Positions 1 to 42,376 of a DNA stretch of 42,376 nt are shown piece by piece. Source of the DNA: Candidatus Omnitrophota bacterium (GTDB taxonomy: Bacteria > Omnitrophota > Omnitrophia > Omnitrophales > Aquincolibacteriaceae). Under the pieces are notes generated by a model. The model was given only the letters and a program-made list of their open reading frames with translations, was not told the origin of the DNA and ran no database searches. A program made the translations under genes and the position numbers. Each line of letters opens with the position of its first letter. The stretch's first letter is position 1. The stretch lies in assembly GCA_903856085.1 (NCBI GenBank), contig CAIOAT010000003.1:128318-170693 (forward strand). The letters run 5' to 3'.

Positions 1-30
1 GGGGTCGTCGAGCGTGGATCGTGGTGCTAA

Positions 31-1080
31 TTACTTTTCGGAAGATATCCCGAGTTTTTTCTCGAGCTCTGCGACGCGTTTTTTAAGTGCGCGAACATCT
101 TCAAGCGTTTCTGCGGCGCGAAGCTGGGCGCCGATCTGACGGCGGGCTTCCGCATAAGGACGTGCAGGTTGACCAAAGACGATCTGCTTTCCGGGGACTT
201 TCTTGTTCGAAGGAAATCCCGCGCCGGCTCCCACCATAGTCCAATCGCCGATCTCCACATGATCGCCCACTCCGACGCTTCCCCCCATCGTGACATGGGA
301 ACCGATCTTGCAGCTTCCCGAGATGCCGGTTTGAGCTGAAATGACCGTGTGGGGCCCGATCACGACATTGTGGGCGATCTGAACAAGATTGTCGATCTTG
401 CACCCTTTGCCGATGCGTGTGGAACCAATGGCCGCCCGGTCGATCGTGGCGCAAGCGCCGATCTCCACATCATCTTCGATCACCACATTGCCGATCTGGG
501 GGAGTTTTTCATGGGCGTTTGGGGTTGCGACATAACCAAAACCGTCCGCGCCGATCACGGTGCCTGCATGGATCACGATGTTAGCGCCTAATTCGCAATT
601 CTCATAAAGGGTCACATTCGGATGAATCACGGAGTTTGCTCCGATCGTGACGTTCTCGCCCACGAAAACATGCGAACAAAGGACAACGTTATCAGCCAGC
701 GCTGCGTTCTCACCCACGGTCACAAACGATTCGATCGTGACATTCTTTCCGATCTTGGCGGTCTTGGCGATCGAAGCGAGAGGAGATATTGCTCCTGGAA
801 ATTTTCTGGCAGGGAAGAGTTCCCGCAGGATTTGTGCCCATGCCCGTTTGGGGTATTCGACCTGGATCAGGACTTTGGAGGACTGAGCGATCTGTTTGGG
901 GACGATCATGCAACTGATCTCGGAGGCTTCAAGCGCCTTGAAACCTCTCTCATCTTGCGCGAAGGAAATATGCCCCTTGAGTGGGTTTTCGAAATTCGTA
1001 ATGCCTTCGATCAACATGGAGCCGTCGCCGATAATCGTACCGCCGACGAGCTTCGCGAAGTCTTCAACAGTTTTCCGCAT
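31..1080 (-). CDS. lpxD: UDP-3-O-acylglucosamine N-acyltransferase LpxD
   Basis: This enzyme adds the second 3-hydroxyacyl chain, from acyl-ACP, to UDP-3-O-acylglucosamine in the third step of lipid A synthesis in the cytoplasm. The protein is 349 residues, close to the family norm. It has an N-terminal uridine-binding domain (about 1-100), then a long left-handed beta-helix of hexapeptide repeats (about 105-310) and a charged C-terminal helix (about 320-345). QIAHNV places the expected catalytic histidine at H237, and IGADGFGY (about 176-183) is a family signature. The ATG start at 1080 fits the N-terminus [14 protein letters not shown]. It lies downstream of, and on the same strand as, the SurA/PpiD-like gene, so both may be transcribed together as an outer-membrane biogenesis unit. 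Its presence argues for a lipopolysaccharide-bearing outer membrane. Confidence 0.96.
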
Positions 1081-1088
1081 GAGGGGAC

Positions 1089-1796
1089 CTATTTTTTTGC
1101 CGTGACAGTTTTAGCAGCAGCCGCGGGAACAGGGACGGAGGTGGGTGACGGTTCTTTGAAGGTTTCCGGCGGCTCTTCCTTCCTGGATTCCGAAAGAGCG
1201 AGATAATCTTTTAAAGCGGCGCGTTTATTGACATCGTTCGTCCACGCCATGAAATTCGTTTTTTGTTTTACTGCAGCTTCTTCTTTCGCCTTCGGGTCTG
1301 TAAGTTTGTCAGTCCCGGCCGGTACAAAACTTGCGATTTTTGTGCGCAAGAGTTTCTGGATACGTATGAACTCTCTCAGGCCTTCTTCAAATTCCCGCGG
1401 AGAAAGATGAAGTGTGCGGGTGAGCCAGATCCTGTATTGTTCTGCCGTCGGGCTGACCAGACCTTGCTGCTTGAGGATATTCGCGATCTCCCCACGGACC
1501 TCTTCATCCGTGATGTTGATCCCTTTGTGTTTAGCCTCTCGGGAATAAATAATGTTCTGCCAAGTGTAATCGCGCAGAAGGTCCGGGTCTTCGAGCGGTT
1601 TTTCGGAAGGCATGAAAAGTTGCGTGGCGCGGTAGAACTGGTTGTATTCCTGAAAGGTCACGGACTTTCCGAAGGCCTCGCCCGCGTATCGGCCTTCCTT
1701 CTTGAGAGCGCTGACAGAATAGCCGCCCCAAAGGATAAAAGATCCGACCACGACCCAGATGATGACTTTAGTATGTTTCCGAAAAATCTTTAGCAT
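1089..1796 (-). CDS. Membrane-anchored SurA/PpiD N-terminal-domain protein (no PPIase domain)
   Basis: The protein is 235 residues. It begins with a short basic stretch and one transmembrane helix ([19 protein letters not shown], about residues 9-27), so it should be anchored in the inner membrane facing the periplasm. The following region (about 45-170) is helical and resembles the SurA/PpiD N-terminal chaperone domain, with a typical [10 protein letters not shown] segment. The tail (about 200-235) is rich in Pro, Ala, Lys and Thr. No parvulin peptidyl-prolyl isomerase domain follows, so it may be a chaperone only, or a truncated relative of PpiD. I chose the internal ATG at 1796 over an upstream in-frame one because it puts the basic residues and helix at the N-terminus. 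It sits just upstream of lpxD, 8 nt apart, which suits a role in envelope assembly. Confidence 0.75.
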
Positions 1797-1912
1797 GATG
1801 GCGCATAATGTAACACAAGGCGAAAAATAGGGGAAGGGGAAAAGCCGGACTTGTAAAAATGAAAAGCAAGAAGGCGTATGTTGCAAGCCAAGCGTATTTT
1901 CCATAAAAAATG

Positions 1913-1941
1913 TTGATAAGCCTGTTTTCCAGATATATCAT
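1913..1941 (+). promoter_or_regulatory. Sigma-70 promoter of the pilin-like cluster, possibly leaderless
   Basis: TTGATA and TATCAT are separated by 17 bases. The -10 box ends only 6 bases before the ATG of the first prepilin gene, and no ribosome binding site precedes that ATG. Transcription should therefore begin at or beside the start codon. Confidence 0.55.
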
Positions 1942-1947
1942 AAGTGC

Positions 1948-2319
1948 ATGAATAAGAAAGGGATGGCTCTAGTCGAGATCGTCGTGAGCATGCTTGTTTT
2001 GGCGGTTTCCGCTTTAGCGGTCACGGCAACGATTGCCATGGTGAATGGCAAGGAGATGAGAAGTGCCGGTGGCAGCAGTCTTGATCTCCAGGCCTTAAGC
2101 GCTGCGAGAGAAACCCTTGAGTTGTTGAAGAATGCTGTGAGCACCGATCCCACACATGCCGCGCCGCTCGTAGTTTCCGCGACGCCCTACAATACGACCA
2201 GTTCGCTCCCCGCCGTCTTTAAGAATGCCCCCGTCAATGGGACGAGGACCTATCTGGTTTCGGATGTTGCCGGGGGTGCTTTAAAGAAAGTGACTGTGAC
2301 CGTTCAATGGACCGATTAA
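1948..2319 (+). CDS. Prepilin-type minor pilin, PilV/GspI-like
   Basis: The 123-residue protein starts with a type III signal: a short basic leader ending in Gly (MNKKG), then MALVEIVVSMLVLAVSAL, with the conserved Glu at position +5 of the mature protein. A prepilin peptidase should cleave after Gly5 and the mature subunit would enter a type IV pilus or type II secretion pseudopilus. The remainder (about 40-123) is a small globular domain without strong family features. Position first in a run of V/W/X-like genes supports a PilV or GspI role. It overlaps the next gene by 13 bases. No Shine-Dalgarno is visible and the promoter abuts the start codon. Confidence 0.8.
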   Translation: MNKKGMALVEIVVSMLVLAVSALAVTATIAMVNGKEMRSAGGSSLDLQALSAARETLELLKNAVSTDPTHAAPLVVSATPYNTTSSLPAVFKNAPVNGTRTYLVSDVAGGALKKVTVTVQWTD

Positions 2320-2867
2320 AAAGATCAGAGGGAGGGTTTACCCTCATCGAACTTGTGATTGCCCTGGCACTCGTTGCCGTCGTTTTGATTTCAGCTTCTA
2401 ATCTTCTGATCAATTTTGGAAGATTTTCCGCGAGTGTTGTCAAATCCGAGGCATCGCTTATGGGGACAACGTTGGGCGCTTTTGAGGAAATTGTTAGCAG
2501 GATTACCGCGGCTAACGAGGTGACCATTCCAGCGGCTAATTTTTCTGCGCCTTCCATCGACATAAGGATCAGTCCAGCGGGGGCGCCAGCCAATTCGAGC
2601 CACGCCAGTGACGTCTACCATACTTATTGGAAGAACGGTAATCAGATCCAATATAAAACCAACACCGGCTCAGCTCCCGCATATGGATCCGGTGTCGGAA
2701 CCGTGATCGCGACGGAGATCACTTCTTTGTCCTTCACTCGACCCGGTACAGACAAGAACACAATCAATGTGATCCTCGAAGCTCAGTCTGCCAGCGGACC
2801 TACAAATTCAACGTCGAAAGAACATTTGGAAACAACAGTCGTTATGCGGTCAAGGAGCGCAGTCTAG
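2307..2867 (+). CDS. Prepilin-type minor pilin, PilW/GspJ-like
   Basis: The 186-residue protein has the class III prepilin signal EGG|FTLIELVIALALVAVV near residues 8-26, with Glu at mature position +5. The leader is nine or ten residues long and basic. The C-terminal region (about 60-186) is rich in Ser, Thr, Ala and Asn, as in PilW/GspJ minor pilins that help prime pilus assembly at the inner membrane. The start overlaps the end of the preceding gene by 13 bases, which indicates translational coupling, and 2 bases separate it from the following PilX-like gene. The assignment to W/J rests on order and size, not on a domain search. Confidence 0.75.
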   Translation: MDRLKRSEGGFTLIELVIALALVAVVLISASNLLINFGRFSASVVKSEASLMGTTLGAFEEIVSRITAANEVTIPAANFSAPSIDIRISPAGAPANSSHASDVYHTYWKNGNQIQYKTNTGSAPAYGSGVGTVIATEITSLSFTRPGTDKNTINVILEAQSASGPTNSTSKEHLETTVVMRSRSAV

Positions 2868-2869
2868 CT

Positions 2870-3163
2870 ATGAAAAAAGGATTCTCGCTGATCGCAGTTT
2901 TGGCGGTCGTTATCATGATCGCGTTGGGTACGGTGACCGTTCTTCAATCGGTAGGCAGTCAAACTAGTATGAAGGGGAATAACCTTCAGGAGGTCAAGGC
3001 TCAGTATTTTGCCGAAGCCGGCATGCAATATGCCCTATGGAGATGTAGGACAAGCGGTAGCGGTTGCGCTACTGAGCCACTCGTCATAGACGGAACAACC
3101 ATCGCTATTAATGCCAGCGCTTCGCCTCAGATTACACTTACGGTCAATTATTCCAATGTTTAA
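2870..3163 (+). CDS. PilX/GspK-like minor pilin lacking Glu+5
   Basis: The 97-residue protein begins MKKG|FSLIAVLAVVIMIALG. This is a prepilin peptidase site followed by a hydrophobic helix, but mature position +5 is Ala instead of Glu. Loss of Glu5 is typical of GspK/PilX-type tip subunits. A short segment with AEAGMQYALW near residue 48 matches the AEAGM-type stretch often seen after the helix in PilX-family proteins. It is much shorter than normal GspK (about 300 residues), so it is probably a compact PilX form. It is the third of four closely packed pilin-like genes. Confidence 0.7.
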   Translation: MKKGFSLIAVLAVVIMIALGTVTVLQSVGSQTSMKGNNLQEVKAQYFAEAGMQYALWRCRTSGSGCATEPLVIDGTTIAINASASPQITLTVNYSNV

Positions 3164-3203
3164 ACCTAGAAAAGCTGCGCGGAGATGTTCCAAGGAGGAG
3201 AGG

Positions 3204-3596
3204 GTGAGTCAGGAGCGAGGATTTAGTATGGCGGAGATTTTGACAACGATCGTTGTTTTAGCTGCTATCGCGATGCTTGCAGCACCCATTTTCTCCAAAG
3301 GAAAGGCCCAAGCCGAGGCAAGTCAAGCGATTGCTTATCTGAGGACCGTGAGAACCGCCCAGAGAATGTATTACGCGAAGAACGGTGCCTATTCATGTCG
3401 CACAGCCACTACGGAGTGTGATAGCGCTACGAAGATAAAGAGCGTTCTCGGTGTTGAAATTCCGACGGGCAATTATTCTTATACTGTGACGGCAACTGCG
3501 ACAACTTTTACAGCGACGGCTACCGGCAATGGAAATACGATCACCCTTACTCAGGCTGGCGAATGGGCTGGTTATACCCCTCTACCGACAAACTGA
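3204..3596 (+). CDS. Type IV pilin-like protein, tandem copy 1
   Basis: The 130-residue protein has a short leader (VSQERG), a cleavage site before FSMAEILTTIVVLAAIA, and Glu at mature position +5. I chose the GTG at 3204 because AAGGAGGAG lies just upstream with suitable spacing. The upstream ATGs would add about 30 unlikely residues. After the helix comes YLRTVRTAQRMYYAKNGAY, the region where type IVa pilins leave the N-terminal helix, then a small Thr/Ala-rich beta domain with two cysteines that could form a disulfide. It is paralogous to the next gene (shared YLR-xx-R and MYYA-NG-Y segments), so the two arose by tandem duplication. It overlaps nothing and follows the PilX-like gene by 40 bases. 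Confidence 0.8.
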   Translation: MSQERGFSMAEILTTIVVLAAIAMLAAPIFSKGKAQAEASQAIAYLRTVRTAQRMYYAKNGAYSCRTATTECDSATKIKSVLGVEIPTGNYSYTVTATATTFTATATGNGNTITLTQAGEWAGYTPLPTN

Positions 3597-3747
3597 GCGG
3601 ATGCTCCAACAGCGCAAGCTGAAGAGAAGTGTTTTTTTGAAAAACGGGCACGAGAAATAAATCTTCTGGTGAATCGATCGGCGATTGTCTTGAATGGAAT
3701 TCTTGGAGCAGGGTGCTTTTAAAATATCCGAAAGAGAGGAATTTGAC

Positions 3748-4128
3748 ATGCGAAAAGGTTTTACTCTGATAGAACTTTTTGTGACAATTCTCATCATGGC
3801 TGTTCTTGCTGCGCTCGCGTTCCCCGGTTATTCCAAAACAATACAAAAACGCGAAGCGAGCCAGGCGGCGACTTATTTGCGGGCCATCCGGCTTGCGGAA
3901 AAGATGTACTACGCCAGGAATGGCACTTATGCGTGTATTTCATCTTGCGGCAACGCGAGTGCTATCAAAACGGCTCTTGGAGTCGAAGTCGCGGATGGAC
4001 ACTACGTTTTTACCGTAGCAGCCACATCGACAACGTTCTCAGTAACGGCCACCGGATATACGAAAACGATCATCCTGGACCAAGATGGTAATTGGACCGG
4101 GACCTATAGTCCGTTGCCGCCAAGCTGA
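3748..4128 (+). CDS. Type IV pilin-like protein, tandem copy 2
   Basis: The 126-residue protein has a textbook class III signal, MRKG|FTLIELFVTILIMAVLAAL, with Glu at +5. AGAGAGGA 8 bases upstream supports the ATG at 3748. The post-helix region YLRAIRLAEKMYYARNGTY and the short C-terminal domain with two cysteines (ACISSCGN) match the neighbouring copy. Both end in a PLP-rich tail. The small size fits a pseudopilin or a compact major pilin. A 151-base spacer separates the two copies, so they may be expressed at different levels. No pilus ATPase, platform protein or prepilin peptidase gene is in this window; assembly would depend on genes elsewhere. Confidence 0.82.
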   Translation: MRKGFTLIELFVTILIMAVLAALAFPGYSKTIQKREASQAATYLRAIRLAEKMYYARNGTYACISSCGNASAIKTALGVEVADGHYVFTVAATSTTFSVTATGYTKTIILDQDGNWTGTYSPLPPS

Positions 4129-4262
4129 GGAGTCCCTCGTCTCGGATTTCATCTCGCCGTCGACTTTTTGAAAAATAGAGTACGCTTTATAAGACGGAAA
4201 TCTGTTCTGATGAATCCGGGGCACATCTGTTTTGAATTTTCTGCGATTGCGATGCGAGTTTA

Positions 4263-4291
4263 TTGACATTCCCGAAATGCTTTTGTATGAT
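4263..4291 (+). promoter_or_regulatory. Consensus sigma-70 promoter for guaB3 with a long 5' leader
   Basis: TTGACA and TATGAT are separated by exactly 17 bases. The predicted start near 4298 leaves about 160 bases of untranslated leader before guaB3. The leader is U-rich; I see no recognised riboswitch in it. The whole 329-base gap from 4129 holds this promoter and leader but no convincing gene. Confidence 0.75.
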
Positions 4292-4457
4292 ACCGCAAAT
4301 GGGACAGCAATCAGTTCGACTTACACACTTTTTCAAGCAAAAGCCGCAAAGATTTTTTCCTACCCGTTTGTCTTCTCGTATATTTTTAAGCGCACAACCG
4401 TTGTTCTCCAAAACAGTTTATCCCATTATTTTTCACGATTAACCGGAGGAGTTTACC

Positions 4458-5618
4458 ATGTCAGTTTTTATCGGACGAGAACGTAAAGCACGAAGGGCCT
4501 ATGGTTTTGACGAGATCGCTCTCGTGCCCGGAGACAAGACCATCAATCCGGATGAAGTCGATATCAAGATGCCTTTGGGAAAGATGACCCTCGATATTCC
4601 TTTTTTGGCGTCAGCGATGGACGGCGTGGTGGACCCGAAGTTCGCAATCGCTATGGGAAAACTCGGCGGCCTTGCCGTCCTGAACCTCGAAGGGATCTAC
4701 ACCCGCTACGATGATTATGAATCGATCCTTGAGGAAATCGCCAAGTCCTCACCGGAAAAGGCGACCGAACTCGTTCAGAAGCTTTATGTGAAGCCTATCA
4801 GCGAAAAGCTGATCGCCAAACGCATTCACGAGATCAAAAAGGCCAAAGTGCCTTGTGCTGTTTCCGCGATTCCTCAGCGAGCCGAACGTTTCGGCAAGAT
4901 TGCTGAAGAAGCGGGCGTCGATATCTTCGTTGTTCAGTCCACAGTCACTTCGGTGAAACATATTTCCAAGGCTTACCCTTGCGTGGATTTTAAGAAACTT
5001 TGCAAGAAGATGAAGGTCCCCGTGATCCTGGGCAATTGTGTGACCTATAAGGTTGCCTTGGAACTCGCCGAGACCGGCTGTGCAGGACTTCTGGTTGGTG
5101 TTGGTCCGGGCTCCGCTTGCACATCGCGAGGAGTGCTCGGGATCGGTGTCCCGCAGGTGACGGCAATCGCAGATTGCGCCGCGGCGCGTGAGTTCTATTA
5201 CAAAAAGACCGGAAGATATGTGCCGATCATCGCGGATGGCGGGATGTCCTCCGGCGGCGATATCTGCAAGTCCATCGCCTCCGGCGCCGATGGCGTTATG
5301 GTGGGGTCAGCTTTTGCCAGGACGAAGGAAGCGCCCGGCCGGGGTTTTCACTGGGGGATGGCCACGCCGCACGCGAACTTACCCCGTGGGACTCGCATCC
5401 ATGTTGGGACGACGGGTTCGCTTGAAGAGATCCTTTTTGGCCCCGCGCGTTTGGATGATGGGACACAGAACCTGGTGGGCGCACTTCGCACGTCGATGGG
5501 TTGTGTCGGCGCTGCCAACATTCGCGAAATGCAGATGACCGAGATCGTAATCGCTCCGGCCATCAAGACCGAAGGGAAATTGTTCCAAGCCGCTCAGAAA
5601 TTGGGAATGTGTAAATAA
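4458..5618 (+). CDS. guaB3: IMP dehydrogenase, GuaB3 type (no CBS domains)
   Basis: This enzyme should oxidise IMP to XMP with NAD+, the first committed step to GMP, in the cytoplasm. The protein is 386 residues and is a single TIM-barrel with no Bateman (CBS) insertion, unlike ordinary GuaB of about 490 residues. The active-site loop reads GPGSACTSRGVLGIGVPQ with the nucleophilic cysteine at C221. The phosphate-binding region IADGGMSSGGDICK follows. HWGMATPHANLPRG (about 298-311) is typical of the GuaB3 subfamily. A strong GGAGGA site precedes the ATG. Because guaA is immediately downstream, it is plausibly the working IMP dehydrogenase. GuaB3 proteins were long listed as of unknown function, so activity should be considered inferred. 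Confidence 0.85.
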   Translation: MSVFIGRERKARRAYGFDEIALVPGDKTINPDEVDIKMPLGKMTLDIPFLASAMDGVVDPKFAIAMGKLGGLAVLNLEGIYTRYDDYESILEEIAKSSPEKATELVQKLYVKPISEKLIAKRIHEIKKAKVPCAVSAIPQRAERFGKIAEEAGVDIFVVQSTVTSVKHISKAYPCVDFKKLCKKMKVPVILGNCVTYKVALELAETGCAGLLVGVGPGSACTSRGVLGIGVPQVTAIADCAAAREFYYKKTGRYVPIIADGGMSSGGDICKSIASGADGVMVGSAFARTKEAPGRGFHWGMATPHANLPRGTRIHVGTTGSLEEILFGPARLDDGTQNLVGALRTSMGCVGAANIREMQMTEIVIAPAIKTEGKLFQAAQKLGMCK

Positions 5619-5708
5619 TAGACTAGAGACCACAGACTCGTAGAGATGGCAGACCGAAAGTTTTGAAGTCTCTCGTCCCCATTCTCCAGTCTTAATGCTG
5701 AGGAAACC

Positions 5709-7250
5709 GTGGAAGAAAATATTGTCGTTCTGGATTTTGGATCGCAGTACACGCAGTTGATCGCCCGGCGCGTGCGTGAGAACAAGGTATTCTCTAAAGT
5801 TCTTCCGTTCAATGCGCCGCTTGAAAAGATCCTTGCTGAAAAACCCACGGGCATCATTCTTTCTGGTTCTCCGGCCAATGTTTACGCCAAAGATTCACCC
5901 CTTCCCGACAGGCGTCTCCTGCTTTGCGGGGTTCCGATCCTCGGTATTTGTTACGGCATGCAAGTGACGGCACACCTTTTCGGCGGGCGCGTTCATAAAT
6001 CCAATAAGCGCGAGTATGGATTTTCCGAGCTTCACATTGATAAACCGCAGAGTCCGCTTTTCAAGGGTCTTCCGAAGCGTCTGACGTGTTGGATGAGCCA
6101 CGGGGATAAGCTGGAGCGTCTTCCCGGAGGATTTGAACGCCTTGCGCATACGGAGAACGCGCCGTTTGCGGCTATGGGTGATGCCAAGCGGAAGATCTAT
6201 TGCATTCAGTTCCATGCCGAGGTTGCTCATACGCCGCTCGGTTCCAAGATCCTCAAGAACTTCCTTTCCAGCGTTTGCGGTTGTCGCATGACCTGGACGC
6301 CGGAATCCTTCATCACGGAAAGTATCCGGCATATTCGCCGGCAAGTGGGTGGCGACCGGGTGGTGCTCGGGCTTTCTGGAGGTGTTGATTCCTCGGTGGC
6401 GGCGGTACTCCTTCATAAGGCGATTGGTAAAAAACTCAATTGCATCTTTGTGGATAACGGGCTTCTGCGGCTGGGTGAAGCCGAAAAAGTCGAGAATACT
6501 TTCCGCGGGCACTTCAAGATGAACCTTAAGGTGGTGGATGCTGAGCAGATCTTTTTGTCGCGTCTCAAAGGCGAGATTGATCCTGAAAAAAAACGCAAGA
6601 TCATCGGGAAGGCTTTTATCGATGTGTTTACCACCGAAGCCAAAAAACTCGGGAAGGTACCGTTCCTCGCGCAGGGGACACTTTATCCGGATGTGATCGA
6701 ATCGGTTTCCTACCATGGCGGGCCCACGAGCGTGATCAAGAGCCACCATAATGTGGGCGGTCTTCCGAAAGATATGAAATTTAAACTGGTCGAGCCGCTT
6801 AAGGAGCTTTTTAAGGATGAGGTCCGCGCAGTCGGACGTGCGCTTGGGATCGATAAGGACATTGTCGGGCGTCAGCCTTTTCCGGGCCCGGGACTTGCGG
6901 TGCGTATTCTCGGGGAAGTGAATAAAAAACGCTGTGATCTTCTACGACAGGCGGATTGGATTGTGATCGATGAGATCAAGAAGGCGGGATTTTACGACAA
7001 GGTCTGGCAGTCTTTTGCCGTGTTGCTTCCGGTCCAGAGCGTTGGTGTCATGGGGGATGAACGTACGTATGAGAACGCGGTGGCGGTGCGCGCCGTGACC
7101 TCCCAGGATGGCATGACCGCGGATTGGGCGAAGCTTCCGCCTGAACTTTTGGGCCGTATTTCCAACCGCATTATCAATGAAGTGCGCGGCATTAACCGCG
7201 TTTGTTACGATATCTCCAGCAAGCCCCCGGCCACGATTGAGTGGGAGTAA
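5709..7250 (+). CDS. guaA: GMP synthase (glutamine-hydrolysing)
   Basis: GuaA converts XMP to GMP using ATP and glutamine. The 513-residue protein has three parts. The first is a class I glutamine amidotransferase (about 1-190) with the nucleophile in LGICYGMQ (near C81) and His/Glu in FHAEVAHT. The second is an ATP pyrophosphatase domain with the PP-loop [13 protein letters not shown] (near 219-231). The third is a C-terminal dimerisation domain with [15 protein letters not shown] and the canonical end PPATIEWE. The start is GTG with a GAGGA site 6-8 bases upstream and gives the standard N-terminus [19 protein letters not shown]. It follows guaB3 by 90 bases, so the two steps from IMP to GMP are adjacent. 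Confidence 0.97.
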
Positions 7251-7254
7251 TTCT

Positions 7255-7334
7255 GGGGAACGGGGAACGTCGAACGGGCAACGTTCAAAAACCCATGATG
7301 AATTTTTATTTTCGTTCCCCGTTAACCGTTCCCC
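7255..7334. repeat. Palindromic GGGGAACGGGGAACG spacer between guaA and dnaE
   Basis: The left arm at 7255-7269 is the near-reverse complement of 7313-7334 (CGTTCCCCGTTAACCGTTCCCC without its last bases), with an internal GAACGG unit between them. The RNA would fold into a long hairpin. There is no U-run after it, so it is not a standard terminator. It could be an intergenic repeat or an RNA-processing site. Confidence 0.55.
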
Positions 7335-7350
7335 GAGAAACGCGTAAGCC

Positions 7351-10300
7351 ATGAGCCACAGCGACTTCGTCCATCTTCACTGTCACACCGAATTCAGTCT
7401 TCTCGATGCCACCTGCAAGATCGATGAGCTCATGACCCGTGCCAAGGAGCTTCGCTTTCCGGCGCTCGCCATGACTGATAACGGCAATCTCTTTGGGGCC
7501 ATCCAGTTTTATTCCAAGGCCATGAAAGAGGGAATCAAACCCATCATCGGCTTGGGCACGTACGTGGCTCCCGGTTCCCGTCTTGAAAAGCAGGCCCATG
7601 GTATCAAGGAAGCCTCCTTTCATCTTACACTTCTGGCCACCAACGAGCAGGGTTACCGGAATCTTATGAAACTCGCGAGTATTGGATACACCGAGGGTTT
7701 CTATTACCGGCCGCGTGTGGATAAAGAAGTGCTCAAGGAATATTCGGAAGGGCTGATCGCTCTCTCCGGCGGGCTCAAGGGAGAGGTTCCGTATTATCTT
7801 TATCATGATCAGGACCACGACGCGCGGAAGGTTGCGGAGGAATATGCCGGAATCTTCGGTCGGGACCGGTTCTTTCTGGAGATCATGGAGCATGGGTTGG
7901 AACCGCAGAAGAAGGTCACTCTAGGCTCTCAGAAACTCGCCAAGGAGCTCAAGCTTGGCATCGTCGCCACGAACGATGTCCACTACATCCATCAGAACCA
8001 GGCGATGGCACACGACGCCCTGATCTGCATCGGGACAGGCTCCAAGCTCGATGAGCCGAATCGCATGCGCTATCAAGGCGACCAATATTATCTCCGGTCC
8101 GCGGAAGAGATGAAGAGCCTTTTTAAGGATGTTCCTCAGGCAATCCGGTCTACGATCGAGATCGCAGAACGTTGCAACCTGGAGCTCGATTTTCATAAGA
8201 TCTTCCTGCCGCAATTTGCGCCGCCGGACGGGAAGACACAGGTCCAATACATGGAAGAACTTTGCTTCAGATTTCTTCGCGAACGATTCTTGGGCGAGAT
8301 CCCCGCAGAGTATGAGGCGCGCTTGCGCACCGAGATCACGCTTATCAGTAAAATGGGTTATATCAGCTACTTTCTGATCGTCTGGGATTTTATCAGGTTC
8401 GCCCGGGAAAAGAACATTCCCGTGGGGCCGGGCCGTGGGTCTGCGGCGGGGAGCTTGGTGGCCTACGCGCTTTACATCACGGACATTGATCCCATCAAAC
8501 ACCAACTTTACTTTGAACGTTTTCTCAATCCCGAGCGCGTGAGCATGCCGGATATTGATATTGATTTTTGCTACGAGCGTCGCGATGAGGTGATCGACTA
8601 CGTGAAACGTAAATATGGCACCCAGAATGTGGCGCAGATCATCACGTTCGGGACTATGGCGGCAAAAGCCGCCGTGCGTGACGTGGGACGGGTCATGGGG
8701 ATTCCCTATGGCGAGGTGGATCGCATCGCGAAGCTGATTCCCCTAGAGCTTAAGATCACGCTCAAACAGGCCTTGGAGCGTGAACCCGAGTTAAAAGAAA
8801 TGGTTGCGACGGACGTGAGGATCGCGCAACTGATCGAGACTTCCCAGGCGCTTGAGGGGCTCTCGCGTCATGCCTCGATCCATGCGGCCGGCGTTGTGAT
8901 CTCGGATGTGCCGCTCACGGATCACGTGCCACTTTACAAAACCGAGGATCAAATCTGCACACAATACACCATGAAGGATCTCGAAAAGATCGGCCTTCTC
9001 AAGATGGACTTCTTGGGTCTTAAGACGCTCACCGTGATCGATGAGGCGGTTAAGATCGTTCAGAAGATGCACGGCGTCAAAATCGATATCGCAAAGCTTC
9101 CCGAGGATGATCCGGCAACTTATGAGATGCTTGCCAGGGGCGATGCGCTCGGGGTGTTCCAACTTGAAAGTTCGGGGATGCGCGACATTCTCAAAAAAAT
9201 GAAGCCGAGCCACTTTGGCCATCTCGTGGCTTTGCTCGCGCTCTATCGTCCGGGACCTCTCGGCAGCGGGATGGTGGATGATTTCATCAAGCGCATGCGC
9301 GATCCCAAGTTGATCAAATACGATCATCCGGCCCTGGAGCCCAGCCTGAAAGAAACTTACGGGGTCATTCTTTACCAAGAGCAGGTCATGCGTATCGTCA
9401 GCGACCTCGCCGGGTTTACGCTTGCTCAGGCCGATTCCTTGCGCCGGGCCATCGGGAAAAAGATCCCGGAGGTGATGGCCAAGGAGAAGAAAGCTTTCAT
9501 GGATGGTGCCATGAAACGCGGAGCCAAGGAAAAGGTCGCGGAAAAGATTTGGGAACTCATCGATTACTTTTCAGGATACGGTTTTAATAAATCGCATTCC
9601 ACGGCTTACGCGGCAGTTTCCTATCAGACGGCCTACCTCAAAGCACATTATCCCGTGGAGTTCATGACGGCACTCCTTACCTCGGAAATGAATAATACCG
9701 ATAAGGTCGTGCAATACATCGAAGCTGCCAAGAAAATGGGGATCGATGTCCTGCCGCCTGCGGTGAATGAAAGTTTTTCCGATTTTACCTGTGTGGGGAA
9801 TCACATCCGGTTCGGGCTCGCGGCCATCAAAAATGTCGGCTCGACAGCCATCGAATCCATTATTGCGACAAGAATGAAAGAGGGGCCGTTCCGTTCGCTT
9901 TTTGATTTTGTTCAACGTGTGGAGCTGAGGACCTGCAACCACAAAGTGATGGAAAGTCTGATCAAGTGCGGCGCTTTTGACGAGTGGAAGCTGCACCGCT
10001 CCCAGCTCATGGCGATGCTGGATGGCGTGCTGGATATGGGGGCGAATATTCAAAAAGACCGCAGCCGCGGGCAGCTTTCTTTTTTCGAAAATAGCGGGGG
10101 AGGGCAGGAAGGTTTTCATGACCAACAGGCCGCAGTTCCAGATATCCCGGAGTGGCCGGAAAATCAAAAGCTCGCGTATGAACGAGAGCTAATCGGTTTT
10201 TATGTTTCTTCCCATCCGTTAGCGAAATACACCAAGATCCTTAAAAGCTATGCGACGGCGACTACAGCCAATCTTTCGGAGTTCAACCACCAGGCCGAGG

Positions 10301-10794
10301 TGACGATCGGCGGGATCATTGATACGATGAAAGAAATTCTTACGAAAAAGGGAGACAAGATGGCGTTTCTGAGCCTTCAGGATCTGAACGGTTCCTGCGA
10401 AACGGTTGTGTTCCCAAGTGTCTATAAAGCGGCTAGTGCATTGATCCAAAAGGATGCTCTGGTTTTTATCAAGGGGAAGGTTGACGCACGCGACGATGTA
10501 GCAAAGCTCCTGGCCGACGAGATCATCCCTCTCGAGGAAGTTCCCAAACGGTACACTCGCATGATTGCCATTAATCTCAAGACGGCCGGGTTGGGAGCCG
10601 AAGTCCTACAGGAAGTGCGCAGAATCCTCATGGCTCACAAGGGGAGTACGCCTGTTTATCTCACCCTCCAGGATCCTAAAGGGCGCATGACGGTTCTGGA
10701 TTCTGGTGACAATCTTAAAGTTGAAACCTCGGATGTCCTCTTCGAAGAACTCGAACGTCTTCTCGGCGAAAATTCCGTCAAAATACGGTCTTAA
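7351..10794 (+). CDS. dnaE: DNA polymerase III subunit alpha
   Basis: This is the replicative polymerase. The protein is 1147 residues, normal for DnaE1. It begins with a PHP domain (HLHCHTEFSLLD, about residues 8-19). The catalytic palm carries PDIDIDF (about 400-406), which supplies two aspartates, and KMDFLGLKTLTVID (near 551) the third. GPGRGSAAGSLVAYAL precedes the palm. Helix-hairpin-helix residues and the finger segment GFNKSHSTAYAAVSYQTAYL are present (about 740-765). An OB-fold lies near 980-1060 (VTIGGIIDTMKEI, SLQDLNGSCETVVFP). The ATG has only a weak ribosome binding site. It is separated from guaA by a palindromic spacer. No partner replisome genes lie beside it. Confidence 0.97.
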   Translation: MSHSDFVHLHCHTEFSLLDATCKIDELMTRAKELRFPALAMTDNGNLFGAIQFYSKAMKEGIKPIIGLGTYVAPGSRLEKQAHGIKEASFHLTLLATNEQGYRNLMKLASIGYTEGFYYRPRVDKEVLKEYSEGLIALSGGLKGEVPYYLYHDQDHDARKVAEEYAGIFGRDRFFLEIMEHGLEPQKKVTLGSQKLAKELKLGIVATNDVHYIHQNQAMAHDALICIGTGSKLDEPNRMRYQGDQYYLRSAEEMKSLFKDVPQAIRSTIEIAERCNLELDFHKIFLPQFAPPDGKTQVQYMEELCFRFLRERFLGEIPAEYEARLRTEITLISKMGYISYFLIVWDFIRFAREKNIPVGPGRGSAAGSLVAYALYITDIDPIKHQLYFERFLNPERVSMPDIDIDFCYERRDEVIDYVKRKYGTQNVAQIITFGTMAAKAAVRDVGRVMGIPYGEVDRIAKLIPLELKITLKQALEREPELKEMVATDVRIAQLIETSQALEGLSRHASIHAAGVVISDVPLTDHVPLYKTEDQICTQYTMKDLEKIGLLKMDFLGLKTLTVIDEAVKIVQKMHGVKIDIAKLPEDDPATYEMLARGDALGVFQLESSGMRDILKKMKPSHFGHLVALLALYRPGPLGSGMVDDFIKRMRDPKLIKYDHPALEPSLKETYGVILYQEQVMRIVSDLAGFTLAQADSLRRAIGKKIPEVMAKEKKAFMDGAMKRGAKEKVAEKIWELIDYFSGYGFNKSHSTAYAAVSYQTAYLKAHYPVEFMTALLTSEMNNTDKVVQYIEAAKKMGIDVLPPAVNESFSDFTCVGNHIRFGLAAIKNVGSTAIESIIATRMKEGPFRSLFDFVQRVELRTCNHKVMESLIKCGAFDEWKLHRSQLMAMLDGVLDMGANIQKDRSRGQLSFFENSGGGQEGFHDQQAAVPDIPEWPENQKLAYERELIGFYVSSHPLAKYTKILKSYATATTANLSEFNHQAEVTIGGIIDTMKEILTKKGDKMAFLSLQDLNGSCETVVFPSVYKAASALIQKDALVFIKGKVDARDDVAKLLADEIIPLEEVPKRYTRMIAINLKTAGLGAEVLQEVRRILMAHKGSTPVYLTLQDPKGRMTVLDSGDNLKVETSDVLFEELERLLGENSVKIRS

Positions 10795-10810
10795 GACTCG
10801 TTATCTCTTT

Positions 10811-10851
10811 GCCCTGATTTTTTTAAAAAATGAATGGCAAGCAGGGTTACC
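10811..10851. repeat. Dispersed CCTG...CAGGG palindromic repeat, copy 1
   Basis: This imperfect palindrome starts CCCTGATTTTTTT and ends GCAGGGTTACC. Related copies are at 18697-18748, 30482-30519 and 30526-30560, always between genes. They share a CCTG arm, an A/T-rich centre and a CAGGG-NN-ACC end. Confidence 0.5.
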
Positions 10852-10893
10852 ATGATTTTCAATAAAAATTAGATGAAAATCATGGTTAACCCA
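10845..10893. repeat. Strong hairpin upstream of the HU gene
   Basis: GGGTTACCATGATTTTCA pairs with TGAAAATCATGGTTAACCC with one bulged base and a 12-base loop. It partly overlaps the end of the preceding repeat. It lies upstream of the HU promoter and has no U-run on the plus strand, so it might protect the dnaE mRNA end or be part of the repeat family. Confidence 0.6.
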
Positions 10894-10924
10894 AGGCATT
10901 GCTTGAGGTTACAACTTAAATCGC

Positions 10925-10953
10925 TTGACAAGGCTCCCGAGATTTGCTATTTT
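10925..10953 (+). promoter_or_regulatory. Sigma-70 promoter of the HU gene
   Basis: TTGACA and TATTTT are separated by 17 bases, about 70 bases upstream of the TTG start. The leader has a small stem-loop, GGG...CCC inside AAGCA...TGCTT, just before the Shine-Dalgarno. Confidence 0.6.
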
Positions 10954-11023
10954 TTTGCATCTTCAAACAGGACAAGCAGTTGGGTAAAAACTCCCTTGCT
11001 TCTTCGTTAAAGGAGGTGGGCAC

Positions 11024-11296
11024 TTGACTAAAAAAGATATTGTGATGAAAGTTTCGAATGAAACGAATCTCACCCAGATCGATGTCAAGAAGATCGTCCA
11101 GAAAACCCTCGATGTTATTTCCGATAGCCTTCAGCGTGGCGAGACCGTGGAGCTCAGGAATTTCGGTGTTTTTAAAGTGAAAAACCGGCGCGGCCGTTTG
11201 GGGCGTAATCCCCGGACCGGCGAGGAAGTGACGGTCCCCGAAAAAAAAGTCGTGGTGTTCAAGCCCGGACTCATCTTAAAGATCAAGGTGAAGTAA
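11024..11296 (+). CDS. HU/IHF-family DNA-binding protein
   Basis: This is a small histone-like nucleoid protein that bends DNA as a dimer. The 90-residue chain has the helical N-terminal body (about 1-45), the LRNFGVFKVKNR strand, and the DNA-binding arm signature GRLGRNPRTGEEV with the intercalating proline. It closes with VVVFKPGLILK. The start is TTG at 11024, supported by AAAGGAGGTGG six to eight bases upstream. The next upstream or downstream in-frame starts would break the family N-terminus TKKDIV. It has its own promoter. HU, IHF-alpha and IHF-beta cannot be told apart by eye here. Confidence 0.93.
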   Translation: MTKKDIVMKVSNETNLTQIDVKKIVQKTLDVISDSLQRGETVELRNFGVFKVKNRRGRLGRNPRTGEEVTVPEKKVVVFKPGLILKIKVK

Positions 11297-11365
11297 GGAA
11301 GTGTAGGACGTGCCCGGATATTCTGCGGCGCGAAAGTGATTTTTAAAGATTTTAAGGAGGCGGGT

Positions 11366-11656
11366 ATGGCAGAAAAAGGCAAGGTGAAATGGTTCTCCAA
11401 CGTTAAGGGTTTCGGATTCCTGCGCAAGGAAGGCGAAGAGAAAGATATCTTCGTTCATTATTCCGTGATCCAAGGGGAAGGGTACAAGCGACTTAATCCC
11501 GACGAGGAAGTCGAGTTCGACATCGTTCAGGGAGAAAAGGGTCCGCTTGCCCAAAACGTGGTGCGCCATAAAAAGCCGAAAGAAGAAGGAGCTGCAGAGG
11601 CCGCTCCTGACGCCAAGAAGGAAAGCAAAAAGAAAGAAGCCTCGGCAAAGAAGTAA
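11366..11656 (+). CDS. Cold-shock domain protein with charged C-terminal tail
   Basis: The 96-residue protein is an RNA/single-stranded-DNA chaperone. Residues about 3-67 form a CspA-type OB-fold, with the RNP1-like GKVKWFSNVKGFGFL and RNP2-like DIFVHYSVI motifs. A typical Csp stops there. This one adds about 27 residues rich in Lys, Glu and Ala, which could be a flexible RNA- or ribosome-binding tail. The ATG at 11366 has AAGGAGG in good position. It lies 69 bases after the HU gene and could be co-transcribed with it. A strong intrinsic terminator at 11741-11772 closes the unit. Confidence 0.93.
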   Translation: MAEKGKVKWFSNVKGFGFLRKEGEEKDIFVHYSVIQGEGYKRLNPDEEVEFDIVQGEKGPLAQNVVRHKKPKEEGAAEAAPDAKKESKKKEASAKK

Positions 11657-11659
11657 GCC

Positions 11660-11702
11660 TGCCCCAATTTCAAATTTTCTGAAGTTGATAAGTATTGGGA
11701 CT
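11660..11702. repeat. Dispersed CCCAATT palindrome, copy 1
   Basis: The 43-base element runs from TGCCCCAATTTC to TATTGGGACT. It matches the reverse complement of 23289-23331 at 38 of 43 positions. A third, looser copy lies at 35309-35349. Each copy is an imperfect hairpin just after a gene. Confidence 0.65.
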
Positions 11703-11740
11703 GCTTTTTCACGCTTTTCGCGTCATCTTAATTAGGAATC

Positions 11741-11772
11741 GACCCGCGGGATCTTCCCCGCGGGTCTTTTTT
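11741..11772 (+). terminator. Rho-independent terminator after the cold-shock gene
   Basis: A perfect 10-bp stem GACCCGCGGG / CCCGCGGGTC with a 6-base loop is followed by six T. It should end HU/csp transcription before rsmE. Confidence 0.93.
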
Positions 11773-11800
11773 CCATCCCTGAGCTTATAGAGGATGCTCG

Positions 11801-12604
11801 ATGTCCGAAAGAAATAAACCGAGGAAACTGCGCCGGTTCTTTACCTCCCAGACCTTGAAGGAAGTTCCTCACGATCTTCTGCTCGATCCAGCTGAGACGC
11901 ACCATTTACGGAATATTCTTCGGCTCAAGTCGGGGGACGGTTGTCTTGTGACCGATGGCCTCGGCGGCGAAGCGGAAGCTGTGGTCGGTGAATTTGCGTC
12001 GGATGGGCGCGCCTGTCTTCAAATTCAAAGAGTTCTTGTGAATACGGGTTCTTTTGACGACGTTGTGACTCTGAGGATCTTTCCAGTGATGCTGCGCAAG
12101 GGAAAGACGGATTTGCTTGTCGAGAAAGCTCAAGAGCTTGGAGTTCACGAGTTCCATCCGATCGTTTCGGAACATTGTGAAGTCCAGATCGCGAAAGAAA
12201 AGACGGAGAAGATCGTCGAGCGTTGGAATCGAATCGCACGCGAAGCTAGTAAGCAGTCCGGAAGTCTTAAGATCCTTCGTATTGAACCTCCTCGAAGTTT
12301 CAAAGAAGCCCTTGGGAATCTTTCTAGCGATGAACCCGTCGTGATCTTTCACCCGGGTCCGGATGCCATCACTTTTCCGAAGTGGCTTGCTGAGATCCAG
12401 AGGCTTAAAAATACGATTAAAGCGCTGAATGTTTTTATCGGACCGGAGGGCGGTTTTTCGGAAGAGGAGATCCTTTGGGCGAAGTGGCACCGGAAAGAAA
12501 AAAATCTTCAGCTTGTCGGACTTGGGAAAGTGCTTTTTAAAGCGGACACCGCGTTCATCGGGATTGCGGCTTCGCTCAGATTTTCCGGTGTTCTGTCCGC
12601 GTGA
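11801..12604 (+). CDS. rsmE: 16S rRNA m3U1498 methyltransferase RsmE
   Basis: RsmE methylates N3 of U1498 in the decoding-site helix 44 of 16S rRNA. The 267-residue protein has an N-terminal PUA-like domain (about 10-80, with HHLRNILRLKSGD) and a SPOUT methyltransferase domain with a knotted SAM site. Key motifs are LVEKAQELGV, EASKQSG, IGPEGGFSEEE (about 212-222) and LGKVLFKADTA, where most homologues have LG-RILR-ETA. AGAGGA precedes the ATG. The stop overlaps the GTG of mtaB by four bases (GTGA). It starts a run of translation and replication genes ending with rpoD. Confidence 0.92.
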   Translation: MSERNKPRKLRRFFTSQTLKEVPHDLLLDPAETHHLRNILRLKSGDGCLVTDGLGGEAEAVVGEFASDGRACLQIQRVLVNTGSFDDVVTLRIFPVMLRKGKTDLLVEKAQELGVHEFHPIVSEHCEVQIAKEKTEKIVERWNRIAREASKQSGSLKILRIEPPRSFKEALGNLSSDEPVVIFHPGPDAITFPKWLAEIQRLKNTIKALNVFIGPEGGFSEEEILWAKWHRKEKNLQLVGLGKVLFKADTAFIGIAASLRFSGVLSA

Positions 12605-13950
12605 GCATGCCTGCATATTCTCCTTCTCTCAAAAACGTTCGGTTCTACACGCTCGGTTGCAAGGTCAATCAGTATGAGACTCAGGCGATGCGCGAGGTCT
12701 TGGAACGAAAAGGTTATCGGGACATTGAAGGCCAGAAAGGTGCCCGTTGCGATCTTGTGGTCGTGAATACTTGTACCGTGACTCAAGACTCGGACCGGAC
12801 GAACCGGTACTGGATACGGCGTCTCCGGCGCGAACATCCTCAGGCCCGGCTTGCGGTGACCGGTTGTTACGTGGAAAAGAACCGCATCGAACTCGAAGCG
12901 ATGCCGGAAGTAGATCTTATCTTTTCTAATGGTGAGAAGCCCTTTCTTGCGGAGAAACTTTTAGATCCGGCGGATACTTGCGAAAGTGCGCGGGCGAGTG
13001 CGCCGGCGACTTTTATGCCGCTTTCGATCTCGAAATCTGAAGGAAAGACCCGTGCCTACGTGAAGGTCCAGGATGGGTGCAATCACGCATGCAGTTTCTG
13101 CAAAGTATCGATCGTTCGCGGACCTTCACGCAGTCGTGCGTTGTCTGAAATCCTGGAGGAAGTGACACGCCTCAGGGACGGTGGTTACCGGGAGATCATT
13201 CTGACCGGCATCCAACTCGGGGCTTATGGCCTCGATTTTGAGTCTTGCGCTCATGTCCAGGAACGGCATTATCTTTTGCGGGATGTGATCGAAGCCTGTG
13301 ATCGGATCGAAGGGATCGAACGCATCCGTTTGAGTTCGATCGAACTCACGGATCTTGGTAAGTCCCTTCGCGAAACTTTCCTGAATGTTCCGAAACTCTG
13401 CCCCCACATTCATCTTCCGCTCCAAAGCGGGGACAACGAAATCCTTGCGAGGATGAACCGGCGTTATACGCGGGAGGAGTACCGGGATGTGGTTTTGGAA
13501 TTGAAGGAGCGGATCCCGGATTTTGAATTGAGTGTGGATGTGATGGCAGGATTTCCCGGCGAGACCGAGGCGCAGTTTGCGAATACTTTGGAATTACTTG
13601 AGATCCTCAAGCCGCTTAAGACTCATGTGTTTCCGTACAGCCGCCGCGAAGGAACTCGGGCTGCGGATTGGGATATTCTTCCGGCTCAAGCGGTTCGTGA
13701 TCGGGTTCGTCGGCTGATGGAATTGGCCGAGCGTATTTCAGGGAAGGTTCGGGGTGGATATCTGGGCCGGTCGCTTGAGATCCTGGCGGAGCATGAGAAT
13801 GATCGTTCCGGCATGTCAGAAGGTTTTACGCCGAATTATCTCAAGGTTTTTTTTGAGTACCCACAAGACGTGCAAGGGTGTATCATACCGTTCAAATTGA
13901 CCGAACTTTTTCGAGACGGTTTCCGTGGAGATCCCGGAAAACCCAGGTAA
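12601..13950 (+). CDS. mtaB: tRNA t6A37 C2-methylthiotransferase MtaB
   Basis: MtaB is a radical-SAM enzyme that turns t6A37 into ms2t6A in ANN-decoding tRNAs. The 449-residue protein has the N-terminal MTTase domain with three cluster cysteines (LGCKVNQYE, VNTCTVT, TGCYVE). The radical-SAM loop is CNHACSFCK (C160, C164, C167). A C-terminal TRAM-like segment is short. HLPLQSG and DVMAGFPGE are typical of the methylthiotransferases. The N-terminal TLGCKVNQYET is the MtaB form; MiaB would usually have TFGCQMN. The GTG start overlaps the rsmE stop by four bases, so the two rRNA/tRNA modification genes are coupled. Confidence 0.9.
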   Translation: MSMPAYSPSLKNVRFYTLGCKVNQYETQAMREVLERKGYRDIEGQKGARCDLVVVNTCTVTQDSDRTNRYWIRRLRREHPQARLAVTGCYVEKNRIELEAMPEVDLIFSNGEKPFLAEKLLDPADTCESARASAPATFMPLSISKSEGKTRAYVKVQDGCNHACSFCKVSIVRGPSRSRALSEILEEVTRLRDGGYREIILTGIQLGAYGLDFESCAHVQERHYLLRDVIEACDRIEGIERIRLSSIELTDLGKSLRETFLNVPKLCPHIHLPLQSGDNEILARMNRRYTREEYRDVVLELKERIPDFELSVDVMAGFPGETEAQFANTLELLEILKPLKTHVFPYSRREGTRAADWDILPAQAVRDRVRRLMELAERISGKVRGGYLGRSLEILAEHENDRSGMSEGFTPNYLKVFFEYPQDVQGCIIPFKLTELFRDGFRGDPGKPR

Positions 13951-13970
13951 ATCGCAAGGGGGCATCCTAA

Positions 13971-14570
13971 ATGGAATGGTTTTGGCAGATGGTTGAGCGT
14001 CTTCAAAAAAGCGTTGCGGTTTCAGCACTTCGAAGTTTTTCGTCGTTTGATTGGATCGTATTGATCGCACTCTTTTGGGGCTTGATCCAGGGGAGCCGTA
14101 AGGGCTTTGGCGACATGTTCGGGAGGCTGCTTGGAACATTTCTCGTGACGATGTTGACGCTGAGCTTTTATTCTGGCGGAGCCGTCTATCTGCATGCGAA
14201 TCTTCCCGTTCTTCCCTTGAAAGTGGCCGAACCTTTCGTTTTTTTTCTGTTGAGCGTTTTTCTTTGGATCTCCGTGTCTTTATGTATCAATGTCTGCGGA
14301 AAGTTGATCAAAATAAAGGTCCTTGGGTTTTCAGAAACCTGGGGTGGAATGGTTTTTGGGGGTTTGCGCATGATGCTTTTGCTCAGTTTTATCGCGCAGT
14401 TCCTCTTGCTTCTTCCGATCGAGCCCGTGCAACAAAGCTTCAAGCAAGGGCGCACCTACACGGGTTCCTCGATCTCGCGATTTGCGCCCGCTCTCCACGA
14501 ATTTGTTATGAGTCCCTTCCGTAAACCGGTCTCCAAAAAGATCGCGACATCCGTTAAGGTCGGCGGGTAG
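13971..14570 (+). CDS. CvpA-family membrane protein
   Basis: The 199-residue protein has four predicted membrane helices (near 27-45, 52-75, 85-110 and 128-155). Its conserved start is FDWIVLIALFWGLIQGSRKGF, as in CvpA/colicin V production proteins: an Asp in the first helix and a G-x-RKG turn. The C-terminus (about 160-199) is basic and probably cytoplasmic. CvpA proteins are widespread; the original phenotypes concern colicin V export and purF co-expression, and a general biochemical function is not settled. AAGGGGG precedes the ATG. It sits between mtaB and dnaG with 14-20 base gaps, consistent with one transcript. Confidence 0.75.
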   Translation: MEWFWQMVERLQKSVAVSALRSFSSFDWIVLIALFWGLIQGSRKGFGDMFGRLLGTFLVTMLTLSFYSGGAVYLHANLPVLPLKVAEPFVFFLLSVFLWISVSLCINVCGKLIKIKVLGFSETWGGMVFGGLRMMLLLSFIAQFLLLLPIEPVQQSFKQGRTYTGSSISRFAPALHEFVMSPFRKPVSKKIATSVKVGG

Positions 14571-14584
14571 GAAAAAGACGCGGT

Positions 14585-16387
14585 ATGGAACAAAAAAACT
14601 CTGGGACGCGCTACGAAGAACATGTCGTCGAGCAGGTCAGTGCGGCCAACGATATCGTTGAGATCATCTCGCAATACATCCCGCTCAAACGCGCCGGCCG
14701 GCATCTCAAGGCTTGCTGTCCCTTCCATCAGGAAAAATCCCCCTCGTTCATGGTCCAGCCCGAAAAACAGATGTTCCATTGTTTCGGATGCGGGGCCGGG
14801 GGCGATGTGTTTAGCTTTTTGATGCGCCATGAGAATATGACATTCCCTGAGGCCCTGAAGTCCCTTGCGGAACGTGCGCATATCACGCTCCCGGAACGGA
14901 GCGCGCATCGGGACGATGGCGGACAGAAGGAAAAACTCTATGAGGCTTGCCAAGTTGCCGCCGACATTTATCACGAATTGTTATTAGCCGAGGCCGGAGC
15001 CCCAGCGCGCGTGTATCTATCCCAGCGAAAGATCACAGAAGAGATCATCCGGGAATTCAAGCTCGGCTGGGCGCCGATGGAATGGCGGACTCTTTTTGAC
15101 AAAATGATCCTTAAAAAATATCCAGAAGCGCTTCTCAAACAGGCGGCTCTGATCCAGCAATCACCGAAGGGGAATTATTACGATACTTTTCGCGGTCGGC
15201 TCATGTTCCCGATCCTGAATCTTCAGAACAAGGTGATCGCGTTCGGCGGCCGGCTGATCGCCGACCAGGAAGGCCCAAAATATCTCAACTCGCCCGAGAC
15301 ACCGATTTTTTTTAAGAGGCGCGAACTTTTCGGGTTGAATCTCGCCAAAAAACATATTGATCGCGAATGGCCGAATTTGATCCTGGTAGAAGGTTACATG
15401 GATTTTCTCGCTCTCTATCAACATGACTTCAAAAATGCCGTGGCAACGCTGGGAACCGCGCTGGGTGAGGACCACGTGCGTCTCATGCGGCGTTTCGTGG
15501 AAGAAGTCGTTGTAGTCTATGACGGCGATAAAGCGGGTGAGGCCGCGTCCCTGCGCGGGCTTGAGATTCTCCTGGAAGGGGGGATGCAGGTGAAGCTCGT
15601 GAGTCTGCCGAAGGGTGAGGATCCGGATGATTTTCTAAACAAACGCGGGAACGATGCTTTTGCGGCGCTCTTGAAAAACGCTAAGGATTTTTTTGATTAC
15701 AAGTTGCAGGCGCTTCTCTCACGCTATCCGCGTCAGGATGCGCTGGGTCTTTCCAAGATCAGTCGCGAGATGTTCGAGACTTTTCTTAAGGTCAAAAATA
15801 CGGTGATGCTTTCAGAATATTTCAAGCGGCTTGCCCGCGCTCTGCAGGTGGATGAAAATTCTTTGCGTACGGAGTTCTCGCATCTCAATAGGAAAGGCAG
15901 TGTTCCTAAGGATCGGTCCCCGGAGGCGGCACTCACGCCCGAAACAATCAAGCCAGCGCCCGAAGAATTGCTGCTTTTGGTACTGATGGCAGAGGTGCCA
16001 CCTTTTTGCGATCGTGCCTGCGAAGAGCTCAAGGATGTCGACCTTAAAAACCCGGCCTCGCGCCAGCTTTTTGAATATCTCCGGCAGATGAATGAACAGG
16101 GGAAAAAATGCACTCTTTCCGGGCTTCTTATCCGGATCCAGGATGCACTCTACCGCGAACAGCTTGTGGCTGTTATGGCTTCTTTGGATGAGACGGCCGA
16201 TCGGGAGCAGATCCTTGAGGATTGTATCGGAAAGATCAAGCAAGACCGTGCCACCGTGCGCCTCGAGGAGTTGCGCCGTCTGATCCTCGCAGGAGAGACC
16301 GGGCGGGACGAAGTCAAGGTCCGGGCTGCGACTCAGGAATACCAGGAGCTTTTGAGGCGTTCCCGAGAAGCTAAAAAGGGCGAATAA
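14585..16387 (+). CDS. dnaG: DNA primase
   Basis: DnaG makes the RNA primers for replication. The 600-residue protein has the CHC2 zinc finger at the N-terminus ([11 protein letters not shown] about 43-53, then [15 protein letters not shown]). The TOPRIM catalytic core has [15 protein letters not shown] (Glu near 268), then [13 protein letters not shown] (DxD) and EDPDDFL. A C-terminal helical region (about 450-600) would bind the DnaB helicase. It starts 14 bases after the cvpA-like gene and is followed by rpoD, the classical macromolecular-synthesis pairing, without rpsU. The rpoD promoter lies just after its stop. Confidence 0.96.
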
Positions 16388-16392
16388 ATCGC

Positions 16393-16421
16393 TTGGTTTC
16401 AAGGGGCGAGATAACTATAAT
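16393..16421 (+). promoter_or_regulatory. Promoter of rpoD, nearly leaderless
   Basis: TTGGTT and TATAAT are separated by 17 bases, immediately downstream of the dnaG stop. The -10 box ends 10 bases before the rpoD ATG and no Shine-Dalgarno is present. The 13 bases from the -10 box on (TATAATACGCAAT) recur exactly at the yicC promoter. Confidence 0.65.
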
Positions 16422-16431
16422 ACGCAATTCT

Positions 16432-18129
16432 ATGAAAAAAGCATCCAAGAAACCTACCAAAGCATCATCCCCCAAACCGGCTTCGGACCGGGCTAAAGAG
16501 AAGACTCCGTCTGTGCCGCCTGCGAAGGTAAAGCCGGGGAAGAAGGGAACTGCTTCAACGAAGCTCCATGGGGAGATTGTTCAAAAACTTTTAGTCCTCG
16601 GCAAGAAACAGGGTTTTGTGACCATCGAGCAGATGAAAAAGCAATTGCCTCCCGATATGAACAATCCCGAAAAAGTGGAAGAGATCATAGGCGTATTGAA
16701 TGAAAAGGGGATTGAAGTCACAAGTGGGTCAGTAGGAGATCCGGCCAAGCCTGCTTCCGAAGCGATCCAGGACGTCGAAGTCAAAAAAGGGAAAGACTCT
16801 GAGCTTGAGGAAGATGCAGCGGTTGAAGAATATGAACGCGGCCGCATTGATGATCCTGTCCGCACGTATTTGAGGCAAATGGGGCAAATCTCTCTTCTGA
16901 CGCGGGAACAGGAAATTGAGATCTCCAAGAAGATTGAATCTTGCGAAGAAGAACTGAAAAAGGTTGTTTATCAGACTAAAGCCGCACGCTATGAAGTGCT
17001 CGAGCTCGCCAAGAAGATCCTTGATGGCCAAGTTCAGCTGGAGGCGATCATTGAGAGCGAAGAGCAGGCCCAGATCCAGACGCTCAAGAAAAAACTCAAG
17101 CTCCTGATCCGTAAGTTCCGCGCTTCCCGGAAAAAATCGAATGTCGTCGAATTGCTGATGCAGTTTAATCTGAGCGTTGCGATCGTTGAGCAGATCGTCG
17201 CGAGTCTTCGAGCCAAGCTTCGTGAACTTAAGAAGAACCGCGAGGATATCAAGAAACTTCGCCGGAGTGGCGTGCGTGGAAAGATCGGTCAGATCGAAGA
17301 ACGGAACCGCCAGATCCTCAAGGAGATTGGGGAGCCGGAAGATAAGCTCCACGAGAATTTTAAGGCGATCATTCGCAAGGAATGGGAACTGACGAAGGCG
17401 AAAAAGGCCCTGGTAGCCGCGAATCTCCGCTTGGTGGTGAGTATCGCCAAGAAGTACACCAATCGCGGACTTTCGTTCCTGGATCTGATCCAGGAGGGGA
17501 ATATCGGCCTGATGAAGGCTGTGGATAAATTCGAATATAAACGTGGTTATAAATTCTCGACTTACGCGACTTGGTGGATTCGTCAGGCCATCACACGGTC
17601 GATCGCAGACCAGGCTCGGACGATCCGCATTCCGGTGCATATGATCGAGACCATTAATAAGTTTTTCCGCGCGTCGCGTCACTTGGTTCAGGAAACCGGA
17701 CGCGAGCCGACTCCCGAAGAAGTCGCGCAGGTTATGAAAATGCCTGTCGAAAAGGTGAAAGGGATCTTGAAGATCGCTCAAGAGCCTATCAGCCTCCAGA
17801 CGCCGATTGGGGATGAGGGAGATACAAGTTTTGGGGACTTCATCGAGGATAAGTCCGCGGTTTCTCCCGCGAATGCTACCGCCTACAGCATGCTCAAGGA
17901 ACAAATGGATGATGTTCTTTTGACCCTCACCGAACGCGAGGAAAAAGTCCTGCGTCTCCGGTTCGGGATCGGGGATGGCTATCCGAGGACCCTCGAAGAG
18001 GTTGGGCATATTTTTAACGTGACCCGCGAGCGCGTCCGCCAGATCGAGGCCAAGGCGCTTCGTAAATTGCGTCATCCTACCCGGTCGCGAAAACTCAAGA
18101 ATTTTCTGGATATTAAGCTGAGCGAGTAA
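16432..18129 (+). CDS. rpoD: Primary RNA polymerase sigma factor
   Basis: This is the housekeeping sigma-70. The 565-residue protein has a basic Lys/Pro/Ser tail at the N-terminus (1-40). A region 1.1-like domain follows (about 45-110), then region 1.2 ([20 protein letters not shown]). A charged non-conserved insert (about 170-300) precedes region 2 ([39 protein letters not shown]). Region 3 is next, and region 4 has the HTH ([20 protein letters not shown]). Regions 2.3-2.4 and 4.2 are canonical, so TTGACA/TATAAT promoters as seen in this window are expected. I chose ATG 16432, beside its own promoter; an upstream GTG in frame at 16393 would overlap the -35 box. Confidence 0.95.
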
Positions 18130-18209
18130 TAGAATCTCTTCGCCAGTCCCTTCAGTTCGAAGCTTTTTTTGACGATAGTCTGGGTGTTCTAAACCGCAGC
18201 GAGGTCAAA

Positions 18210-18614
18210 ATGCCAGAGAATAAAAAATGTCTTCTCATCGTGGATGATGAGGACGATGTCTGTCAGATCGTTAAAGAAAAATTCGAGAATTTAGGCTACA
18301 AGGTTTTGACTGCCAATGACGGGGCCGAAGGATTCCAGAAGGTCGAGGAAGGGAAGCCCGATTGCGTGCTTCTTGATATTCGTATCCCCAAGGGTGAGGA
18401 CGGATTGACTTGTCTTCGCAAAATTCGATCTTATCGCCATGAAGACCTCCAGGAACAGACTCGCGTCAGGAAAACTCCCGTGATCATGCTTACCGGAGCT
18501 GGGGCGACTATGCAGCCGCTCTTCGATCTTGAGGGGATCAGTGGTTTTATTGAAAAGCCTTTTGACCTCGCCAACCTCCAAACCAAGGTCGAGCATATCC
18601 TTCGAATACGTTAG
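18210..18614 (+). CDS. Stand-alone response-regulator receiver
   Basis: The 134-residue protein is a single CheY-like receiver. It has the acidic pocket D12/D13, the phospho-acceptor D56 in LLDIRIPKGEDG, the switch T95 in VIMLTGAG and K116 in EKPF. There is an insertion (about residues 72-88, YRHEDLQEQTRVRKTP) before beta-4 that is longer than usual. No output domain follows, so it should act through protein contacts, for example in motility, a phosphorelay or pilus control. It follows rpoD by 80 bases. No histidine kinase is in the window, so its partner is unknown. Confidence 0.9.
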   Translation: MPENKKCLLIVDDEDDVCQIVKEKFENLGYKVLTANDGAEGFQKVEEGKPDCVLLDIRIPKGEDGLTCLRKIRSYRHEDLQEQTRVRKTPVIMLTGAGATMQPLFDLEGISGFIEKPFDLANLQTKVEHILRIR

Positions 18615-18696
18615 CCCGCCGAATCTTTTGTTTTCTTTGCGTTGCTGACGACGTGGTTTTCCCTTATCTCTCCCGTATCTTCCAAAAAGATAGTCT

Positions 18697-18748
18697 CAGT
18701 CCTGACTTTATTTGATTTTGAAAAATAGAAAAGCCAGGGCAACTCCTA
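18697..18748. repeat. Dispersed CCTG...CAGGG palindromic repeat, copy 2
   Basis: The element begins CCTGACTTTATTT and ends GCCAGGGCAACTCC around an A/T-rich centre. It lies in the 361-base gap (18615-18975) between the receiver gene and the next CDS. The rest of that gap holds a TATAAT at 18882-18887 without a good -35 box and no gene that I can support. Confidence 0.5.
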
Positions 18749-18975
18749 CTTTCGCGCCATCCGATCTATCCTTGAAACGGCCATTGTTCTCTTAGCCTTC
18801 CGCGAGGTGTTAGAGTGATTGAAGGGGGGAGATGATTGGACCTACTTGAAAGTCTTCCTAGGCAGCCGATTTTAGAGAGGGTATAATCGCCCAGTTTTTT
18901 AAGCGTGTTCCCAAAAGTCTTCGGCTGATACCCTTGACGGATGGGAGCATTTCATCGATTGAAGAAAGTGAATTT

Positions 18976-21900
18976 ATGACCATTCAAACTCCAAGAATAT
19001 TGATCATCGGCGAGCCCAAGACGGGGACCAGCGCTCTTTTTTACAAGATCAAGCCCTGTATGCCTTCCGGAACACTCTTTCTTTTCGAGCCAAAGGATCC
19101 GTTAGAGGCTTTGGAAATGGTGCCTCCTGATCAGGCTGTTTTGACTAAGATCCATATTAATCATTTTACCGATTCTGTTCTCCAGGAGATCTTTAAAAGG
19201 TACAACAAGCTTGTTTGTATTGTTAGGGATTCGAGGGATACCATTATTTTCCAGGCTCTTTGGCGCTCGCAAGTTTTTTATCAAGATGTAAGTCGCATCT
19301 ATACGCTCTATCGTCTTCTGAAGATGCTGGAGAGCGGGAGCCAAGATGTCGGCATTGCGGCTTTATATAGAGAGATATTCAGTGAGAAACATGACGTTAA
19401 GAATGCGAAGGAAAAGATCATTTCAGTTGTAAAGGCAAATAATCCTTTTCTCTATAAATATGAAGACATGATTTGCGGGAACGATGCGACGTTGAAGCAA
19501 TATCTCGGGATGGATGTGCCAGCCGAACCTGAGGATCATGTGACGATAAGGAGTGTTGTCAGGACCAAGACTTCCGGGAACTGGAGGCACTGGTTTAGGC
19601 CTTGTGATGCGGTCTATTTTAAAGAGGGTATGCAAGATTTTCTTCGCTTTTTTGGTTATGACGCTGACGATTGGGAAATCTCCCAGGCTCAGCATATCAA
19701 CCCTGAGCATTGTTCCGGTTATTTTCTAAAACTTATTGATCAAAATCGACAGGACAAGGGTCTTTCTCGCATAAGCCGGGAAGAACTGGAACAGGAATCC
19801 AAGGGTTTATCAGGTCCTAAGGCGATCATTTGTGGTTATGAACACGGCGGAACAACACTTCTTTCGGAGATTCTTCGAAGGCATCCTTCTGTCGGTTCTG
19901 GATTTGAGGGCGGTTTTCTTCTCGCAAATCGTCCGGCAGATTTTCCGGGGATTAATCCTTATGCCGGCATGATGATGTGTTCATGGAAGCTCAATCGGGA
20001 AGAGCTTGTTAAAATATGTGCTACGGATAGCTGGTATGACGTTTATCCAAGACTTGCCGCGGTATCGTCTTTGATTCATGAAGGGCACGCGTGGGTCATT
20101 GATAAAACGCCTCAATATCTTCGCTCTCTTGCAGAGGTCATGAGAAAAGTGCCAAACGTCCCCGTTCTTTTGATCGTCCGGGATCCAAGGGCCGTGATAT
20201 GGTCGTATTTGAAGAGATCCACCGTTCCCGAAGGAGGCGCTCAGAAGATGATCGAAGGTTTCTGTGACAGATACCACAGCTACTGGCAGGGCTATCAGAG
20301 GGCTGTGGCTCAAGGATTTTCTTCTCGAATATTGGTTATTCAATACGAAGACCTGTGCTTGAGGCCTCAAGAGTATGTGCAGAAAGTCTGTGATTTTCTG
20401 GGAATCGACTTTGAAGAGCGCTTCTTGAACTTTGAGAGCACATTTCCGAATGTTTATGGAAAACAAGTGTCTTCTGATTATATGTTCGAGTATCGCGAGC
20501 ATCTTTCGAAAGAACATCAGGAAATGATTCTGGCACGCCTTCAATGTTCTGAGGCATGGTTCTGGGAGGGCGGGAGCTGTCAGAGTTCAGAACATGCCGG
20601 TTCCAAGTCAATCATTCGGCGAAAGAAGAATAATGCTCTGAATCTGAAAGAATATGTGCAGAGCATCAAGCAGGGCGCACCCGGTCTGGAAAAGCTTAAT
20701 GATCAGTTAGCGGTTTTGCTTTTGCGCGAAGTTTTTAAACGGATCGCCTCGGAGATTGAGGCGGCTCCGGAGGGGGTGGTGAAAGTACAAGGCCTGGGTC
20801 GGTTCATCACAAAACCGGTCGTGCCGGAGAAAGAGGGGAAGAAAGTTGTTCCCAAGCAGGTCATCTTCAGAGATTTGCAGAAGACGCTTAATCGAGAGGA
20901 TTCTTATGCAAAGTGGATTGAACAGAATGAGCCGAAGGATGACGAACTGAACAGGCAAAGGTTGGTCAAATTTAACGAAATGCCTAAGATCAGCATCATC
21001 ACGCCGGTCTTTAAAACACCGGAAAAAATGTTGATAGAAATGATAGAAAGTGTCATAGCGCAAACATATTCCTGCTGGGAACTTTGTATTGTAGATGGCG
21101 GTAGCGGTAGCACTCGCATACAAGAGATTCTGTGCGAGTACGCCGGGAAAGATAAAAGAATCGCGGTCAAATTTTTCGAGAAGAATGAGGGTATGGCGGG
21201 TAATACCAATACAGCGATTTCACTTGCGACGGGTGATTTTATAGCTTTTTTGGATCACGATGATATCCTGGCCCCTGATGCTCTATTTGAAGTTGTGAAG
21301 GCTATCAATCATCATCCTCAGGCAGAGCTTTTGTATTCAGATGAGGATCATATCTCAGAGGATGGCGAAATCAGATGTAAGCCGTTTTTTAAGCCTGATT
21401 TTGCGCCGGACACGTTAAGAAGTTACAATTATATTTGTCATCTAGTAGTTTTAAAAACGGAGCTAGGCCGGTCTCTTGGTTGGATTCGCTCGGGTCTTGA
21501 GGGTGCTCAGGACCACGATCTGATATTGCGGGTCACGGAGAAAGCCCGGGAAATCATCCACATCCCAAAGATTCTCTACCACTGGAGAAACCATTCCGCC
21601 TCAATGTCACGCAGCACGGACACCAAAACTTGTGCGCGCGCATCGGGAGAAAAGTGTTTGTCGGATCATTTGGAAAGGATTGGCCTAAGCGGAAAGGTCC
21701 AGGTCGATGAATCGCTTTTTCTTTATAGGATCCATTATGTGCTTCGGGTGGCACCGCTTGTTTCGATCATTATTCCGAACAAGGATCAGGTCGAGCTTTT
21801 GGACCGATGTGTAAGATCGATCCTCCAGAAATCAACCTATAAAAATATTGAGATCCTCATTATTGAAAACCGCAGCGAGGACGGAAACACTTTTCTTCTT

Positions 21901-22581
21901 TATGATAAATTGAAGGAGCGCAAAAATATCCGGATCATTCCATGGGATCACGCGTTTAACTTTTCTGCCCTGAACAATTTTGCGGTCAAGGAAGCCCGGG
22001 GAGATGTTGTCTTATTTTTGAATAATGACACCGAGGTTATTACTCCAGATTGGATCGAGAGCATGCTTTCGTACGCGCTCAGGAAAGACGTTGGCGCTGT
22101 CGGGGCTAAACTTTATTATCCGGATCTGACTATCCAGCATGCGGGGGTCATTATTGGCCTTGGAGGCATGGCAGGGCATTCCCATAAAAATTTTCCGAAA
22201 GACCATGGCGGTAATGCCAGAAGACTAAGCATTGTTCAGAACCTAAGCGCTGTCACGGGGGCATGCCTGATGATGAGAAAGAGTGTTTTTGAGGAAGTGC
22301 ATGGATTTGAAGAAGAACTCACCGTGGCCTACAATGACGTCGATCTTTGTTTGAAAATTCGAGAAAAGGGATACCTGATTGTCTGGACTCCGTACGCGGA
22401 ATTGTATCACGACGAGTCTAAAACCAGGGGGTATGAGAATACTCCTGCGAAAGTTTTGAGGGTCAAGGGGGAAATGGAATTCATTCGTCGCAGGTGGCCC
22501 AGCATTTTCCAGGAGGGCGACCCCTATTACAATTGCAACCTGACATTGGCGAGGCAGGATTTTTCTATCAGAATCCGTTGA
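18976..22581 (+). CDS. Tandem sulfotransferase-tandem GT2 glycosyltransferase fusion
   Basis: The 1201-residue protein is modular. Two P-loop sulfotransferase domains come first. One starts with ILIIGEPKTGTSALFY (about residues 8-23) and runs to about 230. The second starts with AIICGYEHGGTTLLSEIL (from about 282) and runs to about 540, with LLIVRDPRAVIWSYLKRS as its 3'-phosphate site. A linker (558-634) has an HU-like look. Two GT-A glycosyltransferase family 2 domains follow, at about 671 (ISIITPVFKTPEKM, then DHDD) and about 928 (VSIIIPNKDQVELLDR, then LNNDTEV). It probably builds and sulfates a surface polysaccharide or glycan at the cytoplasmic face. I prefer ATG 18976; a TTG at 18934 would add 14 residues. 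No other glycan genes are adjacent, which is unusual. Confidence 0.85.
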   Translation: MTIQTPRILIIGEPKTGTSALFYKIKPCMPSGTLFLFEPKDPLEALEMVPPDQAVLTKIHINHFTDSVLQEIFKRYNKLVCIVRDSRDTIIFQALWRSQVFYQDVSRIYTLYRLLKMLESGSQDVGIAALYREIFSEKHDVKNAKEKIISVVKANNPFLYKYEDMICGNDATLKQYLGMDVPAEPEDHVTIRSVVRTKTSGNWRHWFRPCDAVYFKEGMQDFLRFFGYDADDWEISQAQHINPEHCSGYFLKLIDQNRQDKGLSRISREELEQESKGLSGPKAIICGYEHGGTTLLSEILRRHPSVGSGFEGGFLLANRPADFPGINPYAGMMMCSWKLNREELVKICATDSWYDVYPRLAAVSSLIHEGHAWVIDKTPQYLRSLAEVMRKVPNVPVLLIVRDPRAVIWSYLKRSTVPEGGAQKMIEGFCDRYHSYWQGYQRAVAQGFSSRILVIQYEDLCLRPQEYVQKVCDFLGIDFEERFLNFESTFPNVYGKQVSSDYMFEYREHLSKEHQEMILARLQCSEAWFWEGGSCQSSEHAGSKSIIRRKKNNALNLKEYVQSIKQGAPGLEKLNDQLAVLLLREVFKRIASEIEAAPEGVVKVQGLGRFITKPVVPEKEGKKVVPKQVIFRDLQKTLNREDSYAKWIEQNEPKDDELNRQRLVKFNEMPKISIITPVFKTPEKMLIEMIESVIAQTYSCWELCIVDGGSGSTRIQEILCEYAGKDKRIAVKFFEKNEGMAGNTNTAISLATGDFIAFLDHDDILAPDALFEVVKAINHHPQAELLYSDEDHISEDGEIRCKPFFKPDFAPDTLRSYNYICHLVVLKTELGRSLGWIRSGLEGAQDHDLILRVTEKAREIIHIPKILYHWRNHSASMSRSTDTKTCARASGEKCLSDHLERIGLSGKVQVDESLFLYRIHYVLRVAPLVSIIIPNKDQVELLDRCVRSILQKSTYKNIEILIIENRSEDGNTFLLYDKLKERKNIRIIPWDHAFNFSALNNFAVKEARGDVVLFLNNDTEVITPDWIESMLSYALRKDVGAVGAKLYYPDLTIQHAGVIIGLGGMAGHSHKNFPKDHGGNARRLSIVQNLSAVTGACLMMRKSVFEEVHGFEEELTVAYNDVDLCLKIREKGYLIVWTPYAELYHDESKTRGYENTPAKVLRVKGEMEFIRRRWPSIFQEGDPYYNCNLTLARQDFSIRIR

Positions 22582-22733
22582 GGCGGAGAATCGAATCCTT
22601 ACGAGTCGACGCCCTGAGAAACTCGCCTAGCCAGTCCACTCCGACAGAGATATAATCAGCCAGGCTCAAATTTGAACTCAGCCAGTTCGAGAAGTGCAAA
22701 AGTTCTTTTAAAATTGCGAGTTGTAAATTGAAT

Positions 22734-22807
22734 GGGCCTGTAGCTCAGTCGGTTAGAGCAGGCGACTCATAATCGCTTGGTCCCTGGTTCGAGTCCAGGC
22801 AGGCCCA
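22734..22807 (+). tRNA. tRNA-Ile(CAU), lysidine-type (tRNA-Ile2)
   Basis: The 74-base cloverleaf has a perfect acceptor stem GGGCCTG / CAGGCCC, a T-arm CCTGG-TTCGAGT-CCAGG, and the loop CTCATAA with anticodon CAT. The anticodon arm and flanks (GCGACTCATAATCGC) match the isoleucine tRNA that is read as AUA after TilS modifies C34, not the elongator or initiator Met tRNA. CCA is not encoded. A TATAAT box lies at about 22652, with a weak -35. Confidence 0.93.
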
Positions 22808-22862
22808 ATTCTTTTTACATGCAAGGCAAATGTCGAAACATCCGTTTTCCGTTTTTTCTTTC

Positions 22863-22892
22863 TTGACACTTCTTCGATCTGAAAAGTAGACT
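22863..22892 (+). promoter_or_regulatory. Sigma-70 promoter of the TPR-like lipoprotein
   Basis: TTGACA and TAGACT are separated by 18 bases, about 44 bases upstream of the lipoprotein ATG. Confidence 0.55.
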
Positions 22893-22935
22893 TGTGTGCG
22901 CATTTCCGGGGGCACAAAATATGAGGGGACCTTCT

Positions 22936-23289
22936 ATGAAAAGAAATAAAATTTTTTCGATATTAGCTCTTTCGGGTTTGCTCTTTGCTTCATGCGCGTC
23001 CGGCCCTTCGAAAACTTCTTTTGGTCCTTATTCGGAGGCCGAAGCTTTTTATAAAGGGGGGGACTATCCCAAGGCGATAGAGAAGTATCAGAAATATCTC
23101 GCCGAAAATCCTCAGGGGAACCTGGCTGCGATCGCAGAATATTATGTTGCAAAAAGCTATCTCGCTTCAGGGAATACGGGCAAAGCTCGCGAAAGTTTCG
23201 AGCGGGTTGCCAAGAAGTTTCCTGGGACGAGTTGGGCGGAGTTTGCGAAGGAGCAGCTTGAAAAGCTGCAAGGCACCGCCAAATCTTAG
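22936..23289 (+). CDS. Small TPR lipoprotein, BamD/YbgF-like
   Basis: The 117-residue protein has a lipoprotein signal (KRNKIFSILALSGLLFAS-C), cut before Cys20. Then come two tetratricopeptide-like repeats: AEAFYKGGDYPKAIEKYQKYL (about 36-56) and EYYVAKSYLASGNTGKARESF (about 67-87), ending AKKFPGTSWAEFAKEQLEKL. This resembles the tandem TPR of YbgF (CpoB) or the N-terminal part of BamD. It is short, so it is not a full BamD (about 240 residues). I chose the ATG at 22936 since the signal peptide starts there; an upstream frame would add 14 unlikely residues. Likely an outer-membrane periplasmic scaffold. Confidence 0.78.
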   Translation: MKRNKIFSILALSGLLFASCASGPSKTSFGPYSEAEAFYKGGDYPKAIEKYQKYLAENPQGNLAAIAEYYVAKSYLASGNTGKARESFERVAKKFPGTSWAEFAKEQLEKLQGTAKS

Positions 23290-23334
23290 TCCCAATTCTC
23301 ATCAATTTCAGAGAGTTTGAAATTGGGGCAATCC
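23289..23334. repeat. Dispersed CCCAATT palindrome, copy 2 (inverted)
   Basis: The element starts at the last base of the lipoprotein stop codon. CCCAATT pairs with AATTGGGG. Its reverse complement matches the copy at 11660-11702 in 38 of 43 bases, so this copy sits in the opposite orientation. Confidence 0.65.
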
Positions 23335-23413
23335 TTGTCACTGTTAAAGCCATGAAAGAAAGACAAGGATAACGAGTTCGTTTTTTTGTTCTTTGATCTG
23401 AAAACAGGTTTTT

Positions 23414-23821
23414 GAGAAGGTCTTCTCGGATGATCGCGCACAGATGATGAGAGACGGGAAACGTCCTGTCCAACCGCTGTGGGAGGAAAGTCCGAGCTTC
23501 ACAGGGCATCGTAGTGGGTAATGCCCACCTTTTGCATCCTCCGGGGTGCCGAACGGATTAGAGCCACAGAGACGAGTCCCTGTCACGAAAGTGGCAGGGG
23601 GTGAAACGCGGCAATCTCTACGTGAAGAAAGGCTAAATAAGATGAGGAGCGAAAGCGGGAACGGCCCGTTCCTATTTCGTCGCAAGGCGAGAACCTCATC
23701 GGGTCAGCCGACAGAGGTCACCAGCAATGGTGGTCCAAGATAGATGGTCATCGAACTATGGCTTTGCTTTTCGAAGCAAAGCGGTAGGGGACAGAACTCG
23801 GCTTACAGAGAAGGCCTTCTC
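23414..23821 (+). ncRNA. rnpB: RNase P RNA (M1 RNA, type A)
   Basis: This is the catalytic RNA of RNase P, which matures tRNA 5' ends. The conserved region GAGGAAAGTCCGAGCTTCAC (about 23483-23502) and the 3' ACAGAACTCGGCTTACAGA box form P4. The GAGAAGGTCTTCTC 5' end pairs with GAGAAGGCCTTCTC at the 3' end to make a 14-bp P1. The GGGGGTGAAACG segment holds the GGU that binds the tRNA CCA end. Length is about 408 bases. P1's 3' strand is self-complementary and followed by TTTTTT, so it doubles as a terminator. No protein-coding reading frame in this stretch is real. Confidence 0.95.
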
Positions 23822-23829
23822 ATTTTTTC
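23808..23829 (+). terminator. Terminator at the 3' end of rnpB
   Basis: GAGAAGGCCTTCTC is fully self-complementary and is followed by CATTTTTTC. The same bases form the 3' strand of P1 in the mature RNA. Confidence 0.6.
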
Positions 23830-23865
23830 TTGAAATGATCCTGTGTCCGATAAAATGGAGTTTCC

Positions 23866-24951
23866 ATGAAAAAATGTCCTTATTGCCAGCAGGAAATCCA
23901 GGATGAAGCGGTTAAATGCCGTTTTTGCGCGGAATCACTTATCCGTGAATCAAAGCCTCCCATTGATATTGTCTCTTTGAGTTTCCCCAGTCTGTTGCCG
24001 GGGTATGTTCTGGCGGCCATTCTTTTTTTCTTGGGCATCGTACTTAAGTCTATTCCTGTTCCCGGGATTAAAGGTCTTTTAGCCTTAGCGGTTGTGTTGC
24101 TTGCCCTGTGCGGTTATGTTTACTGGTACATTTGTGTCTATAAAATCCATAAAGTGCTTTTTAACATGTCAGATCATTGTTATCCAATCTCGCCTGGCAT
24201 GGCTGTAGGATTTGGATTTATTCCTTTTTATAATTTTTTCTGGATGTTTAAATGGCCGGGAGAGATTGTTCATTTTGTACGGACTCGGAGCGATATCAAA
24301 ACCTGGGGTGCATGGGTGCCGGGCATACTTCTTTTATTCTCCGGGATAGTTCCTTGGGTTGTTGGCGGTCTTGGATTTCTCGTGCAGTTTGGCGTGCTTT
24401 CGTATCTGGTCCAAATCCTGAAAACAAGCTTGAGCATTTCTGCCGAACCCATTCCCTATAAAAGTAAAATGCATGGATCTGCGGCGGCTACCGTTGCAAT
24501 CGTTTGTGTGTGTATCATTCCGGTGATTGGATTGCTGGCAGCGATAGCCATCCCGAATCTCTTAAGGGCGAGGATCAATGCTAATGAGGCAGCAGTCCGG
24601 GCAGATTTGAGAACATTCGTGGCTGCAGCGGAGAGTTTTCGTGCCGCACAAAATCCTTCCGCGTATCCCACGAGCATTGAAAGTCTTGTAAGACCGGGGG
24701 CGGGGAAGGCCTATCTTGATAACTTATGGCTTTCGGGAAATCAGCCGAAGCATGGTTACCGATTTACGTTCGCCTTGGCGCCAAGTACCTTTTCCGTTCT
24801 GGCCGTGCCGGCGGTGCCCAATCAAACAGCATCCAATACTTATTGTATCGATCAGAAAGGTCAGGTTGTTGCCTCGGTCTATGGAGCTGGAGCGCCGACG
24901 GCTAGCTCTGAGGGATGTCGGGGTGGTTCTCCCGTGAGTCCCTCCTCGTAG
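23866..24951 (+). CDS. Zinc-ribbon / polytopic membrane / pilin-like fusion protein
   Basis: The 361-residue protein is a mosaic. Residues 1-25 form a zinc ribbon (C4, C7, C18, C21). Next are about four membrane helices (about 43-63, 68-95, 108-127 and 148-180). A fifth helix (about 203-235) leads into [19 protein letters not shown], which is nearly identical to the helix of bacterial type IV pilins. The rest (about 245-361) is a pilin-like beta domain with two Cys (about 330 and 352) and a Ser/Pro tail. The usual Gly-Phe cleavage site and Glu+5 are absent at the junction, so the pilin part should stay membrane-tethered. It lies between rnpB and the pyr operon and has no obvious functional partner. 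Function unknown; the architecture is the observation. Confidence 0.7.
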
Positions 24952-24971
24952 CTTCCTCCTTGTAAGGAGGC

Positions 24972-25000
24972 TTGACAAAAAGAGAAGAAACAAGTAACTT
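24972..25000 (+). promoter_or_regulatory. Promoter of the pyrimidine operon
   Basis: TTGACA and TAACTT are separated by 17 bases, giving a leader of about 130 bases before pyrR that contains a PyrR-type binding loop and a terminator. Confidence 0.65.
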
Positions 25001-25025
25001 CTTGCAAGCAGATACGATTCTAACT

Positions 25026-25058
25026 CCTTTTAAGACGGCGCTGAGACGCCGACAAAGG
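25026..25058 (+). promoter_or_regulatory. PyrR-binding loop (anti-antiterminator) in the pyr leader
   Basis: Lower stem CCTTT / AAAGG, an asymmetric purine-rich bulge, upper stem CGGCG / CGCCG and the hexaloop CTGAGA. The hexaloop fits the CNGNGA consensus of PyrR-binding loops. UMP-bound PyrR would stabilise this hairpin and let the terminator at 25094 form. Confidence 0.65.
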
Positions 25059-25093
25059 TGGAAAGATGAGAGAAAAAATCGGATTTTATATGA

Positions 25094-26621
<1,528 letters not shown>

Positions 26622-26632
<11 letters not shown>

Positions 26633-27923
26633 ACTGAACGGACAATCCGTCAAGAATCTGATCATCCGGAATGCTCACATCGTCGACCCCGCCAATAAGA
26701 TCGACGAGGTGATGGATATCCACATCAAAAGTCACCGGATCGTGAAGTGGGGCAAGGATCTTGCGGCAGAAGAGGCGGAGATCTTGGATGCCAAGAAGCT
26801 TTATCTTTTGCCGGGGCTGGTGGACCTCCACGTGCACTTTCGTGAGCCGGGTTATGAACATAAAGAAACAATCGACACCGGAGCCCAGGCCGCGATCGCG
26901 GGCGGTTTTGTGGCTTGCGTGACCATGCCGAATACGAAACCTGCCTGCGATAACGCACAGGTCGTGAAGTACCAGATGGAACGTGCGAACGTGCTCAACT
27001 TTAATATTTTTCCTTCGGGAACTCTGACGCAAGGGCGCGAGGGCAAGAAGATCTCGGAAATGGCAGAGATGAAGGCCGCGGGTGCTGTTGCCGTGACCGA
27101 TGACGGTGGATGGGTCGTGGATTCCGGGGTGGCGCGCCGGGCTTATGAATATGCCGCGACGTACGGGTTGCCGATCATGTCGCATGCCGAAGACCATTCG
27201 ATTAGTGTCAATGGTGTGATGAACGAAGGGGTTGTTTCCTCGAAGCTTGGGCTTCGGGGTTCTCCAAATGCCGCAGAGGATATCGCAACGGCGCGGGATA
27301 TTGAACTCGTCCGGCTCATCAAATGCCAGCTCCACTTTCAGCATGTTTCAACACGCGGTGCTGTGGCCATGATCCGGCGCGCGAAGGCGGAAGGCTTGCC
27401 GATCACTGCGGAGGCGACGCCGCATCATATCGCGCTAACGGACGAGGAATTCGTCAAGTACGATACCTTTTATAAGATGAGTCCGCCTCTTCGTACCGAG
27501 AAAGACCGCCAGGCCATTATGGCGGGTCTGGAGGACGGTACGATTGATGCGATCGCGACGGACCACGCGCCGCACGCTCTGGAAGAAAAGGACCGGGACA
27601 TCGAAGTGGCTCCCTTCGGGACGATCGGACTGGAATCAGCCTTCGGGGTTATTATGACGGAGCTTTTTCACGGCCGAAAATGGAAGATGGAAGATATCGT
27701 GAGAAAGATGAGCCTGACGCCCGCAGAGATTTTGAAGAAAACGAATTTCGGGAGGCTCAAGACCGGCGAACAGGCCAATTTCATTCTGGTGGATGCGGAA
27801 AAGGATTGGGTGTTTGCAGAAGAGGATGTTCACTCGAGGTCCCTCAATTCCTGCTTCTATGGCAAGAAGCTCAAAGGTAAGGTCTTGCACACCTTTGTGA
27901 AAGGTTATCAATATGCCCTCTAG
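26622..27923 (+). CDS. pyrC: Dihydroorotase, type I
   Basis: Dihydroorotase closes carbamoyl aspartate to dihydroorotate. The 433-residue protein is an amidohydrolase with the metal motif GLVDLHVHFREPG (about 65-77), TMPNTKP, an active-site DDGG, a later SHAED, EATPHH and DHAPHALEEKD with the catalytic Asp. The length and motif order are those of class I enzymes (PyrC of Gram-positive and thermophile type). It overlaps pyrB by 11 bases, so it is translationally coupled, and this pairing supports a PyrB-PyrC complex. Confidence 0.95.
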
Positions 27924-27941
27924 GAAAGCAAAAGGGGAAAA

Positions 27942-28712
27942 ATGACTGTAAAAAAGTTCGACGAGAAGGTTTCTCTTCTCGAAAATCGAAAGATCAACGG
28001 CAAGTATTACAAGATGATTTTTTCATCTGCGATGCTTTCCAAAAACGTTCGGCCCGGACAATTTCTCCAGGTTCGTATTAATGAAGGTCAGGATCCCTAC
28101 CTTCGGCGGCCCTTCAGCTACTATCGCGTGATGGGGCAACGCATTGAAGTTCTCTACGAAGTGCTCGGGTACGGCACGCAGGTGCTCTGCCAGAAGAAAA
28201 AAGGCGAGGTTCTTAAGGTGATGGGGCCGCTTGGGAAAGGCTTCTCCGGGGCGATCGGGAAGAAAAAGCGTATCCTGGTTGCGGGGGGTGTCGGGGTCCC
28301 GCCGCTTGTTTTTCTCGCTGAAAAATATTCTACAGATTATCTCCTCATCGGTACAAAGTCTAAAGCCGAACTACTGCCAAAGTCTGAATTGAAGAAAGTC
28401 CGCGCCAAAGTCCTTTGTTCCACGGAGGATGGTTCGTATGGCACGGAGGGACGCGTGACCTTGTTGCTGGAAAAGATCCTGAAGGATCGGCACCCAGAAG
28501 AATTTTTTATCCAGACCTGCGGGCCTAAGCCAATGATGGAGGCTGTGATCGCGCTTGCTTGCAAGTACGGGGTCGAGGGGGAAGCGTCCTGGGATGAAAG
28601 TATGGCCTGCGGGGTTGGGGCGTGCCTCGGGTGCATGGTAAAGACAAAAACGGGACTGAAACGTGCATGTGCCGACGGGCCAGTGTTTTCTTTCGAGGAT
28701 TTAGATCTATGA
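27942..28712 (+). CDS. pyrK: Dihydroorotate dehydrogenase electron-transfer subunit PyrK
   Basis: PyrK passes electrons from dihydroorotate dehydrogenase B to NAD+ through FAD and a [2Fe-2S] cluster. The 256-residue protein has an FNR-like FAD domain (about 1-100, with PYLRRPFSYYRV), an NAD domain (GGVGVPPLVFLAEKY), and a C-terminal plant-type cluster with C223, C228, C231 and C243 (MACGVGACLGCMVK). AAAGGGGA precedes the ATG. The stop overlaps pyrD by four bases (ATGA), consistent with a 1:1 complex. Confidence 0.95.
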   Translation: MTVKKFDEKVSLLENRKINGKYYKMIFSSAMLSKNVRPGQFLQVRINEGQDPYLRRPFSYYRVMGQRIEVLYEVLGYGTQVLCQKKKGEVLKVMGPLGKGFSGAIGKKKRILVAGGVGVPPLVFLAEKYSTDYLLIGTKSKAELLPKSELKKVRAKVLCSTEDGSYGTEGRVTLLLEKILKDRHPEEFFIQTCGPKPMMEAVIALACKYGVEGEASWDESMACGVGACLGCMVKTKTGLKRACADGPVFSFEDLDL

Positions 28713-29656
28713 AGATCGATCTGACGACACGGATCAAAACCTTGACGCTCAAGAATCCTATCACCGTGGCTTCCGGGACTTTCGGGACCACGGACGAGTA
28801 TGCCGGGTATGTCGACTACAAAAAACTCGGGGCCATCATCACCAAAACCATTACCGTGAAACCGCGTGCCGGAAATCCCATGCCACGCATCTGCGAGACC
28901 GCGGCCGGGATGCTCAACGCGATCGGGCTCCAGAACAAAGGGCTTGAGGACTTCCTTGAACATAAGATCCCTTATTTCAAAAAACTCGGCGTTCCTCTTA
29001 TCGTGAGTATTGCAGGGGAAACGACGGAGGAGTTCGCTAAGTTGGCCAAGGCTTTTGAAGGGCAACGCGATGTTGTGAACGCCTTGGAGATCAATCTTTC
29101 CTGCCCGAACGTGGAGGCCGGGGGTGTCAACTTCATGAAAAAACAGGAACGCATTCTGGAGGCCGTCAAAGCAGTTCATGACGGGACAAGGCTTTTGACT
29201 TTCGCGAAGCTTTCGCCGGAACTTGGGGATGTCCTCGCGATCGCAGAGCAGATCCTTAAGCAGGGGGTTGACGGATTGAGCGTGATCAATACGTTGCGCG
29301 GGATGGCTGTGAATATTGGTTCGCGGCGTTCGAAACTCGCAAAAGACTTCGGGGGCTTGAGTGGTCCGGCGATCAAACCGGTTGCGCTTCGCTATGTTTA
29401 TCAGGTTAAAAAAGAATTCCAGGTCCCGGTCATTGCCTCAGGAGGGATCTCGAGTGTCAAGGACGCGCTGGAATTTCTGATCGTGGGTGCGGATCTTTTG
29501 GCGGTCGGTACGGCGAATTTCGTGGAGCCTGCCGCGACTCGGGAGATTCTGAACGGGATCGAGGCGTTTTGCCGAAGGGAAAGGCTGAAAAGTCTGGATG
29601 AATTGCGCGGGAGCTATAAACCTGCGGAAGAGAAAGGATCGGGGTGCAAATCGTGA
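28709..29656 (+). CDS. pyrD: Dihydroorotate dehydrogenase B, catalytic subunit
   Basis: This FMN enzyme oxidises dihydroorotate to orotate and, with PyrK, uses NAD+. The 315-residue protein is a TIM barrel. LKNPITVASGTFG is the start region, EINLSCPNVEAGG (about 128-140) holds the FMN/substrate loop with the catalytic Cys, and PVIASGGISSVKDALEFL marks the phosphate-binding end. Type 1B is shown by adjacent pyrK and the cytosolic N-terminus without a membrane helix. I chose ATG 28709, overlapping pyrK, over an upstream in-frame start that would run back through the PyrK cluster region. Confidence 0.95.
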   Translation: MKIDLTTRIKTLTLKNPITVASGTFGTTDEYAGYVDYKKLGAIITKTITVKPRAGNPMPRICETAAGMLNAIGLQNKGLEDFLEHKIPYFKKLGVPLIVSIAGETTEEFAKLAKAFEGQRDVVNALEINLSCPNVEAGGVNFMKKQERILEAVKAVHDGTRLLTFAKLSPELGDVLAIAEQILKQGVDGLSVINTLRGMAVNIGSRRSKLAKDFGGLSGPAIKPVALRYVYQVKKEFQVPVIASGGISSVKDALEFLIVGADLLAVGTANFVEPAATREILNGIEAFCRRERLKSLDELRGSYKPAEEKGSGCKS

Positions 29657-30378
29657 GTGACTTGAATCCAAAGGATCGTCTGATTGTGGCGCTTGATGCG
29701 CCGACGCTCGAAGTGGCTGAGAAGTGGCTTTCTGAACTTAAAGGTGTTGTCCATTATTACAAAGTTGGGCTCGAGCTTTTTACCGCGCATGGCTGGAAGG
29801 CTGTGAATCTGGTGAGAAATTATGGTGGTCGTATTTTTCTGGACCTTAAGCTTCATGATATTCCGAATACCGTGAGCCGTACACTGGCTGCTGTTTGCGA
29901 GCATGAAGTAGATATGGTCAATGTCCACGCACTTGGCGGATTTGAGATGATGGCGATGGCCCGTGAGGCCGTAGAGAAATATTCTTCGGGGCATGTGATA
30001 AAACCACAGCTGATTGCTGTGACGGTGCTGACAAGCCATGATCAAAAGACGTTGTCCCGTGAACTCCGGGTCCGTGGAAGCGTGAAAGAAGAAGTTTTGC
30101 ACTTGGCGGGTCTGGCGAAAAAGGCGGGGCTTGACGGGATCGTTTGTTCTCCTGAAGAAACTGTTTGGGTCCGCAAAAAGTTTAAGCAGGATTTTTTGAT
30201 CGTGACCCCGGGCATTCGTCCTCTCGGAGCTGACAAGGGAGATCAGAAGCGCATTCATACGCCTGAAAAAGCCCTGAAGGCCGGTTCGGATTACATCGTG
30301 ATCGGTCGTCCGATCACACAAGCTCCCAATCCCAGGGAAACAGCGGTCAAGATCCTTGAGGCAATCGGTAACGCCTAG
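29653..30378 (+). CDS. pyrF: Orotidine-5'-phosphate decarboxylase
   Basis: PyrF decarboxylates OMP to UMP. The 241-residue TIM barrel has LIVALDAPTLEVAEKW (substrate Asp), the catalytic FLDLKLHDIPNTV (Asp-x-Lys-x-x-Asp), and a C-terminal IVIGRPITQAPNP phosphate site. VTPGIRPLGADKGDQKR is also typical. I chose GTG 29653, which overlaps the pyrD stop by four bases; a GTG at 29644 would add three residues. It ends the operon. carAB and pyrE, needed for the pathway, are not here. Confidence 0.95.
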   Translation: MSDLNPKDRLIVALDAPTLEVAEKWLSELKGVVHYYKVGLELFTAHGWKAVNLVRNYGGRIFLDLKLHDIPNTVSRTLAAVCEHEVDMVNVHALGGFEMMAMAREAVEKYSSGHVIKPQLIAVTVLTSHDQKTLSRELRVRGSVKEEVLHLAGLAKKAGLDGIVCSPEETVWVRKKFKQDFLIVTPGIRPLGADKGDQKRIHTPEKALKAGSDYIVIGRPITQAPNPRETAVKILEAIGNA

Positions 30379-30440
30379 GTCGAGTAATCCATAACTCGTT
30401 ATAAACAAACAAGTTGTAAGAATAGCTCTTGCGCTTTCTC

Positions 30441-30468
30441 TTGACAGTCCCACGGAAACTTTTATAAT
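30441..30468 (+). promoter_or_regulatory. Consensus promoter upstream of yicC
   Basis: TTGACA and TATAAT are separated by 16 bases. The transcript would start near 30475 and read through two palindromic repeats before the yicC ATG at 30594. Confidence 0.8.
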
Positions 30469-30481
30469 ACGCAATCCACTG

Positions 30482-30519
30482 TCCTGATTTTTAAAGACAA
30501 TTGGAAGTCAGGGCAACCC
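30482..30519. repeat. Dispersed CCTG...CAGGG palindromic repeat, copy 3
   Basis: TCCTGATTTTTAAAG at the left and GTCAGGGCAACCC at the right of an A/T-rich centre. It sits in the yicC leader, beside copy 4. Confidence 0.5.
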
Positions 30520-30525
30520 TAACGG

Positions 30526-30560
30526 CCTGCCATTTTTCGATAAAGAGTCAGGGTGACCCA
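30526..30560. repeat. Dispersed CCTG...CAGGG palindromic repeat, copy 4
   Basis: GCCTGCCATTTTTCG at the left and GTCAGGGTGACCC at the right. It follows copy 3 in the same orientation with a spacer of about 6 bases, forming a tandem pair. Confidence 0.45.
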
Positions 30561-30593
30561 AATGACCTATAACTTTCCTGAGATTCCATAATT

Positions 30594-31472
30594 ATGATTA
30601 GAAGTATGACCGCTTTTGCCCGCGTGTCGCTTGCGGCCGGAGGTAAGCACTGGGTTGTCGAGGTGAAGTCGCTGAATCAGCGGTATTTCGAGCTTTCCAT
30701 GAGACTTCCGCCTCTGATGTCTGCGTTCGAACCACAGGTGCGTCAACTTGTCCAGTCTGTGATGCGGCGAGGGAAGATCACTCTCAGTATTTCGGAAGAA
30801 GGCCGAGAGGGCGAGGCTCTTGCCTATGAATTGGATCAAAACCAGGTTCGCGCGTATCTCGCATCGGCTCAGAAGATCAAATCGAAGTTCAAGGTGGAAG
30901 GGAAACTTACGGTCGGAGAGATCCTGCGGCTTCCCGGCGTTGTGAAAGAAAAAGTTGCAGAAGACGCGCAGGCTTGGAATTGGGTGAAACTCAGCGGGCT
31001 TCTGAAGAAGGTCTTGGATAAAGCGGTTTGTCATAAGGAAGAAGAAGGCGAAAAGTTAGATGAGGATTTTCGCCAACGTCTGGATCATATCGCCAAGACG
31101 ACACATAAGATCGAGGCGTTGGTTCGGGGCAATCAAAAGATTTATTTCGAAAAATTAAAAAGTCGTCTCCAGGATCTTCTTGGGGACGAGAAGCTGGACA
31201 CGGATCGGCTTTATCGAGAAGTTGCTTTCTTGACCGAGCGTTCGGATATCATTGAAGAAACGGTCCGTATGAAAAGTCATTTGGAACTTTTCGCGAAGTG
31301 GCTTGGGCGGCAGGGCGAGATTGGTCGCGAGCTTGATTTCTTATGCCAGGAAATGAATCGTGAGGCGAATACGATGGCTTCCAAGGCTCAGCTTTTCGAA
31401 GTTTCTCAGGAGGCTATTGCGATTAAAAGCGAGATCGAAAAGATCCGTGAGCAGGTTCAGAATGTCGAATAA
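30594..31472 (+). CDS. yicC: YicC-family endoribonuclease
   Basis: YicC/YloC proteins are widely conserved endoribonucleases, in some cases linked to small-RNA decay. The 292-residue protein starts MIRSMTAFARVS and has the family segments VEVKSLNQRYFELSMRLP (about 22-39) and, at the C-terminus, ELDFLCQEMNREANTMASKA with EIEKIREQVQNVE. It has no recognisable catalytic motif other than conserved family blocks. It overlaps gmk by 11 bases, the common yicC-gmk-rpoZ-coaBC arrangement. The ATG has no strong Shine-Dalgarno. Confidence 0.9.
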   Translation: MIRSMTAFARVSLAAGGKHWVVEVKSLNQRYFELSMRLPPLMSAFEPQVRQLVQSVMRRGKITLSISEEGREGEALAYELDQNQVRAYLASAQKIKSKFKVEGKLTVGEILRLPGVVKEKVAEDAQAWNWVKLSGLLKKVLDKAVCHKEEEGEKLDEDFRQRLDHIAKTTHKIEALVRGNQKIYFEKLKSRLQDLLGDEKLDTDRLYREVAFLTERSDIIEETVRMKSHLELFAKWLGRQGEIGRELDFLCQEMNREANTMASKAQLFEVSQEAIAIKSEIEKIREQVQNVE

Positions 31473-32067
31473 AACGATCGGGTCGGGTCAGGGCATCTTG
31501 GTGGTCCTGTCCGCGCCCTCGGGATGCGGAAAAACAAGTATCGTCGAACGTCTTCTCAAGCGGCATCCGGATTGGGTGCGTTCGATCTCAGCGACCACGC
31601 GCAAGCCTCGGGTCGATGAAAAAGACGCGCAGGATTATTTTTTTTATTCCAAACTGGATTTTGAACAAAAAGTGCGTGACGGGAAGATGTTGGAGCATGC
31701 CGTGATCTACGGTAATCTTTATGGCACGCCGCGGGAATTTGCGGAAGAGCAAGTCGTTCAGGGCAAGACCGTGATCATGACGATCGATGTGCAGGGAACG
31801 AAGCAGATCATGGAGTCCTGGGGGAAGGAGCGACCGCTTCTCAGTATTTTTATTCTTCCCCCTTCGGTCAAGGTGTTACGGGAACGGCTCACGGGGCGAA
31901 ATACGGAGAGTCCTGAGGAGATCGAAAAGCGGATCGGAATCGCCCAGGATGAGATTAAGGCTGCGAAGCTTTATAACCATACGGTCATCAACCAGAACCT
32001 CGACCAGGCGGTTCTCGAGGTCGAGGAAATTATTTCGAATGTTTCACAACAAAGGAGAAAAAAATAG
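31462..32067 (+). CDS. gmk: Guanylate kinase
   Basis: Gmk phosphorylates GMP to GDP, linking the guaB3-guaA products to the nucleotide pool. The 201-residue protein has the P-loop SAPSGCGKTSI (about 18-28), a GMP-binding region (SATTRKPRVDEKDAQDYFF), and MTIDVQGTKQI. RLTGRNTESPEEIEKRI is the lid. The ATG lies inside the end of yicC; the longer in-frame version is a shadow. The 2-base gap to rpoZ points to one transcript. Confidence 0.95.
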   Translation: MSNKTIGSGQGILVVLSAPSGCGKTSIVERLLKRHPDWVRSISATTRKPRVDEKDAQDYFFYSKLDFEQKVRDGKMLEHAVIYGNLYGTPREFAEEQVVQGKTVIMTIDVQGTKQIMESWGKERPLLSIFILPPSVKVLRERLTGRNTESPEEIEKRIGIAQDEIKAAKLYNHTVINQNLDQAVLEVEEIISNVSQQRRKK

Positions 32068-32069
32068 CC

Positions 32070-32291
32070 ATGGCGTATATCCCGTTGGAAAAGATTTTAT
32101 CGGAAAAAAACAAGAGCCTCTACAAAAGTGTGCTGACTGCCGCGGCGCGGGCCAATGAACTCGCACAGGGTGCGCAGCCTCTCATCAAAACAGATTCCAA
32201 GAAAGTCGCGACCATCGCTCTGAACGAAATGGCCGCGAAGAAGGTCAGCTATGTTGAGACCAAAGCTAAAGGCAAAAAAACTCTCGGGTAG
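32070..32291 (+). CDS. rpoZ: RNA polymerase omega subunit
   Basis: The 73-residue protein fits omega in size and in its position after gmk. It begins MAYIPLEKIL and has the central AAARANELAQGAQPL segment, matching the AA-RA-xL-xxGA pattern of RpoZ, then VATIALNEMAAKKVSY. Omega helps the beta-prime subunit fold and dock. AAAGGAGAAAAAA precedes the ATG. The stop lies inside the proposed start of coaC (40-base overlap). Confidence 0.88.
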   Translation: MAYIPLEKILSEKNKSLYKSVLTAAARANELAQGAQPLIKTDSKKVATIALNEMAAKKVSYVETKAKGKKTLG

Positions 32292-32838
32292 GACGGTTCT
32301 TCACATCCTGACGGGTAGTATCGCCGCTTATAAAGCCCCGGAGCTTATCAAAAAAATGAAGGACGAGGGCGCGCGGGTGGTGTGTGTCATGACGAGTTGC
32401 GCCAAGGAGTTCGTGACGCCGACTGTGCTTCGTACCGTGAGCGGTGAGCGTGTTTATTCCGAGATGTTCCCGCAAGACGCCCCTTTTGGCGTTCTCCACA
32501 CTTCCTTGGCGGATCTTCCGGATCTGGTGCTTATTTCTCCCGCGACTGCGAATTTTATCGCGAAAATGGCGACCGGAATTTCGGATGATCTGGCCAGTTG
32601 CCTTGTGCTGGCGACGCGGAAACCCATTCTGGTCGCTCCGGCCATGAACGACAATATGTATATGCATCCGATGACCCAGAAAAATATCGCCCAGCTTAAG
32701 GCCCTGGGTTATCATTTCGTGGATCCGATCGAAGGGGATCTGGCTTGCGGACGCGTAGGTGTTGGCCATATCGCTTCCGAAGAATCGATCCTTGCTTCCG
32801 TGAAAAGTATTCTTTCCCAAAAAGCCAGTCGCAGGTAA
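32251..32838 (+). CDS. coaC: Phosphopantothenoylcysteine decarboxylase CoaC (split Dfp)
   Basis: CoaC decarboxylates 4'-phosphopantothenoylcysteine using FMN, a step in coenzyme A synthesis. The 195-residue protein is a flavoprotein: LTGSIAAYKAPELIK at the N-terminus, HTSLADLPD with the active His, ISPATANFIAKMATGISDD, APAMNDNMYMHP (about 131-142) and GDLACGRVGVGHI. No ATG lies before the fold, so the TTG at 32251, overlapping rpoZ by 40 bases, is the best start. The ligase half, usually fused as Dfp/CoaBC, is a separate gene 5 bases downstream. Confidence 0.9.
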   Translation: MLRPKLKAKKLSGRTVLHILTGSIAAYKAPELIKKMKDEGARVVCVMTSCAKEFVTPTVLRTVSGERVYSEMFPQDAPFGVLHTSLADLPDLVLISPATANFIAKMATGISDDLASCLVLATRKPILVAPAMNDNMYMHPMTQKNIAQLKALGYHFVDPIEGDLACGRVGVGHIASEESILASVKSILSQKASRR

Positions 32839-32843
32839 CTTAA

Positions 32844-33509
32844 GTGGCGCCACGCCTCAAAAAGATCCTCATTACCGCCGGGCCGACACGGGAGATGATC
32901 GATCCCGTGCGATTTCTCTCCAATCTTTCGACAGGAGAAATGGGCTATGCCCTCGCGAAAATGGCTGTCTCCAAAGGCTATCAGGTAACTCTTGTCAGCG
33001 GCCCGACGGACCTCCAGCCTCCCAAGAGTGTAAAGTTCTATCGCGTCATTTCGGCTATCCAAATGAAGAAAGTTTGTGCGAAGCTCTTCCCAAGGCACAA
33101 CGGGCTGATCATGACAGCGGCTGTTTGCGATTTTATGCCTGTCACAGCGGGTCGGCATAAAATTCCGAGCATGAAGGGGCTGACGCTTCGATTAAAACGG
33201 ACGCCGGACATTCTAGAGTCGCTTGCAAAACGAAAAGGGCGCAGGATCGTCATAGGCTTTTGCCTCGAGACTCAGGACCTGCTGCGTCGTGCTGCCGCTA
33301 AGCTAATAAGGAAGAAGATGGATGGTATTGTGGCAAATTTCTATGACCCCAACGGGCATATCCCGTTCGGGAGACGACGCGTGAACGCTCAGTTGATTGA
33401 TGCCGCCGGTAAAGTTCAAAGAATCGTGAATCGGTCCAAGGGGCAGGTTGCGAAAACTCTCTTGGAATGGATGGAGGGCTTGGGCAAGTCTTCCACCGAG
33501 AACGTCTAG
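32844..33509 (+). CDS. coaB: Phosphopantothenate-cysteine ligase CoaB (separate gene)
   Basis: CoaB joins 4'-phosphopantothenate and cysteine with a nucleotide triphosphate. The 221-residue protein carries ILITAGPTREMIDPVRFLSN (near 8-27), LSTGEMGYALAKMA, and a central AAVCDFMPVTAGRHKIP with the nucleotide/substrate lysine. These are the ligase half of the usual CoaBC fusion. GTG start, 5 bases after coaC. The separation into two genes is seen in several phyla and does not imply loss of function. Confidence 0.88.
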   Translation: MAPRLKKILITAGPTREMIDPVRFLSNLSTGEMGYALAKMAVSKGYQVTLVSGPTDLQPPKSVKFYRVISAIQMKKVCAKLFPRHNGLIMTAAVCDFMPVTAGRHKIPSMKGLTLRLKRTPDILESLAKRKGRRIVIGFCLETQDLLRRAAAKLIRKKMDGIVANFYDPNGHIPFGRRRVNAQLIDAAGKVQRIVNRSKGQVAKTLLEWMEGLGKSSTENV

Positions 33510-33516
33510 TATTGAC

Positions 33517-33592
33517 AGCAGGTATTTGAGACGCCCGTAGTGTGAAAATAAAAACTTGGACAAGATGGCACTTGCAGCAGGTTTTTGAGGCG
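33517..33592. repeat. Short direct repeat before the glycine-zipper lipoprotein
   Basis: AGCAGGTATTTGAGACG at 33517 recurs as AGCAGGTTTTTGAGGCG at 33576 (15 of 17 identical), spaced 59 bases apart, in the 193-base gap between coaB and the lipoprotein gene. Confidence 0.5.
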
Positions 33593-33702
33593 AGATCAGC
33601 AAGAGCTAAAAATCTATTTTGAAAATCGAAAAAGTGATTATAATAAACAAAATTTCAGAGTTGAATTTTTCGTTATAACGGAACTAAGTAAAGGAGAAAG
33701 CC

Positions 33703-34182
33703 ATGAAGTCCTTCGCCGGGAAACTAGCGGTTATTTTAATTCTGCCCCTTATGCTTAGCGGATGTGCGACAGACAGTGGTCTAAGTGAGCGTGAAACGGG
33801 CGGTTTGGCGGGCGCGGCACTTGGTGCGGGGGCGGGTGCTCTTGTCGGAGCTGCCACAGGTCACGCGGGTGTCGGTACGGCCATTGGAGCGGGCGCCGGT
33901 CTTTTGACGGGGGTTGTGGCAGGTGAGATGGCGCGGCGTCAGAAGGAGCAGACGAAAAAGGAGCTGCGACAGGAGATGATGCAACAACAGTATCAACCCC
34001 AGTATGCGCCCCAACCGGTCACGGCCCAAGGTTCCACGCCGATTCAGCAACAACCAGCCTATACACCGCCTGCGGTTAAGCAGGAGCTGAACACGAAATA
34101 TAATCCGAGGACGGGGCAGACCTTTCCTTCGAATTATACCTATGATCCGAGTACCGGCGAAGAGCTGAAGTTGCTCCAATAA
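33703..34182 (+). CDS. Glycine-zipper outer-membrane lipoprotein
   Basis: The 159-residue protein has a lipoprotein signal with an LSGC lipobox (Cys21). Two Gly/Ala-rich zipper segments follow (about 31-50, GGLAGAALGAGAGALVG, and 55-75), a pattern seen in SlyB/Pcp-like membrane-packing proteins. Residues about 75-115 are a Lys/Glu/Gln-rich helix then a Pro/Gln-rich stretch. The end (KYNPRTGQTFPSNYTYDPSTG) is conserved-looking. AAAGGAGA precedes the ATG. It is the likely origin of an envelope-stabilising lipoprotein, but no exact function can be given. Confidence 0.75.
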   Translation: MKSFAGKLAVILILPLMLSGCATDSGLSERETGGLAGAALGAGAGALVGAATGHAGVGTAIGAGAGLLTGVVAGEMARRQKEQTKKELRQEMMQQQYQPQYAPQPVTAQGSTPIQQQPAYTPPAVKQELNTKYNPRTGQTFPSNYTYDPSTGEELKLLQ

Positions 34183-34186
34183 TCCC

Positions 34187-35284
34187 ATGAAGACAAAAAA
34201 AATCAAGAGAATCGGGATTTTGACTGGGGGAGGAGATTGTCCTGGCCTCAATGCGGTCATCCGTGCGGTCACCAAATCGGCTATTGCAAATCATGGGTGG
34301 GAAGTATTTGGGATCGAGGATGGCTACGCGGGGCTGATCGAAAAACGCGGTCATGAATTGACCCAGGCTCAAGTGTCTGGGATTCTTACTCTCGGCGGGA
34401 CTATTCTCGGGACATCGAATCGTGCGGATCCGTTCAGGGTACCCGTGGTCAAGGGGAAGAAAGTTTTTTTCGAAGACCACTCTGACCAGACGATTGAACA
34501 TTTTCGGCACTGGGGTTTGGATGTTTTGGTGGCGGTCGGTGGGGATGGAACTCTTTCCATCGCCAATCATCTTTGTCGCAAGGGAATCTCGGTCGTCGGA
34601 ATTCCAAAGACCATCGATAATGACCTGAGGGGTACGGACTTCACTTTTGGTTTTCAAACGGCCGTTAGCATCTGCACGGAAGCGATCGATCGGCTCCATA
34701 CGACGGCCGCCGCGCATCACCGAGTCATGATCCTCGAGGTGATGGGGAGGAATGCCGGTTGGATCGCGCTTCATTCCGGTTCTGCGGGCGGCGCGGATAT
34801 CATTTTGATCCCGGAGGTGCCGTATTCCATGGATGCGATCTGCAAAGCTATCAAGAAACGGGCCCAGCATGGGAAAAAGTTCAGCTTGATCGTTGTGGCT
34901 GAAGGGGCTAGAGAAAAAGGCGGGAAGATTATTGAGAAAAAAAGTGATCCGAAGAATCCCTATCCCATCAAGCTCGGAGGCATCGGAAAATATCTTGAGG
35001 AGCGTCTCGAAAAATCCACGGGGCTTGAAACCCGTTCCGCGAGTCTGGGGCACATTCAGCGGGGAGGCTCTCCAGTGCCGGCGGATCGCAATTTGGGAAC
35101 GCTCTTTGGGACGCATGCGGTGGGGTTGATTCATCGGCGGAAGTGGGCCCAGATGGTTTGCGTGCAAGGAAACGTCATTCGATCCATCCCGATCGAGCAG
35201 GCGGTTAACAAGTTGAAGCTCGTGACCGCGGATAATCCGCTTGTTGTGGCTTGCGAGGCCGTCGGAATTAGCTTTGGGAAGTAA
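34187..35284 (+). CDS. 6-phosphofructokinase, ATP-type of the group III (Gly/Lys) subfamily
   Basis: This enzyme makes fructose 1,6-bisphosphate. The 365-residue protein has GILTGGGDCPGLNAVIRA (about 10-27), VGGDGTLS with Gly at 121, and PKTIDND with Lys at 141. In the PFK family a Gly at the first site favours ATP; the Lys marks the PPi/group III branch. Gly plus Lys is the ATP-dependent group III type. MGRNAGWIALHSG and LGHIQRGGSP are further signatures. It follows the lipoprotein by 4 bases. Enzymatic donor specificity is inferred from the two residues. Confidence 0.9.
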   Translation: MKTKKIKRIGILTGGGDCPGLNAVIRAVTKSAIANHGWEVFGIEDGYAGLIEKRGHELTQAQVSGILTLGGTILGTSNRADPFRVPVVKGKKVFFEDHSDQTIEHFRHWGLDVLVAVGGDGTLSIANHLCRKGISVVGIPKTIDNDLRGTDFTFGFQTAVSICTEAIDRLHTTAAAHHRVMILEVMGRNAGWIALHSGSAGGADIILIPEVPYSMDAICKAIKKRAQHGKKFSLIVVAEGAREKGGKIIEKKSDPKNPYPIKLGGIGKYLEERLEKSTGLETRSASLGHIQRGGSPVPADRNLGTLFGTHAVGLIHRRKWAQMVCVQGNVIRSIPIEQAVNKLKLVTADNPLVVACEAVGISFGK

Positions 35285-35308
35285 ATCCTCCTTTTGCTCA
35301 TCTTGGCG

Positions 35309-35349
35309 TTCCAATTCTAGCGGGATCATGTGGATGAATTGGGACAATC
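35309..35349. repeat. Dispersed CCAATT palindrome, copy 3
   Basis: TTCCAATTC pairs with GAATTGGGA in an imperfect hairpin, followed by CAATC. It resembles copies at 11660 and 23289 and lies between pfk and the tRNA-Cys fragment. Confidence 0.5.
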
Positions 35350-35380
35350 ATAGCTACCTTCAAGTTGTTATAGGAGTCAT

Positions 35381-35421
35381 GGCGCGGTAGCAAAGTGGTA
35401 ATGCATCGGTCTGCAAATCCG
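35381..35421 (+). pseudogene. 5' half of tRNA-Cys(GCA), interrupted after the anticodon arm
   Basis: The acceptor strand GGCGCGG, the D-arm GCAAAGTGGTAATGC and the anticodon loop CTGCAAA with GCA fit tRNA-Cys. After TCCGG the sequence diverges: no T-arm and no CCGCGCC acceptor strand follow within the window. This is what an integration junction in the anticodon arm would leave. An intact copy could exist at the far end of the element. Confidence 0.75.
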
Positions 35422-35486
35422 GCTGGACAATGTTACGTAACCCCTTGTAAACATTAGCAAATCGTTTTCCCCACTGAAGTTAGCGC

Positions 35487-35558
35487 TTTCATATCCGTTC
35501 TTATCCGTCCGCGTGAATCAATGTGATTTCATATCAGAGTAGGCACCATATGGGCACC
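35487..35558. other. Direct repeats near the tRNA-Cys junction, possible recombinase arm sites
   Basis: TTTCATATC occurs at 35487 and 35527, TATCCGT at 35492 and 35502, and GGCACC at 35542 and 35553. Such short repeats flank the core of tyrosine-recombinase attachment sites. No integrase gene is present in this window, only a 25-codon reading frame starting at 35550. Confidence 0.35.
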
Positions 35559-35613
35559 AAGCCGAAGTCGAATTATTCGCCTTGTGCAGCGGAGTTTATG
35601 AAGTGGGCCTCCA

Positions 35614-35778
35614 TTGATCGGAAGTAATTGGTTACTTATCTCGCATGAAATCCAGAAGGCAACATTCCAAACAGGCGAATACAAGGTGCCTCTTGAGATC
35701 CTCCCCGAAGAAATTCTCCCATGGGATGCGTGCGTATTGGCTGTAGAGGGGAAATTAAAGGGTTTACCGCACCAATAG
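35614..35778 (+). CDS. Possible 54-residue remnant ORF
   Basis: The reading frame uses a TTG start at 35614 and contains YKVPLEILPEEILPWDACV and VEGKLKGLPHQ, which reads like protein. There is no strong ribosome binding site. It could be a decayed gene of the integrated element. I recognise no family. The 577 bases from the tRNA fragment to the next gene otherwise hold repeats, this ORF, a promoter and a terminator. Confidence 0.25.
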   Translation: MIGSNWLLISHEIQKATFQTGEYKVPLEILPEEILPWDACVLAVEGKLKGLPHQ

Positions 35779-35894
35779 AGGCGGCGGTGTTTTATGGAAA
35801 ATCCAGAAATCTGTGCTATACTTCTTCTAGGCGATGAGGTCAGGGGCCTAAAGCAGTAGGGGGTAATGCCCGGTATTTTAGGTGGATGAACTCA

Positions 35895-35923
35895 TTGACA
35901 GAAACACGGAGAGTTGGTAATTT
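35895..35923 (+). promoter_or_regulatory. Promoter upstream of the NYN gene
   Basis: TTGACA and TAATTT are separated by 17 bases. The transcript would begin near 35930 and meet the terminator at 35938 at once. Confidence 0.5.
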
Positions 35924-35937
35924 ATGCTATATTTACT

Positions 35938-35981
35938 CCCCGCTTGATCAGCCGCAAGGCCTCGGGCGGGGTTATTTTTTT
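35938..35981 (+). terminator. Terminator hairpin between the promoter and the NYN gene
   Basis: CCCCGC pairs with GCGGGG, with an inner GCC-GCAA-GGC tetraloop hairpin, followed by TTATTTTTTT. It ends 18 bases before the NYN start, the same layout as the pyr attenuator, so it may attenuate the gene or end an upstream transcript. Confidence 0.8.
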
Positions 35982-35998
35982 ACAGCCGGATGTTCTTC

Positions 35999-36637
35999 AT
36001 GACAGAACCCTCAAAAAAAAGAGTTATTGCTTTCGTTGACGGGCAGAATCTATTCTATGCCGTCAAGAAAGCGTTCGGTTATCCCTTTCCAAATTATGAT
36101 CCCTCAGCTCTTGCTCGCCGGGTCTGTGAACTCAATAGATGGAATTTAGAAAGCGTTTGCTTCTATACGGGCGTTCCTGATGCTCAGGACAAGCCTTCTT
36201 GGAATCAGTTTTGGAATAAGAAACTTGCTGTTATGGGTACACGTGGTGTGAAGGTTTTTCGTCGTCCCCTGCGTTATCGCAATCAAACGATCATCCTTCC
36301 GGACGGCCGTTCATCGACGACCTTAGTGGGACAAGAAAAGGGAGTAGATATCCGAATTGCTTTAGATATGGTCCGAATGGCACATCAAAAAGTTTATGAT
36401 GTCGCGCTTTTATTCAGCCAGGACCAAGACTTAACTGAAGCTGTGGATGAAGTGAAAGTGATTGCGCAAGAACAAAAGCGATGGATGAAGGTTGCTTCAG
36501 CTTTTCCCGTCAGTCCCACATATAGCAATCGAAGAGGTATCGACAAGACCGATTGGGTTCCTGTCGATCGTGCGACATACGATGCCTGTATTGATCCCAA
36601 TGAGTACCGGACAGGCAAGATTCAAAAAAAACAGTAG
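35999..36637 (+). CDS. NYN-domain ribonuclease (LabA/DUF88-like)
   Basis: NYN domains are PIN-like, metal-dependent RNA nucleases. The 212-residue protein has the N-terminal IAFVDGQNLFYAVKKAFG with the Asp-Gly-Gln-Asn core (D14, N17), a central EKGVDIRIALDMV with the second acid (Asp near 118), and LLFSQDQDLTEAVDEV with the third acidic pair, as in LabA-like proteins. I chose ATG 35999, since the upstream ATG at 35990 has no ribosome binding site. It is the first gene after the tRNA-Cys junction, and NYN proteins are common in defence islands, but a defence role here is only suggested by place. Confidence 0.82.
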   Translation: MTEPSKKRVIAFVDGQNLFYAVKKAFGYPFPNYDPSALARRVCELNRWNLESVCFYTGVPDAQDKPSWNQFWNKKLAVMGTRGVKVFRRPLRYRNQTIILPDGRSSTTLVGQEKGVDIRIALDMVRMAHQKVYDVALLFSQDQDLTEAVDEVKVIAQEQKRWMKVASAFPVSPTYSNRRGIDKTDWVPVDRATYDACIDPNEYRTGKIQKKQ

Positions 36638-36696
36638 TCAGACCTTCGCGTTCCAACTCCCCGATTTGCATAGCCAAATTCTAAACAAAGCCTTAA

Positions 36697-36846
36697 ATCC
36701 CTCTAAGCGCAACACCCGGTGGGAGTGCGAGCTGCCGGATTGTCTATCAAAGGACCGTGGATGTCGTCAAATATGCAGAAGACGCCATTCTAATAGAACA
36801 GTACCGGGTTTGCGGGGGATGCTTTGAACGGATCATCTCGGAATAA
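36697..36846 (+). pseudogene. Decayed zinc-ribbon-like frame without a start
   Basis: This 49-codon frame reads ASCRIVYQRTVDVVKYAED and then RVCGGCFERIISE, with a CxxC at the end, but follows a stop and has no start codon. Its front end in another frame shows WECELPDC, so a frameshift could join a C-x5-C and a CxxC into a small zinc finger. The rest of the 414-base gap 36638-37051 holds a promoter and operator. Confidence 0.35.
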
Positions 36847-36957
36847 TTAACCAGTCCCCTTGGTACCCAGTACCATTCGACTCCGACGGCAGGTCTTTCG
36901 TGGCATTTAAGATAGGGTCTTCGATTTTGCCTCCCCCATTATTTTCTTTTAAATAAC

Positions 36958-36985
36958 TTGCATTTTTTAAATTTGAAAATACAAT
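36958..36985 (+). promoter_or_regulatory. Promoter of the winged-helix-like gene
   Basis: TTGCAT and TACAAT are separated by 16 bases. The predicted start near 36992 is just before the palindrome at 37003. Confidence 0.5.
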
Positions 36986-37002
36986 ACTGCCTGATTTAAA
37001 CG

Positions 37003-37021
37003 GTTAAACGATTCGTTTAAC
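37003..37021. promoter_or_regulatory. Palindromic operator upstream of the winged-helix-like gene
   Basis: GTTAAACGA-T-TCGTTTAAC is a perfect 9-bp inverted repeat. A further TTTAAACG half-site lies at 36995. It sits in the leader just after the promoter, 30 bases before the gene, where a repressor would block transcription. Autoregulation by the adjacent protein is a guess. Confidence 0.6.
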
Positions 37022-37051
37022 TATGAAAATACTTTCGCTGGAGACGGATTT

Positions 37052-37525
37052 ATGAAGGCGCAAGAAATTTCTAAACTAAAAAAGTTCATTAAAGCGGGAA
37101 TGGATCTTTTGAAACATGCTGACCCCAAAGGCGAATATGCAGGTCTTTTGTCTGAAATGATCCGCGAATGGGTGGATACGAGAAAAGAGGTAAGCAGCAT
37201 GCGCGGGCAGTTAAAAGCGCGATTCGGCCTGCTTAGTGAGAATACATTAACAATAAGAAAAAAAAATCTTTGCGACTACTTGGTGGACGGAATTCTTAAA
37301 CTCAATAAGCCGAATAAAATTTTTATGACAAAGGATCTCGTTGAGATCGCCCAAAAAAGCGGCTACCACGGGCCGTCATTTTCCAAAGATCCTGTTCGTA
37401 CCGTTTACAACTGTGTTCTTCATGACCCTCAAAAGCGATTCTATCGTCCTCCCCAATTCAGGAAGGGGTTTGCCTTGAGTCGTGAAATTATTACAAGCTT
37501 GAAAGAACCGAAGAAGGAATTTTGA
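37052..37525 (+). CDS. Putative winged-helix DNA-binding protein
   Basis: The 157-residue protein has a helical, charged N-terminal half (about 1-60), then a region (about 72-150) that reads as a winged helix: KNLCDYLVDGILKLNKPNKI, FMTKDLVEIAQKSGYHGPS, then VRTVYNCVLHDPQKRFYRPP. No exact family is recognised; it recalls HARE-HTH-type wings in which a conserved segment forms a hairpin near residues 118-140. The ATG follows a GGAGACGG-like site. The palindromic operator upstream supports a regulator role. It precedes the small ORF and the TIR/caspase operon and could control them. Confidence 0.45.
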   Translation: MKAQEISKLKKFIKAGMDLLKHADPKGEYAGLLSEMIREWVDTRKEVSSMRGQLKARFGLLSENTLTIRKKNLCDYLVDGILKLNKPNKIFMTKDLVEIAQKSGYHGPSFSKDPVRTVYNCVLHDPQKRFYRPPQFRKGFALSREIITSLKEPKKEF

Positions 37526-37664
37526 TCTTTTACATAAAGCGCTGGTGGGCCTTCGAATTACGCTCCCTCCTGTTTTGAAGAGAGTTGCTTGAGTCAGTAG
37601 CCTTGTCACCCATTCGAGGCGAAGAAAGCAACTCGTCTTGGACGTAGGATAGGAGGTGATGACA

Positions 37665-37796
37665 ATGGCCTATAGAGGTAAGGCATGCCCAATAGGATAC
37701 CGTGAGGTGTTCTGCAGGTATGTTCGCCGAAATGGAAAAGTTGTGTATCCCAAAAATGCACGGTTTTTTCGCTTCTTTGTTAAGATTAAGAAGTAA
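37665..37796 (+). CDS. 43-residue basic protein before the TIR gene
   Basis: This short protein is MAYRGKACPIGYREVF followed by CRYVRRNGKVVYPKN and a basic, aromatic end. It has two Cys and about 14 Lys/Arg, so it could bind nucleic acid. TAGGAGGTGAT, an almost perfect Shine-Dalgarno, ends a few bases before the ATG, which makes it more than a chance ORF. The stop is 68 bases before the TIR gene. A hairpin GAGTTGCTT / AAGCAACTC lies in its leader (37571-37632). No family is recognised. Confidence 0.6.
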   Translation: MAYRGKACPIGYREVFCRYVRRNGKVVYPKNARFFRFFVKIKK

Positions 37797-37864
37797 GGCT
37801 TAAAATTCGATGTGCTCACCAGCGTTTCATTTCATAAAATAAACCAAAACGGAAAGGGAAATTT

Positions 37865-38236
37865 ATGGCTGATAAAAAAGTAATTTTTGTAGCCTTTGCC
37901 ATTGAAGACGAGAGGCAGAGGGATCTTCTTAAGGGACAATCGTTAAGTACGGACTCACCTTTCGAATATATCGATATGTCAGTGAAAGAGGCATATGATT
38001 CCGAATGGAAAGAGCGTGTCCGCACTCGCATCCGTCGCTCAGACGGTGTAATTGTTCTTGTAAGCCAGAATTCTCTTACCTCGAACGGTCAGAAATGGGA
38101 AATTGCATGTGCCCAGGAAGAAAAGAAGAAGCTGCTTGGCATTTGGATTTATAAAGACGATCGCACAAACCTATCTGGAGTTAATACTGTGGCATGGACG
38201 TGGCCGGCACTTGAAAAGTTTATCAATAGTCTCTAA
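37865..38236 (+). CDS. TIR-like domain protein 1 (Thoeris ThsB-type)
   Basis: The 123-residue protein is a single TIR-like domain of the MTH538/ThsB type. VIFVAFAIEDERQRDLL forms strand A and helix A. SPFEYIDMSVKE and WKERVRTRIRRSDGVIVLVS cover strand C to D. QKWEIACAQEEKK carries the putative catalytic glutamate E79, which aligns with E80 of the second TIR. In Thoeris the TIR senses infection and makes a cyclic ADP-ribose signal from NAD+. The segment before the Glu, SQNSLTSNG, differs from the canonical CGE-TH-A of the second copy. A caspase-like gene starts 19 bases later. Confidence 0.82.
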   Translation: MADKKVIFVAFAIEDERQRDLLKGQSLSTDSPFEYIDMSVKEAYDSEWKERVRTRIRRSDGVIVLVSQNSLTSNGQKWEIACAQEEKKKLLGIWIYKDDRTNLSGVNTVAWTWPALEKFINSL

Positions 38237-38255
38237 TCTTGGAGGATGACTTGCA

Positions 38256-39203
38256 ATGCGAAAAGCTCTTGTAGTTGGAATAAACGACTACCCAGTCGCA
38301 CCGCTGAAGGGCTGTGTGAACGATGCCGCCGCAATTGCTTCCATGCTGGAGGCGCACGGTGACGGCTCGCCGAATTTTGCGGTCAAGCGAATGACGCAGC
38401 CTGGCGTTCAGATAACTCGATCATTGCTTCGCGAGGCAATTGAACAGCTCTTTGGCAGCGAGTGCGACATCGCGCTATTTTACTTCTCTGGCCACGGCCT
38501 GATCGGCAGCACGGGAGGGTATCTCGTTACTCCGGATTATAAAAAATACGACGAAGGCATTCCAATGGATCAAATTCTGTCCTTGGCAAATCAGTCAAAA
38601 GCAAAGGATAAGGTCGTAATTTTCGACTGCTGTCACTCTGGTGCGTTCGGAACCCCCAAGATCACAGACTCTGCGGTCGCACAACTCGCCGAGGGACTTT
38701 CCGTCCTAACGGCTAGCAGGGATTCAGAATCTGCATTGGAAGTCAACGGCTGCGGCGTTTTCACTTCGCTGGTTGTTGATGCTCTCAGAGGAGGAGCATC
38801 TGATTTGCGAGGGAATATCACGCCAGGAAGCATTTACGCCTATGTCGATCAAGCCTTGGGAGCGTGGGATCAGCGGCCGATATTCAAGACCAACATAACG
38901 CGCTTCGTTTCGTTGCGCACAATCCCTCCGCCCGTGCCATTAGCAAAACTGCGATTGCTGTGCACATATTTCCAGAATCCACAGTACGAGTATCATCTTG
39001 ACCCATCATACGAATTCACGGACGCGCAGAAGAATGATATCAATGTTGCGATTTTCAAAGATCTTCAGAAATATGAAAGTGTTGGCCTAGTTATTCCAGT
39101 CGGTGAAGAGCACATGTATTTTGCTGCGATGAATTCCAAAACGTGTCGCCTTACCGCACTAGGTTATCATTACTGGAGATTGGTAAATGAGAAGAAGATC
39201 TAG
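38256..39203 (+). CDS. Caspase-like protease (peptidase C14), probable Thoeris effector
   Basis: The 315-residue protein has a full caspase p20/p10-like domain (about 1-220): it opens KALVVGINDYPVAPLKGCVND, has the catalytic His in YFSGHG (H80) and the catalytic Cys in IFDCCHSG (C126). The C-terminal part (about 225-315, from PLAKLRLLCTYF to the end) is a separate domain of about 90 residues, a candidate ligand sensor. GGAGG precedes the ATG. In TIR/caspase immunity the signal made by the TIR activates a caspase that degrades proteins and kills the infected cell. Residues and neighbours agree, but activity is untested. GC content looks higher than in the flanking TIR genes. Confidence 0.85.
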   Translation: MRKALVVGINDYPVAPLKGCVNDAAAIASMLEAHGDGSPNFAVKRMTQPGVQITRSLLREAIEQLFGSECDIALFYFSGHGLIGSTGGYLVTPDYKKYDEGIPMDQILSLANQSKAKDKVVIFDCCHSGAFGTPKITDSAVAQLAEGLSVLTASRDSESALEVNGCGVFTSLVVDALRGGASDLRGNITPGSIYAYVDQALGAWDQRPIFKTNITRFVSLRTIPPPVPLAKLRLLCTYFQNPQYEYHLDPSYEFTDAQKNDINVAIFKDLQKYESVGLVIPVGEEHMYFAAMNSKTCRLTALGYHYWRLVNEKKI

Positions 39204-39274
39204 AACCTCTCCAGCTAATTTATCCGGCGATTTCGGCAAGCAGCTTCATTGACTTTCAAAAGGAGACTACGTAC

Positions 39275-39667
39275 ATGGGCGAAAATAAAAGGGTTTTTAT
39301 CAGTTTTGATGTTGATCACGACGCAGGGACTAAAGAAATGTTGGCTGGACAAGCAGATCTTCCTGATAGCCCGTTCGACTTTACTGATGCTTCGGTAAAG
39401 GAACCTTTAACAGGTGACTGGAAGGAAAAAGTGCGGCACCGAATGGCCAACGTCGATGTCGTAATTGTTCTGTGTGGCGAACATACGCATACGGCAAGTG
39501 GCGTTGCAGACGAGGTAACAATAGCCCAAGATACGAAGACCCCATATTTTCTCTTATGGGCTTATGCAAATAAGAATTGCACAAAGCCCACATCAGCGAA
39601 GTCATCGGACAAGATTTATAAATGGACATGGCCAGGTCTTAAGTCCTTGATAGCAGGCGCAAGGTGA
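39275..39667 (+). CDS. TIR-like domain protein 2 (canonical Thoeris ThsB-type)
   Basis: The 130-residue protein is a ThsB-like TIR: RVFISFDVDHDAGTKEML, SPFDFTDASVKEPL, DWKEKVRHRM, then VVIVLCGEHTHTASGVADEV with the putative catalytic E80. It keeps the CGE-HTHTA run typical of family members, unlike TIR 1. A Trp-rich end (YKWTWPGLKSL) is shared with TIR 1 (WTWPALEKF). AAAAGGAG precedes the ATG. Its stop overlaps the GTG start of the following membrane protein (GTGA), so expression is coupled. It is most likely the NAD+-using signal generator. Confidence 0.87.
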   Translation: MGENKRVFISFDVDHDAGTKEMLAGQADLPDSPFDFTDASVKEPLTGDWKEKVRHRMANVDVVIVLCGEHTHTASGVADEVTIAQDTKTPYFLLWAYANKNCTKPTSAKSSDKIYKWTWPGLKSLIAGAR

Positions 39668-40170
39668 CAGAAAAGAAATTATCCGATTATCTTTGGAACG
39701 CATTGCCAAAAAAAGATCAACACCTTGAATGCATTTTGTTTGAGCAGTATAAGCTTTATGTCGAGATGGCTGACAGAATTAGTAGTAGAAGAGATACAGC
39801 AAATGCTTTTTTCCTCACATTAAACAGTCTCGTTCTAGGAAGTAGTGCAGGCATTATTAGTAAAGGTATTTTGTTCGAACCTAAATGGCTTTTAGTTTTT
39901 CCATTCTTGGTACTATGTCTTCAGCTATATTTTTGGCGCCGATTGATCATTTCTTATAAACAACTTAATGGTGCTAAATTTCAAATAATTGGCGAACTTG
40001 AAAAAAGATTACCTGCCTCACCGTATGGACAAGCTGAATGGGTCTATCTATTGAAGGGAGGTAAAGATCGCAATGTCTACTGGCCATTGACACACTTGGA
40101 ATCCAAAATACCTTGGATCTTCTTAATTGGATATGTGATTGCGCTTATTGCTCTAATTTCCTCACATTAA
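39664..40170 (+). CDS. Membrane protein coupled to TIR 2, RipA-like
   Basis: The 168-residue protein has an N-terminal helical part with EQYKLYVEMADRISSRR, then three predicted membrane segments (about 47-68, 73-92 and 149-168). A soluble loop between them contains YKQLNGAKFQIIGELEKRLP and PLTHLESKIPWIF. From memory, this pattern is that of proteins called RipA-family octameric membrane proteins, which I cannot verify here. The GTG start overlaps the TIR 2 stop by four bases, so the two are made together. It could be a pore or a membrane partner of the TIR/caspase system. Composition is more A/T-rich than in the caspase gene. Confidence 0.6.
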   Translation: MTEKKLSDYLWNALPKKDQHLECILFEQYKLYVEMADRISSRRDTANAFFLTLNSLVLGSSAGIISKGILFEPKWLLVFPFLVLCLQLYFWRRLIISYKQLNGAKFQIIGELEKRLPASPYGQAEWVYLLKGGKDRNVYWPLTHLESKIPWIFLIGYVIALIALISSH

Positions 40171-40230
40171 AAAGAATTTTTAAAATTTGAATGTCGCAAT
40201 TTCCCTCAAATGCGATATTTCTAAGTTAAT

Positions 40231-40836
40231 ATGGAAAAAAATCAACTCAAACTAAAGAAAAAGGATGTTCAATGTTTTGCGCGTAAAAATCAATACGCTA
40301 CACTGATGTTTTGCTCTGCAGCAGAGGATTATATTTCTTCCAGGTGTCTAATATTAAATAATTTGTTTACTGGATTCACCTTGATATCACAATCTGTTGA
40401 AAAATTGTTGAAGGCCGTTATTTTTCTGGAAACGGGTCAAAAAACAAATTCAAAAGGACTGGACAGACATAATCCTTATATTTTGAAAGAAGAACTGCAG
40501 GAGAAAGTGGACTACGGTTTGAATCAATTTGATGGTCTGCTTAAAAGGTTATACGGCCATTTTCAGGCGAGATATTTTGACAATAAAGACATGATTCGGA
40601 ATATGAGCACAAAAGAGATCCGTGAAGTGGATGATTTGTGGATCTATTTATTGGAAAAAGCACCTTTCCCTCTGGAGGTGAAGTACCGTTTATCTTTTTT
40701 TGGATTTTTGTTTGACGAAGATGCCTTAAAGTTGGGCTATCGATATTGGGCCACGCATAACAATAAAGCCTTAATGGGCAAATTAAAGGAAATGGAACAA
40801 ACGTATATGATGGTGAAAGATTTCATTTATTCTTAA
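40231..40836 (+). CDS. HEPN-domain-like protein
   Basis: The 201-residue protein is helical. ISQSVEKLLKAVIFLETG (about 52-69) matches the helix of HEPN proteins, and LDRHNPYILKEELQ (about 77-90) gives an R79-H80-N81 followed by a leucine-rich helix, as in HEPN domains with RxxxxH or HN patterns; the exact RxxxxH catalytic motif is not clear. HEPN proteins are often RNA-cutting toxins or defence partners. Its start has no good Shine-Dalgarno. It is separated by 60 bases from the membrane-protein gene and may be a separate unit. Confidence 0.5.
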   Translation: MEKNQLKLKKKDVQCFARKNQYATLMFCSAAEDYISSRCLILNNLFTGFTLISQSVEKLLKAVIFLETGQKTNSKGLDRHNPYILKEELQEKVDYGLNQFDGLLKRLYGHFQARYFDNKDMIRNMSTKEIREVDDLWIYLLEKAPFPLEVKYRLSFFGFLFDEDALKLGYRYWATHNNKALMGKLKEMEQTYMMVKDFIYS

Positions 40837-40885
40837 ACAATGTCACAAAATACCTAATTTGCGTCATTAACTACCAAGGAGATTT

Positions 40886-42166
40886 ATGAGTGACAATGTT
40901 GATCGCACGAAACCAGTCGTTATTTTGCATGGTTATAGTGACCATTCCACGTCATTCCAACCTCTTGCCCGTTTTTTAAATGATAATGGATTTAAGGTTG
41001 TCGACCTTTGGCTCGCTGATTATTTGTCCATGTACGACGAGCTTACAATTCATGATTTAGGACAAGCTATGGGGAAGGCGCTCGATGACCAAAAAATTCC
41101 GCAACTGCCGAAAAGGTTTGATTTAATTGCCCATAGTACGGGCGGGCTTGTCGTTCGTTCCTATCTTTCGCATTATTTCTATGGAAATCCAGATCGATGT
41201 CCTATAGAGCATCTTCTTCTACTTGCTCCGGCTAATTTTGGGTCCCCACTTGCTACGCTTGGTAAATCAATGGTGGGCCGCCTTTTTAATGGTCGTGATT
41301 GGGATCATCTATTTCAGACAGGGACTCGCATCTTGCAGGCTTTAGAATTGGCGTCCCCAATAAGTTGGGAAATGGCACGCACCGATCTCTTTGATCCTCA
41401 AAACCCCTTGTTTAAGACCAAGAATATTTACACCACAATTCTTATTGGATCTGAATCATATGGTGGGCTAAAGGATGTAACTTATGAAAATGGATCGGAT
41501 GGGACCGTCCGTGTTTCTGCGTCAAATTTGAATGCTCGTTATTATCAGTTGTACTTTCATCCGTTTAATGAACCTTTGCTCGAGGAGATTCCTCGCCAAT
41601 ATGACCCGATTGCTTTTGGAGTTTTGCGTGGCTTTAATCATGGAACTATTATTAATCCGTCCAATGCGAACAAAGATGCCGGTCCTTTAGGCGAAATAAT
41701 TTTGAATAGCTTGCAAATCAATAGTGAACAGGCTTATCAAGATCATATTGGACAATTGGCGGATAGGACAAAAAACACATTTATTGCTGGCCAAGCTCAG
41801 TTTAATTCAAAAAATCAGTGGTACCATGAGTATCAAAACTTTACGGTGAGAGTGTACGATCAGTATCGTGAGATGATACCCGACTATTTCCTCGAGTTTT
41901 TCCAAAGAGATGACCCGCAAGAGAAAATTATGGAAAAAATTCATTCGGAGATTCTCGAAAAGGTGAGAGTTTACTCTGATGATGCCAGCCACAGGTCTTT
42001 TCTTTTTGATATTACGGATTTAAAAAAAGATGTTTTGGATAAGAAAGGGGAAATAGCTCTCAATATCTCTGTAGCTTCGCGAAGTAAACGAATTTCTTAT
42101 TGCAATCCACAGAAGGCTCTTTTGATTGCTAATCAAAACGAAACCCAATTTATTACACCCAATTGA
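40886..42166 (+). CDS. Alpha/beta hydrolase (lipase/esterase-like)
   Basis: The 426-residue protein has an alpha/beta-hydrolase fold with the full triad in place: oxyanion region PVVILHGYSDH (about 10-20), nucleophile S84 in IAHSTGGLV, D205 in ENGSDGTV, and H252 in FNHGTII. The region after about 265 is a distinct, helical and charged extension with no recognised family. AAGGAGA precedes the ATG. The stop TGA is the first three bases of the probable IS3-family end, so the true C-terminus may be longer and truncated by insertion. A phospholipase or esterase effector is a plausible role in a defence island. Confidence 0.8.
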   Translation: MSDNVDRTKPVVILHGYSDHSTSFQPLARFLNDNGFKVVDLWLADYLSMYDELTIHDLGQAMGKALDDQKIPQLPKRFDLIAHSTGGLVVRSYLSHYFYGNPDRCPIEHLLLLAPANFGSPLATLGKSMVGRLFNGRDWDHLFQTGTRILQALELASPISWEMARTDLFDPQNPLFKTKNIYTTILIGSESYGGLKDVTYENGSDGTVRVSASNLNARYYQLYFHPFNEPLLEEIPRQYDPIAFGVLRGFNHGTIINPSNANKDAGPLGEIILNSLQINSEQAYQDHIGQLADRTKNTFIAGQAQFNSKNQWYHEYQNFTVRVYDQYREMIPDYFLEFFQRDDPQEKIMEKIHSEILEKVRVYSDDASHRSFLFDITDLKKDVLDKKGEIALNISVASRSKRISYCNPQKALLIANQNETQFITPN

Positions 42167-42376
42167 CCTAGCCCCCGAAAACTGAGCCAGTTGTTGTGAT
42201 AGACTTCTGGCAACAGAAAGGGGCAAAAAGATGGCGAGAAAAAGGCTTCAACCCGAGGAGATCATTCTTAAATTAAGAGAGGTCGAGATCCAGCAAGGTA
42301 AAGGGCTGGATTTGATCGCGGCGTGTCGCAATGTCGGGATCACAGACGCAACCTACTACCGCTGGCGCAAGCGATA
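42164..42376 (+). mobile_element. IS3-family insertion element, left end (cut by the window edge)
   Basis: TGACCTAGCCCCCGAAAACT begins here; it resembles IS3-family ends that start TG and carry a run of C. The transposase start is 67 bases inside. The right end is beyond the window. The adjacent hydrolase stop codon is formed by the first bases of the element. Confidence 0.7.
42231..42376 (+). CDS. IS3-family transposase OrfA, partial
   Basis: The 48 visible residues begin MARKRLQPEEIILKLREVE and end DATYYRWRKR. This is the N-terminal helix-turn-helix of IS3 OrfA: the KLREVE and TYYRWRK elements are diagnostic. It binds the element's ends; the catalytic DDE domain (OrfB) would follow. GAAAGGGG precedes the ATG. 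The frame continues to the window edge. Confidence 0.9.
   Translation, partial: MARKRLQPEEIILKLREVEIQQGKGLDLIAACRNVGITDATYYRWRKR

Follow-up and report, generated by a model that had tools for sequence, protein, structure and literature searches.

Could a single bacterial polypeptide both assemble a glycan and sulfate it, and from which genes would such a protein have been put together? This question is raised by a gene in a 42,376-nucleotide stretch of a Candidatus Omnitrophota contig (hereafter the window), whose product carries sulfotransferase and glycosyltransferase domains in one chain (Table 1). Little is known of bacterial sulfated glycans, whose sulfation is usually the work of separate enzymes, and a partial search of the literature returned no description of a sulfotransferase-glycosyltransferase fusion. 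The first-pass annotation of this locus had proposed one 1201-residue chain with two sulfotransferase and two GT2 domains, and the frame, which contains no internal stop codon, the domain matches and the motifs all bore this out. Its count of four domains had to be raised to five, residues 555-636 forming an additional conserved domain; the order in the chain is ST1, ST2, HU/IHF-like, GT2-A and GT2-B. Besides this HU-like domain, the earlier reading had left out the unfused versions of the gene and the repeated sulfotransferase-glycosyltransferase fusions in the phylum. It was right, within the window, that the gene stands alone, with no polysaccharide cluster around it: dnaG, rpoD and a receiver-domain gene lie upstream, and tRNA-Met (22733-22808) and the genes for a TPR protein and a phosphoribosyltransferase (PyrR-like) downstream, so that the fusion gene is surrounded by housekeeping genes and lies outside any polysaccharide operon. 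A promoter-like site precedes the gene, but such sites were found 12 times in the region against 6.3 expected, which makes it weak evidence. Because the 1201-residue protein has no transmembrane-like stretch (highest 19-residue Kyte-Doolittle mean 1.55), it is probably cytosolic or peripheral.

Table 1. Features of the fusion gene, with positions counted from the first nucleotide of the window.
Feature	Position	Strand	Remarks
Promoter-like site TAGGCA-17-TATAAT	18859..18887	+	88 bp 5' of ATG; consensus match only
Whole gene	18976..22581	+	ATG 18976, stop 22579-22581; 1201 aa, single open frame
ST1, divergent sulfotransferase domain, aa 5-265	18988..19770	+	Homologues in G319 and G142; hhalign
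ST1 P-loop / 5'-phosphosulfate loop PKTGTSAL, aa 14-21	19015..19038	+	
ST1 3'-phosphate motif RDSRDTIIF, aa 84-92	19225..19251	+	Alignment to G319 and G142
ST1 RTKTSGNWRHWF, aa 196-207	19561..19596	+	RTKxxGNWRHWF-type; resembles SULT PAPS motif RKGxxGDWKxxF
ST2, Sulfotransfer_3 domain, aa 282-509	19819..20502	+	PF13469 1.8e-25, PF00685 1.4e-18; TPST1/2 E ~1e-9
ST2 P-loop EHGGTTLL, aa 289-296	19840..19863	+	Aligned to TPST PRSGTTL loop
ST2 Glu311	19906..19908	+	Aligned with TPST catalytic Glu
ST2 3'-phosphate motif RDPRAVIWS, aa 402-410	20179..20205	+	Arg and Ser retained
HU/IHF-like domain, aa 555-636	20638..20883	+	Own-genome and G319 homologues; AF2 and Foldseek
GT2-A glycosyltransferase domain, aa 668-880	20977..21615	+	LDHDD 21250-21264 (aa 759-763), GAQDHDL 21502-21522 (aa 843-849)
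GT2-B glycosyltransferase domain, aa 926-1190	21751..22545	+	LNNDTE 22018-22035 (aa 1015-1020), AYNDVDL 22327-22347 (aa 1118-1124)

Elsewhere in the window, near the contig end, a gene for a caspase-like peptidase lies between two ThsB-like TIR genes (37865-39667, plus strand; PF08937, PF00656 and PF08937, with PADLOC ThsB and caspase models), an arrangement resembling a TIR-caspase defence module of the Thoeris type. Upstream of these genes, the protein encoded at 35990-36637 (plus strand) has a match (5.8e-16) to HEC-09, a candidate defence model of PADLOC, and together they possibly form a defence island. The GC content at 40886-42166 is low (0.41).

Both GT2 domains combine the family profile with a metal-binding DxD-type motif and a base motif. 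Pfam Glycos_transf_2 (PF00535) matched in two stretches, the better one at residues 673-782 (5.4e-50 for the whole protein), and GT2-B was also covered by Glyco_tranf_2_3 (residues 929-1148). Tandem GT2-GT2 proteins are widespread, an E. coli plasmid example lying in a capsule-type cluster with ABC-type polysaccharide export genes, and presumably include a Myxococcus RfbC-like protein. The top solved-structure match was chondroitin synthase (4.2e-21). A chondroitin/hyaluronan-type polymerase was considered and dropped, the matches being crossed: it is the second domain of chondroitin synthase that GT2-A matches, and the first that GT2-B matches weakly.

For ST2, Pfam Sulfotransfer_3 matched residues 283-481 with 90.9 bits against a curated cut-off of 27, and the best solved-structure matches were tyrosylprotein sulfotransferases (TPSTs). 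Aligned to these, ST2 keeps Thr293 and Thr294 of the 5' loop, Glu311, whose TPST counterpart has a catalytic role, Lys377, Arg402 and Ser410. At the position of the usual P-loop Arg it carries His290; since a homologue with 31% identity, encoded beside rfb genes on a Sulfitobacter plasmid, also has His (EHTGTTL), this residue looks like a subfamily trait. Given the TPST matches, the sulfotransferase domains might act on a protein, by tyrosine sulfation, or on a small molecule, with the GT2 domains glycosylating the same product. We consider this improbable: the TPST match reaches only about 1e-9, Sulfotransfer_3 spans many acceptors, and the relatives described below lie in glycan clusters, as the tandem GT2-GT2 relative on the E. 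coli plasmid lies in a capsule-type one.

ST1 reached no Pfam cut-off (Sulfotransfer_1, E 0.045), and this was the weakest value among three ST1 sequences, its homologues in the genomes G319, from another family of the phylum (L065:7440-10376, 58.6% identity), and G142 (L066:7855-8733, 32%), having E values of 0.0012 and 0.0002. A profile built from the three sequences was aligned to a sulfotransferase profile with an hhalign probability of 96.7 and a score of 71.8, while 200 column-shuffled control profiles scored at most 22.2. By this profile comparison ST1 is a sulfotransferase, of a family that Pfam fails to detect. Structure prediction from the three sequences gave a pLDDT of 40, too poor for a fold search. 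Neither ST1 nor ST2 had a match in viral contigs or phages, and the ST1 of G142 had none among plasmids. ST1 retains the P-loop Lys (K/R in the alignment), Glu38, Lys58, Arg84 and the RTKTSGNWRHWF motif, of which R196, T197, G201, W203, R204, W206 and F207 are invariant in alignment A1; the SULT motif that it resembles is the C-terminal PAPS motif of those enzymes. Its 3'-phosphate motif differs from those of G319 (RDPRDAIIS) and G142 (RDPRDIIIS), with Pro replaced by Ser at residue 86 and the 3'-phosphate Ser by Phe at residue 92, both positions being intact in the two relatives. The Phe codon (TTC, 19249-19251) is one base off a Ser codon and could be a true change or a base-call error.

The first-pass annotation had named missing PAPS-binding residues in a P-loop region as what would speak against its proposal; we found none missing from ST2 and, in ST1, a change at one position only, the Ser-to-Phe replacement at residue 92. 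Because Phe replaces the 3'-phosphate Ser in ST1 and His replaces the P-loop Arg/Lys in ST2, the activity of one of the domains, or of the two, may be low or changed. Both changes in the 3'-phosphate motif and the weakest Pfam score of the three sequences would also suit a protein whose activity resides in ST2 and the GT2 domains alone, with a degenerate ST1 that is retained because it serves in folding, acceptor binding or dimerisation. We regard such a degenerate ST1 as rather unlikely, given the retained P-loop Lys, Glu38, Lys58, Arg84 and RTKTSGNWRHWF motif and a dN of 0.27 against a dS of 1.55 in the comparison with G319. In the HU-like (0.53 against 1.75) and GT (0.22 against 3.48) parts, too, dN is well below dS, a rough estimate with dS near saturation, which argues that all three parts are under constraint.

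The remaining domain, residues 555-636, shares about 50-52% identity with a small protein that the same genome encodes separately, inside a glycosyltransferase cluster (L030:7662-8006, minus strand, C13). Its AF2 model (pLDDT 54) has the topology a-a-b-b-b-a, and the top 11 Foldseek matches in the PDB were all of HU/IHF type (best E 0.012). Pfam PF00216 (Bac_DNA_binding) gave no match to the domain at E values up to 10, nor were there matches in Pfam as a whole, PHROGs, PDB sequences, plasmids or viral contigs, and the hhalign score of the HU-like profile against 12 genuine HUs (18.2) was exceeded by 3 of 200 shuffles. On the strength of the modelled fold the domain appears HU-like, and we do not class it as HU. 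Since the NPxTG motif of the DNA-bending arm, present in 12 of 12 genuine HUs, is missing from all four HU-like sequences, the domain is probably a dimerisation or docking module, and a DNA-binding role is unlikely. One genuine HU is encoded at about 11024-11290 of the window. The association of an HU-like domain with glycosyltransferases would extend the range of uses known for this fold.

Within a comparison set of 384 sampled genomes of the phylum, several of these parts occur unfused. G319 encodes a complete HU-GT2-GT2 protein of 658 residues (L093:7245-9221), which is 63% identical to residues 555-1200 end to end (657 columns) and whose first residue aligns at residue 555 of the fusion protein. 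The same 45-kb contig encodes CysD, CysNC with APS kinase, a standalone HU-like protein, the 978-residue protein with N-terminal ST1 (L065:7440-10376), a Sulfotransfer_3 protein, other sulfotransferase-like proteins and several glycosyltransferases. In G142, the ST1 and Sulfotransfer_3 genes lie about 2 bp apart, with an ATP sulfurylase-APS kinase gene about 6 kb upstream. Judged from these loci, the fusion gene joins parts that are found separately in sulfoglycan clusters of relatives. Strong ST1 matches were present in 3 of the 384 genomes and the HU-like domain in 2, both of which also have ST1, a co-occurrence with a chance of C(3,2)/C(384,2), about 4e-5. The full five-domain arrangement was found in a single sampled genome, its own fragmented draft.

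The relatives also carry further sulfotransferase-like genes. Besides ST1, the 978-residue protein of G319 has a middle sulfotransferase-like region (HFGMDKTGSSSIQ, no Pfam match) and a Sulfotransfer_2 domain, and is apparently a triple sulfotransferase fusion. A 358-residue G319 protein (L093:11196-12272) that contains a P-loop-like HFGMPKTGSTSIQ and matched no Pfam family resembles this middle region, and possibly represents another undescribed sulfotransferase family. In G142, three consecutive related sulfotransferase genes with a KCAGSTF-type P-loop (L066:5109-7852) immediately precede the paired genes for ST1 and Sulfotransfer_3; the third of them matches Sulfotransfer_2.

That the parts are separate genes in G142 and G319, and that the sequence comes from a 50-contig draft, could also mean that the long frame is an artefact, in which separate genes have been joined by read-through or by an error of sequencing or assembly. 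This is unlikely, and we give it very little credence: the reading frame is kept across both junctions, and the HU part begins with CTG instead of ATG, which is unlike what one lost stop codon would leave. Moreover, in G319 ST1 is likewise fused onward to other sulfotransferase domains and the HU-like domain is already fused to GT2-GT2, and the GC content is alike along the gene (0.44-0.51 by domain). Most housekeeping neighbours have a GC content of 0.51-0.55 and the G319 cluster one of 0.43; the low value of the fusion gene, close to that of the G319 cluster, fits lateral acquisition but is no proof of it.

The sulfate donor could be made by the host itself, since PAPS synthesis is predicted from its genes for CysD and CysNC (with APS kinase), located in C29 beside Stf0-type and Sulfotransfer_1 genes. 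Besides the HU-like protein and a GT2-GT2 protein (44%), the C13 cluster of the same genome contains two genes of the Sulfotransfer_3 family, as well as transport genes and others of glycan type, and in G003, of the same genus, a GT2-GT2 relative (56%) is encoded about 2 kb from an APS kinase. The initial suggestion that the fusion adds sugars and sulfate in one pass to a surface glycan thus gained support for its link to sulfated glycans, from the unfused parts in PAPS/sulfotransferase/GT clusters of G319 and G142 and from the genome's own CysD and CysNC, whereas the single pass and the surface glycan are points that we infer.

Taken together, the gene product is probably a soluble enzyme with several functions in the synthesis of a sulfated glycan, with two predicted GT2 activities and predicted sulfotransferase activity. 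The catalytic activity, substrates, reaction order, surface location and role of the HU-like domain are what we infer from the comparisons above. The two GT2 domains would take two sugars from nucleotide-sugar donors and add them, one after the other, to a growing acceptor that is perhaps lipid-linked, while ST2, and probably ST1, would move sulfate onto this acceptor or onto the newly added sugars from PAPS supplied by the CysD/CysNC encoded elsewhere in the genome. Three genes, for ST1, for Sulfotransfer_3 and for a complete HU-GT2-GT2 protein, would have been joined to give rise to the fusion gene. More tentatively, it might represent a one-chain mode of sulfoglycan assembly, in which a pair of different sulfotransferases and a pair of glycosyltransferases work on one acceptor, held together by an HU-fold, non-DNA scaffold recruited from a nucleoid-type protein, with ST1 and the HU-like domain as new, unnamed families of sulfoglycan clusters. 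The fusion and its traceable unfused parts name candidate partners, and offer a tractable protein for coupled synthesis and sulfation.

How does this protein compare with known systems? The tandem GT2-GT2 proteins of plasmid-borne capsule-type clusters (E. coli, Azospirillum, Rhizobium) have the same two GT2 domains and align with 83-92% of the G319 protein at about 43-46% identity, but most of their matches begin past the HU-like part and no sulfotransferase is annotated under the match. Bifunctional glycosaminoglycan polymerases such as chondroitin synthase likewise hold two GT-A domains in one chain, although chondroitin synthase has no sulfotransferase and its GT order is not collinear with ours. 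With Sulfotransfer_3 and TPST-type enzymes, ST2 shares the P-loop, the catalytic Glu and the 3'-phosphate Arg and Ser, but it sits in a five-domain chain and has His for the P-loop Arg. The closest counterparts, at 63% identity over the whole 658-residue protein and 58.6% over ST1, are the HU-GT2-GT2 and ST1-fusion proteins of G319; these are, however, two separate proteins encoded about 14 kb apart on one contig, and ST1 is joined there to other sulfotransferase-like domains rather than to Sulfotransfer_3. Finally, an N-terminal sulfotransferase followed by a glycosyltransferase in one chain recurs in the phylum, as ST3-GT2 in G019 (L067:1146-3503), ST3-GT2-GT2, with two GT2-type stretches, in G270 (L068:6271-8934) and ST3-GT9 in G312 (L069:6170-8599), where ST3 denotes Sulfotransfer_3, and because of these fusions such a chain is not in itself unique. 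They differ from the protein described here in having a single sulfotransferase and different glycosyltransferases, and the HU-like domain was not found in them; as far as sampled, a chain that unites an HU-like domain and two GT2 domains with two different sulfotransferases is unique.
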